From positions 4,650,001 to 4,714,000 of the forward strand of contig NZ_AP022593.1 in NCBI RefSeq assembly GCF_010731815.2: a stretch of 64,000 nt of DNA, read 5' to 3'. Below are positions 1-64,000 of this stretch, in pieces; the stretch's first letter is position 1, and every line of letters begins with the position of its first letter. Below the pieces are notes generated by a model. That model was not told the origin of the DNA. It made no database searches and saw only the letters and a program-made list of their open reading frames with translations. The DNA comes from Mycolicibacterium arabiense (lineage in GTDB: Bacteria; Actinomycetota; Actinomycetes; Mycobacteriales; Mycobacteriaceae). The position numbers and the translations under genes are program-made.

Positions 1-1283
1 CCGTCCAGCCCGGTGGGCGGGATCGTGGACTGGCACGCGTCGCGCAGCTCGCCGGCGGTGACACGCTCGCAAAAGCACACGATGGCGCCGTACTCCGGGT
101 CCTCGGCGATGCGCGCCTCGTCCTGATACGGACGGGTGAATGCCTCGCCGAGGTTCGGCATCCGCGGCGGCTCGGGCAGATTCGCGCGCGGAGTCAGCGC
201 CATGCCGGCGTCGGCCAGCAATCCGCGCACGTGTTCGGCCACGGCCATGCCCGCGGTCAGGCCGGTCGAGCGGATACCGCCGACGAGCAGATAGCGTTGC
301 GCCGCATCCGGTTCGACCCGGTAGTCACCGTGGTCTATCGCTGCCCGCAGGCCCGTGTAGGTGGCCGTCACCTCTTCGTCGAGCAGCCGCGGCATCAGCC
401 TGCGGCCCTTGTCGAGCAGGAACTCGATGCCGTCCGCGGTGGTGGCAGTGGCCGACCGGTCCTCGATGTCCTCAGACGTGGGACCGAGCATGACGTTGCC
501 GTAGATCGTCGGGCTGACGAGCACACCCTTGCCGCGAGAGGTCGGCACCGGCAGGACGATCTTGTTCACCAGCGCGCGGGCCAGCTTGTCGTACACGATG
601 AGTTCGCCGCGTCGGGGAGTGACGGTGAACCGCGAGTAGCCGAACAGCCCGTCGAGGTGGTCGGCGCCGAGGCCCGCGGCGTTGACGACCCAGCGCGCAC
701 TGACCGATCCCGCATCCGTGTGCAGCGTGGTGTGGTCGTCGCCGACGTCCACCCCGTCCACGCGGTGGTTGGTCAGCAATGCCGTACCGCGGTTGACGGC
801 GTCGGTGGCCAGCGCCAGGTTCACCGTCCACGTGCAGATGATCGACTCGTCGGGCACGGTCAGTCCGCCGAGTGCGCCGTCGCCGAGATCCGGAACGGCG
901 TCGTAAACGGCTGCGGCGTCGATGATCTCGCAGCGGTCGTAGCCGTTGGCGAGGGCCTTGTCCCGCAGCTTCGGCAGGGCGTCGAGTTGTTCGTCGTCCC
1001 AGGCCACCAGGATGGCGCCGGTGTGCTCGATCGGGATGCCGGTTCGGGCGGAGTACTCGCTGAGCAGGTGGTAGCCGCGGCTCACCATGGCGGACTCGAG
1101 CGTCCCCGGCGTGGCGTCGAAGCCGGTGTGCAGAATGGCGGTGTTCGCCTTGCTGGTGCCGTCACCGACATCACTGCGCGCGTCGAGCAGCGCGACCGAC
1201 AGCTCGTGGCCGGACAGTTCGCGTGCGATGGCCGATCCGACGATGCCGGCGCCGATGACGACGACGTCGTACTGAGTGTTCAC
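1..1283 (-). CDS. FAD-dependent glycerol-3-phosphate dehydrogenase-like oxidoreductase (partial)
   Basis: The N-terminus (GTG at 1283) reads VNTQYDVVVIGAGIVGSAIA, a Rossmann GxGxxG FAD site, followed by a GlpA/GlpD or LhgO-like DAO fold. Near the window edge CFCERVTAGELRDAC looks like the start of a BFD-type [2Fe-2S] domain, which is typical of GlpA-like rather than short DAO enzymes. The start overlaps the stop of the upstream kinase (GTGA), so the two are probably translated together. Inferred role: oxidation of the phosphorylated product of that kinase, with electrons passed to the respiratory chain. The substrate cannot be read from the sequence. The gene runs off the left edge. Confidence 0.8.
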   Translation of the reverse strand, partial: MNTQYDVVVIGAGIVGSAIARELSGHELSVALLDARSDVGDGTSKANTAILHTGFDATPGTLESAMVSRGYHLLSEYSARTGIPIEHTGAILVAWDDEQLDALPKLRDKALANGYDRCEIIDAAAVYDAVPDLGDGALGGLTVPDESIICTWTVNLALATDAVNRGTALLTNHRVDGVDVGDDHTTLHTDAGSVSARWVVNAAGLGADHLDGLFGYSRFTVTPRRGELIVYDKLARALVNKIVLPVPTSRGKGVLVSPTIYGNVMLGPTSEDIEDRSATATTADGIEFLLDKGRRLMPRLLDEEVTATYTGLRAAIDHGDYRVEPDAAQRYLLVGGIRSTGLTAGMAVAEHVRGLLADAGMALTPRANLPEPPRMPNLGEAFTRPYQDEARIAEDPEYGAIVCFCERVTAGELRDACQSTIPPTGLD

Positions 1284-2704
1284 GTTCCCTCTCTCGAATA
1301 GGTCGTCGCGGCAAGGGCGCGCCACGACGATCGGAAGTCCTCTGCGCGTGCGGCATCCCAGGCCGGCTCGTAGGTCGAGGACGGCTTCCACGACGGTACG
1401 ACGCCGCGCAATCCCTTGTCGGGGTGCAGGCTCAGATCCGCCAGCGCCGCCGCGCCCAGGGCGGTCGCATGTGCCGACGGGTAGACGTCCACCGGCACCT
1501 GCACGACGTCGGCGACCGCCTGCATCAGCACGGTGGATTGGGTGAGGCCGCCGTCGGCCCGCAGGCGGCGCAGCGGTGCGCTGTCGGAACCGATCGCGGT
1601 CATGAGTTCACCGATCTGCGCGGCGATGCCCTGCAGAAGGGCGAGCACCACGTGGCCGCGATCGGTGGACAGCGTCATGCCCGAGAACGAGGCCGTGGCA
1701 GTGCTTTCCCACCACGGAGCCGCCAACCCGGCGAGTGCGGGCACGCACAGCACCCCGCCGCTGTCGGTCGCTGCCACACCGTCGAGTTCGTGCGCGCCGG
1801 CGATGACCCCCAGCGACGCCAGCCAGCGCACCGCCGACGCCGCCGTGTACACCTGACCGTCGACGCAGAAGGTGTCGTCACCGGCGACCCGCCATGCCAC
1901 CGACGTCGTCAGGCCCGAATTCGACGACACCGGCGTGCTACCCGTGTTGGCGAGCAGGAATGCGCCCGTACCGAACGTGCACTTGGCCATGCCGGCCTCG
2001 AAGCACGACTCGGCCAGCAGTGCGGCCTGCTGGTCGACGACGATCCCGCCGACGGGTATGTCCCGCCCGAACGCCGACGTCGTACCGATGACCGCGTCGT
2101 TGGGGGCGATGCCCGGCAACCGCTCACCATCGAGCCCGAACAGCGCCAACAGGTCTGCGCTCCACGTGTTCTCGCCCAGCCCGACCACCAGCGAGCGGCT
2201 GGCCGTGGTGGCGTCGGTGACGAACTCCCCGGTTAGCTGGTGTAGCAGCCAGGTATCCGACGTCGTGACGACGCCGTCGCGTTCGACGTTGCGTCGCAGC
2301 CAGGCCATCTTGGGCGCCGAGAAGTACGGGTCGAGTACCAGCCCCGTGCGACAAGCGAATTCGTTGGCGTGTTCGGTCAGGTCCGCGCAGATCGACTCGG
2401 CGCGGCGATCCTGCCACACGATGGCCTGAGTCAGGGCACGTCCGGTTATTGGATCCCACGCCAGGACGGTCTCGCCCTGATTGGCCAGCGACACGGCGTC
2501 GATCGGCCGGCCGGCCTGGGCCACGGCGGCCCGGCCCGCCTCCAGCACCGAGTCGAGCAGTTCCCTGGGGTCCTGTTCGACTCCGCCGCCGTCGAGGTAG
2601 CGCGGGTGCACCGCCACTTCGGCGACGCCGACGACCCCCTCCGCGGGATCGACGACGATCGCCTTGGTGCCGGAGGTGCCCTGATCTATGGCGAGTACCG
2701 TCAC
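1280..2704 (-). CDS. FGGY-family carbohydrate kinase
   Basis: A 474-residue sugar or polyol kinase of the FGGY (xylulokinase/glycerol kinase) family. The N-terminal phosphate loop is LAIDQGTSGTK, and the C-terminal ATP motif RADGGLTQSTVLMQ is clear. It should phosphorylate a polyol, a ketose or possibly an amino-polyol in the cytosol. Length is normal for the family (about 480-500). GTG at 2704 overlaps the permease stop by 4 bases, and its own stop overlaps the next GTG, so permease, kinase and oxidoreductase form a tightly coupled unit. Substrate unknown; the name glycerol kinase is not justified because the best-known glycerol kinase signatures are not obvious. Confidence 0.85.
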   Translation of the reverse strand: MTVLAIDQGTSGTKAIVVDPAEGVVGVAEVAVHPRYLDGGGVEQDPRELLDSVLEAGRAAVAQAGRPIDAVSLANQGETVLAWDPITGRALTQAIVWQDRRAESICADLTEHANEFACRTGLVLDPYFSAPKMAWLRRNVERDGVVTTSDTWLLHQLTGEFVTDATTASRSLVVGLGENTWSADLLALFGLDGERLPGIAPNDAVIGTTSAFGRDIPVGGIVVDQQAALLAESCFEAGMAKCTFGTGAFLLANTGSTPVSSNSGLTTSVAWRVAGDDTFCVDGQVYTAASAVRWLASLGVIAGAHELDGVAATDSGGVLCVPALAGLAAPWWESTATASFSGMTLSTDRGHVVLALLQGIAAQIGELMTAIGSDSAPLRRLRADGGLTQSTVLMQAVADVVQVPVDVYPSAHATALGAAALADLSLHPDKGLRGVVPSWKPSSTYEPAWDAARAEDFRSSWRALAATTYSREGT

Positions 2705-4185
2705 ACGGTCTCGATCTCGGCGTCGATGGAACGCATGTCGGGCATCCGCAGGCCGTCGCGGCCGCGGGTGGCGAGCAGGTAGCCGAGGTACATTGCGCCG
2801 ATCGCGACCATCACGGCGAGGTAGATCCACGGGTCCCGGAACGAGGCGTCGCGGAACAGCGACAGCTCGAACACCAGCCACACGACGGCGACGACGATGA
2901 TCGGGACCTCCCACCGGCCCAGGTTGAACCCTGCGCTCGGCGGCAGGGTCCGGCGCTTGGCGATGTAGAGGCCCACGGTGATCGTGTAGATGATCGCCGG
3001 TAGCAGCGTCGCCGCGCCGAACAGCTTGAACAGGGCGTCGGTGCTGGTCGAGAACAGCCCGAGGATGACTCCCGAGATGAGCGTCATCACGATCGTGGCG
3101 TTCAGTGGTGTCTTGGTACGCGGTGAGATCCGCTGCAGCAGTTGCCAACCCGGGAAGCGCTCGTCGCGCGACATGGCCCACACCAACCGCACGCCGGTCA
3201 GCAGGATGACCAGACCGCACGCGAAGATCGCGATCGCGACGAGCACCAGCAGTGCGGTGCCGACGAACGAACCGAGGATGTCCTTGATGACGTCGGCTAT
3301 GGGCGTGCCGGACTCGGCCAGTGCGACCGGGTCGTCGACCGCTGCCGTCACCGCGAGCAGGAACAGGAATCCCAGTACGCCCGAGGCGAGCACTGCCTGC
3401 CACATCGCACGGGGCACCACGACCTCGGGCCGCTTGGTCTCCTCGGCGAGGTTAGCCGCCGATTCGAAGCCGACGATCGTGAAGGCGCCCAACAGGAAGG
3501 CGAGCATCCAGGGGCCGGCGGCCGTGGCTTCGCCGAAGCTCCAGTAGCCCTCGGTGGGGACGGCGCCGTGGGAGAACAGGTTGTCGACGCTGAGGCGGTG
3601 GGTGATGACGCCGATGATCAGCAGCAGCGCAACGAGGGCGACCATGCCGATGAGTTCGGCGGTGACGGCGAAGTTGTTGACGCGTTCGGTCCATCGGGTC
3701 GACAGCCCAATGAGCAGTGCCTGCAGGACGAGTACGACGGCGGTGATGAGGAAGGCCGTGGCGGGCGTGCCCTCGAAGGCGAACAGGGCGGGTAGGACGG
3801 TCGAGGCGACGGTGTAGTCGACGGCGATCACCACGATGGCGAGGAACGTGAACGAGATCCAGCCGGTGATCCAGCCGAAGACCGGGTTGGCCAGGCGCGA
3901 CACCCATTGGTAGGCGTAGCCGGTCACGGGGATGCGCGCGGCCAGGGCGCCCAGCAGCAGCGCTACCGCGAGCTGGCCCACGACGACGATCGGCCACGTC
4001 CAGATGCCCAGTGGGCCCGATGAATTGAGGACGCTGCCGTAGGTGGTGAAGATGCCCGTCGCGATCGACACGAAGGCGAAGGCGACGGCGAAGGAGGCGA
4101 AGCGGCCGGTCGACCGTTCCATCGCCTGGGTGTAGCCGAATTGAGCGACGCTGGGCGCGTCGCCGGGTGTGGAATCATGTGTCAT
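2701..4185 (-). CDS. APC-family amino acid/amine permease
   Basis: A 494-residue integral membrane protein with about 12 hydrophobic segments. The first reads FASFAVAFAFVSIATGIFTTYG, the APC TM1 with its unwound glycine region; FTIVGFESAANLAEETK is the TM6-like substrate motif of YhdG/Ctr-type APC proteins. ATG at 4185 is chosen over an in-frame start 26 codons upstream because it lies close to an AGAAAG sequence and matches the family N-terminus. It is first in the permease-kinase-oxidoreductase operon. APC carriers usually move amino acids or amines, which is unexpected next to a polyol-type kinase and hints at an amino-alcohol substrate (inference). Confidence 0.88.
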   Translation of the reverse strand: MTHDSTPGDAPSVAQFGYTQAMERSTGRFASFAVAFAFVSIATGIFTTYGSVLNSSGPLGIWTWPIVVVGQLAVALLLGALAARIPVTGYAYQWVSRLANPVFGWITGWISFTFLAIVVIAVDYTVASTVLPALFAFEGTPATAFLITAVVLVLQALLIGLSTRWTERVNNFAVTAELIGMVALVALLLIIGVITHRLSVDNLFSHGAVPTEGYWSFGEATAAGPWMLAFLLGAFTIVGFESAANLAEETKRPEVVVPRAMWQAVLASGVLGFLFLLAVTAAVDDPVALAESGTPIADVIKDILGSFVGTALLVLVAIAIFACGLVILLTGVRLVWAMSRDERFPGWQLLQRISPRTKTPLNATIVMTLISGVILGLFSTSTDALFKLFGAATLLPAIIYTITVGLYIAKRRTLPPSAGFNLGRWEVPIIVVAVVWLVFELSLFRDASFRDPWIYLAVMVAIGAMYLGYLLATRGRDGLRMPDMRSIDAEIETV

Positions 4186-4296
4186 GGATCGTGCTTTCTG
4201 ACGTGAGTTGACTGTTCGATCCGCGCGGGCGGCGCTGCCCGGACAAGTAGTCGCCGCCCGCACCCCTGCTCGGGGCTCCCCTGGTCGGGGTGGAGG

Positions 4297-5064
4297 TCAC
4301 GCTGACAGGACCACACCCCCCGCCTCTCGGACGGCGGCCTCGACGGCCGGTGAGCTGCATTCGTCGGTGATGAGACCCGTGACTGCGGTCAGGTCGCACA
4401 CCCGGTGTGGGCCGATCCGGTCGAGTTTCGACGAGTCGGCCAGGATGTAGCTCGACGCGCTGTTGGCGATGATCGTGCGGCGCACGTCGATCTCGTCGAG
4501 GTGGTAGTCCGTCAGCCCGGCTGCCGCGTCGACGCCGCCGGAGCCGATGAAGGCGACGTCGGCGTAGACGTCGGCGAACATCGACCGCGCGTGGGCTCCT
4601 CGGCACGCGAGGTCGCCGGCCCGGACCCGGCCGCCGGACACCAGCACGTGGATGCCCGGTCGAGCCGCGAGTTCGATGGCGACGAGCAGTGACGAGGTCG
4701 CGACGGTGCCGCGAAACGTGGCGGGTATGGCGCGGGCCACCTCGACGGCGGTGGTGCCGATGTCGATCACGACGGTCTGGCCAGGTTGCAACAGCCCCGC
4801 GGCGACGCGGGCCAGTCGAGCCTTGGCCTCCTGGTGGATGACGGTGCGTTCGGCGAACGGGGGCTCTTCGCCACTCACCCGCTGCAGCAGGCTGGCGGCG
4901 CCGCCGTGCACGCGCCGGATCGCGCCGCGCTCCTCGAGCAGGGCGAGGTCACGTCGCACGGTCTCTGCCGACACGCCAAGGCGGTTGACCAGTTCGTCGG
5001 TGCTGACGGTGTGCGCACCGTTCACCAGATCGACGATGGCGTCGTGCCGAGCTACCGGAAGCAC
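4297..5064 (-). CDS. DeoR/GlpR-family transcriptional regulator
   Basis: A 255-residue repressor. Its N-terminal winged helix (VSTDELVNRLGVSAETVRRD, then GAIRRVHGG) is the DeoR signature, and the C-terminal sugar-phosphate sensor domain contains DIGTTAVEVARAIP. GTG at 5064 is chosen because AGAAGG lies 7 bases upstream; an ATG 23 codons earlier has no ribosome site and adds unconserved sequence. It sits 111 bp upstream of the APC/kinase/oxidoreductase genes on the same strand, so it most likely represses them and is relieved by a phosphorylated intermediate made by the kinase (family knowledge plus inference). Confidence 0.88.
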   Translation of the reverse strand: MLPVARHDAIVDLVNGAHTVSTDELVNRLGVSAETVRRDLALLEERGAIRRVHGGAASLLQRVSGEEPPFAERTVIHQEAKARLARVAAGLLQPGQTVVIDIGTTAVEVARAIPATFRGTVATSSLLVAIELAARPGIHVLVSGGRVRAGDLACRGAHARSMFADVYADVAFIGSGGVDAAAGLTDYHLDEIDVRRTIIANSASSYILADSSKLDRIGPHRVCDLTAVTGLITDECSSPAVEAAVREAGGVVLSA

Positions 5065-5223
5065 ACTGCGCCCTTCTGTGGATTCGTGACCGTTAGTGAC
5101 TGCAAGTGTGTGATGTTGACCGCACTGCGTCAACCCGTGGAGGTAAAACCCGCGTAACGGTTCGCGGGTTACGCCGCGGGCAGCGGGCGTTTAGTGACGT
5201 GCCAAACGGGAGACACGACGGCA
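5065..5223. promoter_or_regulatory. Intergenic control region of the DeoR operon
   Basis: 159 bp between the DeoR gene (leftward) and a small rightward ORF. It should carry the operon promoter and DeoR operators. I see no unambiguous -10/-35 pair and no perfect palindrome; AT-richer stretches (GTGACTGCAAGTGTGTGATG, 5096-5115) are the likeliest operator area. Confidence 0.35.
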
Positions 5224-5379
5224 ATGGAACAGCAGAGCACCCCGCCGCCCACGCCCAAGGACGCGACCGAGGCCAGCGAGGAGCAGCGGGAACTCCAGAA
5301 GGAGCTGGACCATCAGGGCGAGGATCCCGACGGACCCGCGCTGCAGCAGGACCGCAACCAGGTCGCCGACGAATACTGA
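5224..5379 (+). CDS. Small acidic hydrophilic protein, unknown
   Basis: 51 residues starting MEQQSTPPPTPKDATEASEE. It is rich in Glu, Asp, Gln and Pro, with no Cys and no hydrophobic segment, and is probably disordered. ATG at 5224 follows GGGAGA with a 10-base spacer. The stop lies 12 bp before the restored stop of the GGDEF gene on the other strand; the frameshifted reading of that gene would run straight through this ORF, which indirectly supports it. I do not recognise the family. Confidence 0.5.
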   Translation: MEQQSTPPPTPKDATEASEEQRELQKELDHQGEDPDGPALQQDRNQVADEY

Positions 5380-5391
5380 GGCGCGCTGGTC

Positions 5392-6646
5392 CTAGGCGCA
5401 CCGCATGTGTCGTGACACGTGCACCCGGTTCCCGCCGCTGCGCTTGGCTTCGTACATTGCTGCGTCGGCCGCGTCGATCAAGTGGTTGACCAGGGCGTGG
5501 GTCGTGGTGGCTTCCGTTTCGCTGCGTGGGGCCCCACGCCACGCCGATGCTGGCGCTGACGTCGTCGCAGTGACGATGGATGGCTTGGCAGAGCGGGCCG
5601 GTCAGGATGGAGGCGTCGTGCGTCCACGACGACATGGCGACCAGGAACTCCTCGCCCCCCGACCGGCAGACGGCCGCGGTGGCGGGAACGTGGTGGCGTA
5701 GTTGGTCGGCGACGCGTAGCAGGACGTCGTCGCCTGCGGCGTGCCCGCGAGTGTCGTTGACCCGCTTGAAGTCGTCGAGGTCGATCATCATCACGACCAG
5801 GTAGGCGTGTCCGGTCTCGTTCATGTCCGGGATGAGTAGGCGCTCGACGGCGTGGCTGAACCCGCGGCGGTTAAGCAGTCCGGTCAGCGGGTCCTGATCC
5901 GAGCGAATGGCGTACCGGCCCATGGCCTTGATCGCTGCGCGAATGCCAAGCGGCACGGCGATGTTGAGCAACCACATCAGCCAGAACGCGGCGACGGCGG
6001 TGGCGAGGTCGGTGTCGTTGGCCAGCCGGTAGACGGCGAAGGCTGCGGTGCCGAGGGCGACGACGGTGTTGAGCACGAGTATCCGGGTGTTGTGGAAGAA
6101 CGCCACGTACCCGCCGGTGATGGCCAGGACCATGCTCGCCAGGGCCGCGACGGCTGCGCTGTGCTCAGTGAGACTCCATGCTGCCGCGCAGAACATTCCT
6201 AGCACCACGGAGTAGAGCGACACGCGTCGGCTCGGCCACCGGGTAAGCCAGAACCACGCCATGCCGAGTGCTATCGCGGCGCCGGTCACCCCGATGGCCA
6301 CGACGCCGGCACTGGGATCGGGCCGCAGCAGCGCCGTGATCGGAGTCAAGGCGGCCGACCCGGCGATCACGGCCATGACGATGCGGGCAGTCCGCAGCAG
6401 GCCACGTTGGCGCAGGAACGTCGTCACCCATTCGAATTGATCGGGTTCGTGCAGCCAGATGCCAACGCGCGACAAACCCCACCCCCCGAATGGTGCCGAT
6501 GCCAAGCTCAGCCCGTACACGTCCATTGCTGAAGCCAGTTCGGGCCGATGCGATTCATGATCGTAACCCGGGTCGACGGAGTGGTCTATCAGCAGTTTCG
6601 CGAGGCCTCGACATCCAGCATTCAGCGGGGTGTCATCGGTGTCCAT
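5392..6646 (-). pseudogene. GGDEF diguanylate cyclase with frameshift
   Basis: The N-terminal half has about six membrane segments (RIVMAVIAGSAALTPITALL to AAFWLMWLLNIAVPLGI) after a HEPDQFEWVTTFL stretch typical of mycobacterial membrane GGDEF proteins. The GGDEF domain follows: DPLTGLLNRRGF, metal-binding DLDDFKRVND, and RSGGEEF as the active-site loop, with no obvious RxxD I-site. After ASIGVAWG the frame changes. The missing C-terminus (TEATTTHALVNHLIDAADAA, then MYEAKRSGGNRV) is intact in the next frame and stops at 5392-5394. The break is at GGGGCCCC, 5528-5535, where one base too many is present. This is either a real mutation or a homopolymer read error. The start is uncertain (ATG 6646 or 6526). 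Confidence 0.8.
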
Positions 6647-6685
6647 TTGCTGATGCCCGAGCGCGCAGTTCGAGGTCGCGCCCGG

Positions 6686-6762
6686 CGTGGAGCCCCCTAT
6701 CGGGATTGAACCGATGACCTACGCTTTACAAGAGCGTTGCTCTACCGCTGAGCTAAGGAGGC
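6686..6762 (-). tRNA. tRNA-Thr (anticodon TGT)
   Basis: A complete cloverleaf on the minus strand. The acceptor stem GCCTCCT pairs with AGGGGGC (one G-U). The D arm is GCTCAGCGGTAGAGC, the anticodon stem ACGCT/AGCGT holds loop CTTGTAA with anticodon TGT (complement of 6728-6730), and the T arm is GTTCAATC. CCA is encoded at the 3' end (6686-6688). It lies between the broken GGDEF gene and the decapeptide-repeat gene. Confidence 0.97.
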
Positions 6763-6814
6763 ATGCCGGCTCAGGATATCGGTTCCGGGCCCGCTCTCTC
6801 GACCCGCTACGTCG

Positions 6815-7636
6815 TCAATCCTCGTGGTCGATGATCCGCTGCGAGGTCACCGGCCGGGGCATCGCGCGGCGGCCGGCGCGACGCCCGGGCAGCGGGATGC
6901 GATCGGCGATGTTGCTCAGCGGGTTGACGACCTGACTCAACGTGATGACGGCTTCGTGCAGTGCGTCGATGGTCGGCGCCAGCGCTTCGAGCCCGGGAGC
7001 CAGTCGGTTGAGGGTGTCCGCGACGTCGGCCAGCTTGAGCAGCGGGCCATCCTCGGCGGTGAGAGTGTCGAGCAGGCCACCCTCGGCCAGGAGTTTGTCG
7101 GCCACACCGTCCTCGCGCAGCACCCGCTCGACCAGACCGTCGTTGGCGAGCAGCTGATCGGCGAGACCGCCGGGCGCGATCACCCGGGACAGCGCACCGT
7201 CTTCGGTGGTGAGCCGGTCCAGCAGTCCGCCCTCGGCCGTGATCTGGTCGACCAAGCCGCCCGGCGCGACCGCGCGCGTCAGTGGCCCGTTGTCCTCGGT
7301 GAGACGGTCCAGCAGCCCGCCGTCGGCGGTCAGCTGATCGACGATGCCGCCCGGGCGTAGTAGCCGGTTGAGCGGGCCGTCGGTTGCCAGCGCGCGCCCC
7401 AGCGGCGCGTCGTCGTCCATCAGGCGGGCGAGCCGGTTGGCACGCTCGACCGCATCGTCGAGGCCGAGCACCCTCGCCATCGACGGCGTCCCGCCCAGGG
7501 GAGCGGAGGCGTCGGAAAGACCGCGCTGCACCGTCTTGATCGTCGCTCCGGCGATGCCGAGTCCGGCGTCGGCGACGGCCAACCCCATGCGCGCGGGCGC
7601 CGTGGCCAGGTCGAACAAGCTCTTGCCGAGACTCAT
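6815..7636 (-). CDS. Tandem decapeptide-repeat protein (Rv0756c position)
   Basis: 273 residues from ATG 7636. Residues 1-68 are helical and apolar (MSLGKSLFDLATAPARMGLA). Residues 69-198 are 13 uninterrupted decapeptides of the pattern hydrophobic-D-R/Q-L-T-A-x-D/G-G-L, for example VDQLTADGGL, LDRLTEDNGP and LTRAVAPGGL. The tail is basic (GRRAGRRAMPRP). Neighbouring triplets of units also repeat, giving a 30-residue super-period. There is no signal peptide and no Cys. It is divergent from phoP across 128 bp. In M. tuberculosis an uncharacterised gene sits at this place. I cannot assign a function; a solenoid or amphipathic surface-binding protein is possible. Confidence 0.85.
   Translation of the reverse strand: MSLGKSLFDLATAPARMGLAVADAGLGIAGATIKTVQRGLSDASAPLGGTPSMARVLGLDDAVERANRLARLMDDDAPLGRALATDGPLNRLLRPGGIVDQLTADGGLLDRLTEDNGPLTRAVAPGGLVDQITAEGGLLDRLTTEDGALSRVIAPGGLADQLLANDGLVERVLREDGVADKLLAEGGLLDTLTAEDGPLLKLADVADTLNRLAPGLEALAPTIDALHEAVITLSQVVNPLSNIADRIPLPGRRAGRRAMPRPVTSQRIIDHED
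7043..7432 (-). repeat. 13 x 30-bp coding tandem repeat
   Basis: The 390 bp coding residues 69-198 of the decapeptide protein. Each unit is 10 codons. A 90-bp higher-order period is visible: units 3-5 and 6-8 align closely (VDQLTADGGL/VDQITAEGGL, LDRLTEDNGP/LDRLTTEDGA, LTRAVAPGGL/LSRVIAPGGL). Confidence 0.85.
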
Positions 7637-7657
7637 GGATTGAGTCTATGGCGGCCG

Positions 7658-7718
7658 TCACAGCAAGTAGCCGTCTGGGTGGCAGCGCTAACTGAGAACA
7701 TTCACAGGAATCTCACAG
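7658..7718 (+). promoter_or_regulatory. PhoP autoregulatory direct repeat upstream of phoP
   Basis: TCACAG at 7702-7707 and again at 7713-7718, separated by 5 bases, with a third TCACAG at 7658-7663. The known mycobacterial PhoP site is a direct repeat of a TCACAGC-like heptamer with a 4-base gap, which is the same spacing. The pair lies about 45 bp before the phoP start, so autoregulation is the natural reading. Confidence 0.75.
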
Positions 7719-7764
7719 CGCCTCGGCAGTTCCATTCTCAGCGAAACGAGGGACATTGAGTTCC

Positions 7765-8484
7765 ATGGCAATGCCTGCGATTCCCGAGTCCGTTCCCGAA
7801 GCGAGGGTCCTGGTCGTCGACGACGAGACGAACATCGTCGAACTGCTGTCGGTCAGCCTGAAGTTCCAGGGGTTCGAGGTGCACACCGCGTCGAGCGGTC
7901 CCGCCGCGCTGGACAAAGCGCGCGAGATTCGTCCGGACGCCGTCATCCTCGACGTGATGATGCCCGGGATGGACGGGTTCGGCGTGCTGCGCAGGCTTCG
8001 CGCCGACGGCATCGACGCGCCTGCGCTGTTCCTCACCGCGCGGGACTCCCTGCAGGACAAGATCGCCGGACTCACGCTCGGCGGCGACGACTACGTCACC
8101 AAGCCGTTCAGCCTGGAGGAGGTCGTCGCACGCCTGCGCGTCATCCTGCGCCGCTCCGGCCGCGGCGTCGAGGAACCCCGCAGCGCGCGCCTGTCGTTCG
8201 CCGACATCGAACTCGACGAGGACACCCACGAGGTGTGGAAGGCCGGCCAGCCCGTCTCGCTGTCGCCGACCGAGTTCACGCTGCTGCGGTACTTCATCAT
8301 CAACGCGGGCACCGTGCTGTCGAAGCCCAAGATCCTCGACCACGTCTGGCGCTACGACTTCGGCGGCGACGTCAACGTCGTCGAGTCCTACGTCAGCTAT
8401 CTGCGACGCAAGATCGACACCGGCGACAAGCGGTTGCTGCACACGCTGCGCGGAGTCGGTTACGTCCTGCGCGAGCCCCGATGA
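7765..8484 (+). CDS. phoP: Response regulator PhoP
   Basis: 239 residues, an OmpR/PhoB-type two-component regulator. The receiver contains VLVVDDETNIVELLSVSLKF, phosphoacceptor Asp63 in VILDVMMPGMDGFG, and KPFSLEEVV. The winged-helix output domain ends in the family-typical SYLRRKIDTG and RGVGYVLREPR. The body is nearly identical to M. tuberculosis PhoP as I know it. PhoP controls sulfolipid and complex lipid synthesis, pH response and secretion genes. ATG 7765 is 12 bases after GAGGG; a TTG at 7756 in the same frame is possible. phoR follows 45 bp downstream. Confidence 0.95.
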   Translation: MAMPAIPESVPEARVLVVDDETNIVELLSVSLKFQGFEVHTASSGPAALDKAREIRPDAVILDVMMPGMDGFGVLRRLRADGIDAPALFLTARDSLQDKIAGLTLGGDDYVTKPFSLEEVVARLRVILRRSGRGVEEPRSARLSFADIELDEDTHEVWKAGQPVSLSPTEFTLLRYFIINAGTVLSKPKILDHVWRYDFGGDVNVVESYVSYLRRKIDTGDKRLLHTLRGVGYVLREPR

Positions 8485-8529
8485 GCGCTTGCGCGAAGAG
8501 CATGACGCCCGCGAGCGCACGATAGAGAC

Positions 8530-9963
8530 GTGTCGAGACTGGGCGGCGCAGGCGTGCCCCTGCGGGTGGGACTGGTGGCTGCGACGCTCGTCCTCGTCGC
8601 GTGCGGCCTGCTCGCCTCCGGCGTCGCCGTCACGTCGATCATGCGGCACAGCCTGATCAACCGCGTCGATCAGTCGCTGCTGGACGCCTCCCGAGGTTGG
8701 GCGCAGGCGCCGCGGCGCGTGCCGACGACCCCGATCGAGGGTCCGAATCCGGGCCGGCCGCCGACGGACTTCTACGTCCGCGGCATCGATCCCGACGGCC
8801 GGGTGTGGATGGCGGTCAACGACCGCGAGGCCGAACCGCAGTTGCCCGAAGGCAATGACGTCGGCCCCGTTCCGGTGACGATCGGTTCGGTCAATCACTC
8901 CGGCGTGGAGTGGCGCGCGATGACCGTGCGTGGCCCGCGCGGGGAGCTGACCACCGTGGCGATCGACCTGTCCGAGGTGCAGTCGACGGTGCGCGCGCTG
9001 ACGTGGTCCCAGGTCGGCATCGGTACTGCGGTCCTGCTCGTGCTCGGCATCGTGGGGTACGCGGTGGTGCACCGCAGCCTGCGTCCGTTGGTCGAGGTGG
9101 AACGGACGGCCGCGGCGATCGCGGCAGGCGAACTCGACCGACGCGTCCCGCAGCGTGACCCCCGCACCGAAGTGGGCCGACTGTCGTTGGCGCTCAACGG
9201 GATGCTGGCCCAGATCCAGCGGGCGGTCGCGTCGTCCGAGTCGTCGGCGGCGCAGGCCCGCAGCTCCGAAGAACGGATGCGGCGCTTCATCACCGACGCC
9301 AGCCACGAGCTGCGGACGCCGCTCACCACCATCCGTGGCTTCGCGGAGTTGTACCGCCAGGGCGCAGCACGCGACATGGAGATGCTGATGAACCGCATCG
9401 AGAGCGAGGCCCAGCGGATGGGCCTGCTGGTCGAAGACCTGCTGCTGCTGGCCCGACTGGACGCTCAGCGGCCACTCGAACACAACCGCGTCGATCTCTT
9501 GGCCCTCGCGAGCGACGCCGTGCACGACGCACGGTCGGTGGCCCCGAAGCGGGTCGTGACGATGGAGGTGTTCGACGGCCCCGGTACGCCCGAGGTGCTC
9601 GGCGACGACGCTCGACTCCGCCAGGTGCTGGGCAACCTCGTGGCCAACGCGCTGCAGCACACGCCGGAAGACGCGAAGGTCGCCGTGCGGGTGGGGACCG
9701 ACGGGGACAACGCGGTGCTCGAGGTCTGCGACGAAGGGCCGGGCATGAGCCTCGACGATGCGCAGCGGGTGTTCGAGCGGTTCTACCGCACCGACTCGTC
9801 ACGCGCGCGTGCCAGTGGTGGCACGGGGCTGGGGCTGTCGATCGTGGACTCGCTGGTCCACGCGCACGGCGGCACGGTCAGCGTGACCACGGCGCCGGGA
9901 CGCGGCTGCCGGTTCCGCGTGTGTCTGCCCCGCATCGCCGACGTGGCGGTGCCGGTCGCCTGA
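8530..9963 (+). CDS. phoR: Sensor histidine kinase PhoR
   Basis: 477 residues. TM1 is roughly residues 12-38, a periplasmic sensor of about 120 residues follows, TM2 (VGIGTAVLLVLGIVGYAVV) lies near residue 165, then a HAMP linker. The dimerisation/phosphotransfer helix has ASHELRTPLTTI with phospho-acceptor His259, and the ATPase domain shows N (NLVANALQHT), G1 (DEGPGMS) and G2 (GGTGLGLSI) boxes. It phosphorylates PhoP. The GTG start at 8530 has only weak ribosome-site sequence, so it is probably translated from the phoP transcript. Its stop lies 2 bp from the convergent HIT gene. Confidence 0.95.
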   Translation: MSRLGGAGVPLRVGLVAATLVLVACGLLASGVAVTSIMRHSLINRVDQSLLDASRGWAQAPRRVPTTPIEGPNPGRPPTDFYVRGIDPDGRVWMAVNDREAEPQLPEGNDVGPVPVTIGSVNHSGVEWRAMTVRGPRGELTTVAIDLSEVQSTVRALTWSQVGIGTAVLLVLGIVGYAVVHRSLRPLVEVERTAAAIAAGELDRRVPQRDPRTEVGRLSLALNGMLAQIQRAVASSESSAAQARSSEERMRRFITDASHELRTPLTTIRGFAELYRQGAARDMEMLMNRIESEAQRMGLLVEDLLLLARLDAQRPLEHNRVDLLALASDAVHDARSVAPKRVVTMEVFDGPGTPEVLGDDARLRQVLGNLVANALQHTPEDAKVAVRVGTDGDNAVLEVCDEGPGMSLDDAQRVFERFYRTDSSRARASGGTGLGLSIVDSLVHAHGGTVSVTTAPGRGCRFRVCLPRIADVAVPVA

Positions 9964-9965
9964 CG

Positions 9966-10370
9966 TCAGTCCTGTTCGGCGAGTGCGGCTTTGATCTTCG
10001 CCTGCGCCTCGTCGAGCGACTCGGGCGACGGGTTGCGATCGACGTTCTGGAACCCGAAGTCCGACAGGTCGCGGGCCGGGAACACGTGTACGTGCAGGTG
10101 CGGCACCTCGAGACCGGCGATGATCAGGCCCGATCGTTCGGCGCCGAACGCCTTGCACACGGCCTTGCCGATCCGCTGGGCGACGGCCATGACGGCGTTG
10201 AAGTCGTTCGACTCGATGTCCTGCCAGTTGTCGAGTTCCGCACGCGGCACCACGAGGGTGTGACCCGGCGTCATCGGCTCGATCGTCAGGAACGCGACCA
10301 CGTCGTCGTCCTCGTAGACGAACCGTCCGGGCAGCTCGCCGTTGATGATCTTCGTGAAGATGGAAGCCAT
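9966..10370 (-). CDS. HIT-family nucleotide-binding protein (Rv0759c)
   Basis: 134 residues. The histidine triad HLHVHVFP follows IAGLEVP, the usual placement for Hint/HIT hydrolases, and the N-terminus [20 protein letters not shown] is the classic HIT opening. It probably hydrolyses purine nucleoside phosphoramidates or dinucleotides in the cytosol. ATG 10370 gives the canonical start. Gene order phoP-phoR-HIT is the same as in M. tuberculosis. The extended ORF upstream has no HIT character and was not used. Confidence 0.93.
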
Positions 10371-10393
10371 GGCCCGAGCATGCCAGAACGGGC

Positions 10394-11992
10394 TCAGAAC
10401 GGTGGCTCGTCCCCGGCGGGCGTCGTCGGCGGTGGAGGTGGAGGCCTCCACTCTGCGGTGATGTGTTCGTCTTCGCGGGGATCGTTGGCCCACGTGCACC
10501 ACGGGCTGACGCTCGGAGCACCGCCCTTGAAGACGAGGAGCTTCCGGCGCATGTCGTTGCGCCACTTGCGAATGTCGATTTCGTCGCGCCGGGCTCGGTT
10601 GAGCCGTCGGGTCTCGTCGTTGGCGGCACGCTTGGCCGCCATGGCCCGCCGAGCGGCGGCGGTGCGCGTCGCCCTCTCACGCCGCCGGTTGCGCCAGCGC
10701 GGCTTGGGCATGCCGCAGGCATCGGCGATGTCGTCGAACAGGTCGGCGCCGTCGGGCGTGCTGCGGTACACCCGCCCCGTGGGTGAGGTCCACACGATGG
10801 TGCCGTCGGGACGCTGTTCGTCGCGCCACCCGTCCGGCCCACCATGGAAGGTCTTGAGGCGGTGGTGTTGGCGGCAGTAACACGCCAGATTCGTGGGCAC
10901 CGTGCGCCCGCCGCCTTCGGGATTGCGGTGGTCGAAGGGTGTGGTGTGGTCGACGTCGGCCCGCCAAGCCGCACGGCCGCATCCCGGGAAACGGCAGGTG
11001 ATGTCGCGGCAGCGGATCCACCGTTCGATCGCCGCGGACGGCTGATATCGCAGCGACGAGGCGACGTCCGCCGTGGTGGGTGGACGAAGCGGCCGCAGGA
11101 GCGCCTGGTCGGCGAGTTGGCGCACCTGTTCGGCGTCAATGACGCCGTAGCCCTCGAGGTAGCCCGACTCCTCACTGCGGCCGGTCACGGTGGCGTCGGT
11201 CGCGATGACGTTGATGACGAAGCGCGCCGCACCACTCGGTTCAGCCGGGACGGGACGGGCCGTGCAGTCCGAGCGGCCGCAGGCGCACCCGAGGTCCCGG
11301 CGGGCGCCGAGGGCGTCGATGGCGTCGACCCTGCGCTGCTGCAGAGTTCGAGGATCGTTGGCGCACACCGTGTTCGCCATCTCGGTCAGACGCTTGTCGA
11401 ACATCGTGGCGGCGGGCGCGGGCATGGAGATCCGAACCGAAGCCATGCCGTTCGGTTGGGCCGTGACGGTGACGCGGCGTTCGGTGTCGGCGGACAGTCG
11501 GCGCTTCTTGACGGCGTCGGCGTCGATGGCCTTGATCGCCGCGTCGGTGGCGTTGATGACCCTGCGCCGCGACCAGGATTGCCATGTGGAGACCTTGTTG
11601 GACATCCGCTGGTCGATCTGGGGCATCAGGTCGGAGTCGACGAGTTCGGTTCGCTTGATGATCGCCTCGGTCGTAGGCCAGTCGATGCGACCGTCGGCCA
11701 GCAGGCCCGCGACTTCGGGCAACCGGGTGTCCAACGCCTCGGCTTGGGCCACGATGACGGAGGCCGCTTGCGGCGACGCGTTCAACGCGGCACCGATCTC
11801 GGCGCACGTGCGCGCGAAACCCGTTATCAGGGCGTAGCTGGGATCGTCGTCGTCAACACCCTCGGCCTCGGCCGTGCGGTGCCACAGTAGCCGTGCGACT
11901 GCCGTCATTCGCCGCGCAATGGCGGCGGACTCCTCACGCCGGCACTGCTCGACCTCGGTCAGCAGGTCGTCCGGTGCGAGCGTGTCGAACAC
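10394..11992 (-). CDS. DUF222/HNH endonuclease (13E12-repeat type)
   Basis: 532 residues. The N-terminal DUF222 helical domain (about residues 5-330) precedes an HNH module: [22 protein letters not shown], then [22 protein letters not shown], with paired CxxC-type zinc ligands and the catalytic DH. The C-terminal tail is basic ([18 protein letters not shown]) and Pro-rich. Such genes are multicopy in mycobacteria, often near mobile DNA, and their biological role is unsettled. GTG 11992 is preferred because a perfect TATAAT lies 7 bases before it. No such gene is at this place in M. tuberculosis as I recall, so it is probably a local insertion between the HIT gene and the redox cluster. Confidence 0.87.
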
Positions 11993-12005
11993 ATGTTCGA
12001 TTATA
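11993..12005 (-). promoter_or_regulatory. Leaderless promoter of the HNH gene
   Basis: Perfect -10 box TATAAT on the minus strand (12005-12000), then 7 bases, then the GTG. Transcription should start on the start codon itself, so no Shine-Dalgarno sequence is needed. Confidence 0.7.
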
Positions 12006-12053
12006 CGCCCGAAACCTCTGCCCGCAATGATCTTCGAGGTTCTGCGGACGTGC

Positions 12054-12884
12054 CTAGCCCCGCATGATCCCGTCCAACTCGTCCACCGACCACGGCGGGG
12101 ATTCGTGGTGGTCCCGGTAGGCGAGCAGGCTGGGGGAGGGTCGGTCGAACCGGCCGACGAATCCGCCTGCCGCAATGAAGATCTGGCCGGTGACGTCCTT
12201 GGCCCGTTCGCTGACCAGGTAGGCGTAGGTCGGCGCGACGTACGCCGGGGGTGCGGCGTCCAGGGCGCCCTGCTTGCTGACCTCGTCGAGAAGCCCGCGC
12301 CGGTTGAGGTCTTTGATGTGGCTCTCGTACTCCGGGCCGGTGGACAGCCGCGTCCTGGCGCCCGGGCACACCACGTTCGCGCGGACGCCGTACTCCCGCA
12401 GTTCGGCGGCGATGGCGAGAGTCAGTCCGTTGACCCCGCCCTTGCCCGCGGGGTAACCGGTACCGCCGTAGTCACCGAGGAATGCGAACGAGCTGGTGTT
12501 GACGATCGCTCCGCCGCCCTGGGCGACCATCCGCGGTGCGGCGGCGCGGCACGTCTCGAACGCGGTGCCGAGATGTGCGTCGAGCAGGTTTCGGAACTGC
12601 GCCGACGTCACGTTGAGGATCGAGGACCCGGCCGGTTCCGCGGTGCCCGCACAGTTCACCAATGCGCCGATGCCACCGAACTCGTCGACGCACCTTCGAA
12701 TGAGCGCATCGGCGACCGCGGGGTCCGACGGGGACCCCGGGAAGCCGACTGCGCCGGCGCCGACTCGCTCGACGGCCTCGGTGACCGCGGTACCGTCGCG
12801 ACCGTTGATGACGACGCCGAACCCTTGAGCAGCAAGCAGTTCCGCGACGGCCAGGCCCACACCGCGGGACCCGCCGACGACCAC
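12054..12884 (-). CDS. Short-chain dehydrogenase/reductase
   Basis: 276 residues from GTG 12884. The NAD(P) site is VVVGGSRGVG, NCAG follows beta-4, and the catalytic set is Ser (NTSSF) and Y-P-A-G-K. The C-terminus is longer than in classical SDRs (LLAYRDHHESPPWSVDEL). A CTG at 12896 in the same frame would keep the whole first beta strand (LTGAVVV) and overlap the upstream stop by 4 bases, so the true start may be that unusual codon. It is last in the cyp51/adhB operon; the substrate is unknown. Confidence 0.8.
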   Translation of the reverse strand: MVVGGSRGVGLAVAELLAAQGFGVVINGRDGTAVTEAVERVGAGAVGFPGSPSDPAVADALIRRCVDEFGGIGALVNCAGTAEPAGSSILNVTSAQFRNLLDAHLGTAFETCRAAAPRMVAQGGGAIVNTSSFAFLGDYGGTGYPAGKGGVNGLTLAIAAELREYGVRANVVCPGARTRLSTGPEYESHIKDLNRRGLLDEVSKQGALDAAPPAYVAPTYAYLVSERAKDVTGQIFIAAGGFVGRFDRPSPSLLAYRDHHESPPWSVDELDGIMRG

Positions 12885-12892
12885 GGCGCCGG

Positions 12893-13342
12893 TCAGGTGG
12901 CGTCCTGCTGGCCGAACGTCATGGCGTCCATGTTCCAGTACCCGCGCAGGTTGGTGATCCGACCACCGTCGTCGACCGTGTAGGTGAACACGCCGCGCAC
13001 CGTCGCGGTGAAACCGTTCGGGAACACGGTGTGCAACACCAGGATGTACGCGATCTCGTTCGGTGAACTCGACGGGAACGACGCCTCGCGGGTCACGGTC
13101 AGCTGGTTGGGCCCGATGTTTGCGTCGTAGAACGCGGCCACCGCTTCCTTGCCACGCACCCCGTTGCCGTCGGGGTTCGTGACGGCCTCGCCGATCGGAT
13201 CCTCGATCACGATGTCGTCGGACATCAGGGCCAACCAGCCCTCGCGGTCGCCGGACTGCACACACCGCCAGGACGCCTGCGACGCCGCGACGACGGGTGT
13301 CTCCGTTACCGTCCCCGTGTCGGTCTGAGTGGACTCGGACAC
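12893..13342 (-). CDS. SnoaL/ketosteroid-isomerase-like protein (Rv0760c)
   Basis: 149 residues with an NTF2-like cone fold: SWRCVQSGDREGWLALMSDDIVIEDP, then GKEAVAAFYDANIG. The Rv0760c orthologue has a known delta5-3-ketosteroid isomerase-like structure that binds steroids, but its physiological reaction is not settled. GTG 13342 starts 4 bp after the adhB stop, so it is co-transcribed. With cyp51, CYP123 and two SDRs nearby, a sterol or isoprenoid ligand is plausible (inference). Confidence 0.87.
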   Translation of the reverse strand: MSESTQTDTGTVTETPVVAASQASWRCVQSGDREGWLALMSDDIVIEDPIGEAVTNPDGNGVRGKEAVAAFYDANIGPNQLTVTREASFPSSSPNEIAYILVLHTVFPNGFTATVRGVFTYTVDDGGRITNLRGYWNMDAMTFGQQDAT

Positions 13343-13346
13343 GGAG

Positions 13347-14477
13347 CTACCGGTCGGCGTCGGTGTAGCGGATGACGCCGCGGATGTTGCGACCCTCGAG
13401 CATGTCGGTGTAGCCCTCGTTGATCTGCTCCAGCTTGTACTGCCGCGTGACCATGTCGTCCAGGTTCAGCCTGCCCGCCTTGTACATCGACAGCAGCTGC
13501 GGGATGTCGAAGTGCGGGTTGCCGCCACCGAAGATGGTGCCCTGCAGCCGCTTCTGCATCAGCGTCAGCATCGCCAGGTTCAGCGACACCTCGGTGTCCA
13601 TCATGCTGCCGATGGCCGTCAGCACGGTCGTGCCGCCCTTGGAGGTCAGGTTCACGTAGTTGTCGACGTCCTTGCCGTGCAGCTCGCCGACGGTGACGAT
13701 GACCTGCTTGGCCATGAGGCCCTGCGTGACCTCGGCGACGCCAGCGAACGCGGACTCCATGTCGGGGTAGGCGTGCGTCGCGCCGAACTTCAGCGCGGCA
13801 TCGCGCTTCCACTCCACGGGCTCGACGACGAACAGGTTGCGGGCGCCGGCGTTCACTGCGCCCTGCAGCGCGGACATGCCGACGCCGCCGACGCCGATGA
13901 TGGCGACGTCGTCACCGGGACGGATGTCGCCGGCCTTGACGGCAGAGCCGTAGCCGGTGGTCACGCCGCAGCCGACCAGGCAGGCCACCTCGAACGGGAT
14001 GGACGGGTCGATCTTCACCACGGAACTCTTGTGCACCACCATGTACGGGCTGAAGGTGCCGAGCAGCGTCATCGGGAACACGGGATCGCCGTTGGCGGCG
14101 TGGATCCGGTGGGTGTTGTCGGCGACGGCGAGCCCGCCCAGCAGGCCCGCGCCCAGGTCGCAGAGGTTGCGCATGCCGGCCTGACACGACGGGCAGTTGC
14201 CACACGACGGGATGAACGACAGCACCACGTGATCGCCCGGCGCGACCTCGGTGACGCCAGGGCCCACCTCGGTGACGACACCGGCGCCCTCGTGGCCGCC
14301 CAGCACCGGGAAGCCCATCATGGGGATGCCGCCGGTGACCAGGTGGTGGTCCGAGTGGCACATGCCAGACGCTTCCATCTGGATCTTGACCTCGTCGTGG
14401 ACGGGGTCGCCGATCTCGATCTCCTCGATCGACCACGGCTGGTTGAACTCGCGAATGAGCGCACCCTTTGTCTTCAT
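13347..14477 (-). CDS. adhB: Zinc-type alcohol dehydrogenase AdhB
   Basis: 376 residues, class III-like medium-chain ADH. Catalytic zinc ligands are Cys in SGMCHSDHH, His in GGHEGAG and Cys in LVGCGV; the structural zinc set is CGNCPSCQAGMRNLC. The NAD site is IIGVGGVGMSALQGA. The sequence is close to M. tuberculosis AdhB (Rv0761c) along its length. ATG 14477 is preceded by AGGA with a 5-base spacer; an ATG six codons earlier is unconserved. It is separated from the upstream Rv0762c gene by 97 bp that may hold its own promoter. Confidence 0.93.
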   Translation of the reverse strand: MKTKGALIREFNQPWSIEEIEIGDPVHDEVKIQMEASGMCHSDHHLVTGGIPMMGFPVLGGHEGAGVVTEVGPGVTEVAPGDHVVLSFIPSCGNCPSCQAGMRNLCDLGAGLLGGLAVADNTHRIHAANGDPVFPMTLLGTFSPYMVVHKSSVVKIDPSIPFEVACLVGCGVTTGYGSAVKAGDIRPGDDVAIIGVGGVGMSALQGAVNAGARNLFVVEPVEWKRDAALKFGATHAYPDMESAFAGVAEVTQGLMAKQVIVTVGELHGKDVDNYVNLTSKGGTTVLTAIGSMMDTEVSLNLAMLTLMQKRLQGTIFGGGNPHFDIPQLLSMYKAGRLNLDDMVTRQYKLEQINEGYTDMLEGRNIRGVIRYTDADR

Positions 14478-14524
14478 CAAGATCCTGCTTTCCACGAGGA
14501 GTTACGTAGGCGTCCGTATTCAGA

Positions 14525-14539
14525 CTAAGTTACCTAAGT
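14525..14539. promoter_or_regulatory. Direct repeat upstream of adhB
   Basis: CTAAGT-TAC-CTAAGT, two perfect hexamers 3 bases apart, in the only sizeable gap (97 bp) of the leftward redox operon. It may be an operator for an internal promoter. It does not fit the KstR palindrome. Confidence 0.35.
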
Positions 14540-14574
14540 CACATCATGACCAACTAGGTGGTTGGGCGCTAGCC

Positions 14575-15126
14575 CTACCAGATCGGAACCGGCGCCTCGC
14601 CCAACGGGTAGTAGCCGGGGAGCTTCTCTCCGGCGACGCTGCGTTCGATGCGCTTCTGCATGGTCGGCGTCAGGTCGCCAGAGCTGATGAGCTTGCCGAA
14701 CATGTAGGCCACGTGACCGAAGTCGAAGAAGTCGCGCTGCCACTCGATCAGCAGGTCGTCATTCAGCCGGAACCAACTGCCGCCGATGCCGTAGATCTCG
14801 TCCTGGCTGCCGTCGCCCTTCTTCACGATCTGCTTCCAGAAGCCGACGATCTCGTTCTGCTTCTCGTCGACGAGCACCTTCTGGTACTCGTAGACCCAGT
14901 TCTCCAGGCCCTGCATCTCCAGGCCGAGCGCGACGTCGCGGATTTCGTCGCGGCCCACGCACATGACGTCTTCCTTGGGGCCGATGTTCCAGCCGTAGGT
15001 TGCGTCCTCGGTGTAGAAGTCGGCGAGGTTCGTCCAGTCGCCTGCGGCCTCGGAGTCCTTGTTGGCCTTCAGCCAGCGCTCGACCCAGTCGTCGAGCTGG
15101 GCGCGATTCGCCTTTGAATCAGACAC
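14575..15126 (-). CDS. NTF2/SnoaL-like protein (Rv0762c)
   Basis: 183 residues starting VSDSKANRAQLDDWVERWLK. It has an NTF2-like fold: helices, then TNLADFYTEDATYGWN, a long beta section, and DFFDFGHVAYMFGKLISSG. GTG 15126 follows AGAAGGAAG with a 6-base spacer. It sits 1 bp after the ferredoxin stop, so it is in the cyp51 operon. Members of this superfamily bind small hydrophobic ligands or act as isomerases or hydratases; no catalytic set can be assigned here. Confidence 0.85.
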   Translation of the reverse strand: MSDSKANRAQLDDWVERWLKANKDSEAAGDWTNLADFYTEDATYGWNIGPKEDVMCVGRDEIRDVALGLEMQGLENWVYEYQKVLVDEKQNEIVGFWKQIVKKGDGSQDEIYGIGGSWFRLNDDLLIEWQRDFFDFGHVAYMFGKLISSGDLTPTMQKRIERSVAGEKLPGYYPLGEAPVPIW

Positions 15127-15127
15127 G

Positions 15128-16729
<1,602 letters not shown>

Positions 16730-16733
<4 letters not shown>

Positions 16734-17554
16734 GAGAGCTTCTCCTCGTCTAGCTTGAGCTGCTGACGCTCCTTGGGCGCGCTCGTCAGCGGCGCCTCCG
16801 GCTGCAGCTCCATGTTGGCGATGTAACCGCCGCGGGGTGTCTCCGCGACGAACGTAATGGCGCGTGCGAGATCGCTTGCGCGCAGGAAGTAGTCGTGGCG
16901 GGCCTGGCCCCACTTGGCCCAGTCCTCCAGTGCCGGTCCGATCAGGTCAGCGGGCAGGCTCCAGCCCATCGACGTCTTGGTCGGCCCGGGATGCACGATC
17001 GACGCCCGCACACCGGTGCCCTCGAGTTCCATCTGCAGGTTGTTGACCATGGCGACCAGCGCTGCCTTTGCGGCACCGTAGGCGCCCATGTGGGGTCGTT
17101 GACGCAGTGCGACTTCGGATCCCACGAAGATGAGGTCGCCGCGCTGTCGCTCGAGCATGCCGGGCAGCACGGCGGTGGCGAGGCGGTTGGCGCCGACGAG
17201 GTGGATCTGCAGCTGCGAGTCGAATTCGTCGGTGCTGATGTCGGCGAGCTTGCCGAAGTAGGTGTCGCCTGCGCCGGCGACCATCACCTCGATCTCACCC
17301 AGCGTGTCCTCGGCTTGGGCGACGAACGACTTCACCGAGCTGGGGTCGGTGACGTCGAGGTGGAAGCCGACGGCCTCGCCGCCCTCGGCGTTGATCTTGC
17401 CGACGATGCCCTCGAGCTTCTCGACGCGGCGCGCTCCGAGCGCGACCGGGAAGCCGCGCGATGCGAGTTCGATGGCGGTCGCCTCACCGATGCCGGCGGA
17501 CGCTCCGGCGACGATGGCGGGTCGGCGCTCGGGCAGTGGTGCGAAACGGGGCAT
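16730..17554 (-). CDS. Short-chain dehydrogenase (Rv0765c)
   Basis: 274 residues. The cofactor loop is GASAGIGEA, GAGDT stands at the usual NNAG position, and the catalytic triad is Ser in VGSEV with Y-G-A-A-K. RRVEKLEGI after beta-2 suggests NADP preference. ATG 17554 has GAAGGGA upstream. The stop overlaps the cyp51 TTG by 4 bases, so it is translationally coupled to cyp51. It may oxidise or reduce a steroid or isoprenoid made or used by the adjacent P450s (inference from context). Confidence 0.9.
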
Positions 17555-17568
17555 TGCCGATGGTCCCT

Positions 17569-18783
17569 TCAGCGGGCTTGGATCGAGATGGGCAGATGGG
17601 CGAACCCACGGACGTTGCTCGAGTGCACGCGCACCGAGTTGGCCTCGTCCACGTCGTAGCCGCGGATCCGCTTGAACCACTCGGCGAGAGCCACGCGGGC
17701 CTCCATGCGGGCCAGGTGTGCGCCGAGGCAGAAGTGCGCCCCGCTGCCGAAACTCATGAGTTTCGAGCCGATCTCGCGACCAATGACGTAGTCGTCGGGA
17801 TCCTCGAAGACCCGCTCGTCGCGGTGTGCGGACCCTGGCAGCAGGAGCAGCACGTCGCCATCCGGAATCGTGGTGTCGTACAGCGTCAGCTCGCCGGCCA
17901 CCGTGCGGGCCAAGATCTGGCTCGACGTGTCGTAGCGCAGCGTCTCCTCCACCCAGAGCGGGATCCGATCGAGGTCGTCGTACAGCGGCGACAGCTGATC
18001 CGGATTTCGGTGACCCCAGAATGCAGCATTGGCAAGCAGTTTCGTGGTGGTCTCGTTGCCGGCGATCACCATCAGGAACATGAAGCCGAGCACTTCGTCG
18101 TCGGTGAGCCGGTCGCCGTCGATCTCGGCCTCGAGCAGTGCGGTCGTCAGATCGTCGGTCGGCTTCTTGCGACGTTCGGCGACCATCTCCTGGTAGTAGA
18201 CGATCAAGTTGAGCGACGCCTCGATCGCCTCGGCCGGTACGTCGGTGACGCCGTCCTCGCGGTGCATCACACCGTCGGCCCAGGCGCGCACCTGGTCGCG
18301 GTCGGGCACCGGTACGCCCATCAACTCGGAGATCACGTCCATGGGCAACTTGCCCGCGAAGTCTCCGACGTAGTCGACCGTGCCGTCCGTTCCCTTCTCC
18401 ATCAGCACGTCGAGGTGCTGGGTGGCGATCTCGGTGACCCGCGGTTCGAGTTCACGGATGCGGCGCGGCGTGAACCCCTTCGACACCAGCGTGCGCAGCC
18501 GCAGGTGCGACGGGTCGTCCATGGCCAGGAACGACATGGTCTTGCTGGCGTGCGGGCCGCGTGACGCCGGGTCGAGTGAGACGCCGAACTTGTTCGACAG
18601 CGTCGTGCTGTTGCGGAAACCCGCGAGCACGTCGGAATGCCGCGACAGCGCCCAGAACCCGAGTTCTTCGTTGCGGTACAGCGGTGCCTCGTCGCGAAGC
18701 CGTTGGTAGTACGGGTACGGGTCTTCGTGGAAGTCGTAGTCGTAGGGGTCCAGCAGGACTTCCCAGGTACCGGCGGTGGTCAT
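17569..18783 (-). CDS. cyp123: Cytochrome P450 CYP123
   Basis: 404 residues, no membrane anchor, as usual for bacterial P450s. I-helix FMVIAGNETTTKL style (MVIAGNETTTK), ExxR in EETLRYD, haem ligand Cys in SFGSGAHFCLGAHLARME. Position between cyp51-SDR and a TetR gene equals Rv0766c (CYP123). The substrate is unknown; the shared operon with a 3Fe-4S ferredoxin suggests that this ferredoxin also serves CYP123. ATG 18783 overlaps the TetR stop by 4 bases. Confidence 0.93.
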   Translation of the reverse strand: MTTAGTWEVLLDPYDYDFHEDPYPYYQRLRDEAPLYRNEELGFWALSRHSDVLAGFRNSTTLSNKFGVSLDPASRGPHASKTMSFLAMDDPSHLRLRTLVSKGFTPRRIRELEPRVTEIATQHLDVLMEKGTDGTVDYVGDFAGKLPMDVISELMGVPVPDRDQVRAWADGVMHREDGVTDVPAEAIEASLNLIVYYQEMVAERRKKPTDDLTTALLEAEIDGDRLTDDEVLGFMFLMVIAGNETTTKLLANAAFWGHRNPDQLSPLYDDLDRIPLWVEETLRYDTSSQILARTVAGELTLYDTTIPDGDVLLLLPGSAHRDERVFEDPDDYVIGREIGSKLMSFGSGAHFCLGAHLARMEARVALAEWFKRIRGYDVDEANSVRVHSSNVRGFAHLPISIQAR

Positions 18784-19388
18784 CGATCTTCTCCCAGGAT
18801 GAGTGCGACCACGTAACTGAGGCGGTCGGCGATCTGGTGGTAGGTGAAGGCGCCGCTGCCCGCGTTGACCAGCGCCCCGAAGAACGTCATCTCCAGTGCC
18901 GACACCACCCGGGGGTCGGCGTCGGGACCGACGGCCGAGCGGATGCGGCGGTGAATCTCGGCGCCGATGCGGTCGCGGACCTTGCGCACCGTCGGATCGG
19001 TTCCGGTCAGCAGGGCCGTCGTACAGGCGGCGGCCACCTCGGGCTCGTCGGACACCGTCAGCGCCATCGCGCGCAGTGCCTGTTCGACGCGCTGGGGCAT
19101 GGGCTCGTTGACGTCGGTGAAGTACGGCACCTGCTTCATCAGATCGAGGTAGACCTCGGCGATGAGGTGATTCTTCGACGAGAAGTAGGTGTACGCAGTA
19201 GCCGGCGCGACCTTCGCCCTCGCCGCGACGGCGCGCACGGTCAAGTCGGCGTAAGAGGATTCGCGCAGCATCTCGACGCCCGCGGTGAGCACCTTGCGGA
19301 ACGTCTCCTCCTGCCGACGGTTCCGCGGCCTCTCACCTGGGTCGGCATCGGCCTGACCTGTGATAGCCACCACTGCATCGCTGGACAC
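18780..19388 (-). CDS. TetR-family regulator of the cyp/ald cluster (Rv0767c)
   Basis: 202 residues. The HTH is DLTVRAVAARAKVAPATAYTYFSSK, a canonical TetR recognition helix, followed by an all-helical ligand domain. GTG 19388 is leaderless (TAACTT ends 6 bases before). It is first gene of the leftward P450 operon and divergent from aldA. Matching palindromes GGACA-N2-TGTCC lie at its own start and before aldA, so it probably represses both directions. Confidence 0.88.
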   Translation of the reverse strand: MSSDAVVAITGQADADPGERPRNRRQEETFRKVLTAGVEMLRESSYADLTVRAVAARAKVAPATAYTYFSSKNHLIAEVYLDLMKQVPYFTDVNEPMPQRVEQALRAMALTVSDEPEVAAACTTALLTGTDPTVRKVRDRIGAEIHRRIRSAVGPDADPRVVSALEMTFFGALVNAGSGAFTYHQIADRLSYVVALILGEDR

Positions 19389-19395
19389 ATGTCCA
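19382..19395. promoter_or_regulatory. Operator copy 1 over the TetR start
   Basis: TGGACA-CA-TGTCCA, a perfect 6-bp inverted repeat with a 2-base centre. It covers the transcription start and GTG of the TetR gene. Confidence 0.65.
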
Positions 19396-19400
19396 AGTTA
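19395..19400 (-). promoter_or_regulatory. Leaderless -10 box of the TetR/cyp123/cyp51 operon
   Basis: TAACTT on the minus strand, ending 6 bases before GTG 19388. The operator palindrome lies directly over the predicted start point. Confidence 0.55.
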
Positions 19401-19540
19401 TCCGACCGGTGTGCGCCAAGGCAAGCGCATTCGGCAAAGACGCTGCGCATCGGCTGATTTCGGTACACATCGCCCGACACGAGTGAATCGACTCTTGCGG
19501 CTCGATCCGACCGCGGGCTATGGTTCGTTTCGATACCGCC

Positions 19541-19552
19541 GGACAGTTGTCC
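19541..19552. promoter_or_regulatory. Operator copy 2 upstream of aldA
   Basis: GGACA-GT-TGTCC, the same half-sites and 2-base centre as at 19383-19394, about 30 bp before the aldA start. Confidence 0.65.
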
Positions 19553-19583
19553 AGAATTGCTCGGCTCGATGAATGGAGTTCGG

Positions 19584-21050
19584 ATGCCGCTACTGGGCGA
19601 TCGCGAGAGTCGGCTGCTCATCGACGGGAAGCTCGTCGCGGGCAGCGGTGGCACCTTCGCGACGGTGAACCCCGCGACCGAGGAGGTCCTCGGCGTCGCC
19701 GCCGATGCGACTCCCGACGACATGGACCAGGCGATCGGCGCCGCGCGACGCGCGTTCGACGAGACCGACTGGTCGACGAACGTCGAACTGCGGGTGCGGG
19801 GCATCCGCCAGCTCCAGCAGGCGATGCGCGACCACGCAGAAGAGTTGCGGGAGCTCACGATCTCCGAGGTCGGCGCGCCCCGGATGCTCACGTCGGCTGC
19901 GCAACTCGAGGGTCCGATCTCCGACCTCAGCTTCTGCGCCGACACCGCGGAGTCCTACCAGTGGCGCACGGACCTCGGCATCGCCTCGCCCATGGGCATG
20001 AAGACCAGGCGCACCATCGCCCGCGAGGCGATCGGCGTCGTCGGGGCGATCACGCCGTGGAATTTCCCGCACCAGATCAACCTCGCCAAGCTGGGGCCCG
20101 CGCTGGCTGCGGGCAACACGATCGTGCTCAAGCCGGCGCCGGATACCCCATGGGCGGCAGCCGTTCTCGGTGAGCTGATCGTCGAGCACACCGACATCCC
20201 GGCGGGCGTCGTCAACATCGTCACCTCCAGCGACCATGGCGTCGGTGCGCTGCTGTCCCGTGACCCGCGGGTCGACATGGTGTCCTTCACCGGGTCGACC
20301 AACACCGGCCGGGCCGTGATGGCCGATGGCGCCGCCACGCTGAAGAAGGTCTTCCTCGAACTCGGCGGCAAGTCCGCGTTCCTTGTGCTCGACGACGCCG
20401 ACCTCGGCGGTGCCTGCTCGATGGCCGCCTTCACCGCGTCGATGCACGCGGGCCAGGGTTGTGCGATCACGACCCGGCTGGTGGTGCCCCGCGCCAAGTA
20501 CGACGAGGCAGTCGAGGCGGCCGCGGGCACGATGGCGGGCCTGAAGCCCGGCGACCCGACCAATCCCGGGACGATCTGCGGACCGGTCATCTCGGCGCTG
20601 CAGCGCGATCGCATCCAGGGTTACCTCGACTCGGCGATCGCCGAAGGTGGTCGTTTCGCCTGTGGCGGAGGCAGTCCGGCCGACCGCGACAAGGGCTTCT
20701 TCATCGAGCCGACCGTCATCGCAGGACTCGACAACGACGCGAAGGTGGCACGCGAGGAGATCTTCGGCCCGGTGCTGACGGTCATCGCCCACGACGGCGA
20801 CGACGATGCGGTGCGTATCGCCAACGACTCGCCCTACGGACTGTCCGGCACGGTGTTCTCCGGTGACGACGCACGCGCACAGGGCATCGCGGATCGATTG
20901 CGCGTCGGCACGGTCAACGTGAACGGCGGCGTCTGGTACTCGGCGGACATGCCATTCGGCGGCTACAAGCAATCCGGCATCGGCCGGGAAATGGGTCTGG
21001 CAGGTTTCGAGGAGTACCTCGAGACCAAGGCGATCGCCACGCTGGCCTGA
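19584..21050 (+). CDS. aldA: NAD-dependent aldehyde dehydrogenase AldA (Rv0768)
   Basis: 488 residues. TPWNFP, FTGSTNTG as the cofactor loop, catalytic Glu in LELGGKSA, catalytic Cys in HAGQGCAITTR, and PFGGYKQSG near the end are all present. The sequence follows M. tuberculosis AldA from MPLLGD to the terminal EEYLETKAIAT. ATG 19584 has GGAG 5 bases upstream and gives the right N-terminus; ATG 19569 is less likely. It opens the rightward operon aldA-SDR-HIBADH-CMD. The aldehyde substrate is unknown, though the setting suggests products of alcohol dehydrogenases in the facing cluster. Confidence 0.93.
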   Translation: MPLLGDRESRLLIDGKLVAGSGGTFATVNPATEEVLGVAADATPDDMDQAIGAARRAFDETDWSTNVELRVRGIRQLQQAMRDHAEELRELTISEVGAPRMLTSAAQLEGPISDLSFCADTAESYQWRTDLGIASPMGMKTRRTIAREAIGVVGAITPWNFPHQINLAKLGPALAAGNTIVLKPAPDTPWAAAVLGELIVEHTDIPAGVVNIVTSSDHGVGALLSRDPRVDMVSFTGSTNTGRAVMADGAATLKKVFLELGGKSAFLVLDDADLGGACSMAAFTASMHAGQGCAITTRLVVPRAKYDEAVEAAAGTMAGLKPGDPTNPGTICGPVISALQRDRIQGYLDSAIAEGGRFACGGGSPADRDKGFFIEPTVIAGLDNDAKVAREEIFGPVLTVIAHDGDDDAVRIANDSPYGLSGTVFSGDDARAQGIADRLRVGTVNVNGGVWYSADMPFGGYKQSGIGREMGLAGFEEYLETKAIATLA

Positions 21051-21077
21051 CCACCCATGGCTACGAAGGGAACACAC

Positions 21078-21839
21078 GTGGGTCTGTACGGAGATCAGTT
21101 CAAGGAGAAGGTCGCGATCGTCACCGGTGCCGGCGGCGGCATCGGGCAGGCGTACGCCGAGGCGCTGGCGCGTGAGGGCGCCGCGGTCGTCGTAGCCGAC
21201 ATCAACACCGAGGGTGCGCAGAAGGTCGTCGACGGCATCAAGGGCGAGGGCGGCAACGCGCTCGCGGTGCGCGTCGACGTGAGCGATCCCGACTCCGCCA
21301 AGGAGATGGCCGCACAGACGCTTTCGGAGTTCGGCGGCATCGACTACCTGGTGAACAACGCGGCGATCTTCGGCGGGATGAAGCTCGACTTCCTGATCAC
21401 CGTCGACTGGGACTACTACAAGAAGTTCATGAGCGTGAACATGGACGGCGCGCTGGTGTGCACGCGTGCGGTGTACCGCAAGATGGCCAAGCGCGGCGGC
21501 GGGGCGATCGTCAACCAGTCGTCCACGGCGGCGTGGCTGTACTCGAACTTCTACGGGCTGGCCAAGGTCGGCGTCAACGGTCTGACCCAGCAGCTCGCCA
21601 CCGAGCTGGGGGGACAGAACATTCGGGTGAACGCGATCGCGCCCGGGCCCATCGACACCGAGGCCAACCGGACCACCACGCCGCAGGAGATGGTCGCCGA
21701 CATCGTGAAGGGAATTCCCCTGTCGCGCATGGGCGAGGTCGACGACCTGACCGGCATGTGCCTGTTCCTGCTGTCGGACCAGGCCAAGTGGGTCACCGGT
21801 CAGATCTTCAACGTCGACGGCGGACAGATCATCAGATGA
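21078..21839 (+). CDS. Short-chain dehydrogenase (Rv0769)
   Basis: 253 residues. TGAGGGIGQAY, acidic VADINTEG (NAD preference), NNAA, Ser in NQSSTAAW, and Y-G-L-A-K. GTG 21078 follows GAAGGGA with a 6-7 base spacer and agrees with the length of Rv0769; ATG 21057 has no ribosome site. It is 27 bp from aldA and overlaps the next gene (ATGA). The substrate is not known. Confidence 0.88.
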   Translation: MGLYGDQFKEKVAIVTGAGGGIGQAYAEALAREGAAVVVADINTEGAQKVVDGIKGEGGNALAVRVDVSDPDSAKEMAAQTLSEFGGIDYLVNNAAIFGGMKLDFLITVDWDYYKKFMSVNMDGALVCTRAVYRKMAKRGGGAIVNQSSTAAWLYSNFYGLAKVGVNGLTQQLATELGGQNIRVNAIAPGPIDTEANRTTTPQEMVADIVKGIPLSRMGEVDDLTGMCLFLLSDQAKWVTGQIFNVDGGQIIR

Positions 21840-22702
21840 GTGAGCTTCGGCTGGGGTACATCGGCCTGGGGAACCAGGGGGCGCCGATGGCCAAGCGCCT
21901 CGTCGGATGGCCTGGCGGACTGACGGTGTTCGACGTGCGCACCGAGGCCATGACACCGCTGGCCGAGCTGGGTGCCTCCCTGGCCGACAGCGTCGCCGAC
22001 GTCGCCAAGGCCGACGTCATCAGCGTCACCGTGCTCACCGACCAGCAGGTGCGCGACGTCGTCGACCAGCTCGCGGCCCATGCGCAGCCCGGCACGGTCA
22101 TCGCGATCCACTCCACAATCGAGCCCGGCACCGCCGGTGAGCTGGCCGAGGCGTTGTGGCCGAAGGGTATTCACGTCGTCGATGCGCCCGTCAGCGGTGG
22201 CGCCGGTGCGGCCGACAAGGGTGAACTCGCCGTGATGGTCGGTGCCGACGACGAGGCCTACGAGCTCGTCAAACCGGTGTTCAAGCAGTGGGCCTCGATG
22301 GTGGTCCGCGCCGGAGAGCCGGGTGCGGGGACCCGGATGAAGCTCGCCCGCAACATGCTGACCTACATCGGCTTCGCGGCCGCGTGCGAGGCGTCCAAGC
22401 TGGCCGAAGCGGCAGGCATCGATCTGCAGAAGCTTGGCCGGGTGGTCAGGCACAGTGACGCCCAGAGCGGTGGGCCCGGCGCGATCATGGTTCGTGACGA
22501 CACCAAACCCCTTGGGCTTGATCACTTCGTCTACGACATGTTCGTCCACACCCGCGGTCTGGCCGAGAAGGACCTGAAGCTGGCGCTCGGACTGGGCGAG
22601 GCCACCGGTGTCGACCTGCCGTTGGCCGAGATCGCACTTCGGAACTTGGCCGCCGGACTCGGCGTGCCGCACACGACTTCCGCGCACGAGGATGAGGGGT
22701 AG
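21836..22702 (+). CDS. 3-hydroxyisobutyrate dehydrogenase-like beta-hydroxyacid dehydrogenase (Rv0770)
   Basis: 288 residues. N-terminal Rossmann GYIGLGNQGAPMAKRL, substrate-binding PVSGGAGAA, and catalytic Lys in GTRMKLARNML, all diagnostic of the beta-HAD family (HIBADH, GarR, imine reductases). ATG 21836 overlaps the SDR stop. The true substrate may differ from 3-hydroxyisobutyrate, since this family is broad. Confidence 0.9.
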   Translation: MSELRLGYIGLGNQGAPMAKRLVGWPGGLTVFDVRTEAMTPLAELGASLADSVADVAKADVISVTVLTDQQVRDVVDQLAAHAQPGTVIAIHSTIEPGTAGELAEALWPKGIHVVDAPVSGGAGAADKGELAVMVGADDEAYELVKPVFKQWASMVVRAGEPGAGTRMKLARNMLTYIGFAAACEASKLAEAAGIDLQKLGRVVRHSDAQSGGPGAIMVRDDTKPLGLDHFVYDMFVHTRGLAEKDLKLALGLGEATGVDLPLAEIALRNLAAGLGVPHTTSAHEDEG

Positions 22703-22704
22703 CG

Positions 22705-23157
22705 ATGGACGAGCTTCGCAAGAAGGGCCTCGAGAAGATGAACGAGGTCTACGGCTGGGACATGCCGGACATGCCCGGCGACTACTTCGCGCTGACGGCC
22801 GACCATCTGTTCGGCACCATCTGGACCAGGCCCGGGCTGTCGATGCGCGAGAAGCGAATGATGACGCTCACGTGCGTGACGGCCCTTGGCATCCCGGATC
22901 TGGCCGAGATTCAGGTCAACGCCGCGCTGCACAACGAGGAACTCACCGTCGAGGAACTCAAGGAGATGGCTATCTTCCTGACCCACTACCTGGGCTTCCC
23001 GCTGGGCTCGAAGCTCGACGGCGTGGTCACCAAGGTGGCGGCCAAGCGGAAGAAGGATGCCGAGAAGGCCGCCGGCGAGGGCACGGCGGAGGACAAGCGG
23101 GCGAACGTCAACGCCGCGTTGAAGATGCACTCCGGAAGCAAGATCGATGACGAGTAG
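22705..23157 (+). CDS. Carboxymuconolactone decarboxylase-family protein (Rv0771)
   Basis: 150 residues. The CMD fold signature LSMREKRMMTLTCVTALG is clear, with NAALHNEELTVEELKEMA after it. There is no CxxC, so it is not an AhpD-type peroxidase. The C-terminal 40 residues are Lys/Glu-rich and probably flexible. ATG 22705 follows GAGGGGTAGCG. It is 2 bp from the dehydrogenase upstream and overlaps the next gene by 11 bp. Confidence 0.87.
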   Translation: MDELRKKGLEKMNEVYGWDMPDMPGDYFALTADHLFGTIWTRPGLSMREKRMMTLTCVTALGIPDLAEIQVNAALHNEELTVEELKEMAIFLTHYLGFPLGSKLDGVVTKVAAKRKKDAEKAAGEGTAEDKRANVNAALKMHSGSKIDDE

Positions 23158-24373
23158 GTACGCCGCGCTGTCGCGCGAGGAACTGGCGACCCTGGTACCC
23201 GAGCTGCTGCTGATCGGTCAGCTGATCGACCGCTCCGGCATGGCGCACTGCATCAGCGCGTGGGGCCGCGACGAGATGCTGCAGATCGCCATCGAGGAGT
23301 GGGCCGCGTCCAGTCCGCTCTACACCAGGCGGATGCAGAAGGCGCTCAAGTACGAGGGCGTCGACATCTTCACCCTGTTCAAGGGTCTGCAGCTCGACAT
23401 CGGTGCCCCGCCGCAGTTCATGGACTTCCGCTACACCGTGCACGACAGGTGGCACGGGGAGTTCCACCTCGACCACTGCGGCGCGCTGCTCGACGTGGAA
23501 CCGATGGGCGAGGACTACGTGCACGGCATGTGCCACGACATCGAGGACCCGACGTTCGACGCCACGGCGTTGGCGACCAATCGGAAGGCCCAGGTCCGTC
23601 CGATCCACCGGCCGCCCCGCGTGCCGTCCGGTCGGACGCCGCACTGCGCCTGGACGGTCATCATCGACGAGTCGTACCCGGAAGTGCCGTTCATCCCGGC
23701 GATGGACGTCGTCGCGGCCAGCTACGCACACGCCTGCGAACTGGACCCGATCGATCCGGACGACGAGGGAGCGGCCGACTACTCGGGCGAGCTGCTCTCC
23801 GACGTCGACTTCGGTGCGTTCTCACACTCGGCGCTGGTGCGCATCGCCGACGAGGTGTGCCTGCAGATGCACCTGCTGGTGCTGGCATTCACCCTCGCGG
23901 TGCGCAAGCGCGCCGGAAGCGATGCCGCACTCGAGGAGTCGATCCGCTACAAGCAGTTGATCGGCATCGCCGGCGTCGCTGCCGAGCGCATCCATCGCGC
24001 CCTCAAGCTGCCGGGCGGGGTCGAGGGTGCGCTGCGGGTGCTCGAGTTGCATCCGCTGCTCAACCCTGCGGCCTACGTGTCGGCCGACGTCACCGCGGAT
24101 TCGCTGCACGTACGGAAGTCGCCGGCCTACGAGGACGGCTCGTGGATCTCGCTGTGCTCACCCGTCGCCGACAAGCCGTTGCAGGCGATAGCCGCGGCGG
24201 TCGACCCCCATCTGCGGGCGGAACTGACCGGCACGCAGTCGGACTGGACGGTGCGCTTCGTCGAGACCGACACTCCCGCCAAGGAATTGGGCGAGGTCGC
24301 GGTCACCAAATTCAGTGGCGGCGCGAGTTGGGTGTTCGAGGACCGAAAGTCGCTACCGCTCACCGTGGTGTAG
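23147..24373 (+). CDS. Conserved protein of unknown function in the aldA operon
   Basis: 408 residues with no signal peptide or membrane helix. A central stretch FRYTVHDRWHGEFHLDHCGALLDVEP and HGMCHDIEDPTFDATA is rich in His, Cys and Asp and could bind metal or act as a hydrolase; it faintly recalls the L-2-amino-thiazoline-4-carboxylate hydrolase fold, but I cannot confirm this. The start lies inside the CMD gene (11-bp overlap), so it belongs to that operon. It overlaps the convergent TetR gene by 14 bp. As far as I recall there is no counterpart at this place in M. tuberculosis. Confidence 0.8.
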   Translation: MTSRYAALSREELATLVPELLLIGQLIDRSGMAHCISAWGRDEMLQIAIEEWAASSPLYTRRMQKALKYEGVDIFTLFKGLQLDIGAPPQFMDFRYTVHDRWHGEFHLDHCGALLDVEPMGEDYVHGMCHDIEDPTFDATALATNRKAQVRPIHRPPRVPSGRTPHCAWTVIIDESYPEVPFIPAMDVVAASYAHACELDPIDPDDEGAADYSGELLSDVDFGAFSHSALVRIADEVCLQMHLLVLAFTLAVRKRAGSDAALEESIRYKQLIGIAGVAAERIHRALKLPGGVEGALRVLELHPLLNPAAYVSADVTADSLHVRKSPAYEDGSWISLCSPVADKPLQAIAAAVDPHLRAELTGTQSDWTVRFVETDTPAKELGEVAVTKFSGGASWVFEDRKSLPLTVV

Positions 24374-24968
24374 CGGGCGGCACGATCGCCCCGGCCACCC
24401 ACCGCCGCAGGTAGTCGCGCAGCGCCTGACCGGTGCGCGGCGGCCGGCCCGGGTCGATCACGAACGACTGGATGATCCGCAGCAGGTGCTCGGCCAGCTC
24501 GTCGAGTTCGGCATCGGTGAAACCGTGTGCGGCCCAGTCGACGTCGAAGCGGCGGACCATCGAGTTGGCGAACTGCAACGCCACGTCGGAGGTCACCGAC
24601 TCGGTGTGCGCGTTCGGTCGGCCCGGCGCGATCAGGAGCCCGATGTGCTTGTCCTTGGGCAGCCACTCCAGCGCGGTGGCGACGGCCTCGGTCACCGCGT
24701 CGACGGGGTCGTGCATGCCGCGGACGTGGTCGGCGACCCGTTCCAGGAAGTCGTCGGCGGCGTGCACCGCTGCGGCCACCAGCAGCGCGTCGGTACTGGG
24801 GAAGTAGCGGTACACCGTCTGACGGGTGACGCCGAGCGTGCGGGCAACGTCGGCGATGGAGATCTCGGCGCCGCGCTCGTCGATCGCCTTGCCCGCGGCG
24901 GCGAGGATCCGCGCGACGGCTTCGTCGTCGCTTGCCGGGGCAGATCCCGACCAGCCGTGGGTTCGCAC
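24360..24968 (-). CDS. TetR-family transcriptional regulator
   Basis: 202 residues. HTH in ISIADVARTLGVTRQTVYRYFPSTDAL. The ligand domain includes FDVDWAAHGFTDAELDELAEHLLRIIQSF. GTG 24968 is 27 bp downstream of the CYP125-like gene stop, same strand, so it may be co-transcribed with it and regulate it. The 25-bp inverted repeat at 26278-26302 in the P450 promoter is a candidate operator. Confidence 0.85.
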   Translation of the reverse strand: MRTHGWSGSAPASDDEAVARILAAAGKAIDERGAEISIADVARTLGVTRQTVYRYFPSTDALLVAAAVHAADDFLERVADHVRGMHDPVDAVTEAVATALEWLPKDKHIGLLIAPGRPNAHTESVTSDVALQFANSMVRRFDVDWAAHGFTDAELDELAEHLLRIIQSFVIDPGRPPRTGQALRDYLRRWVAGAIVPPATPR

Positions 24969-24995
24969 GGGCGAAATCGTACCCGGCGGCCCTGG

Positions 24996-26234
24996 TCAGC
25001 CCCCGTAGGAGACGGGCAACTCCTTGACGCCGTTGATCCACCCGGACCGCAGCCGCTGCGGCTCAGCGAGTTTCGAGATGTCGGGAATCTGCGCGGCGAT
25101 CTCGTCGAAGATCAGCTTGATCTCCATGCGGGCGAGGTTGGCGCCGATGCAGTAGTGCGCCCCGTTCCCCCCGAACGCGAGGTGCGGGTTGGGGTTGCGG
25201 GTAACGTCGAACTCGAAGGGGCGGTCGAACACGTCCTCGTCGAAGTTGGCCGAGCTGTAGAACAAGCCCACGCGCTGACCGGCCCGGACCGTCGCCCCGC
25301 TGAGTTCGACGTCGGCCATGGCGGTGCGCTGGAAGCAGTGCACCGGGGTGGCCCACCGGATGATCTCGTCGACGGCGGTCTCGGGTCGTTCGCGTTTGAA
25401 CAGCTCCCACTGGTCGGGGTTGTCGAAGAACGCGTTCATGCCGTGGGTCATCGCGTTGCGGGTGGTCTCGTTGCCCGCGACGGCGAGCAGGATCACGAAG
25501 AACGCGAACTCGACGTCGCCCAGTGATTCGCCGTCCACGTCGGCCTGGATCAGACGGGTGACGATGTCGTCGGCCGGGCAGCGACGCCGCTCCTCGGCCA
25601 TCGTGTAGGCGTAGCCCATCAGTTCGGCGTTGGCAGTCGTCGGATCGGAGTCGAAGTCCGGATCGTCGGTGTTCATGATGCTGTTGGTCCAGTGGAACAG
25701 CCGCTCCCGGTCCGCCTCGGGCACGCCGATCAGGTCGGCGATCGCCTGCAGCGGCAGCTTGGTGGCCACGTCGCCGACGAAGTCGCCGCTGCCCTTCTCG
25801 GCGGCGGCCGCGACGATCTCGCGGGCGGCCACGGCGAGCTTCTCCTCGAGTGCCTTCACCGCGCGCGGGGTGAACAACCGGGAGACGATCTTGCGCAGGC
25901 GGGTGTGCTCGGGTGCGTCGTGGTTGATCAGCAGCGCCTTGGTCAGGTCGAGTTGCTCGCTGGTCACGCCCTCCGGCAGCCGCATCACCGCGCCCTTGCG
26001 GTTGGTCGACCACAGGTCGCCGTTCTTCGAGATCGACTTGATGTCCTCGTGCTTGCTGATGACCCAGTAGCCGCCGTCGTCGAAGATCGACTCGCTCTGG
26101 GCGTTCCACCAGACCGGCGCGGTCTTGCGCAGTTCGGCGAACTCGGTCACCGGGATGCCCTTGAGGAGGACGTCCGGGTCGGTGAAGTCATACCCCTGGG
26201 GCAGGAAGGGGCAGGCGTTCTGCGTGGTCGTCAT
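24996..26234 (-). CDS. CYP125-like cytochrome P450
   Basis: 412 residues. CPFLPQGYDFTDPDVLLKGIPV opens like the steroid C26-monooxygenase CYP125. I-helix LLAVAGNETTRNAMTHGM, ExxR region DEIIRWATPVHCFQRTA, and haem loop FGGNGAHYCIGANLARME also match that family closely. It probably hydroxylates the side chain of a sterol or a related long alkyl substrate. It is not in the cholesterol (kstR) regulon position of the canonical cyp125, so it is a paralogue. ATG 26234 follows GAAGGAC. Confidence 0.88.
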   Translation of the reverse strand: MTTTQNACPFLPQGYDFTDPDVLLKGIPVTEFAELRKTAPVWWNAQSESIFDDGGYWVISKHEDIKSISKNGDLWSTNRKGAVMRLPEGVTSEQLDLTKALLINHDAPEHTRLRKIVSRLFTPRAVKALEEKLAVAAREIVAAAAEKGSGDFVGDVATKLPLQAIADLIGVPEADRERLFHWTNSIMNTDDPDFDSDPTTANAELMGYAYTMAEERRRCPADDIVTRLIQADVDGESLGDVEFAFFVILLAVAGNETTRNAMTHGMNAFFDNPDQWELFKRERPETAVDEIIRWATPVHCFQRTAMADVELSGATVRAGQRVGLFYSSANFDEDVFDRPFEFDVTRNPNPHLAFGGNGAHYCIGANLARMEIKLIFDEIAAQIPDISKLAEPQRLRSGWINGVKELPVSYGG

Positions 26235-26277
26235 GATCGAAGTCCTTCGTGTGACGTGCGGCACTCTTGCCGTCGAC

Positions 26278-26302
26278 CATACACCGCATCGTCAAGTGTA
26301 TG
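26278..26302. promoter_or_regulatory. Inverted repeat in the CYP125-like/purD divergent promoter
   Basis: CATACAC (26278-26284) and GTGTATG (26296-26302), a perfect 7-bp inverted repeat with an 11-base spacer. On the minus strand it covers TTGACG and an extended TG-N-TATGGT-like -10, so it overlaps the P450 promoter. Candidate TetR operator. Confidence 0.55.
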
Positions 26303-26318
26303 CCCAGGCGTGAGGGTC

Positions 26319-26324
26319 TAGGGT
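26319..26324 (+). promoter_or_regulatory. Leaderless promoter of purD
   Basis: TAGGGT, then 8 bases, then GTG 26333; no Shine-Dalgarno sequence. Confidence 0.6.
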
Positions 26325-26332
26325 TGTCAACC

Positions 26333-27610
26333 GTGCACGTCCTCGTCATCGGATCTGGTGCCCGCGAACACGCCTTGCTGCTTGCGCTGCGGCGCGACCC
26401 CGAGGTGACGGGACTCTCGGTCGCCCCCGGCAACGCCGGCACCGCGATCATCGCCGACCAGTACGACGTCGACATCACCTCCGGTGAGGCGGTGGTCGGT
26501 CTCGTCCGCAAGGTGGGCGCCGACCTCGTGGTGGTCGGTCCCGAGGTCCCCCTGGTGCTCGGAGTGGCCGACGCGGTGCGCGCCGCAGGCATCGCCTGCT
26601 TCGGACCCACTCGGGACGCGGCGCGGATCGAGGGCTCGAAGGCCTTCGCCAAGGACGTGATGGATGCCGCGGGCGTACGGACCGCGCGCAGCGAGATCGT
26701 CGACAACCCAGCGCATCTCGACACCGCGCTCGACCGGTTCGGCCCGCCCAGCGGCGACCCTGCCTGGGTGGTCAAGGACGACGGGTTGGCGGCAGGCAAG
26801 GGCGTCGTGGTCACCGCCGACCGTGAAGCCGCCCGTGCCCACGCGGCCAGCCTGCTGGACTCCGGCCACCCGGTACTGCTCGAGAGCTTCCTGGACGGGC
26901 CGGAAGTCAGCCTGTTCTGCGTGGTCGACGGCGAGACCGTCGTCCCACTGCTGCCGGCACAGGACTTCAAGCGCGTCGGCGACGGCGACAGCGGGCCGAA
27001 CACCGGCGGCATGGGCGCCTACGCGCCGCTGCCGTGGCTGCCCGAGGGCACCGTCGACCGGATCGTGCGCGACGTCGTCGCACCCGTCGCCGCCGAACTC
27101 GTCGCACGCGACTCGGCGTTCTCCGGACTGCTGTACGCCGGTCTGGCGATGACGTCGCAGGGACCGTCGGTGGTCGAGTTCAACTGCCGCTTCGGCGACC
27201 CGGAGACCCAGGCCGTGCTCGCGTTGCTCGAGACCCCGCTCGGTCAGCTGCTGCACGCGGCCGCCACCGGCCGACTCGCCGACCAGCAGCCGCTGCGGTG
27301 GCACGACGGTGCAGCGGTGGCCGTGGTGCTCGCCGCCGAGAACTATCCCGGCAGGCCCCGCCTCGGCGACGCGATCACCGGGTCCGAGGCCGACGGGGTG
27401 CTGCACGCGGGCACCGCCCGGCGTGACGACGGAAGCATCGTGTCCTCCGGTGGGCGGGTGCTATCGGTGGTGGGTACCGGCCCCGACCTCGCTGCCGCGC
27501 GCGACGCCGCGTACGGGCTGATGAGTTCGATCCGACTGCCCGGCAGTCACTTTCGCACCGACATCGGGCTGGCCGCTGCCGAGGGCCGGCTCAGCCTGCC
27601 GCAGGCCTAG
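26333..27610 (+). CDS. purD: Phosphoribosylamine-glycine ligase PurD
   Basis: 425 residues, ATP-grasp enzyme of step 2 of IMP synthesis (PRA + glycine + ATP to GAR). N-domain [19 protein letters not shown], Lys/loop [16 protein letters not shown], metal and ATP site [14 protein letters not shown]. Length matches M. tuberculosis PurD (Rv0772). GTG 26333 aligns with the family start; the 22 codons upstream in the same frame are non-conserved and lie in the promoter. Confidence 0.97.
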
Positions 27611-27628
27611 CCCTTTCGGGGCATCGGC

Positions 27629-28531
27629 CTAGGCCACCAGCAGCGGCGCGAGCCACTCGATCTCGGCGGGCAACTGAGAGTTCCAGAACGCGCTGTCGTG
27701 CCCGCCCGGCGAGAAGCCGCCCGCGGGCGGGGTCGGCAACTGGGCGATGAACTGTTCCGTGGCGGACGCGAAGGGATCGCCGTTGCCGCAATCGATTCGG
27801 ATCGGGATCGACCCCAGTTCGGGCATGCCCCACACGCTGTTGGCCGCGTAGTCCTGCGCGCCGTCGAAGGCGCCGGGGGCGGCCGCACCCGGCGACGTCC
27901 ACAGCGCCGGGCTCACCGCGCAGATGGCCGCCGTCCGCGCCGGACCGAGCCGCCCACCCAGGAGGAGCGCGCCGTAGCCGCCCATCGACCAGCCGAGGAA
28001 GCCGACCCGCGAGGTGTCGAGTCCTTGGCCGGCGAGCATGGGCAGCAGTTCGTCGAGCACCATGGCGCCCGCGTCGTCACCCGATGCGCGCCCGTGCCAG
28101 TAGCCGCCACCCCCGTCGACCGCCACCACCGCGAACGGCGGCAGGCCCGCTGCCACGGCCTGTGCCAAACCCCGTTCGACACCGCCTGCCATGACGCTGG
28201 CGGCGTCGCTGTCCTTGCCGTGCAGTGCGATCACCGGACGCAACGGAGCCGTCTGGCCCGGCGGACGGGCGATGGCCCAATTGGTCGTTATCCCGCCCCG
28301 CGCGGCCGAGCTGAACGAGCCCGAGACGTACGTCGGCGCGGGCGGCGACGGGGGAGGAGGGGCCAGCGGCGGCAGCGGCGAACCCACGCCGGTCATCGAG
28401 ACCGGCGGCGCGGTGGCGGGCGTGCCCGTCACGCTGGCGCCGATCGCGTATGCCCCGGCGGCCCCGAGCGCGGCACCCGCGCCGAGTCTGAGGACGGCGC
28501 GACGGCTCAATTCGGACACGCGGGCCATCAT
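27629..28531 (-). CDS. Secreted Tat-dependent esterase (Rv0774c)
   Basis: 300 residues. The N-terminus SRRAVLRLGAGAALGAAGAYA is a twin-arginine signal peptide, then a Pro-rich linker (PPLAPPPPSPPAP). The alpha/beta hydrolase domain has nucleophile Ser182 in GWSMGGYGALL and His in SPGGHDSAFW, similar to esterase D and mycolyltransferase-type enzymes. Expected in the cell wall. Two adjacent ATGs (28531, 28528) are possible starts. It converges on purD (18-bp gap). Confidence 0.87.
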   Translation of the reverse strand: MMARVSELSRRAVLRLGAGAALGAAGAYAIGASVTGTPATAPPVSMTGVGSPLPPLAPPPPSPPAPTYVSGSFSSAARGGITTNWAIARPPGQTAPLRPVIALHGKDSDAASVMAGGVERGLAQAVAAGLPPFAVVAVDGGGGYWHGRASGDDAGAMVLDELLPMLAGQGLDTSRVGFLGWSMGGYGALLLGGRLGPARTAAICAVSPALWTSPGAAAPGAFDGAQDYAANSVWGMPELGSIPIRIDCGNGDPFASATEQFIAQLPTPPAGGFSPGGHDSAFWNSQLPAEIEWLAPLLVA

Positions 28532-28648
28532 GCCACGTGGTACCGGCGTACCGATCGGGGTGAGCATCTGTTCAGCCGTCGGCGATCTTCCAAAGTGCCG
28601 CCTGATGATTGGCCGAAAGCGCCATGGCGCGCCGCCGCGACTGGCAGC

Positions 28649-29278
28649 ATGCAATGCGTGACGGCAGCGGTCACCCCCAAGGGTGAGAGGCGGCGGTACG
28701 CGCTCGTCAGCGCGGCCGCCGATCTGTTGTGCGAGGGGGGTTTCGACGCCGTCCGGCACCGGGCCGTCGCGCGCCGGGCCGGCCTGCCGCTGGCGTCGAC
28801 GACCTACTACTTCTCCTCCCTCGACGACCTCATCACCAAGGCCGTCGAACACGTCGGCAGCCGCGAGGTCGAGCGTCTCAACCTTCGCGTGGCCGGCCTG
28901 TCCCGCCGCAGACGCGGCGCCGAGTCGACCGCCGACGTCCTCGTCGACCTCCTCGTCGGCGAGGGGCCCGGCAGCCGCGAGTCCGAGGAATTGATCTCTC
29001 GCTACGAGCGCTACATCGCCTGCGCGCGTCAGCCCAGCCTGCGCGACGTACAGCGCAGGATGATGCAGCAGCGCGCCGACGCCGTAGTAGAAGTCGTCGA
29101 ACGCTCCGGTCGCGCGGTACGCGAGGAACTCGTCACCGCGCTGGTGTGCGCCGTCGACGGAGCGGTGGTCGCGTCCATGGTCGGCGTCGGTGACGGCCCG
29201 CGCGCAACGGCGCGGGCGACGCTGGTCGAGGTCATAGACGTCCTGGCGCCGTTCGACGAAATCAGTCGCTTTGGGTGA
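28649..29278 (+). CDS. TetR-family regulator (Rv0775)
   Basis: 209 residues from ATG 28649, or 206 from GTG 28658, which may be the true start. HTH GFDAVRHRAVARRAGLPLASTTYYFSSLDDL is typical of the TetR subgroup that regulates adjacent transport or lipid genes. It is divergent from the Tat esterase (117-bp gap) and 66 bp upstream of an APC transporter. Confidence 0.85.
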   Translation: MQCVTAAVTPKGERRRYALVSAAADLLCEGGFDAVRHRAVARRAGLPLASTTYYFSSLDDLITKAVEHVGSREVERLNLRVAGLSRRRRGAESTADVLVDLLVGEGPGSRESEELISRYERYIACARQPSLRDVQRRMMQQRADAVVEVVERSGRAVREELVTALVCAVDGAVVASMVGVGDGPRATARATLVEVIDVLAPFDEISRFG

Positions 29279-29344
29279 TTGACGCGCGCCGCGGCGTGGC
29301 CTGCCCGATGATGGGACTTTCCGACGAACGGCCACGGAGGCGCG

Positions 29345-30775
29345 ATGACCCAGCCTGACACAGCCCAGGAGCAACAGGAGCAACCTCAGCTCAAACGCGT
29401 GATGGGGCCGGGCCTGCTTCTGCTGTTCATCGTCGGCGACATCCTGGGCACCGGCGTCTACGCACTCACCGGTCAGGTGGCCGCCGAAGTCGGTGGCGCG
29501 GCCTGGCTTCCGTTCCTGGTGGCGTTCTTGATCGCCACCGTCACCGCGTTCAGCTACCTCGAGCTGGTGACGAAGTACCCCCAGGCCGCAGGCGCTGCGC
29601 TCTACGCACACAAGGCTTTCGGGGTCCAGTTCGTCACGTTCCTGGTGGCGTTCATCGTGATGTGCTCCGGCATCACCTCGGCATCCACCGCGTCGCGGTT
29701 CTTCGCGTCCAACTTCTTCACCGCCTTCGACATCGACTGGGGCAAGACCGGAATCGTCGTCATGGCACTGCTGTTCATGGCGCTCATCGCGGCAGTGAAC
29801 CTGCGCGGTGTCGGTGAGAGCGTCAAGCTGAACGTCGTCCTCACCATCGTGGAGATCACCGGCCTGCTGCTCGTGATCGGCGTGGGCTTCTGGGCGTTCA
29901 CCGGCGGCGCCGACGTGGACTTCTCCCGCGTGGTCGCCTTCGAGACCGCCGAGGACAAGAACGTCTTCCTCGCCGTCACCGCGGCTACGTCGCTCGCGTT
30001 CTTCGCGATGGTGGGCTTCGAGGACTCGGTGAACATGGCCGAGGAGACCAAGGATCCCGTCCGCTTCTTCCCCAAGGTGCTGCTGACCGGACTCGGCATC
30101 GCAGGCGTCGTCTACGTGGTGGTCGCCATCGTCGCGGTGGCCCTGGTTCCGGTGGGGACGCTGGAGGCCAGTGAGACTCCGCTCGTCGAGGTCGTCAAGG
30201 CCGGTGCGCCCAACCTGCCCATCGAGACCATCCTGCCGTTCATCTCGATGTTCGCGGTATCGAACACGGCGCTGATCAACATGCTCATGGCCAGCCGGTT
30301 GATCTACGGCATGTCCCGCCAGCACGTCCTGCCGCCGGTGCTCGGCCTGGTGCACCCGAAGAGCCGCGCGCCGTGGGTGGCGATCCTGTTCACCACGCTG
30401 ATCGCCTTCGGCCTCATCTTCTACGTGACGGCGTTCGCGAACAGCAGCGCCATATCGGTGCTCGGCGGCACGACGTCACTGCTGCTGTTGGCGGTGTTCG
30501 CGATGGTCAACGTGGCCGTGCTGGTGCTGCGCCGCGACGTCCGCGCCACCGGCGGGCACTTCAAGACGCCGACGGTGCTGCCGGTCATCGGCTGCGCCGC
30601 GTCGCTGTACCTGGTGCTGCCCTTCTCCGGCAGACCCGCTCAGCAGTACCTGCTGGCCGGCATCCTCATGCTCATCGGCATCGGGCTGTTCGGACTCACC
30701 ATGCTGATCAACAGGCAGCTCGGCATCCGCGACGCGGGGATCAGGGATCCAAAGAATCTGGGCGAGGCTCCGTAG
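29345..30775 (+). CDS. APC-family amino acid transporter
   Basis: 476 residues with about 12 membrane helices. TM1 reads LLLLFIVGDILGTGVYALTG, containing the GxGI/V-type APC motif; FFAMVGFEDSVNMAEETKDP is the TM6-loop signature. CGGAGG lies 6 bases before ATG 29345. It is probably an amino acid or polyamine importer or exchanger; the substrate cannot be read. Its 3' end overlaps the convergent relZ gene by 35 bp. Confidence 0.9.
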   Translation: MTQPDTAQEQQEQPQLKRVMGPGLLLLFIVGDILGTGVYALTGQVAAEVGGAAWLPFLVAFLIATVTAFSYLELVTKYPQAAGAALYAHKAFGVQFVTFLVAFIVMCSGITSASTASRFFASNFFTAFDIDWGKTGIVVMALLFMALIAAVNLRGVGESVKLNVVLTIVEITGLLLVIGVGFWAFTGGADVDFSRVVAFETAEDKNVFLAVTAATSLAFFAMVGFEDSVNMAEETKDPVRFFPKVLLTGLGIAGVVYVVVAIVAVALVPVGTLEASETPLVEVVKAGAPNLPIETILPFISMFAVSNTALINMLMASRLIYGMSRQHVLPPVLGLVHPKSRAPWVAILFTTLIAFGLIFYVTAFANSSAISVLGGTTSLLLLAVFAMVNVAVLVLRRDVRATGGHFKTPTVLPVIGCAASLYLVLPFSGRPAQQYLLAGILMLIGIGLFGLTMLINRQLGIRDAGIRDPKNLGEAP

Positions 30776-32510
30776 CCGTATTCGAAGTGGCCAAGCCCGC
30801 ACGCAACCGGTCGAACCTGTTCTGCAGCAACTCCCTTCGGTGCTCGTTGCCGTGCAGGTGTAAATACCGGTCTTCGAACACGGCGAGCAGCGCGTCGTCC
30901 AGGCGTCGCACCGCGCCTGCGGGATAGCGGTAGTCCATCGCGCGGTTGACCGCATCCTCGTCGACCCCGTCGAGGACCGCCGTCAGTTCGTCGAGCCGCG
31001 TGATGCCGAGTTCGAGCAGCAGCCCGGAGATCCAGCGGTAGTGGTCGGTGCGCGACCACCCGGCGTCGGCATACCGGTTCCCGAGGTAGGTCGCGAGCAC
31101 GGGGGTGGCGATCCGTGGATCCGACGAGTCGTCGTCGGTGTCGTCACGGTCGACCATGGCCACGCGCAGCCGTTCCCGGATGGCGGTGAACTCGCTGTCG
31201 GCGAGTTCGAGCAGACCGGCGGCGAGGGTGAAGCGGCGATCGAGGTCGGGTGCATGCTCGGCGGGGATCGACCCCTTGTAGCGGATGTCGTGCTCGAACT
31301 CGGCCCACGCGTGCTGCAGGACGGTGCGGACCTGGATCGAGGCGGGCTGCTGCTCGCCCTCGACGCCGACCAGCAGGTGCCGGCTGGCGTAGCCCCACCT
31401 GCCCTCGCGCGCCGTCTCCAGACCCATGTCCCTGTCGTCGAGCAGCATCATCTCGTCGGCCAGCAGGCGTGCGACGGTGTCGACGTCCTCGCGCAGGTAC
31501 GTGATGACGCGCAGCCCCACCTGATCGGTGATCTCGGCGAGCGGGTCGGTGTAGAGCGGCTGTCCGTCCACCATTTGGCCGGCCTTGGCCGCGAACGACT
31601 CGACGCTCTTGGTGCGCGCCGTGATGTTCAGGTAGTTGATGCCCGCCTCGTCGAGCAGGGAGGTCACCATCTCGAGGTAGTGATCCGTGGCGACGACCAG
31701 GGCCGGCCGGCGCGCCTGGTACTCCGCGACCGCGGTCTGCTCGGCGGGCACGGTCTGCGCGCCGCGCTGCGGATCGAGGTCGGCAGGCAGGGTGGGCGTC
31801 ACGATGCAGCCGGTGTCGACGTCGCCGTAAATGGTGACGTCGTCGGGCCGGCACTCGAAGAACAGCGCGACGTACGCGCACACCACGGCGTCCACCGGGT
31901 CCTCCGCGCGACGCAGTTCGCTCTTCTTGGTTGCGGTCTCGACCGATTGACGCAGCTCGCGCCAGGCGTCGGAGTCGCGCACGTGCAGCGGCGGGTCGGC
32001 GTGTCGAAGTCCCTCGACGAGGTCGACCAGGCGGAGCAGTTCGGACTGCAACTGCTCGAAGCTGCGGCCGGTCTTCGCCTTGTACTTCAGCGTGCGGCCC
32101 AGCCGGAACAGCGCGACCGTCGCCGAGTGCGGGAAGACCTCGAGCGCACGCCGCGGGGTGGAGGAGTTGGGGTCGAGGTCGAGGTGCAGCGCGTCGGCCA
32201 GCCGTGCGCCCCTGGTGCCGTTCGCGAACTCCGGCTTGCCGGTGTTGGCCGGGTGCGTCCCGGCGTGGAACGCCTGGAAGTCCCGGTTCAGCGCGGCCTC
32301 GGCAGGCCGGTTGCCCGTCGCGTTGCGCACGATCAGAGGGGCGTCGATGCCGACCAGGCAATCGTCACCGGTGAACGGCGCGAGCGCGTCGAGGATGTCG
32401 GCGTCGTCCGTGCGTGCCGACAGGTGCAGCAGGGTCCCCGATGCGTCCAGAACCGCGACACCGGTCGGCTGGCGTTCACCCCAGGCGAGGTCGAGTCCGA
32501 CGAAGTACAC
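30741..32510 (-). CDS. relZ: RNase HII-like/(p)ppGpp synthetase fusion RelZ
   Basis: 589 residues from GTG 32510 (GTG 32528 is an alternative). Residues 1 to about 250 are a DUF429 nuclease-like domain: VYFVGLDLAWGERQPTGVAV, GIDAPLIV, ALEVFPHSA. About residues 270-450 form a RelA/SpoT synthetase: YLNITARTKSVESFAAKAG, DQVGLRVITYL, GYASRHLLVG, and IQVRTVLQHAWAEFEHDIRYK. No HD hydrolase, TGS or ACT domain is present. This architecture matches M. smegmatis RelZ (MS_RHII-RSD), a dual RNase HII and (p)ppGpp/pGpp synthetase linked to R-loop and stress responses. In M. tuberculosis Rv0776c keeps only about the first half. It is divergent from purB by about 40 bp. Confidence 0.92.
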   Translation of the reverse strand: MYFVGLDLAWGERQPTGVAVLDASGTLLHLSARTDDADILDALAPFTGDDCLVGIDAPLIVRNATGNRPAEAALNRDFQAFHAGTHPANTGKPEFANGTRGARLADALHLDLDPNSSTPRRALEVFPHSATVALFRLGRTLKYKAKTGRSFEQLQSELLRLVDLVEGLRHADPPLHVRDSDAWRELRQSVETATKKSELRRAEDPVDAVVCAYVALFFECRPDDVTIYGDVDTGCIVTPTLPADLDPQRGAQTVPAEQTAVAEYQARRPALVVATDHYLEMVTSLLDEAGINYLNITARTKSVESFAAKAGQMVDGQPLYTDPLAEITDQVGLRVITYLREDVDTVARLLADEMMLLDDRDMGLETAREGRWGYASRHLLVGVEGEQQPASIQVRTVLQHAWAEFEHDIRYKGSIPAEHAPDLDRRFTLAAGLLELADSEFTAIRERLRVAMVDRDDTDDDSSDPRIATPVLATYLGNRYADAGWSRTDHYRWISGLLLELGITRLDELTAVLDGVDEDAVNRAMDYRYPAGAVRRLDDALLAVFEDRYLHLHGNEHRRELLQNRFDRLRAGLATSNTATEPRPDSLDP

Positions 32511-32536
32511 AGGGGTAGCTTGCCTCACCTGGGCCG

Positions 32537-32542
32537 TAAGCT
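32537..32542 (+). promoter_or_regulatory. Leaderless promoter of purB
   Basis: TAAGCT, 8 bases, then GTG 32551; no ribosome site. It lies inside the 40-bp space shared with relZ. Confidence 0.6.
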
Positions 32543-32550
32543 GTGTGTCC

Positions 32551-33969
32551 GTGACGATTCCCAATGTGCTGGCGAACAGGTACGCGAGCGAGGAGATGCG
32601 CGCGATCTGGTCGCCCGAGGCGAAGATCGTCGCGGAGCGGCGACTGTGGCTGGCGGTACTGCGCGCGCAGGCCGAACTGGGCGTCGCGGTGCCCGACGGC
32701 GTGGTCGACGACTACGAACGGGTGATCGACGACGTCGACCTCGCCTCGATCGCCGAGCGCGAGCGCGTGACCCGTCACGACGTGAAGGCCCGCATCGAGG
32801 AGTTCAACGCGCTGGCCGGCCACGAACACGTCCACAAGGGCATGACGAGCCGCGACCTCACCGAGAACGTCGAGCAGCTGCAGATCCGGCGCTCGCTCGA
32901 AGTCGTGCACGCCCACGGCGTGGCCGTGGTCGCGCGGCTGGCCGAGCGTGCGGTGCAGTACCGCGACGTCGTGATGGCCGGGCGGTCGCACAACGTGGCG
33001 GCGCAGGCCACGACGCTGGGCAAGCGCTTCGCCTCGGCGGCCGAGGAGACGATGCTCGCGCTCACGCGCATCGCCGAGCTGATCGAGCGCTACCCGCTGC
33101 GCGGGATCAAGGGCCCGATGGGCACGGCGCAGGACATGCTCGACCTGTTCGACGGCGACACCGCGCGGCTGGCCGAACTCGAACACCGCGTCGCCGAATT
33201 CCTGGGCTTCGGAACGACGTTCACCAGCGTCGGCCAGGTCTACCCGCGCTCGCTGGACCACGAGGTGCTCTCGGCGCTGGTGCAGTTCGGCGCAGGGCCC
33301 TCGTCGTTCGCCCACACCATCCGGCTGATGGCCGGGCACGAACTCGTCACCGAGGGCTTCGCTCCCGGCCAGGTGGGATCGTCGGCGATGCCGCACAAGA
33401 TGAACACCCGCTCCTGCGAGCGCGTCAACGGTCTGCAGGTCGTGCTGCGCGGATACGGCTCCATGGCCGCCGAACTCGCAGGCGCGCAGTGGAACGAAGG
33501 TGACGTCTTCTGCTCGGTGGTGCGCCGCGTCGCGCTGCCCGACGCGTTCTTCGCCGTCGACGGACAGACCGAGACGTTCCTGACCGTCCTCGACGAATTC
33601 GGGGCCTACCCCGCCGTCATCCAGCGCGAGCTGGACCGCTACCTGCCGTTCCTGGCGACGACCCGCCTGCTCATCGCGGCGGTGCGCGCAGGCGTGGGAC
33701 GCGAGGCCGCCCACGAGGTGATCAAGGAACACGCCGTCGCCGTCGCACTTGCCATGCGCGAGCAGGGATCCGAGCCGGACCTGCTCGACAGGTTGGCCGC
33801 CGACCAGCGACTGCCGTTGGACCGTGACGAGTTGGTCGCCGCGCTGGCCGACAAGGAAGCATTCACCGGAGCGGCTGCCGCACAGGTCGATTCGGTCGTC
33901 GCCCAGGTGGAGCGCCTGGTCGACCAGTTCCCCGAGGCGGCCAGGTACACCTCGGGCGACATCTTGTGA
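32551..33969 (+). CDS. purB: Adenylosuccinate lyase PurB
   Basis: 472 residues, identical in length to M. tuberculosis PurB. Fumarase/aspartase superfamily: signature loop [23 protein letters not shown] holds the catalytic Ser, and [14 protein letters not shown] and [17 protein letters not shown] carry the active-site His residues. It cleaves SAICAR to AICAR and adenylosuccinate to AMP. The stop overlaps cyp126 (GTGA), so the two are co-transcribed. Confidence 0.97.
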
Positions 33970-35162
33970 GTCTCGCGGGAACCGACTTCACCGACCTGAA
34001 CAACTTCGCGTCGGGGTTCCCACACGAGCTGTTCGCCGTGCACCGTTGCGAGGCGCCGGTGTACTGGCACGAACCCACCGAGCACACCCCGGACGGCGAG
34101 GGCTTCTGGTCGGTCGCCACGTACGCCGAAACCCTAACGGTGCTGCGTGATCCGGAGACCTACTCGTCGGTGACGGGCGGCGACCGCCCCTACGGCGGGA
34201 CGCTGCTGCAGGACCTCTCCATCGCGGGCCAGGTGCTCAACATGATGGACGATCCCAAGCACTCCCAGCTCCGTCGGCTGGTGTCCTCGGGCCTGACGCC
34301 GCGGATGATCCGCCGCGTCGAAGACGATCTGCGCGCCCGGACGCGTCGTCTGCTCGACGGTGTCGTCCCCGACGAACCGTTCGACTTCCTGGTGGACATC
34401 GCAGCCGAACTGCCCATGCAGATGATCTGCATCCTGCTCGGAGTGCCGGAGTCCGAACGGCATTGGCTGTTCCACGCCATCGAGCCGCAGTTCGACCTGG
34501 GGCGCACGGCCAGCGAGGACGCCAGCGCCCGGATGTACGCCTACGGCCAATCGCTGATCGCCCAGAAGCGTGCGGCGCCGACCGACGACATGCTGTCGGT
34601 GGTGGCCAACGCGCAGTCCGACTCCGGTGATCCGGCACTCACCGAGTTGGAGCTGTACCTGTTCTTCAGCCTGCTGTTCTCTGCGGGCGCGGAGACCACG
34701 CGCAACGCCGTCGCCGGTGGGCTGCTTGCGCTCATCGAGCACAACCTGGTGGGCACCCTGCGGCACTCATTGGACTCGCTGCCCGTCGCGGTCGAGGAGA
34801 TGGTGCGGTGGACGTCCCCGTCGCCCTCGAAGCGCCGCACCGCCACGCGCTCCTGCACCCTCGGCGGCTGCGAGATCGAGGCCGGGCAGAAGGTGCAGAT
34901 CTGGGAGGGATCGGCGAACCGCGACGCCTCGGTGTTCGCCGACGCCGACTCGTTCGACATGACCCGCACGCCCAACCCGCACCTCGGCTTCGGCCAGGGC
35001 GTGCACTACTGCCTGGGGGCGAACCTCGCGCGACTCGAGCTGCGCGTGTTGTTCGAGGAGCTGCTGACCCGGTTCTCGTCGGCCCGGCTGGTCGAGCCGG
35101 TCGAGTGGACGCGCAGCAACCGCCACACCGGCCTGCGGCACATGGTCGTCGCCCTCACGTGA
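33966..35162 (+). CDS. cyp126: Cytochrome P450 CYP126
   Basis: 398 residues. [34 protein letters not shown]-helix [34 protein letters not shown], haem loop [18 protein letters not shown]. Very close to M. tuberculosis CYP126 (Rv0778) with the same purB partner; the middle section is about 10 residues shorter. Its natural substrate is unknown. GTG 33966 overlaps the purB stop by 4 bases. The linkage of a P450 to a purine gene has long suggested a purine-like ligand, but this is unproved. Confidence 0.94.
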
Positions 35163-35209
35163 TTCGTGCACCCGCAGGCGCGCTCACCGCGCCTCAGCGT
35201 GCACGAATC
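35161..35209. repeat. 49-bp palindromic element A
   Basis: Outer arms GATTCGTGCAC (35161-35171) and GTGCACGAATC (35199-35209) are perfect; inner arms AGGCGCG (35176-35182) and CGCGCCT (35188-35194) are also perfect around CTCAC. It starts on the cyp126 stop and encodes the last residues of the DUF559 gene. It could fold into a long hairpin and stop transcription of both. Confidence 0.8.
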
Positions 35210-36054
35210 GCGCGTCGCACTTCGGCGACCACGCGCTCCGGGTACTCCACGAGGTCCAGCCACGTGAACCGTAAAACCTGGTACCCCGCCAACGCGATCG
35301 CGTTCTGCTTGCTCCGGTCGCGCTGGAAGACGTCGGCGTCGGTATGGAACGCGAAACCGTCGATCTCGATGGCGACCTTGGCTTCGCGGAAGACGACGTC
35401 GACTTCATAGCCGGCAATGCGCTGATTGGTTCGCCAACCCGTGATGCCCGCCGCGCGCAGCAGACGTCCCATCACGCGTTCGGCCTCCGAGCGTGCCCCG
35501 TCGTCGGCTGCCTGCAGAAGGCGTCGTGCCGCCGGCGACCCGTGCCGGCCCTTGTTCCGTAGGTGCGCCGTCCACAGGGCACCTAGCTGCGTATGGCGTT
35601 GCAGCGCCTGATCCATCAGCTGGGCTCCGCCACCTCGCCGGACTGCTGCCTCCACGACGGTGAGCGGCAGGACGGTGACGCGAAGACCGTTGCGCTCGGT
35701 GACGTCGGCAGGCCGCAGATCGCGGCGACGCAGACGCGTGCCCGAGCGCTTCGTGTGGTTGCTGACCCGCGGCACGGTGACCTCGACGACGTCGGGCGCG
35801 AACTTCGTGAGGTGCAACCACCACGCGGCGGCGAGCCCACTCGCCACGGCCCGTTCGCCGTTTCCCCATACCGCGGCCCGGATCCTCGCGGCGTCGGTGA
35901 AGGGACGATCGTCGACGAAGTACACGCCCATCGAGCATCGCCGCCAGTGCCCGGACTTGACGAGGCGATTCACCGCATACCGGCTGAGCCCGCAGGATCG
36001 CGCCTGGCCAAGCGTGATGACGCCGTCGTGGTCGCGTAGGAAGTCGTCAAGCAC
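35194..36054 (-). CDS. AbiEi-like wHTH fused to DUF559 endonuclease-like domain
   Basis: 286 residues. The first 80 resemble the AbiEi antitoxin N-terminal winged helix (DHDGVITLGQARSCGLSRYAVNRLVKSGHW, then GVYFVDDRP). The C-terminal 110 residues are DUF559, a Vsr/PD-(D/E)xK-like fold: YEVDVVFREAKVAIEIDGFAFHT supplies D-x(n)-E-x-K-type residues, then FQRDRSKQNAIALAGYQVLRFTW. No AbiEii toxin partner is adjacent. The gene is framed by two related 49-bp palindromes at 35161 and 36099. Cellular role unknown; defence, DNA repair or a mobile cassette are possible. Confidence 0.82.
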   Translation of the reverse strand: MLDDFLRDHDGVITLGQARSCGLSRYAVNRLVKSGHWRRCSMGVYFVDDRPFTDAARIRAAVWGNGERAVASGLAAAWWLHLTKFAPDVVEVTVPRVSNHTKRSGTRLRRRDLRPADVTERNGLRVTVLPLTVVEAAVRRGGGAQLMDQALQRHTQLGALWTAHLRNKGRHGSPAARRLLQAADDGARSEAERVMGRLLRAAGITGWRTNQRIAGYEVDVVFREAKVAIEIDGFAFHTDADVFQRDRSKQNAIALAGYQVLRFTWLDLVEYPERVVAEVRRAIRAR

Positions 36055-36098
36055 ACCTCAACAGACGCGACGGCCGCCTCCCCGGTTCCATCCCCAGC

Positions 36099-36147
36099 GA
36101 TTCGTGCACGTTGAGGCGCGCCTGCCGCAACGGAGCGTGCACAAATC
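36099..36147. repeat. 49-bp palindromic element B
   Basis: Same length and layout as element A: GATTCGTGCAC (36099-36109) and GTGCACAAATC (36137-36147), one mismatch between arms; AGGCGCG at 36114-36120. Its second inner arm is degenerate. It lies 45 bp before the DUF559 start and just after the next gene's stop. Confidence 0.75.
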
Positions 36148-36153
36148 GCGCGG

Positions 36154-36774
36154 TTACTTGCGGCGGCGGGCGAGGCCTGCGCTGCGCAACTCGAGGTCGG
36201 CGAGGCCGCGGATTGCGATCGCATCGTCGCGCCGCCACGCTCCCACCGGATCGATGCTCACGGCCGCGAGCTTGCCCAGCGGCCGGTTGGCCAGCGCGCG
36301 CAACGCCAGCAGCTGCTCGCCCGCGGGGGTGGCGGCCAGGGTTAGCGACGTCCACTTGCGCCGGGCGAACCGCACCCGCAGGAACAGCCACGGCATCGCG
36401 ATGAACAGGATCGGCGGCGCGGCGACGGCCAGGCCCAGCACGACCGCCAGCCAGGTCGCGGTCGTGTCGAGGTTGGCCCCGGCGCCTGCGATGCCCAGTG
36501 CGGCCTCGCTGGCTGCGCGCAGCGGTTCGGCCAGCGCGTCGCCGACCAGCGGGAAGTCGTCGGCGTTATCACCGGCATCGCTGAGGTTGCCCGCGACGCC
36601 GTTGGCGCCCTCGTTCACCTGCCTGCCGACTTCGGCGATCGTCGCGACGGCGGAGTGCACCGCCAGCCCGATCGACACCCAGATGGCACTCCACAGCAGC
36701 ACCACGATGTCGCTGACCAGCTGGCGGGCGAGACGGACCGGGGTGGTCGCGTACGGCACATAGCGAGAACTCAT
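36154..36774 (-). CDS. Membrane protein (Rv0779c)
   Basis: 206 residues. Two hydrophobic stretches: LARQLVSDIVVLLWSAIWVSIGLAV (about residues 15-40) and TTATWLAVVLGLAVAAPPILFIA (about 104-127), with an Asp/Ala/Gly-rich loop between them and a basic cytoplasmic tail. Same length and place as Rv0779c, divergent from purC. Function unknown. Confidence 0.85.
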   Translation of the reverse strand: MSSRYVPYATTPVRLARQLVSDIVVLLWSAIWVSIGLAVHSAVATIAEVGRQVNEGANGVAGNLSDAGDNADDFPLVGDALAEPLRAASEAALGIAGAGANLDTTATWLAVVLGLAVAAPPILFIAMPWLFLRVRFARRKWTSLTLAATPAGEQLLALRALANRPLGKLAAVSIDPVGAWRRDDAIAIRGLADLELRSAGLARRRK

Positions 36775-36791
36775 GCCCTGATCCCAACAGA

Positions 36792-36797
36792 TAGTGT
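36792..36797 (+). promoter_or_regulatory. Leaderless promoter of purC
   Basis: TAGTGT, 6 bases, then ATG 36804. It lies in the 29-bp gap to the divergent Rv0779c gene. Confidence 0.6.
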
Positions 36798-36803
36798 TGC
36801 CGA

Positions 36804-37694
36804 ATGCGCCCAGCTCTGAGCGACTACCAATTTCTGGCCAGCGGGAAGGTTCGCGAGCTCTACCGCATCGACGCCGACCACCTGCTGTTCGTGGCGAGCG
36901 ATCGCATCTCGGCCTACGACTTCGTGCTCGAGAGTCAGATCCCCGACAAGGGCCGGATCCTCACCGCGATGAGCGTCTTCTTCTTCGACTACCTGCAGGC
37001 GCCCAACCACCTGGCGGGTCCGCCGGACGACGAGCGCATCCCCGCCGAGGTGCTCGGGCGTGCGCTGGTGGTGCGCGAGCTGGAGATGATGCCCGTCGAG
37101 TGCGTGGCCCGCGGCTACCTCACCGGCTCGGGCATCATCGACTACCGCGCGACGGGACAGGTGTGCGGCATCCCGCTGCCCGCCGGGCTGACCGAGGCCA
37201 GCAAGTTCGACCAGCCGCTGTTCACGCCCGCGACCAAGGCCGACCTCGGCGACCACGACGAGAACATCAGCTTCGACCGCGTCGTGGACCTGGTCGGTGC
37301 CGACCGGGCCGCGCAGCTGCGTGACGCCACGCTGAGCATCTACTCCCAAGCCGCCGACCATGCCTTGAGCAAGGGAATCATCATCGCGGACACCAAGTTC
37401 GAATTCGGCCTCAACCCCTCGGGCGAACTCGTCCTCGCCGACGAGGTGTTCACGCCGGACAGCTCGCGCTATTGGCGGGCCGACGCCTACGTCGAGGGCC
37501 AGGTGCAGGAGAGCTTCGACAAGCAGTTCGTGCGCAACTGGCTCACCGGCCCGGAGTCCGGCTGGGACCGGCACGGCGACGTGCCTCCGCCGCCGCTGCC
37601 ACCGGACGTGGTCGATGCGACGCGGGCACGGTACATCGAAGCCTACGAACGCATTTCGGGGTGCAAGTTCGACGACTGGATGGGAGCCGCATGA
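36804..37694 (+). CDS. purC: SAICAR synthase PurC
   Basis: 296 residues. [12 protein letters not shown] (ATP loop), [34 protein letters not shown] and [12 protein letters not shown] are the PurC signatures. It joins CAIR and aspartate using ATP. Length agrees with M. tuberculosis PurC (297). The ATG is leaderless; the stop overlaps ptrB by ATGA. Confidence 0.97.
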
Positions 37695-39832
37695 CCGGCA
37701 CGACACCACCGATCGCCAAGCGCGTCGAGCACCGCCGCGAACACCACGGTGACGTCTTCGTCGACCAGTACGAGTGGCTGCGCGAGAAGGCCAATCCCGA
37801 CGTCATCTCCTACCTCGAGGCGGAGAACGCCTACACCGAGGAGCAGACCGCCGTCCTCGAACCGCTACGCCAGCGGATCTTCGACGAGATCAAGGCGCGC
37901 ACCAAGGAGACCGACCTGTCGGTGCCGACCCGGCGCGGCGACTGGTGGTACTACGGCCGCAGCTTCGAGGGCAAGCAGTACGGCGTGCAATGCCGGTGTC
38001 CCGTCGCCGATCTAGACGACTGGACCCCACCGGTCTTCGACGAGGACACCGAGGTGCCCGGCGAACAGGTGTTGCTCGACGAGAACGTCGAAGCGCAAGG
38101 GCACGACTTCTTCTCGCTCGGCGCGGCGTCGGTGACGCTGGACGGTCACACGCTGGCGTACTCGGTGGACGTCAAGGGTGACGAGCGGTACACGCTGCGC
38201 TTCCGCGATCTGCGCACGGGGCAGACGTACGACGACGTGATCGAGGGCATCGGGGCGGGCGCCACGTGGGCTGCCGACAACCGCACCGTCTACTACGTCA
38301 CGGTCGACGAGGCGTGGCGGCCCGACACCGTGTGGCGGCATCGCCTGGGCGCGGGACAGCCGGGGGAAAAGGTCCATCACGAACCCGACGAACGGTTCTG
38401 GATCGGCGTCGGCCGGTCGCGCAGCGACAAGTACTTGTTCATCGCCGCGGGCAGTTCGATCACCTCCGAGATGCTGTATGCCGACGCAACCGATCCGGAC
38501 GCGACGTTCAGGTCGATCCTGCCGCGGCGGGAGGGGATCGAGTACTCGGTGGAACACGCGGTCGTCGGCGGCGAGGACCGCTTCCTGATCCTGCACAACG
38601 ACGGCGCCGAGAACTTCACGCTGGTCGAGGCGCCGGTCAGCGACCCGACGGCATTCCGCACGCTGATCGAGCACCGCGACGACGTCAGGCTCGACGGCGT
38701 CGACGCGTTCGCGACCCAGTTGGTGGTCAGCTACCGCAGCGAGGCCCTACCGCGGATTCAGCTGTGGCCCATCTCCGCCGACGGCGACTACGGCCTGGCC
38801 GAGGACATCACCTTCGACACGGAGCTGACGTCGTCGGGTCTGGCGGGCAACCCGAACTGGGCGGCGCCGCGGCTGCGGGTGGCCACGACGTCGTTCGTGG
38901 TGCCGCTACGGATCTACGACATCGACCTCGCGACCGGTGAGCGCATCCTGTTGCGCGAGCAGCCGGTGCTGGGCGACTACCGGCCGCAGGAGTACGTCGA
39001 GCGCCGCGACTGGGCGGTCGCCGAGGACGGTGCCCGCGTCCCGGTGTCGATCATTCACCATGCGGGCGTTGAGTTTCCGGCCCCCGCGCTGATCTATGGC
39101 TACGGCGCCTACGAGTCGTGCGAGGATCCGCGGTTCTCGATCGCCCGGCTCTCGCTGCTCGACCGCGGCATGGTGTTCGTGGTCGCCCACGTGCGCGGTG
39201 GCGGCGAACTGGGCAGGCAGTGGTACGAGCAGGGCAAGCTGCTGAACAAGAAGAACACGTTCACCGACTTCATCTCCGTCGCACGGCATCTCGTCGATAC
39301 CGACGTCACTCGGGCGGAGAACCTGGTGGCACTCGGCGGTAGCGCGGGCGGTCTGCTGATGGGCGCGGTGGCGAACATGGCGCCGGACGCGTTCGCGGGC
39401 ATCCTGGCGCAGGTCCCGTTCGTCGACGCGCTCACCACGATCCTGGACCCGTCGCTGCCGCTGACGGTCACCGAGTGGGACGAGTGGGGCAACCCGCTCG
39501 CCGACCCGGACGTCTACGAGTACATGAAGTCCTACTCGCCGTACGAGAACGTCGAGCCGAAGCGCTATCCGGCGATACTGGCGATGACGTCGCTCAACGA
39601 CACGCGGGTGTACTACGTCGAACCGGCCAAGTGGGTTGCCGCGCTGCGTCATGCGAACGTCGACTCCGTATTGCTCAAGACGGAGATGTCGGCGGGCCAC
39701 GGCGGCATCAGTGGACGCTACGAGCGGTGGCGGGAGGCTGCGTTCCAGTACGCCTGGGTGCTAGCCACTGCCGACCGCGACCGCCATGGCAGCGGCCAGG
39801 TAGACGACCTCCTCGGCGCTCCGAACGCCTAG
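37691..39832 (+). CDS. ptrB: Protease II / oligopeptidase B
   Basis: 713 residues. N-terminal seven-bladed propeller, then a prolyl-oligopeptidase catalytic domain: Ser in [15 protein letters not shown], Asp in [10 protein letters not shown], His in [15 protein letters not shown]. It cleaves small peptides after basic residues in the cytosol. M. tuberculosis carries this gene as two pieces (Rv0781, Rv0782); here it is one open frame. ATG 37691 overlaps the purC stop. The 3' end overlaps the convergent DoxX gene by 72 bp. Confidence 0.93.
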
Positions 39833-40207
39833 GCGCGACGACATCGACGCCGGCGGGTTCGGCATCCTCGACGCGTAGACGTTGGCGGGGAACATCGCCA
39901 GCATCAGGGCGAACAGGCACGACGCTGCCGCGACGCGGGTCGGCGGGTACAGCAGGCCAACCGCTCCGACGAGTTCGAGCACCCCGGTCACGGCGACGAG
40001 CAGCGCGGGCCTGGGCAGCCGGGGCGGGACGATGGCGATCATGTCGCGCCGCATCCCCGGCGTGAAGTGCGCGATTCCCGTCATGGTGAACATCAGCGCC
40101 AGGCCCACCGCGATGGCCTGCGGCCAGCCGTCGACGTAGTCGAGGCCGAGCCATCCGGCGACGCGCGCTCCGAGCGTCCCCACGGCCAGGGCAGTCAACA
40201 CGGCCAC
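39761..40207 (-). CDS. DoxX-like membrane protein
   Basis: 148 residues with four membrane helices (VAVLTALAVGTLGARVAGWLG, IAVGLALMFTMTGIAHF, PALLVAVTGVLELVGAVGLL, AASCLFALMLAMFPANVY). HFTPGMRRDMIAIVPP between helices is typical of DoxX/DUF4267-like proteins. GTG 40207 follows GGAGG with a 5-base spacer. A strong promoter precedes it (TTGACA, 16 bp, TACGAT). The last 72 bp overlap ptrB coding sequence. It is divergent from a TetR gene that probably controls it. Confidence 0.82.
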   Translation of the reverse strand: MAVLTALAVGTLGARVAGWLGLDYVDGWPQAIAVGLALMFTMTGIAHFTPGMRRDMIAIVPPRLPRPALLVAVTGVLELVGAVGLLYPPTRVAAASCLFALMLAMFPANVYASRMPNPPASMSSRLGVRSAEEVVYLAAAMAVAVGSG

Positions 40208-40222
40208 GACGACCTCCTCATC

Positions 40223-40285
40223 TAGACACTGACAAGTTCGGATCGTACCGATGATCTGTCCACTGTCAAGATGGGTGTCTATGCT
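40223..40285. promoter_or_regulatory. Divergent doxX/TetR promoter with repeated operators
   Basis: Minus strand: -35 TTGACA (40269-40264), 16-bp spacer, -10 TACGAT (40247-40242) for DoxX. Plus strand: TATGCT (40280-40285), 6 bases, leaderless ATG 40292. Direct repeats CACTGACAAG (40227-40236) and CACTGTCAAG (40261-40270), plus TAGACAC/GTGTCTA arms at 40223 and 40275, would place a repressor over both promoters. Confidence 0.65.
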
Positions 40286-40291
40286 GGGCTG

Positions 40292-40849
40292 ATGGCGAAG
40301 GACTCCTACCACCACGGCGACCTCAAGGCCGCGATCCTCGGCCAGGCGGCGGCACTGGTCGCCGAACGCGGTGCCGACGGCATCTCGCTGCGCGAACTGG
40401 CGCGCGTGGCCGGGGTTTCCCACGCCGCACCGGCACACCACTTCACCGACCGTCGCGGCCTGTTCACCGCACTGGCGGCAGAGGGGTTCAGGCTGCTCGC
40501 GGCCGCACTCACCGACGCCAGGCCGGAATTCATCGACGCCGCAAAGGCCTACGTCCGCTTCGCCCTCGACCATCCCGGCCACTACGAGGTGATGTTCGAC
40601 AAGTCCCTTTACGACGCCGCCGACCCTGGACTCGTCGAGGCGGAGGCGGCCGCGTCGGCCGAACTGGCCCGCGGGGTCGCCACGCTGACCGATCCCAAGG
40701 CCGAAGCCGACCCGGAGGCCGCTGCGCTGGCGGCCTGGTCGCTCGTGCACGGCTTCGCGCTGCTGTGGCTCAACGGGGCGACCGACACCTCCGGTGACCC
40801 GATCGCCACCGTGGAGCGGCTGGCAGCCATCCTCTTCGACCGGTGTTAG
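40292..40849 (+). CDS. TetR-family regulator (TetR_C_33-like)
   Basis: 185 residues starting MAKDSYHHGDLKAAILGQAA, the YHHGDL opening of a well-known TetR subgroup. HTH ISLRELARVAGVSHAAPAHHFTDR. ATG 40292 is preferred to ATG 40271 because a TATGCT -10 box ends 6 bases before it. It is divergent from DoxX; it probably represses that gene. Confidence 0.87.
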   Translation: MAKDSYHHGDLKAAILGQAAALVAERGADGISLRELARVAGVSHAAPAHHFTDRRGLFTALAAEGFRLLAAALTDARPEFIDAAKAYVRFALDHPGHYEVMFDKSLYDAADPGLVEAEAAASAELARGVATLTDPKAEADPEAAALAAWSLVHGFALLWLNGATDTSGDPIATVERLAAILFDRC

Positions 40850-40859
40850 CGTCGAGGAC

Positions 40860-41357
40860 GTGACCTCGCCCACGATCCTCGACATCCCACTGACCACGCT
40901 CGACGGCAAGCCCACGACATTGCGCGAATTGTCCGGCGGCGCAACGCTCGTCGTGAACGTCGCGTCGAAGTGCGGGTTGACGCCGCAGTACACCGCGCTC
41001 GAGAAGCTCGCCGAGGGCTACGCCGCACGCGGCCTCGCGGTCGTCGGCGTGCCGTGCAACCAGTTCATGGGTCAGGAACCAGGAACCGCCGAGGAGATCG
41101 CCGAGTTCTGCTCCAGCACCTACGGGGTGACGTTCCCGCTGCTGGCCAAGACCGACGTGAACGGCGACGGCCGACACCCGCTGTACGCGGAGCTGACCAA
41201 GGCCAACGATGCCGACGGCCAGGCAGGCGACATCCAGTGGAACTTCGAGAAGTTCCTGGTCGGACCCGACGGCAAGGTGGTCAACCGCTTCCGCCCGCGC
41301 ACCGAACCGGACGCGCCCGAGGTCATCAACGCCATCGAGGCCGTCGTACCCAGCTAA
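40860..41357 (+). CDS. Glutathione-peroxidase-like thiol peroxidase
   Basis: 165 residues. GPx fold: NVASKCGLTPQY with peroxidatic Cys instead of selenocysteine, VPCNQFMGQEPGT with resolving-site Gln, and WNFEKFLVGPDG with Trp. Mycobacteria lack glutathione, so thioredoxin or mycothiol would be the reductant (inference). GTG 40860 is leaderless: TAGCGT (40847-40852) ends 7 bases before. It is 10 bp after the TetR stop but has its own promoter. Confidence 0.9.
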   Translation: MTSPTILDIPLTTLDGKPTTLRELSGGATLVVNVASKCGLTPQYTALEKLAEGYAARGLAVVGVPCNQFMGQEPGTAEEIAEFCSSTYGVTFPLLAKTDVNGDGRHPLYAELTKANDADGQAGDIQWNFEKFLVGPDGKVVNRFRPRTEPDAPEVINAIEAVVPS

Positions 41358-41421
41358 AGACGTCAACTCCTGCCCACGTGTCCGTCACCGTCGTGACACC
41401 TGGCGTTGCCATACTGCGGGC

Positions 41422-42126
41422 ATGGCTGGACAACTGATCGTCTCGATCTCCGGCGTCAGGGACCGCACCCTGGCCGACGTCGAGGCCTTTCGCGCCGACC
41501 TCGACCGACGGCACGTCCCCGCGTCGTACCTGGTGGCGCCGCGTCGCAAGGGCGGCTACCGCCTCGACGCCGACCCCGAGGCCGTGCAATGGCTGACCGA
41601 CCGGCGAGCCGGCGGTGACGCCATCGTCATGCACGGCTACGACGAGGCCGCGACCAAGAAGCGACGCAGCGAGTTCGCCACGCTGCCCGCACACGAGGCC
41701 AATCTGCGTCTGATGGGCGCCGACCGCGTACTCGAGCACCTCGGCCTGCGCACCAGGCTGTTCGCCGCACCGGGCTGGACGGTCTCGCAGGGAGTCGTGA
41801 CCACGCTGCCGCGCAACGGCTTCCGGCTGCTCGCCGGTGTCGACGGAGTCACCGACCTGGTCCGCAGCACCACGTCGCGGGCCAGGGTGCTCGGCATCGG
41901 CGAAGGATTCCTCACCGAGCCGTGGTGGTGCCGGACACTGGTGCTCTCGGCCGAACGCACCGCGCGTCGCTCCGGCACGGTCCGCATCGCCGTCGCAGCG
42001 GGGCAGCTCAAGCGGCCAGGACCCCGGCAGGCGGTGCTCGACGCCGTCGAGCTGGCACTGATGCACGGCTGCGTGCCGGCGGTCTACCAGTGGGATGCCA
42101 AGCCGGCGCTCACGGACGCCGCCTGA
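41422..42126 (+). CDS. DUF2334 polysaccharide-deacetylase-like protein (Rv0784)
   Basis: 234 residues, no signal peptide. SISGVRDRTLADVEAF, VPASYLVAPRRKGGYRL, AIVMHGYDEAA and LFAAPGWTVSQGV follow the DUF2334/NodB-like barrel, with His and Asp residues that could hold a metal. It matches the position and size of Rv0784. Substrate unknown. ATG 41422 is the conserved start; a near-consensus CATACT ends 6 bases before it. Confidence 0.83.
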   Translation: MAGQLIVSISGVRDRTLADVEAFRADLDRRHVPASYLVAPRRKGGYRLDADPEAVQWLTDRRAGGDAIVMHGYDEAATKKRRSEFATLPAHEANLRLMGADRVLEHLGLRTRLFAAPGWTVSQGVVTTLPRNGFRLLAGVDGVTDLVRSTTSRARVLGIGEGFLTEPWWCRTLVLSAERTARRSGTVRIAVAAGQLKRPGPRQAVLDAVELALMHGCVPAVYQWDAKPALTDAA

Positions 42127-42137
42127 GCCAAGCGGGT

Positions 42138-42143
42138 TACCGT
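42138..42143 (+). promoter_or_regulatory. Leaderless promoter of the Rv0785-like gene
   Basis: TACCGT, 7 bases, then ATG 42151. This selects the ATG over the GTG at 42142, which lies inside the -10 region. Confidence 0.6.
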
Positions 42144-42150
42144 GGCGTCC

Positions 42151-43794
42151 ATGGGTGACGCTGACGTGATCGTGGTGGGCGCCGGTCTGGCCGGGCTGGT
42201 GGCGGCGTGCGAAGTGGTCGACGAGGGCCGATCGGTCCTCATCGTCGACCAGGAGAACGCCGACAACCTCGGCGGCCAGGCGTTCTGGTCGTTCGGCGGG
42301 CTGTTCTTCGTCGACAGTCCCGAACAGCGCAGGCTCGGCATCCGCGACAGCCGCGAACTGGCCCTGCAGGACTGGATGGGCAGCGCCGGCTTCGACCGCC
42401 CCGAGGACTACTGGCCCAAGCAGTGGGCGAACGCCTACGTCGACTTCGCCTCCGGCGAGAAGCGCAGCTACCTGCGCGAGCGGGGTCTGCAGACCTTCGC
42501 CCTGGTGGGCTGGGCCGAACGTGGCGGGTACGACGCCCGCGGACACGGCAACTCGGTGCCGCGGTTCCACATCACGTGGGGCACCGGACCCGGGATCGTC
42601 GAGGTGTTCTCACGCAAGCTGGTCGGTCACCCCAGGGTGCGTTTCGCCTACCGCCACCGCGTCGACGAACTGGTTGCCGAGGGCGGTGCGGTCAAGGGCG
42701 TGCGGGGTGCCGTGCTGGAACCGTCGTCCGCGGCGAGGGGCGAGCCGTCGTCGCGAACTCCGATGGGCGAGTTCGAGTTCCGCGCCGACGCGGTCATCGT
42801 CGCCAGTGGCGGCATCGGCGCCAACCACGACCTGGTCCGCAAGAACTGGCCGCCGCGCATGGGTCGCGTGCCCGAGCAGCTGCTGTCCGGGGTGCCCGCG
42901 CACGTCGACGGCAGGATGCTCGGAATCAGCGAGGCGGCGGGCGCCCACATGATCAACGCCGACCGGATGTGGCACTACACCGAGGGCATCACGAACCACG
43001 ACCCGATCTGGCCGCGGCACGGCATCCGCATCCTGCCGGGGCCGTCGTCGCTGTGGCTCGACGCGACCGGCCGGCGGCTGCCCGCGCCGCTCTACCCGGG
43101 CTTCGACACGCTTGGCGCGCTGGAGTACATCGCGAAGACCGGCCACGACTACACGTGGTTCGTACTGAACGCGCGCATCATCGCCAAGGAATTCGGCCTG
43201 TCCGGCCAGGAGCAGAACCCCGACCTCACCGGTCGCAGCGTGCGCGACGTACTGGCCCGCATCAAGCCCGGCGCGCCCGGGCCCGTGCAACGCTTCGTCG
43301 ACCGCGGCGTCGACTTCGTCAGCGCCGACACGCTGCAGGAGCTGGTCGCCAAGATGAACGCCGTCCCGGACGTCGAACAGCTCGACTACGCCGTGGTGGC
43401 CGAGGAGGTCACCGCCCGCGACCGAGAGGTGGCGAACTCCTACACCAAGGACAGTCAGATCACCGCGATCCGCGGCGCCCGCAAGTACCTCGCCGACCGG
43501 GTCAGCCGCGTCGTCGCACCGCACCGCATCACCGACCCCAAGGCCGGGCCGCTGATCGCGGTGAAGCTGCACATCCTGACGCGAAAGTCGCTGGGCGGGT
43601 TGGAGACCGACCTCGATTCCCGCGTGCTCAAGGCCGACGGCTCGGTACTCGACGGGTTGTACGCCGCCGGTGAGGCAGCCGGATTCGGCGGCGGCGGCGT
43701 GCACGGCTACCGCTCGCTGGAGGGCACGTTCCTCGGTGGGTGCGTGTTCTCCGGCCGCGCAGCGGGCCGGGCGGCAGCGCGCGACACCGCCTAG
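42151..43794 (+). CDS. FAD-binding dehydrogenase, KstD/fumarate-reductase type (Rv0785)
   Basis: 547 residues. VIVVGAGLAGLVAACE (FAD), then QENADNLGGQAFWSFGGLFF, VIVASGGIGANHDLVRKNWP and the terminal GLYAAGEAAGFGGGGVHGYRSLEGTFLGGC. It follows M. tuberculosis Rv0785 through the whole length. Annotated as a putative 3-ketosteroid dehydrogenase-like flavoenzyme; the actual substrate has not been shown as far as I know. It overlaps the convergent next gene by 4 bp. Confidence 0.9.
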   Translation: MGDADVIVVGAGLAGLVAACEVVDEGRSVLIVDQENADNLGGQAFWSFGGLFFVDSPEQRRLGIRDSRELALQDWMGSAGFDRPEDYWPKQWANAYVDFASGEKRSYLRERGLQTFALVGWAERGGYDARGHGNSVPRFHITWGTGPGIVEVFSRKLVGHPRVRFAYRHRVDELVAEGGAVKGVRGAVLEPSSAARGEPSSRTPMGEFEFRADAVIVASGGIGANHDLVRKNWPPRMGRVPEQLLSGVPAHVDGRMLGISEAAGAHMINADRMWHYTEGITNHDPIWPRHGIRILPGPSSLWLDATGRRLPAPLYPGFDTLGALEYIAKTGHDYTWFVLNARIIAKEFGLSGQEQNPDLTGRSVRDVLARIKPGAPGPVQRFVDRGVDFVSADTLQELVAKMNAVPDVEQLDYAVVAEEVTARDREVANSYTKDSQITAIRGARKYLADRVSRVVAPHRITDPKAGPLIAVKLHILTRKSLGGLETDLDSRVLKADGSVLDGLYAAGEAAGFGGGGVHGYRSLEGTFLGGCVFSGRAAGRAAARDTA

Positions 43795-44402
43795 GGCATG
43801 TCGATGGTCGTCGTCACCGACACCATCTGCGGCGTCGGTGGCGCTGACGAGAAGCCGAACCGCACCGGCGGGTCGAGGGCGTCCACTCCGCCGAGTTCGA
43901 CGCCGCGGAACCGTCCCTCGACAGTCGTGATGCGCCGGGTCCTGCGCACCCCGTAGTACTCGCGGCGGCCGTTGCCCGCGCTCCCCGCCGTTTGAACGCC
44001 CGAAACCAGGCGAGAGGCAACGGAATTGATGGCACGCAGCCACCACGGGGCACGTGACAGCGGAGCAGGCACCAGCCGGAGCAGCCAGTCGAACGGTGCG
44101 GGCCCGCCCAGGCTCGCCGACACCTCGAGCCCCGGCGCGCTGACGGTGAAGCCGTCCGCGGCGTGGTCGACCGTCACGACGCCCAGGTCGGTGCGGTCGA
44201 AGCTGTAGGTGCTGGAGACGAACTCGGCCACCTCGGCGCTCGGCGCGAGCAGGGTGCGCTCACCGTCGGGTGTCTCGACCATGACGTCGGCGAACCGGCC
44301 GAACGGCGACTCGAGCCACGATCCGACCACGAACCGGACGCCCGAGCGCGTGCCGAATCCCGCGATGTGGCCGGTGAATACGAGCCGCTGACCGGCTCCC
44401 AC
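43791..44402 (-). CDS. Conserved protein of unknown function
   Basis: 203 residues. It begins VGAGQRLVFTGHIAGFGTRSG and contains SPFGRFADVMVETPDGERTLLAP and RREYYGVRRTRRITTVEG. It is mainly beta with no catalytic motif I recognise, and has no signal peptide or membrane helix. GTG 44402 shares one base with the stop of the metallo-hydrolase upstream, so the pair is an operon. Confidence 0.75.
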   Translation of the reverse strand: MGAGQRLVFTGHIAGFGTRSGVRFVVGSWLESPFGRFADVMVETPDGERTLLAPSAEVAEFVSSTYSFDRTDLGVVTVDHAADGFTVSAPGLEVSASLGGPAPFDWLLRLVPAPLSRAPWWLRAINSVASRLVSGVQTAGSAGNGRREYYGVRRTRRITTVEGRFRGVELGGVDALDPPVRFGFSSAPPTPQMVSVTTTIDMP

Positions 44403-45055
44403 TAGAACTGGGTGTCCTTCTCCTCGTCGAGCACCTGGAAGTCGGTGTCGGTCATCTCTGCCAGGCGCCCGTAGTAGATGCCGCGGGCCTCCTTGGCGAC
44501 GACGGCCTGATGGATCGGGACCGCGCGGGTCGGCGCCACGGCACGCAGGTAGTCGACGGCCTCGGAGATCTTCATCCACGGTGCCGCGGCAGGCGTCGCC
44601 AGCACGTCGACCGGTTCGCCGGGAGTGAACAGCGCGTCGCCCGGATGCATCAGCCGAGCGGGGTGATCACCGTCACCGACCAGGTAGGAGATGTTGTCGA
44701 TCGTCGGCAGGTCGGGGTGGATCACCGCGTGCGTGCCGCCCACGCCCCGCACCGCGAGGTGACCCACGGTGAAGGCGTCACCGGCGTGCACTGCCGTCCA
44801 CGCATCGCCAAGCTGCGCGGCCGTCATCGGGTCGGCATACAGCTTGGCCTGCGGATTCGCGTCGAGCAGCGCGGGCAGCCGCTCCACGTCGGCGTGGTCG
44901 GGGTGCTGGTGTGTGACCAGGATCGCCGACAGTCCGGTGATGCCCTCGAAGCCGTGCGAGAAGGTGCCAGGGTCGAACAGGACCGTGGTGTCCCCACCGT
45001 CGCCGTCGGGGAAACGGGCAAGCAGGCAGGAGTGGCCGAAATGCGTCAAGTGCAT
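44402..45055 (-). CDS. Metallo-beta-lactamase-fold hydrolase (UlaG-like)
   Basis: 217 residues. MHLTHFGHSCLLARFP at the start and VTHQHPDHADVERLPALL (HxHxDH-type motif) are the UlaG/MBL-fold L-ascorbate lactonase-like pattern, with MHPGDALFTPG and PIHQAVVAKEARG supplying later metal ligands. ATG 45055 gives the conserved start; the in-frame extension upstream lies over the purS promoter. Function likely cytosolic hydrolysis; substrate unknown. Confidence 0.87.
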   Translation of the reverse strand: MHLTHFGHSCLLARFPDGDGGDTTVLFDPGTFSHGFEGITGLSAILVTHQHPDHADVERLPALLDANPQAKLYADPMTAAQLGDAWTAVHAGDAFTVGHLAVRGVGGTHAVIHPDLPTIDNISYLVGDGDHPARLMHPGDALFTPGEPVDVLATPAAAPWMKISEAVDYLRAVAPTRAVPIHQAVVAKEARGIYYGRLAEMTDTDFQVLDEEKDTQF

Positions 45056-45074
45056 GAGTCCATTGTGCCGCCGG

Positions 45075-45080
45075 TAGAGT
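45075..45080 (+). promoter_or_regulatory. -10 box of purSQ
   Basis: TAGAGT, about 35 bp before the purS GTG, which has an AGGAG ribosome site. purSQ is therefore a normally led transcript, unlike most pur genes here. Confidence 0.45.
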
Positions 45081-45115
45081 CGTGCACGACCAATCTTCAC
45101 CAGACAGGAGCCGCC

Positions 45116-45355
45116 GTGGCCCGCGTGGTAGTGCACGTCATGCCCAAGGCCGAGATCCTCGACCCGCAGGGACAGGCCATCGTCGGCGCCCTCGGCCGTC
45201 TCGGCCACGTGGGCATCTCGGATGTCCGCCAGGGCAAGCGTTTCGAACTCGAGGTCGACGACAGCGTGACCGACGCCGCGTTGACCGAGATCGCCGAGTC
45301 GCTGCTCGCCAACACCGTGATCGAGGACTTCGAGGTCACCCGGGAGCGCCAGTGA
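45116..45355 (+). CDS. purS: FGAM synthase subunit PurS
   Basis: 79 residues: [21 protein letters not shown] and FELEVDD are the PurS ferredoxin-like fold, and the length equals the M. tuberculosis protein. It bridges PurQ and PurL in the three-part FGAM synthase. GTG 45116 follows AGGAG with a 5-base spacer. Stop and purQ start overlap (GTGA). Confidence 0.96.
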
Positions 45356-46026
45356 GTCCCAAGGTCGGCGTCATCACCTTCCCGGGCACGCTCGACGACA
45401 TCGACGCCGCCCGCGCCGCCCGCCTCGCGGGTGCCGAGCCGGTGAGCCTGTGGCACGCCGACGCCGACCTCAAGGGCGTCGACGCCGTCATCGTTCCCGG
45501 TGGGTTCTCCTACGGCGACTACCTGCGCGCCGGGGCGATCGCGAAGTTCGCGCCCGTGATGGGCGAGATCGTCGAGGCCGCCAACAAGGGCATGCCGGTG
45601 TTGGGGATCTGCAACGGTTTCCAGGTGCTCTGCGAGACCGGTTTGCTGCCTGGCGCGCTGACCCGCAACGCCAACCTGCACTTCATCTGCCGCGACGTCT
45701 GGCTGGAGGTCGCCTCCAACGGGACCGCGTGGTCGACCCGGTACGAGGAGGGCGCCGACGTGCTGGTGCCGCTGAAGTCCGGCGAGGGTCGCTACCAGGC
45801 GTCCGACGAGGTGCTCGACGAACTCGAGGGCGAGGGTCGCGTCGTGTTCCGCTACCGCGAGAACCTCAACGGCTCGCAGCGCGACATCGCGGGCATCAGC
45901 TCGGCCAACGGTCGCGTCGTCGGCCTGATGCCGCACCCCGAGCACGCCACCGAGGCGCTGACCGGGCCGTCGGACGACGGCCTCGGCATCTTCTACTCGG
46001 CGCTCGACGCGGTAATGACCGCCTAG
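45352..46026 (+). CDS. purQ: FGAM synthase glutaminase subunit PurQ
   Basis: 224 residues, class I glutamine amidotransferase. Nucleophile Cys in [12 protein letters not shown], His/Glu in [11 protein letters not shown], oxyanion region [17 protein letters not shown]. It supplies ammonia to PurL. The length equals that of M. tuberculosis PurQ. The stop overlaps the convergent encapsulin stop by 4 bp. Confidence 0.97.
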
Positions 46027-46820
46027 GGCGCCAGCGCGACCGACGCCTCGGCCGTGTAGCTCAGGAACGTCATCGTCTCCTGCAGGTAGAGCGAGACGGT
46101 GTCGGCGTCGTGCGACAGGTAGCCGATCGAGACGTCGCTGCCCAGCCGGAGGTCGAAGTCCCCGCCGCGGGTGGACAGCACGAACGCGCCGTCGATCGCC
46201 GGCGCCCAGATGATCTCGCCGTCGATCAGCCGGTTCAGGTGCTCGCGGATCGGATAGCCGTGCTCGGTGGTCTCGCTTACCCGGGTGTACGCGTCGGCCG
46301 ACAGCAGCACGCAGTAGGGGCCGTCGACGCCTGCGAGCCGCAGCGACGACAACGCCTGGGCGATGACGTCGGGGATCTCGCGCGGGTCCTCCGGAAGGGA
46401 CAGCGCGGGATTAGAACTCGTCTTGCGGATGCCGTCGATCGACGCAGCCGGGTAGCCCTCGAAGATGGCGCGGTCCTCCGCAAAGGCCAGCTGCCTGGCG
46501 GCCTCCTTCACCGCATCCCAGTCCGAGTCCTGCGAGCCACGTTCGACGTCGTCGACGTCGGTCCTGCGGACGGTGAACGGCACCCGCAGCCGCACCAGCG
46601 GCCTGCTCTCCCGCAGGTGCGCGACGACGCCGTCGCCCGGGGGCGCCACCTCGAGCAGATGCCCGGTGCCGACGGCCGCGGCGGCCGGTCCGCCCGGGGT
46701 GCTGACGTCGACCACGCGGCGTCCGGCGATGTGCCGCTTGAACGTTCGGGTGGCCTCGGTCTCGATCTCGGCCCACGCCTCGTCGGTTATCGGCGCCAGC
46801 TCGCGGTAGAGGTTGTTCAT
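46023..46820 (-). CDS. enc: Encapsulin shell protein (Cfp29, Rv0798c)
   Basis: 265 residues, HK97-like fold, exact length of Cfp29. [38 protein letters not shown] at the N-terminus and [35 protein letters not shown] at the C-terminus are characteristic. It assembles a protein nanocompartment around the Dyp peroxidase. ATG overlaps the dyp stop by 4 bases, so cargo and shell are made from one message. Confidence 0.96.
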
Positions 46821-47818
46821 CGGGGTGTTCCTTTCAGGCTGCCGATCGACAGGGAACCGGAGGGGGCTTCGGTGGCGTCCGCGCCTGGCAGCGGCGGCGG
46901 GTCGTTCAGGAAGTCGAGGGTCGGGGTGAAGAACAGCGTGCCGGTGACCGCGGTCGAGAAGTCGAGGATGCGGTCGGTGTTGCCGGGCGGGTCGCCGAGG
47001 AACATGTTGCGCAGCATCCGTTCCGTCACGGCAGGGGTGCGCGAGTATCCGATGTAGTACGTGCCGAATTCGCCCTTGCCGATCTCGCCGAACGGCATGT
47101 TGTGCCTTAGGATCTTCAGCTCGGTGCCGTCGTCGTCGGTGATGACGTTCAGGGCGAGATGGGAGTTCGCCGGCTTCACGTCGTCGTCCGACTCGATGTC
47201 CTCGAGCTTGGTCCTGCCGATCACGCGTTCCTGTTCCTCGACCGACAGCGCCCGCCACGCAGCCATGTCGTGCAGGTAGCGCTGCACGTGGACGTAGCAG
47301 CCGCCGGCGAAGTCGGGATCCTCGTCGCCGATTTGGGTGGCGCTGAGCGCAATCGGCCCGTCGGGATTCTCGGTGCCGTCGACGAACCCCAACAGGTCGC
47401 GGTTGTCGAAGAACTTGAACCCGTGCACCTCGTCGACGATCGTGATGGCGCCCACCATGGCCTCGGCGATCCGGCTCGCGAGTTCGAAGCAGACGTCCAG
47501 GGATTCGGCGCGAATGTGGAACAGCAGATCGCCCGGCGTCGACGGTGCGTGGTGCCGCGGACCCGACAGCGCCTCGAACGGGTGCAGTTCGGTGGGCCGG
47601 GGTCCGGTGAACAGACGGTCCCAGGCGTCCGACCCGATCGACGTGACCACCGAGAGGTGCTTGGTCGGATCGCGAAACCCGATGGCGCGCACCAAGCCCG
47701 AGATGTCGCCGAGCGCGTCGTGCACCGTCTGCTCGCCGCCATCGTCGATGACCGCGACGAGGAAAATCGCTGCCGGGGTGAGCGGCGCCAGCACCGGCTG
47801 CGGAACAAGATCAACCAC
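46817..47818 (-). CDS. dyp: Dye-decolourising peroxidase, encapsulin cargo (Rv0799c)
   Basis: 333 residues. The Dyp haem motif [11 protein letters not shown] with catalytic Asp is present, and the proximal His lies in the second ferredoxin-like domain. The C-terminus [14 protein letters not shown] is the encapsulin-targeting peptide. It reduces peroxide inside the shell and is linked to redox stress and acid survival in mycobacteria. The GTG start is leaderless (TACTGT ends 6 bases upstream). Confidence 0.95.
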
Positions 47819-47824
47819 ACGAGG

Positions 47825-47830
47825 ACAGTA
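47825..47830 (-). promoter_or_regulatory. Leaderless promoter of dyp-enc
   Basis: TACTGT on the minus strand (47830-47825), 6 bases, then GTG 47818. Confidence 0.55.
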
Positions 47831-47915
47831 GCGCGGGATTGGCCCGGAACAGCGGTCGGAAGCCGAAGATGGCGGCTAGCCCCCAGAGGGTCTGCCGACG
47901 ACCCCCAACCGCTGT

Positions 47916-47979
47916 CGGCGAGCGTGCGTGAACTCGGGTTGAGGCGCGGCGTGTCGCCCGCAGACACGCACGCTCGCCG
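47916..47979. repeat. 64-bp palindromic element C
   Basis: Perfect 15-bp arms, CGGCGAGCGTGCGTG (47916-47930) and its complement (47965-47979), with a 34-base centre. The centre contains GTTGAGGCGCG (47938-47948), the same 11-mer found in element B (36110-36120). It lies 22 bp before pepC. Confidence 0.75.
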
Positions 47980-48001
47980 GGGGAGGGGTGAAGATGGAGC
48001 G

Positions 48002-49297
48002 ATGGCAGCCAGTCCCCAGAGTCTCTGCGACTTCATCGACGCGTCGCCGTCGCCGTTCCACGTGTGCGCGACGGTCGCGGCCCAGCTGCGGGACGAGGGC
48101 TTCACCGAAGTGGCCGAAGCCGACGCCTGGCCGTCGGATGACGGCGGCTACTTCACCGTCCGGGCGGGCTCGCTGGTGGCGTGGCGGGCGGGGGAGGCCG
48201 CGACGCCGTTCCGCATCGTCGGCGCGCACACCGACAGCCCGAACCTGCGGGTCAAGCAGCATCCCGACCGGGTGGTCGCCGGGTGGCGCGTCGTGGCGCT
48301 GCAACCGTACGGCGGGGCCTGGCTGAACTCCTGGCTCGACCGCGACCTGGGCATCAGCGGGCGCATCTCGTTTCGGGACGGCGGCACCGGCGGGCAGGAG
48401 CGCAGCGACTCGGGGAGGAGATACCGAGTCGAGCACCGGCTGGTCCGCATCGACGACCCGCTGCTGCGCGTTCCGCAACTCGCGATCCACCTCTCCGAGG
48501 ACCGCAAGGGCGTCGAACTCAACCCGCAGCGTCACCTCAACGCCGTGTGGGGCTCGGGCGACGGCGTCGGCGACTTCATGGGCTACGTCGCCGAGCACGC
48601 CGACGTCGACCCGGGTGACGTGCTGGCCGCCGACCTGATGACCCACGACCTGACCCCTTCGACGCTGATCGGCGCCGACCGCGACCTGGTGAGCGCGCCA
48701 CGGCTGGACAACCAGGGCACCTGCTACGCGGGGCTCGAGGCGTTCCTCGCCGCGCAGCCGGGGGACTGCGTTCCGGTGCTGGCGCTGTTCGACCACGAGG
48801 AGGTGGGGTCGACGTCCGACCACGGTGCGCAGTCGGATCTGCTGTCGACTGTGCTCGAACGGATCACCCTCGCGGCGGGCGGGAGCCGTGAGGACTTCCT
48901 GCGGCGACTGTCCGGGTCGATGGTCGCCTCGGGTGACATGGCGCACGCCACGCACCCGAACTACCCGGACCGGCACGAACCCGGTCACCTGATCGAGGTC
49001 AACGGCGGGCCGGTGCTCAAGGTGCAGCCGAACCTCCGCTATGCGACCGACGGCCGCACCGCCGCGGCGTTCGCCCTGGCCTGCGAGCAGGCCGGCGTGC
49101 CGATGCAGCGCTACGAGCACCGCGCCGACCTGCCGTGCGGGTCGACGATCGGGCCCATGACCGCCGCGGGCACCGGCATTCCGACCGTCGACGTGGGCGC
49201 GGCCCAGCTGGCCATGCACTCGGCGCGCGAACTCATGGGTGCCGACGACGTGCGCTCATACTCCCTCGCATTGCAGGCCTTCCTGTCACCGGGCTGA
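48002..49297 (+). CDS. pepC: M18-family aminopeptidase (Rv0800)
   Basis: 431 residues. Metal ligands: His/Asp in [14 protein letters not shown], Asp in PRLDNQGTC, Glu pair in [13 protein letters not shown], His in [13 protein letters not shown] region and near the C-terminus. It is a cytosolic zinc aminopeptidase preferring acidic or neutral N-termini. A run [13 protein letters not shown] in the middle of the domain (about residues 130-142) has no match in the M. tuberculosis protein as I recall it, and is encoded by a 30-bp repeat shared with cyp51. ATG 48002 is preceded by GGAGCG; upstream codons are non-conserved. Confidence 0.92.
48387..48416 (+). repeat. 30-bp dispersed repeat, copy in pepC
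   Basis: Identical over 30 bp to 15353-15382 (cyp51, other strand). It is in frame and encodes the same GGQERSDSG. Confidence 0.85.
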
Positions 49298-49299
49298 GT

Positions 49300-49305
49300 T
49301 AGCGT
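49300..49305 (+). promoter_or_regulatory. Leaderless promoter of the Rv0801 gene
   Basis: TAGCGT beginning 4 bases after the pepC stop, 6 bases, then ATG 49312. Confidence 0.55.
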
Positions 49306-49311
49306 GCCCGC

Positions 49312-49659
49312 ATGTCCCTCGACATCGAGATGATCACGTTCGACTGCACCGATCCCGACGCGCTCGCAACCTGGTGGGCAAGCGCGGTCGGCGGCGAACT
49401 CCAGGCCGTCGCACCCGGCGAGTTCGTCATGGTCGCCCTGGACAAGGGGCCGCGCCTGGGCTTCCAGCGGGTGCCCGATCCCACACCCGGCAAGAACAGG
49501 GTGCATCTGGACTTCCACGCCGCCGATCGCGAGGCGGAGGTCGCCAGACTGGTGGCGGCCGGGGCGACCGAGACGGGCCGCAACAGCTTCGGACCGGAGT
49601 TCGAGTGGGTGGTGCTCTCCGACCCCGAGGGCAACGCGTTCTGCGTCGCGGGGCAGTAG
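49312..49659 (+). CDS. Glyoxalase/VOC-fold protein (Rv0801)
   Basis: 115 residues, same length as Rv0801. DIEMITFDCTDPDALATWWASAVGG and RVHLDFHAADREAEVARLVAAGA, ending FEWVVLSDPEGNAFCV, give the VOC (glyoxalase-like DUF) fold with possible metal ligands His and Glu. The reaction is unknown. ATG is leaderless. Confidence 0.88.
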   Translation: MSLDIEMITFDCTDPDALATWWASAVGGELQAVAPGEFVMVALDKGPRLGFQRVPDPTPGKNRVHLDFHAADREAEVARLVAAGATETGRNSFGPEFEWVVLSDPEGNAFCVAGQ

Positions 49660-49694
49660 ACCGTCGCTGGTTCGTTCGGCGACGGTTCAGCACC

Positions 49695-49700
49695 TAAACT
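49695..49700 (+). promoter_or_regulatory. Leaderless promoter of purL
   Basis: TAAACT, 6 bases, then GTG 49707; no ribosome site. Confidence 0.65.
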
Positions 49701-49706
49701 GTCTTC

Positions 49707-52036
<2,330 letters not shown>

Positions 52037-52040
<4 letters not shown>

Positions 52041-53761
52041 GACCCCCGGCCCACACCCGACACCCCCTTCTGGTCTGGGCCTGGGGACTGATCCGACTCG
52101 ACTTCGTCGGCGTCGGCTTCGGTGCACTGTTCTTCTGCCTGTCGCTCACGCCGTCGCTGCTCCCGCGGGACTGGTTGTTCCAGGGTCTGATCGGCGGCAC
52201 CAACGCCGCGATCGGCTACGCCATCGGCGTGCTGGTCGGAAAGGCGGTGCGCCGCTTCGTCCTTCGTGGCCGCCGGTGGTGGCCACCGCCGCAGCGGATC
52301 CTCACCGCGCTGAAGGTCGCCACGGTGGCAACAGCCATCGGCGCGTCGCTGCTGATGCTGATCCCCGCGGCGGGGTGGCAACGCCAGGTGTCGGCGCTGA
52401 TGGGCATCGAGGGTCCCGAGACGCCGGCCTACCTCCGCACGCTGATGGTCTCGGTGCTGGTCGGCGGAGCCTGCGTTGGCGCCTCCCGCGTGCTGCTCGA
52501 CGCGGTCAAGGTGCTGGCGCGGATGATCATCCGGCGCTGGCACCTGCACAGCGAGGTGGCGCAGTTCATCGGCGCGGGCATCGTGGTGGTGCTGCTCGTC
52601 ATGCTCGTCAACGGCGTGCTCTACCGCGGCTTCCTGGCCGGGGCCAGCGTCGTGTTCCAACCGCAGAACTCGACCACCCGCGACGGGGTGGCTCAGCCCA
52701 CCGCGCCCGAGAGGTCCGGCAGCCCAACGTCCTTCGCGCCGTGGGACACGCTCGGCTTCCAGGGCCGCAACTTCGTCGCCACCGGACCGGACCTCGACGC
52801 GCTGGTCCGGGTCAACGGCCGGCCCGCCAAGGAGCCCATCCGGGTCTACGCCGGGCTGCAGACCGCCGACACCGATGCCGCGCGGATGGACGTCGTCATT
52901 CGGGAGCTGGACCGCACCGGCGCGTTCGATCGCCAACTGCTGGTCATCATCCCCACCACGGGCACGGGCTGGGTCAATCCGGTGGCGGCCCGCGCCATCG
53001 AGACGATGTACAACGGCGACACCGCGCTCGTCGGCGTGCAGTACTCCTACCTGCCGAGCTGGATCTCGTTCCTCGGCGACCGGGAGAAGTCGATCGAGTC
53101 GGGCCGCATGCTGATCGACGCCGTGCACGACCGCTGGCAGCAGCTGCCCCCCGATCGGCGTCCCAAGCTCGTCCTCTACGGCGAGAGTCTGGGCTCGATG
53201 GCAGGCCAGGGTGCCTTCGGGTGGCTACCCGACATCGCGGCCATGGACTTCTCCGCCGTGCTGTGGGTCGGCCCGCCGCACGAGAGCCCGCTGTGGAGCG
53301 GCCTGGTCGCGCGCCGCGACCCGGGCACCCGCGAGGTCGAGCCGCGCTACGACAACGGGCGCACCGTGCGCTTCACCCAGGCCCCCGACGCCGACGACAT
53401 CGCACGGATCGCCGAACCCCGCTGGGACGGCACGCGGGTGCTGTTCCTGCAGCACGCATCCGACCCCATCATCTGGTGGTCGCCGAATCTCCTGTTCTCC
53501 CGCCCGGATTGGCTCGTCGAGGCACCGGGCGCGGATCGGACCGCCTCGATGCGCTGGTACCCGATCGTCACCTTCTGGCAGGTGAGCGCGGACATGACCA
53601 ACGCCTCGGGAGTGCCCGGCGGACACGGGCACAACTACGGCGACTCGGTGCTCGACGGCTGGGCCGCCGTCATCGCACCCGACGGGTGGACCGCCGAGGA
53701 CACCGAACGGGTCCGCGGCTCCCTCGAGGAGTCGCGGGCCGTCGACGGACCCGAGTACTGA
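52037..53761 (+). CDS. Membrane-anchored alpha/beta hydrolase (Abhydrolase_9 family)
   Basis: 574 residues. The N-terminal 200 residues hold about five membrane helices ([60 protein letters not shown]). The C-terminal catalytic half has Ser in [18 protein letters not shown], and late Asp/His in [12 protein letters not shown] and PGGHGHNY. It probably acts at the inner face or within the envelope on a lipid ester; substrate unknown. GTG 52037 overlaps the purL stop, which ties an envelope hydrolase to purine synthesis. Confidence 0.87.
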
Positions 53762-54369
53762 TGCGCAAGGCGGGGGCGCTCGCCGTCGCACTGGTCGCGT
53801 GGAGTGGCCTCGTCGGACCGAGACTGCCGCCACGCGCCAGGCTGCTGGTGCACGGGGCCCTCGCCGGTCTGTTGGTCCGACGCACCGGAGCACCGCTCGG
53901 GCTGACGCCGACCGATCTGTGGCGCGGCGTGGGCCTCGGGCTGCCGGTCGCCACCGCGGTGTCGGCGGCGGTCGGCGCGTCGACCCTGGCGCCGCCGGTG
54001 CGGCGCGGCATGGCGGCCCGGGAACTGCCCGACTCGGTACCCGAGTGGCTGCTGGCCCACATTCCGCTGGGCACGGTGTGGAGCGAGGAGGCGGCCTACC
54101 GCGGTGCGCTCGGCACCCTGGCGGCCGATGCGATGGGAGCCCGGGCAGGCCGGGTACTGCAGGCGACGGCGTTCGGCCTCTCGCACGTGTCCGATGCGCG
54201 CGCCGCCGGGGAGCCCGTGCTGGGCACCGTCCTGGTGACCGGCGTGGCGGGCTGGTGCTTCGGCTGGCTGTACGACCGGACCGGCAGCCTCGCCGCCCCG
54301 ATGCTCGCGCACCTCGCCGTCAACGAGGCCGGCGCGGTGGCTGCGGTGTTGGTCCGGCGGCCGCGCTAG
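53761..54369 (+). CDS. CPBP intramembrane metalloprotease (Rv0804)
   Basis: 202 residues with several membrane helices. CPBP/Abi motifs: EEAAYRG (motif 1, EExxxR), FGLSHVSD (motif 2, FxxxH) and HLAVNEAG (motif 3, HxxxN). Such proteins cleave membrane substrates or prenylated proteins and some confer bacteriocin self-immunity. ATG shares one base with the upstream stop (TGATG), so purL, hydrolase and protease form one unit. Confidence 0.88.
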   Translation: MRKAGALAVALVAWSGLVGPRLPPRARLLVHGALAGLLVRRTGAPLGLTPTDLWRGVGLGLPVATAVSAAVGASTLAPPVRRGMAARELPDSVPEWLLAHIPLGTVWSEEAAYRGALGTLAADAMGARAGRVLQATAFGLSHVSDARAAGEPVLGTVLVTGVAGWCFGWLYDRTGSLAAPMLAHLAVNEAGAVAAVLVRRPR

Positions 54370-54791
54370 ACGTCGCGGGCGTCGGCCTGCAGCCGGTGCG
54401 GTGGAGTGTCGACGTCGTCGATGCCGAAGCCGATGATGCGCGTCGGCGTGATCCGGATGATCGCGGTGTCCAGCGCGTCACCGTTGGGTTCGGTTGCTGC
54501 AGTCGGCATTTCGACCTGCTCGGCCGTGCCGCGGATCTCCAGGCAGCGGACCCGCCACGGATCGCGCGAGGCGATGTCGTCGACGACGAACGCGACGTTC
54601 GGGTTGACGGCGATGTTGCGGTACTTGCGACTCTTCGACATCTGGTAGCCGACGATGTCGATGGTGCCCAGGTCCGCGTTGTAGCTGAACCCCACGGGGC
54701 TGTTCTGCGGCGTCCCGTCAGGCTTGATGGTCGCCAAGCGGCCGAGGTCGGCCGACGTCATGTACTCGATCTCGTGCGGGCGGAAGGTCAT
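54366..54791 (-). CDS. PPOX-class F420-dependent oxidoreductase
   Basis: 141 residues, split beta-barrel. [40 protein letters not shown] and [11 protein letters not shown] are typical of mycobacterial FDOR-B type F420/FMN proteins. The reaction is not known. ATG 54791 is leaderless (TACGTT, 54804-54799, ends 7 bases before). It overlaps the CPBP stop by 4 bp. Confidence 0.88.
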
Positions 54792-54849
54792 GGATCCGAA
54801 CGTAGAACCTCAAGCGAAGTTGACGTCAAGGCCTTGCGACACTGGAGTC

Positions 54850-55239
54850 ATGCCCGCTCGCCGTCCCGCGGACCCGACCAAGACCCGCGCCGCCGTCACC
54901 GCGCTCGCCACGTGGCTGCGCGACCCCGGCGCACCGGCACCCGACCGCCCGGCCCTTGCCGAGGCAGTCCGCCTCACCGCCCGCACGCTCGAGGACACCG
55001 CACCCGGTCACAGCGTGGAGGTGCGGGTGCCGCCCTTCGTCGCCGTGCAATGCATCGAGGGGCCGCGGCACACCCGTGGGAACCCGCCCAACGTGGTCGA
55101 GACCGACCCGCGCACCTGGCTGCTGCTCGCCGCCGGCATCCAGACGATGGCCGACGCGGTCGCCGCCGGGACCGTGCTGGCGTCCGGATCCCGGGCCGGC
55201 GAGATCGCCGACTGGCTGCCGCTGGTGACGCTCGACTGA
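54850..55239 (+). CDS. Sterol-carrier-family protein (Rv0807)
   Basis: 129 residues, same length as Rv0807. [24 protein letters not shown] and [18 protein letters not shown] fit the bacterial SCP/DUF-type domain seen in MDMPI-like proteins. No catalytic residues can be assigned. It is divergent from the PPOX gene (58 bp), with a near-consensus GACACT 6 bases before the ATG. It lies upstream of purF but has a 170-bp gap to it. Confidence 0.83.
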
Positions 55240-55409
55240 ACTGCGGCGAACTTCACACCCGCGGTTCGGGGCAGCCAGGAATGGCGACACGCGGTCGGAG
55301 TGTTGAACACGCCGACGAAAGAGGCGACATGCGCGCCCGATTCCGCCTCAGGCGCCGGTTGTCCGTAGACTGACGTCGTCACCCACAGCCCCCAGGGAGC
55401 AGCCTCATC

Positions 55410-56951
55410 GTGACCGACGAGCAGCCCGCGCAGGACGAGAACGAACCCCGCGAGGAGTGTGGCGTCTTCGGCGTCTGGGCTCCCGGTGAAGACGTGGCGA
55501 AGCTCACGTACTACGGCCTCTATGCCTTGCAGCACAGGGGGCAAGAGGCCGCGGGCATCGCCGTCGCCGACGGATCCCAGGTCCTGGTCTTCAAGGACCT
55601 CGGTCTGGTGAGCCAGGTGTTCGACGAGCAGACGCTCGCCGCGATGGAGGGCCACGTCGCCATCGGGCACTGCCGCTACTCCACCACCGGATCCACCACG
55701 TGGGAGAACGCGCAGCCGGTGTTCCGCAACACCGCCGCGGGCACCGGGGTGGCGCTCGGCCACAACGGAAACCTCGTCAACACCACCGAACTCGCGGCCC
55801 GTGCGCGCGAGGCCGGGCTGGTCAACACCCGCGGTGCCGCCTCGGCCACCACCGACTCGGACATCCTCGGCGCGCTGCTCGCCCACGGTGCCGCCGACTC
55901 GTCGCTGGAGCAGGCCGCCCTCGAACTGCTGCCCACCGTGCGCGGGGCGTTCTGCCTGACCTTCATGGACGAGAACACCCTCTACGCCGCCCGCGACCCG
56001 CACGGTGTCCGCCCGCTGTCGCTCGGCCGCCTCGACCGCGGCTGGGTCGTCGCATCGGAGACCGCGGCGCTCGACATCGTCGGCGCATCGTTCGTCAGGG
56101 ACATCGAACCGGGCGAACTGCTCGCGATCGATGCCGACGGCGTGCGCTCGACGCGCTTCGCCAACCCGACGCCCAAGGGCTGCGTCTTCGAATACGTCTA
56201 CCTGGCCCGTCCCGACAGCGTCATCGGCGGACGATCGGTACACGGCACCCGCGTGGAGATCGGCCGCAGGCTCGCCGCCGAGAAGCCCGTGGACGCCGAC
56301 CTCGTCATCGGCGTGCCGGAGTCCGGCACCCCGGCCGCCGTCGGCTACGCCCAGGGATCCGGGATCCCCTACGGCCAGGGTCTGATGAAGAACGCCTACG
56401 TCGGCCGCACCTTCATCCAGCCGTCGCAGACCATCCGTCAGCTCGGCATCCGGCTGAAGCTGAACCCGCTCAAGGAAGTCATCCGCGGCAAGCGGCTGAT
56501 CGTCGTCGACGACTCGATCGTGCGCGGCAACACCCAGCGGGCGCTGATCCGGATGCTCCGCGAGGCAGGCGCACTGGAGGTACACGTGCGCATCGCCTCG
56601 CCGCCGGTGAAGTGGCCGTGCTTCTACGGCATCGACTTCGCGACGCCCGCCGAACTCATCGCCAACGCGGCCAGTAACTCGGCCGACGAAGAGGAGATGC
56701 TCGATGGCGTGCGTCGGGCCATCGGCGCCGACACCCTGGGCTACATCAGCTCCCAGGGCATGATCGCCGCGACCGAGCAGCCCGCGTCGAGGCTGTGCTC
56801 GGCGTGCTTCGACGGCAACTACCCGATCGAACTGCCCGGCGAGACTGCGCTCGGCAAGAACGTCATCGAGCACATGCTCGCCACCGCGGCGAAGACCGGC
56901 ATCCCGCTGCAGGCGACCAACGACAACGCCTCCGCGCTGCGCCGTCCCTGA
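55410..56951 (+). CDS. purF: Amidophosphoribosyltransferase PurF
   Basis: 513 residues. An N-terminal propeptide of 16 residues precedes the nucleophile Cys17 (EECGVFGVW). Glutaminase part: YALQHRGQEAAGIAV, GHCRYSTTG. PRTase part: LIVVDDSIVRGNTQRA (PRPP loop). Late Cys residues in ASRLCSACFDGNYPI and an earlier pair match PurF proteins with an Fe-S cluster. First step of purine synthesis and the normal point of feedback by AMP and GMP. GTG 55410 has GGGAG upstream and a TAGACT -10 box (55366-55371), so it has a short leader. The preceding 170 bp (55240-55409) hold this promoter and no convincing gene. Confidence 0.97.
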   Translation: MTDEQPAQDENEPREECGVFGVWAPGEDVAKLTYYGLYALQHRGQEAAGIAVADGSQVLVFKDLGLVSQVFDEQTLAAMEGHVAIGHCRYSTTGSTTWENAQPVFRNTAAGTGVALGHNGNLVNTTELAARAREAGLVNTRGAASATTDSDILGALLAHGAADSSLEQAALELLPTVRGAFCLTFMDENTLYAARDPHGVRPLSLGRLDRGWVVASETAALDIVGASFVRDIEPGELLAIDADGVRSTRFANPTPKGCVFEYVYLARPDSVIGGRSVHGTRVEIGRRLAAEKPVDADLVIGVPESGTPAAVGYAQGSGIPYGQGLMKNAYVGRTFIQPSQTIRQLGIRLKLNPLKEVIRGKRLIVVDDSIVRGNTQRALIRMLREAGALEVHVRIASPPVKWPCFYGIDFATPAELIANAASNSADEEEMLDGVRRAIGADTLGYISSQGMIAATEQPASRLCSACFDGNYPIELPGETALGKNVIEHMLATAAKTGIPLQATNDNASALRRP

Positions 56952-56969
56952 GCGGAATCGCGAAAGCCG

Positions 56970-57953
56970 TTACGCCGTAGGCGAACTGAACCGCATGATG
57001 CTCTTGCGTCCCCGGACGCCCGCGGTGCCGTCCTGTTCCAGGGCCTCCTTGACGGACTGGACGTACGGCGTGAGACCACCTGGCGGCGGCGGGATGACGG
57101 CATCGATGTCGTGTTCGTGCATGATCGCGTCGCACTCCAGGGAGTGCACCAGCGGACGGGCCAGGCCCGACGGGATCGGCGTGACCAGCCCGACCCACCA
57201 GCTCGCGATCGTCGGCGTCAGGAACGGCACGCCGACGATCAGACGCCTGCGCAGCCCGGCGGCGTCGGCGTAGACCTGCATGGCATCGCCGTACTCGAGC
57301 ACGTCCGGGCAACCGACGTCCCACGTCCGCGACTCCGGGACGTCCGCCACGGCCGCCTCGGCGAGGTAGTACAGCACGTCGCCGATCGCGATCGGCTGGA
57401 TCTTGTTGTGCACCCACTTCGGCGCCGTCATCACCGGCAGCCGGTCGGTCAGGTGCCGGATCATCTCGAACGAGGCCGATCCCGACCCGACGACGATGCC
57501 GGCCTGCAGCACCAGCGTCTCGATACCCGAGGCGATCAGCTTGTCGCCCACCGCCGTTCGCGAACGCAGGTGCTTCGACAGGTCGGCAGTGTTCGGCGGA
57601 TGCAGGCCGGATAGGTAGACGATCCGCTGCACGCCGGCACGCTTGGCGGCGACGACGACGTTGTCCGCCGACATCGCTTCCTCGCGCTCGAAGTCCTTGG
57701 ACGTGCCCATCGAGTGCACCAGGTAGTAGACGACGTCGACGTCGGTGAACGCCTCGGTCAGCGAGTCGGGGTCACCCAGGTCGCCCTTGGCGACCTCGAT
57801 GCGATTCCGCCACGGGGTGTCGTCGAGCTTGCCGGGCGTGCGGGCCAGCGCGCGGACGGTGTGTCCACGGTCCAGCAGCTCGGGTACCAGATTGCCGCCG
57901 ACGTAACCGGTCGCACCGGTCACCAGGCAGCGGCGGGCGTTCACATCCGACAC
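56970..57953 (-). CDS. NAD(P)H-binding NmrA/epimerase-like protein
   Basis: 327 residues. N-terminal RRCLVTGATGYVGGNLVPELL is an atypical SDR nucleotide site; VYYLVHSMGTSKDFEREE, RIVYLSGLHPP and VLQAGIVVGSGSASFEMIRHL are typical of complex-I-NDUFA9-like/NmrA proteins without a catalytic YxxxK. GTG 57953 follows GGAGG. It may be a redox sensor or a lipid/isoprenoid reductase; I cannot decide. M. tuberculosis has purF and purM adjacent, so this gene and the next are local additions. Confidence 0.85.
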   Translation of the reverse strand: MSDVNARRCLVTGATGYVGGNLVPELLDRGHTVRALARTPGKLDDTPWRNRIEVAKGDLGDPDSLTEAFTDVDVVYYLVHSMGTSKDFEREEAMSADNVVVAAKRAGVQRIVYLSGLHPPNTADLSKHLRSRTAVGDKLIASGIETLVLQAGIVVGSGSASFEMIRHLTDRLPVMTAPKWVHNKIQPIAIGDVLYYLAEAAVADVPESRTWDVGCPDVLEYGDAMQVYADAAGLRRRLIVGVPFLTPTIASWWVGLVTPIPSGLARPLVHSLECDAIMHEHDIDAVIPPPPGGLTPYVQSVKEALEQDGTAGVRGRKSIMRFSSPTA

Positions 57954-58026
57954 CGGTCCTCCATCCGTCGTTACCGCTTGGAAAGGTATTCGGAGCGGAA
58001 CCCCGACCGGATGACCGCAAACGGGT

Positions 58027-58461
58027 CTACTCAAACGGGCAACCGGGGTTGGGTGCGTCCGTTGCCAGTGGAGCGTCGGCCGGGCCGATGTACAAGACCC
58101 ACAGCACCACGGGGTCGGGACCGAGGTTGCGACCGATGTGGACCTCGCCGGGACCGGACCCCTCGGTGATCGGCGCGCCCGCCGGGTAGACGCCGTCGCT
58201 GGAGCAATCGGCCTTGTCATGGGTGAGGGTGCCTGCCCGCACCAGCCCGAACACCTGGACTTCGTGCCAGTGCCATCCGGTGCTGCCGCCCGGAGCGATC
58301 GTGAGTTCCCGCGTCACGTACTGCTGGCCGTCGACGACCGACTGGGCGAGCGTCCGGGCCTCTATCCCGCGGTTCGGCGACGCCTGCACCGCCCCGGCCG
58401 ACCCCAAAGATGCGAGCAGCATGGCCGCTCCTGCCCCTGCCGACCAGCGAAGTCCGTTCAC
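58027..58461 (-). CDS. Secreted cupin-domain protein
   Basis: 144 residues. Signal peptide about 1-28 (LRWSAGAGAAMLLASLGSAGAVQA). Cupin motif 1 GGSTGWHWHEVQVFGLVRAG with two His and one Glu; second motif GPGEVHIGRNLGPDPVVLWV. A metal-binding cell-wall protein is likely. GTG 58461 opens the signal peptide. It faces purM across 63 bp. Confidence 0.82.
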   Translation of the reverse strand: MNGLRWSAGAGAAMLLASLGSAGAVQASPNRGIEARTLAQSVVDGQQYVTRELTIAPGGSTGWHWHEVQVFGLVRAGTLTHDKADCSSDGVYPAGAPITEGSGPGEVHIGRNLGPDPVVLWVLYIGPADAPLATDAPNPGCPFE

Positions 58462-58510
58462 GAGGCACAGCGTGACACAGCCGGTGGACCGGTGGAGGTG
58501 GTCTTGGCGG

Positions 58511-58516
58511 TAACCT
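58511..58516 (+). promoter_or_regulatory. Leaderless promoter of purM
   Basis: TAACCT, 8 bases, then ATG 58525. Confidence 0.55.
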
Positions 58517-58524
58517 TGGGCGCG

Positions 58525-59607
58525 ATGACGAGCAAGGGTCGGCCGGCCAACAACGACGGCGCCTCCTATGCCGCGGCGGGCGTTGACATCGAAGCGGGGG
58601 ACCGCGCGGTCGAACTGTTCAAGCCGTTGGCCAAGCGTGCGACGCGGCCGGAGGTGCGCGGCGGCCTCGGCGGCTTCGCAGGCCTCTTCGCCCTGCGCAA
58701 CGACTACCGTGAGCCGCTGCTCGCGTCGTCCACCGACGGCGTGGGCACGAAGTTGGCGATCGCCCAGGCCATGGACAAGCACGACACCATCGGGCTCGAC
58801 CTCGTCGCGATGGTCGTCGACGACCTCGTGGTGTGCGGCGCCGAGCCGCTGTTCCTGCAGGACTACATCGCCGTAGGCCGCACCGTGCCCGAACGCGTCG
58901 CAGAGATCGTCTCGGGCATCGCCGAGGGCTGCGTGATCTCCGGCTGCGCACTGCTCGGCGGCGAGACCGCCGAACATCCCGGGCTGATGTCGCCCGATCA
59001 CTACGACGTGTCGGCCACCGGCGTCGGAGTCGTCGAGGCCGACGACGTCCTGGGACCCGAGCGGGTCAAGCCGGGCGACGTGCTGATCGCCATGGCCTCG
59101 ACCGGGCTGCACTCCAACGGCTACTCACTGGCGCGCAAGGTACTGCTCGAGATCGACCGGATGGATCTCGGCGGCCACGTCGAGGAGTTCGGCCGCACGC
59201 TGGGCGAGGAGCTGCTAGAGCCCACCCGGATCTACGCGAAGGACTGCCTGGCGCTGGCCGCCGAGACGCAGGTCCGCACGTTCTGCCACGTCACCGGCGG
59301 CGGACTGGCGGGCAACCTCGAACGGGTGGTGCCCAACGGCCTGGTGGCCGAGATCGACCGTGGGACGTGGACCCCCGCCCCGGTCTTCGGCATGATCGCC
59401 CAGCGCGGACGCATCGAGCGCGCAGAGATGGACAAGACCTTCAACATGGGCGTCGGAATGGTTGCCGTCGTGGCGCCGGAGGACACCGACCGCGCACTGG
59501 CCATCCTGACCGCCCGGCACATCAAGTGCTGGACGCTCGGCACGGTCATGAAGGGTGCAAAGGGAGAATCGCGCGCCCAACTCGTCGGGCAGCATCCACG
59601 ATTCTGA
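58525..59607 (+). CDS. purM: AIR synthase PurM
   Basis: 360 residues. SYAAAGVDIEAGDRAVELFK, LASSTDGVGTKLAIA, GETAEHPGLM and STGLHSNGYSLARKVL are PurM signatures. It cyclises FGAM to AIR. Leaderless ATG. The gene is not adjacent to purF here, because two extra genes lie between. Confidence 0.97.
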   Translation: MTSKGRPANNDGASYAAAGVDIEAGDRAVELFKPLAKRATRPEVRGGLGGFAGLFALRNDYREPLLASSTDGVGTKLAIAQAMDKHDTIGLDLVAMVVDDLVVCGAEPLFLQDYIAVGRTVPERVAEIVSGIAEGCVISGCALLGGETAEHPGLMSPDHYDVSATGVGVVEADDVLGPERVKPGDVLIAMASTGLHSNGYSLARKVLLEIDRMDLGGHVEEFGRTLGEELLEPTRIYAKDCLALAAETQVRTFCHVTGGGLAGNLERVVPNGLVAEIDRGTWTPAPVFGMIAQRGRIERAEMDKTFNMGVGMVAVVAPEDTDRALAILTARHIKCWTLGTVMKGAKGESRAQLVGQHPRF

Positions 59608-59610
59608 GAA

Positions 59611-59635
59611 CGGGCCCGGTGAGAACCAAGGCCCG
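59611..59635. terminator. Possible bidirectional terminator between purM and DUF3073
   Basis: CGGGCC (59611-59616) and GGCCCG (59630-59635), 6-bp stem, 13-base loop, in the 37-bp gap between two convergent genes. No T-run, as is common in mycobacteria. Confidence 0.4.
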
Positions 59636-59644
59636 CGACGGGCG

Positions 59645-59824
59645 CTAGCGGCGCCAGTCGTCCTCGTCGGTCCAATCATCCACTGCGGCGGGTACGTCAC
59701 TACCGTTGTGGTCGGGAGCGTGCGACAGCTCGCGCTGTAGCTGGGTGAGATCGGTCTGCGGAGAGCTGTACTTCAGCTCACGAGCGACCTTTGTCTGCTT
59801 TGCCTTTGCTCGGCCACGGCCCAT
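59645..59824 (-). CDS. DUF3073 small protein (Rv0810c)
   Basis: 59 residues: MGRGRAKAKQTKVARELKYS, then SPQTDLTQLQREL and an acidic end DDWTDEDDWRR. The basic start and acidic tail are the DUF3073 pattern, conserved in actinobacteria, function unknown. ATG 59824; the in-frame upstream ATG 59863 lies over the palindrome in the leader. Confidence 0.93.
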   Translation of the reverse strand: MGRGRAKAKQTKVARELKYSSPQTDLTQLQRELSHAPDHNGSDVPAAVDDWTDEDDWRR

Positions 59825-59853
59825 GAGGGACCCCCTCGCGCAATAACGGAGCG

Positions 59854-59868
59854 GCCTGATCATCAGGC
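59854..59868. promoter_or_regulatory. Palindrome in the DUF3073 leader
   Basis: GCCTGAT-C-ATCAGGC, 7-bp arms around one base, 30 bp upstream of the ATG. Either an operator or a leader hairpin. Confidence 0.45.
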
Positions 59869-59971
59869 GGCTCCGATCTGAGTGTGTTTATCGTCCTGAC
59901 AGCACCTTACCGTGCCCGCTGGTTCTGTGCTGGCAGGCCCGGCCCCACGAACGCCGTAGGGCCATGCGGTG

Positions 59972-61051
59972 TCAACGCGTTCGGCCGCGCAGGCGTTCCA
60001 CGGCGAGTCGTCCCGCACCGACGTGGTCGTTGGACGGCACCGAATCGGGGTCCATCACCGCGGCAACCGAGACCTCGCCGCCGGTCGTCAGCTCGGTGTC
60101 GACCGGCAGGCCCCGCTTGACCAGCGCAAGTGCGACGGGCCCCTCGTCGACGTGGTCCACCACCGTCCCGAGCCGGCCGACCGCCCGGCCGCCCGCGAGC
60201 ACCGGGTCACCCGGCGCCGGCCGGTCCGCGGAGCCGTCGAGCTGCAGCAACACCAGCATGCGCGGAGGTTTGCCCAGGTTGTGCACCCGCGCGACGGTCT
60301 CCTGGCCGCGGTAGCAACCCTTGTCGAGGTGTACGGCCCCCTCGCCGGGCCCGCCGATCCACCCGATCTCGTGCGGGATGGTGCGCTCGTCGGTGTCGAC
60401 GCCGAGCCGGGGCTGCAGAGCCGTCACGCGATGCGCCTCGTAGGTCCACATGCCTGCTGGTCGAGCGCCTGCGCCGACCATCCGGTCGCGCCACTGGGCG
60501 GCCTGCTCGCGCGGCACCACCAGGTCGACCTCGACCGCGGCCAGACGGCGCACGAAGCCGCCCCCGGCCAGCGGTACCGCCGACCAGGGTGCAGGCAGTT
60601 CGGCGAGTCCGAGGGCATCGAGCACCTCCGGCCCGTCGACCTTGGGGCCGAGCAGCGAGAGCACGGCCAGGTTCGCAGGCTCCACCACCACCTCGGCCCA
60701 GAAGATCATCTTGCGCAGGAACGTCAGCAGCGGCTCGCCGCGGTCGCGCTCGGTGTCGATGAACGTGACGCCGTCGAGGTCGACCTGCAGCCAGTGATCT
60801 TCCACACGTCCCTGGCCGTCGAGGCTCGAATTTTCGGTCACCACCCCGTCGCTCAGGCCGCTGACGTGCTGGCTCGAGATGGTGTGCAACCACGTCAGCC
60901 GGTCCTTGCCGGACACCTGGAGCACCGCGCGATGCGAACGGTCGATCACGACCAGACCGTGCGTCGCGGAGCGTTGCTCGCCGAGCGGGTCGCCGTAGTG
61001 CCACACGGCGCCTGCGTCGGGACCGGAATCTGGTGCGCCAACTGCGGACAT
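59972..61051 (-). CDS. ygfZ: YgfZ/GcvT-like folate-binding protein (Rv0811c)
   Basis: 359 residues. The YgfZ signature KGCYRGQETVARVHN is intact. N-terminal half DRSHRAVLQVSGKDRLTWLHTISSQ resembles the GcvT fold. YgfZ-type proteins help assemble or repair Fe-S enzymes using folate. The start is leaderless: TAGAGT (61063-61058) ends 6 bases before ATG 61051. It is divergent from pabC. Confidence 0.92.
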   Translation of the reverse strand: MSAVGAPDSGPDAGAVWHYGDPLGEQRSATHGLVVIDRSHRAVLQVSGKDRLTWLHTISSQHVSGLSDGVVTENSSLDGQGRVEDHWLQVDLDGVTFIDTERDRGEPLLTFLRKMIFWAEVVVEPANLAVLSLLGPKVDGPEVLDALGLAELPAPWSAVPLAGGGFVRRLAAVEVDLVVPREQAAQWRDRMVGAGARPAGMWTYEAHRVTALQPRLGVDTDERTIPHEIGWIGGPGEGAVHLDKGCYRGQETVARVHNLGKPPRMLVLLQLDGSADRPAPGDPVLAGGRAVGRLGTVVDHVDEGPVALALVKRGLPVDTELTTGGEVSVAAVMDPDSVPSNDHVGAGRLAVERLRGRTR

Positions 61052-61057
61052 GACTCA

Positions 61058-61083
61058 ACTCTACGAGCACCGATCGCTACCCT
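61058..61083. promoter_or_regulatory. Back-to-back leaderless promoters of ygfZ and pabC
   Basis: Minus strand TAGAGT (61063-61058), 6 bases to ATG 61051. Plus strand TACCCT (61078-61083), 8 bases to ATG 61092. The two -35 areas must overlap within about 14 bp, so firing of one may hinder the other. Confidence 0.55.
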
Positions 61084-61091
61084 CGTCGCCC

Positions 61092-61949
61092 ATGACGCCC
61101 CGCACTCCCGCCGTGGTCGTCGTCGACCTCGCCGGCGGGGTGCTCGACCCGCACACGCCGGTGCTGCGCGCCGACGACCCGCTCATCGCGCGCGGCGACG
61201 GCGTCTTCGAGACCCTGCTGGTTCGCGACGGTCGCGCGTGCCTGCAGAACGCTCACCTGGCCCGGCTCGCCGCCTCCGCCGCGACGATCGGCCTGCCCCC
61301 GCTCGACGACGCGGGCTGGCGGGCCGCGATCGCGACGGCCCTCGCGCAATGGTCGGGTGGTGAGGCGGTGCTGCGGCTGCTCTACGGGCGTGGCGGGGGA
61401 GAGTCACCGACGGCGGTGGTCTCCGTGTCGGCAGTGCCGCAACGTGTCGCTGCAGCTCGGCGCGACGGCGTCGCCGCCGTGACGCTGGATCGCGGGTTAC
61501 CCGGGCTGGGTCCCGTCACCCCCTGGTCGCTGGCAGGCGTCAAGTCGATGTCGTATGCGGTGTTCGCCGCCGCGCAGCGCGAGGCCGAGCGGCTCGGGGC
61601 GTCCGACGTCGTGCTGGTGGGGTCCGACGGTCGCGTGCTGGAAGGGGCCCGCTCGAGCGTCGTCGTCGCGCCGGAACCCGGTGTGCTGCGCACCCCCGCC
61701 CGGTCCGCGCCGATCCTGCCCGGCACCACCGTCGACGCCCTGTTCGACGTGGCCGCGCGACGCGGATGGCGGTGCGAGAGGGCCGCGATCCAGGTCACTG
61801 ATCTTGGTGTCGCGCAAGGCCTCTGGTTGTTGTCGAGTGTGACGTTGGCGGCCCGGGTGCACACCCTCGACGGCGTGGCGCTGCCGGATGCGCCGATGGC
61901 CGCGGAAGTCGCTGAACTGGTCGATCTCGGTGTCGGTGAGCAGCCCTGA
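61092..61949 (+). CDS. pabC: Aminodeoxychorismate lyase / class IV aminotransferase (Rv0812)
   Basis: 285 residues. Fold type IV PLP enzyme: RGDGVFETLLVRDGRACLQNAHLARL, Lys in LAGVKSMSYAVFAAAQREAE, and EGARSSVVVAPEPG. It makes p-aminobenzoate from aminodeoxychorismate for folate; related branched-chain aminotransferases share these motifs. ATG 61092 is leaderless; the ATG at 61050 would overlap the ygfZ start and was rejected. Its folate link fits with ygfZ next door. Confidence 0.9.
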   Translation: MTPRTPAVVVVDLAGGVLDPHTPVLRADDPLIARGDGVFETLLVRDGRACLQNAHLARLAASAATIGLPPLDDAGWRAAIATALAQWSGGEAVLRLLYGRGGGESPTAVVSVSAVPQRVAAARRDGVAAVTLDRGLPGLGPVTPWSLAGVKSMSYAVFAAAQREAERLGASDVVLVGSDGRVLEGARSSVVVAPEPGVLRTPARSAPILPGTTVDALFDVAARRGWRCERAAIQVTDLGVAQGLWLLSSVTLAARVHTLDGVALPDAPMAAEVAELVDLGVGEQP

Positions 61950-61954
61950 TCGCT

Positions 61955-62071
61955 ATGCGCGAAATCCGGTTGTCGACCCCAAGATCCGGGAGTACGGTCG
62001 CTCGTACACAAGAGAGGAGGTGGTCCAAGATTTCGAGTGACATATGGACATGTGAGGTGGCTGCCCGCTAG
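61955..62071 (+). CDS. Candidate 38-residue small protein
   Basis: ATG 61955, 5 bp after the pabC stop, gives 38 codons ending WSKISSDIWTCEVAAR. No family known to me. The AGAGGAGG at 62010-62017 lies inside it, ahead of a GTG that opens only a six-codon frame (VVQDFE). Either this ORF or a regulatory RNA could explain the AT-rich, unusually composed stretch 61960-62060. The rest of the 61950-62233 gap, up to the lipase promoter, shows nothing else convincing. Confidence 0.3.
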   Translation: MREIRLSTPRSGSTVARTQERRWSKISSDIWTCEVAAR

Positions 62072-62221
62072 CAGCACCGGGAGTGATCGTCGCTCACGCG
62101 CATCGACATGCCTGCGCGCGCTAGCGAATTCCCGGCGGTCACCCGGCCCCCGAGCCCCTCGGTAGTCCACCGAGGACGTACGGCTCGGGGGCCGCTCCAT
62201 GTCTGGGGCACCCGCACGGCC

Positions 62222-62227
62222 TACCGT
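62222..62227 (+). promoter_or_regulatory. Leaderless promoter of the secreted lipase
   Basis: TACCGT, 6 bases, then ATG 62234, which opens the signal peptide. Confidence 0.55.
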
Positions 62228-62233
62228 GGCGGC

Positions 62234-63427
62234 ATGCGTCGACTGTCGCTCGTGCCCATCGCCATCGTCGTGCTGGCCCTGCTCCCGCCCTCGGCGCCGC
62301 TGGCGTTTGCGGCGACCCCCGACTGGTCCGGGCTGGACGCCACCGACTACGCGGGCACGATCGGCGCGCCAGGCACCCTCATCGAATCGGTACCGCTGGA
62401 TCCCGCCGTGTCGCTGCCCGGCGCTGGCTCCGCCTACCGAATCCTGTACGCCACGACGAACACTCACCAGCGGCCCGCAGTGAGCACGGCCGCAGTGTTC
62501 CTGCCCGCCGGAGCGCCGCCGGAGGGCGGGTGGCCGACCGTGGCCTGGGCGCACGGAACCACCGGCCTCGGCGACGACTGCACGCCCTCGGCGCTACCGC
62601 GCAGCGACCGCGACGACGGCTACCTCGACCACTGGCTCGGGGAGGGCTACGCGGTGGTCGCCTCCGACTACACGGGCCTCGGCACTCCGGGTCTGATGAG
62701 CTACCTGGACACCGCCACCACGGCGCACGGCATCGTCGACTCCGTCATCGCGTTCCACCAGCTCGCCGACCGCACGGGCGTCGCACTGTCGCCGCGCTGG
62801 GCGGTCATCGGCCAGTCCCAGGGCGGTGCGGCCGCCGTCGGCACCGCGCACTACGCAACCGAGTTCAGCGCGGGCAGCGGGCTCGACTACCGCGGTGCCA
62901 TCGCCACCGGCACGCCCGCCTTCATCGACGAGATCGTCGGCAAGGCCGGCCCGGACATGGTGCTGCCACCCGAACTCGGCTCGGTCGCCAGCGCGTACTC
63001 GGCCTACATCCTCGCCGCATTCCGGGAGGCGCGACCCGACCTCGACGTCGACGCCGTGCTGTCCGCCGAGGGCAAGGACGCCATCGCGAAGGCCGAGGTG
63101 GCGTGCGCCGCCGAACTCGCGACCGCCCTCACCGACACTCGGCCCAACGAGTTCTTCGTGGCGCCGCTGGCGTCGGTGCCCGGCGCCGGGCCGGCGCTCA
63201 CCGACTACCTCGGGATCCCGACGAGCGGGTACGACCGGCCGGTCTTCCTCGGCGTGGGGCTGCGTGACAGCGACGTGCCCCCGTCGTCCTCACTGCGGCT
63301 CGACGAGGCGATGCGCGCCAACCGCCAACCCGTGGAATTGCACGTCTATCCCGACCAGGACCACAGCGGGACGGTGGTCGCATCGGTGCCCGACTCGACG
63401 CCGTTCCTCCAACGCATCATGTCCTGA
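62234..63427 (+). CDS. Secreted lipase (LIP family)
   Basis: 397 residues. Signal peptide 1-27 (RRLSLVPIAIVVLALLPPSAPLAFA). Alpha/beta hydrolase: AWAHGTTGLGDDC (oxyanion), Ser in VIGQSQGGAAAVG, Asp in LRDSDVPPSSS, His in YPDQDHSGTVV. This is the PF03583 secretory lipase pattern; several Cys could form disulfides. Probably cell wall or exported, acting on acylglycerols or similar esters. Ends 1 bp from a convergent lipoprotein gene. Confidence 0.88.
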   Translation: MRRLSLVPIAIVVLALLPPSAPLAFAATPDWSGLDATDYAGTIGAPGTLIESVPLDPAVSLPGAGSAYRILYATTNTHQRPAVSTAAVFLPAGAPPEGGWPTVAWAHGTTGLGDDCTPSALPRSDRDDGYLDHWLGEGYAVVASDYTGLGTPGLMSYLDTATTAHGIVDSVIAFHQLADRTGVALSPRWAVIGQSQGGAAAVGTAHYATEFSAGSGLDYRGAIATGTPAFIDEIVGKAGPDMVLPPELGSVASAYSAYILAAFREARPDLDVDAVLSAEGKDAIAKAEVACAAELATALTDTRPNEFFVAPLASVPGAGPALTDYLGIPTSGYDRPVFLGVGLRDSDVPPSSSLRLDEAMRANRQPVELHVYPDQDHSGTVVASVPDSTPFLQRIMS

Positions 63428-63428
63428 T

Positions 63429-63698
63429 CTACGACGCGGGGCCGGGCGCCTTGTCCGCGCACGCCTGCTGCGCCTGTGCCCACGTCTGCGGATCGACGCC
63501 GGGTGGCGCTGCGGGACCCGCCGGGGGAGTGTCGACGCCGTGCTCGGCAAGGCATTCGGCATAGGCGCCGTGACCGGACGAGGCCGGGGCGCTCGACGGC
63601 GCAGGGGCCGACGGTTCCGCCGGCTGGTCCGTGGAGCCGCACGCAGCCAGCAGGCCGACGACGACCAGCGCCGCACCCACCCGGGCCGGACCGGTCAA
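63429..63698 (-). CDS. Small lipoprotein
   Basis: 89 residues. Signal peptide with lipobox LLAAC (Cys20) after VGAALVVVG; the mature chain starts with a Pro/Ser/Ala linker, then YAECLAEHG and [10 protein letters not shown] with two further Cys. TTG 63698 overlaps the stop of the upstream nitrobindin-like gene (TTGA), so the two are coupled. Function unknown. Confidence 0.75.
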
Positions 63699-64000
63699 CC
63701 GACGAACCGCGTCAGACGTGCCGAGAGGTGCGGAACGAGGCCGCCGTCGGCGTCGACGCGCTCCTCGACGTAGGCGAGGTCGCCGCCGTCGACGATGCCG
63801 TAGAGCCGCTTGGCGCCACCCACCAGCACGCCGGACTTGCTGCGCGCCAGCGCATCGGTCACCAGCTCCCAGGACGCCTGGTTCAGTGGGGTGCCGTAGA
63901 AGAGTTCGACGAAGCCGGTGGAGTGTGCGAGCAGCAGTTCGATCGCAGTGGTCTCCGACGGGTCGGCCGGGTCGTTGACGAAGCGCCAGTAGCCCGTCTC
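63695..64000 (-). CDS. Nitrobindin-like/FABP-fold protein (Rv0813c), partial
   Basis: C-terminal 101 residues only; the start is beyond the right edge. [25 protein letters not shown] and a following series of beta strands ([29 protein letters not shown]) match the beta-barrel of Rv0813c/DUF1794, a haem- or fatty-acid-binding fold. Stop at 63695-63697. Confidence 0.87.

Follow-up and report, generated by a model that had tools for sequence, protein, structure and literature searches.

In REP/RAYT systems, as set out in PMC3733652 and PMC6006769, a gene is flanked by palindromes, the palindrome family belonging to each gene type is dispersed through intergenic DNA and is often near stop codons, and few genes are accompanied by many palindromes. 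For Actinobacteridae, the second source lists only subclass 1.1 of the TnpA-REP transposase superfamily (PMC6006769). The locus described here is like REP/RAYT loci, REPtrons and TIRtrons in having a palindrome-flanked gene with type-matched dispersed copies (with exceptions). However, RAYT (TnpA-REP) proteins are HUH (Y1) transposases, whereas the enzyme here joins a Vsr/EDxHD-fold nuclease to AbiEi DNA-binding domains, and a Pfam scan of the protein returned no Y1 transposase domain. Its palindromes are also longer than REP sequences (53 bp here, 41-67 bp in distant relatives), and the half-site consensus of 143 elements has no REP-type GTAG foot. The system thus resembles REP/RAYT in how it works but is not a member, as the HUH transposase is absent.

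Three further groups of proteins invite comparison. The EDxHD homing endonuclease I-Bth0305I is described in a review (PMC3943268) as forming a dimer on a site nearly 60 bp long. The nuclease domain studied here is, judged from sequence, related to this group, and the sites are about equal in length, but there is no intron or intein: the gene lies between two complete sites rather than interrupting one, and copies of the site are dispersed. The same nuclease domain family includes the Vsr/DUF559/MTES_1575 proteins (PDB 3hrl). In AbiE type IV toxin-antitoxin systems, AbiEi binds inverted repeats near its own promoter, and the N-terminal 185 residues of our protein match AbiEi models. Unlike AbiEi, it is fused to a nuclease domain, a second palindrome lies downstream and many more elsewhere, and no second plausible gene that could be an AbiE partner lies inside the palindrome-bracketed unit of ~990 bp. 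Among titles and abstracts, mainly from the openly licensed PMC literature, we found no description linking DUF559 or AbiEi-nuclease genes to palindromes, and the matching dispersed palindromes point to an apparently undescribed selfish-DNA system.

The window is a stretch of 64,000 nucleotides from Mycolicibacterium arabiense. Within it, an AbiEi-DUF559 nuclease-like gene (35194..36054, minus strand, 286 aa, GTG start) is bracketed by palindrome A, the downstream element (35159..35211), and palindrome B, the upstream element (36097..36149, 43-95 bp before the gene start), neither of which has a strand. The original prediction of two 49-bp palindromes at these places was borne out, and with their flanks A and B are 53-bp dyads of the form GYGATTCGTGCAC-N27-GTGCACGAATCRC, A having the outer block GTGCAC and the inner block AGGCG/CGCCT. 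The two were also said to share their outer arms, which are exact in A, but the right arm of B carries one mismatch (GTGCACAAATC); likewise the shared inner arm AGGCGCG is present on both sides of A and on the left of B, whereas the right side of B reads CGCAACG. The left neighbour is a cytochrome P450 gene (33966..35162, plus strand), which from its position we take to be cyp126/Rv0778, and it converges with the right neighbour, a gene for a presumably Rv0779c-like protein (36154..36774, minus strand). The P450 stop codon overlaps the outer end of A, which holds, as expected, the last codons of the nuclease gene and its stop TGA (35194-35196), and a gap of 4 bp separates B from the end of the right neighbour at its stop codon. 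A homologue of the right neighbour is present in 144 of 148 genus genomes and served as a marker for empty versus filled sites. Gene names used throughout (glpK, aldo-keto reductase, ROK, rplJ, cyp126, Rv0779c) are presumed identities, in part assigned from sequence.

With up to 3 mismatches allowed across the 22 arm bases, the arm pattern with its 27-base gap occurs at 11 places genome-wide and a reversed control pattern at none; the A and B dyads are therefore not a product of chance. We examined ten solo palindromes in this genome, nine of the window's arm type and one of CGGCGC type, and all are intergenic or overlap gene ends by at most 28 bp. Across the genome, two forms of the inner block (GGCGCG and GTTGCG) occur side by side, sometimes both in a single palindrome. 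Matched palindromes at both ends of a unit, together with short dispersed copies, would also be left by an ordinary insertion sequence or MITE with palindromic ends that is moved by some other transposase. We consider this very improbable: the unit contains the AbiEi-DUF559 gene alone, the palindrome is specified by residues of the encoded protein (see below), and full units are not amplified, with 1-3 close matches per genome that mostly differ in type. Open reading frames and the Pfam scan showed no transposase inside the unit.

The predicted protein combines, as first proposed, an antitoxin-type winged helix with a Vsr/DUF559 domain. Pfam matches are AbiEi_4 (residues 2-45, 3e-10) and DUF559/MTES_1575 (residues ~188-283, 1e-10), with weak matches to DUF2726, Vsr and Mrr_cat, and the PADLOC AbiEi model matches residues 8-185 (6e-27). 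The layout is a winged helix-turn-helix (wHTH; recognition residues 25-30), an AbiEi middle domain (loop 97-100) and an EDxHD/Vsr-fold domain (~188-286), whose profile matches PDB 3hrl, an endonuclease-like protein (1e-11), and 3r3p, a mobile-intron protein which we take to be I-Bth0305I (1.4e-6). Among 59 aligned proteins, D219, E230 and D246 are invariant and E192 and D232 nearly so. Purifying selection is indicated by dN/dS values of 0.07-0.13 in eight chosen pairs, which argues for a retained function. Our best reading is that the enzyme is a homing-endonuclease-like (EDxHD/Vsr fold) putative dimer with REP-like palindromes of its own.

We assessed how widely such genes are accompanied by palindromes. 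In a drawn sample of 148 genomes of the genus, with up to 16 candidates scored per genome, 67 encode relatives of the window protein (E <= 1e-30). The analysis of flanks used 94 distinct loci (88 from 66 genus genomes and 6 from named contigs, duplicates removed, and the fragment in genome G008 excluded). A sequence-independent search for any 53-bp dyad near the gene reached threshold upstream at 86 of the 94 loci and downstream at 58, the other 36 having no downstream palindrome at threshold, and the same score was reached in only 5 of 188 gene-body windows. Placement is regular: among the 82 upstream dyads with a countable place, 69 have their first base between -97 and -93, while one, at -21, probably arose by chance, and 47 downstream dyads start exactly 15 bp before the gene end. 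Arm types across loci include GTGCAC, CGGCGC, CGGCGT, CGGTGT, GTGTGC, GTGGAG and others. Palindrome sequence thus varies between loci, also among species at the same locus, while both flanks of one gene agree. Across 55 two-flank loci, 12.25 of 13 outer positions match on average against 10.02 after shuffling (maximum 10.73 in 2000 shuffles), and 9.95 of 11 inner positions against 6.07 (maximum 6.78, likewise in 2000 shuffles).

The pattern extends to distant DUF559 genes. In a first look at 72 of 84 distant loci (12 left out), 24 had a palindrome in the zone before the gene and 19 in the zone after it, compared with 2/72, 0/72 and 2/69 in three control zones. In a larger set from Mycobacteriaceae and other Actinomycetota families (124 of 153 profile-matched loci, kept for full flanks, profile coverage, non-duplication and <50% identity), 48 of 124 genes have upstream and downstream palindromes of the same type, against 0-2 in a null combining flanks of different genes (20 shuffles). 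The remaining 76, including most of those fetched from outside the order, have no matched pair at threshold. The distant palindromes (for example CGAGCAGACGCAAAAGCCCCC, AACGTGAAGTTGTG and a 67-bp pair, CATGATCACCGCGACTGG) have arms unlike those of the window, and a Tsukamurella gene (43% identity) lies between matching 41-bp palindromes whose centre, CCGCTSAGCGG, resembles that of the window family. AbiEi-DUF559 proteins are very common in mycobacteria and their relatives, the family profile matching 190 of 200 sampled genomes of the order and 55 of 60 genera. The likeness to REP/RAYT with a different enzyme family is thus supported by family-wide flanking palindromes and type-matched dispersed copies, which suggests that two unrelated classes of enzyme have each given rise to dedicated palindrome spreading.

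Given that palindromes differ between loci, we questioned which residues of the protein vary with them, using 80 of the 94 loci (upstream palindrome at threshold and in place, full-length frame without inner stops). The wHTH recognition helix couples with inner positions of the half-site (Y26 with 22, z 13.5; R25 with 20, z 10.9; N29 with 19, z 7.6; R30 with 23, z 6.9), and the loop of the AbiEi middle domain with outer positions (N99 with 13, z 9.8, and with 11, z 9.0; H100 with 12, z 6.8). Coupling is also seen beyond these two modules, as between H171 and positions 8 and 9 (z 7.5 and 6.3). The covariation of residues 284-286 is trivial, their codons being part of the downstream palindrome. 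When each palindrome was predicted from the best match at four residues, using only proteins below 70% overall identity (which limits shared ancestry), residues 97-100 gave the correct outer hexamer at 57 of 80 loci against 9 of 80 for the rest of the protein, and residues 25, 26, 29 and 30 gave the correct inner tetramer at 35 of 80 against 4 of 80. With the limit at <80% identity, the code residues reached 62/80 (outer) and 44/80 (inner), and random sets of four variable residues at most 35/80 and 16/80 in 100 draws. Recurrent correspondences link the helix SRHAVNRR with AGGAG (4/5) and SRQAVYRR with NGTAA, and the loops R-N/D-S-H-G-R with CGGCGC, R-x-S-N-G-R with CGGCGT and R-V-S-N-H/F/Y with GTGCAC. 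The nuclease domain was also considered as the palindrome reader and set aside (partial Mantel correlations -0.07 outer and 0.07 inner; predictions 5/80 and 7/80). This covariation strongly supports the view that each protein recognises its own palindrome. The specificity of many close-family members would accordingly be predictable from sequence alone through a residue-to-base code, which may be of interest for studies of protein-DNA recognition and for users of site-specific nucleases, and a common but unstudied enzyme family gains a likely substrate and a testable function.

The protein had been envisaged as copying, binding or protecting hairpins. Recognition of the palindromes agrees with the covariation, but the hairpin part of the proposal does not hold up well, as conservation and residue coupling suggest instead that double-stranded half-sites are read by a dimer. 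Computed from 143 flanking elements, the symmetry of outer pairs 8-13 is 0.83-1.0 and that of pairs 22-24 is 0.85-0.94, whereas spacer pairs 15-18 reach only 0.43-0.66 and pair 25 only 0.32; a poorly paired spacer and pair 25 argue for a dimer binding site rather than a stem selected for pairing. Symmetry is only 0.64-0.73 at the proposed inner contact pairs 19-21 and only 0.62 at outer pair 2, and this unevenness at proposed contacts counts against a uniformly symmetric dyad, as does the mixing of the two inner forms in the window's genome. The pairing values bear as well on the idea that these are ordinary terminators or hairpins at gene ends with the gene as a bystander, which would fit the solos that abut stop codons at several junctions. 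As the full story this is refuted and we give it almost no credence, since spacer pairs 15-18 and pair 25 pair poorly, palindrome sequence covaries with protein residues, and palindrome type tracks the resident gene; terminator function as a side effect is possible. Hybrid palindromes in M. sediminis (locus L033) were at one stage read as mixed half-sites or half exchange, a reading rejected because an element with an rve integrase core is inserted near both palindrome centres.

We then compared dispersed palindromes with the type of the resident gene across the 148 genus genomes, counting GTGCAC palindromes with at most one mismatch (a gene's own flanks supply up to two). All 14 genomes with a GTGCAC-type gene hold at least 2 copies and 12 hold at least 3. 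Among 50 genomes with a gene of another type, 6 hold 1 or 2 copies and none holds 3, and among 84 genomes without a mapped gene only one (G008) holds any; its assembly, 70% complete, has 14 copies and a fragment of the gene where a contig ends. The CGGCGC palindrome is present in 40 of 148 genomes, with a maximum of 42 copies. Of the 16 genomes with at least 5, 11 have a matching gene, 2 a gene of another type (G084, G145) and 3 no close gene (G043, G098, G130), and 10 further genomes with a CGGCGC gene hold fewer than 5. The association between dispersed copies and gene type is strong, though not perfect. By eye, the inner block of the copies listed looks genome-specific and resembles that of the resident gene. 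Searching for diverged genes in six gene-less genomes with many CGGCGC palindromes (G043, G098, G130, G071, G014, G040) found only DUF559 genes at 25-33% identity, around which there was no GATTY-arm palindrome at the threshold used. Gene loss explains the CGGCGC palindromes of gene-less G130, but not those of G043 and G098. Two outcomes that would have spoken against the original prediction were not found: palindromes are not scattered without a link to DUF559 genes, as flanking is a family trait and dispersed copies track the resident type with exceptions, nor is the gene conserved at this locus in all relatives without palindromes, a close gene being present in 67 of 148 genus genomes and palindrome sequence differing among species at the one locus.

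Empty and solo sites, which had been suggested as a check, were found in related genomes. At the cyp126-Rv0779c junction, the whole palindrome-gene-palindrome unit of G069 is replaced in G130 by a solo, and the sequences on either side agree at 57/60 and 60/60 positions. The left half of the solo has 2 differences to the left element of G069 and 3 to the right, and its right half has 2 to the right element and 8 to the left, the last figure being inflated by the left element being one base shorter there. This junction would suit pure homing, in which the nuclease cuts solos, as empty sites, and the unit is copied in by repair, solos are also scars left, as with solo LTRs, when recombination between the paired palindromes removes a unit, and the palindromes themselves are immobile; the solo halves being nearer their corresponding elements and the homing EDxHD type of the nuclease domain both fit. 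However, two complete sites flank the unit, whereas a homing insertion destroys its site, and there are far more solos than genes, with as many as 42 palindromes of a single type in one genome.

The convergent glpK/aldo-keto reductase junction bears on the same idea. Both genes are present in 17 of 30 fetched loci, of which 8 have a full palindrome (five types in all), 1 a half and 8 none, while the nuclease gene is at 0 of 17; the printed sequence, not a script call, was the source for one full palindrome (L382) and for the half relic (L394). With full palindromes at 8 of these junctions and the gene at none, we regard pure homing as a somewhat unlikely account. Palindrome type at glpK equals the resident gene type in G000, G070, G146, G125, G081 and G068 (the half); the exceptions are G145 (mismatched), G042 (no close gene) and G008 (gene fragment only). 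By eye, the glpK junctions have no consistent target-site duplication, and a TAG on both sides, tried as such a duplication, held in one species group only and failed in others. At the ROK/rplJ junction (30 loci fetched), solos of different types occur in G000 and G055, and in G136, G093 and G098 the junction holds a distant DUF559 gene whose palindromes are of a different kind. The differences at these three junctions imply that places gain, lose or exchange palindromes.

Taking these lines together, we think it probable that the palindrome-gene-palindrome unit is a selfish or semi-domesticated element encoding a site-specific endonuclease that acts as a homodimer and is related to the EDxHD homing enzymes. 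In each 26-bp half-site, the wHTH helix (residues 25-30) would read inner positions 19-24 and the loop of the AbiEi middle domain (97-100) outer positions 8-14, with the nuclease domains of the presumed dimer sitting near the dyad (GCG-STSAS-CGC), a geometry that we infer. A cut or nick at the dyad, followed by host repair, would copy or remove palindromes with or without the gene, leaving solo palindromes at gene ends, and same-type copies would stay matched to the resident protein. Copying of palindromes through the enzyme, as originally suggested, is plausible; cutting and nuclease-driven spread of palindromes are likewise presumed from sequence comparison. A host with 10-40 target sites would have to survive the nuclease, which counts against this reading; the enzyme may nick instead of cutting, be tightly repressed, or act on replicating or foreign DNA alone.

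Under this endonuclease reading, the upstream palindrome may in addition be the gene's own operator and serve autoregulation, as the upstream copy is kept more often than the downstream one. The same preference (86 versus 58 of 94), along with AbiEi similarity over residues 8-185, would suit a transcription regulator with a retained nuclease fold, for which the upstream palindrome is autoregulatory and the dispersed palindromes are operators of a regulon. In favour of this, three of the ten solos examined in the M. arabiense genome are flanked by divergent gene starts; against it, four lie between convergent ends and three between co-directional genes (open reading frames called heuristically). 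Since palindrome sites also vary between species and the residues D219, E230 and D246 are invariant, we hold a regulator to be improbable. The likelihoods given to these rivals overlap with that of the preferred endonuclease reading and need not sum to one. More broadly, we give about even chances to a REP-like economy in Actinobacteria run by an unrelated enzyme, in which a large family of two-module, code-readable, long-site nucleases would co-evolve with the palindromes that bracket them, copies being spread and homogenised by the nuclease itself through dyad cutting and recombinational repair of double-stranded DNA.

Looking for carriage by phages and plasmids, we found no match among 50,697 phage records and 6 matching records among 72,556 from plasmids. 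Divergence of the nuclease gene at the Rv0779c locus largely parallels that of Rv0779c itself (r=0.765, 49 loci), implying mostly vertical inheritance and a gene that is not highly mobile now, and the arms at this locus fall into 12 classes.

The genome that carries the window holds a second close copy of the nuclease-like gene (loci L051/L052, C2:5023266-5024159, C2 being a contig of that genome), which shares 72% identity with the window gene across most of its length, and which is divided between two frames. The palindromes at this copy are of types GTGGAA and GTGGAT. At least four additional, distant DUF559 genes (<50% identity; L056, L057, L332 and L469) were found in the same genome, each with its own matched palindromes, indicating that several such units coexist in this one genome. 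The palindromes at these distant genes differ in sequence from those in the window (for example, those starting with AGCAGACG and CGAGACTGC).

Palindromes of type CGGCGC were also present in two sampled genomes that lack a close gene (11 in G043 and 13 in G098). They are remnants left behind by a gene since lost, or else a more distant gene serves them.

In Mycolicibacterium sediminis (L033:1500-5260), both palindromes around the DUF559 gene hold one copy of an element near their centre, the two copies lying in opposite orientation. A domain scan of one of the two copies identified an rve integrase core; on visual inspection, 15 bp from the core of the palindrome recur at the element junctions. 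REPs are insertion targets of some insertion sequences, and by analogy the palindromes may be such targets as well.

Elsewhere in the window, the domain scan found a RelA_SpoT domain joined to DUF429 in a single gene (30741-32564, minus strand), which resembles the mycobacterial RelZ-type alarmone synthetase.
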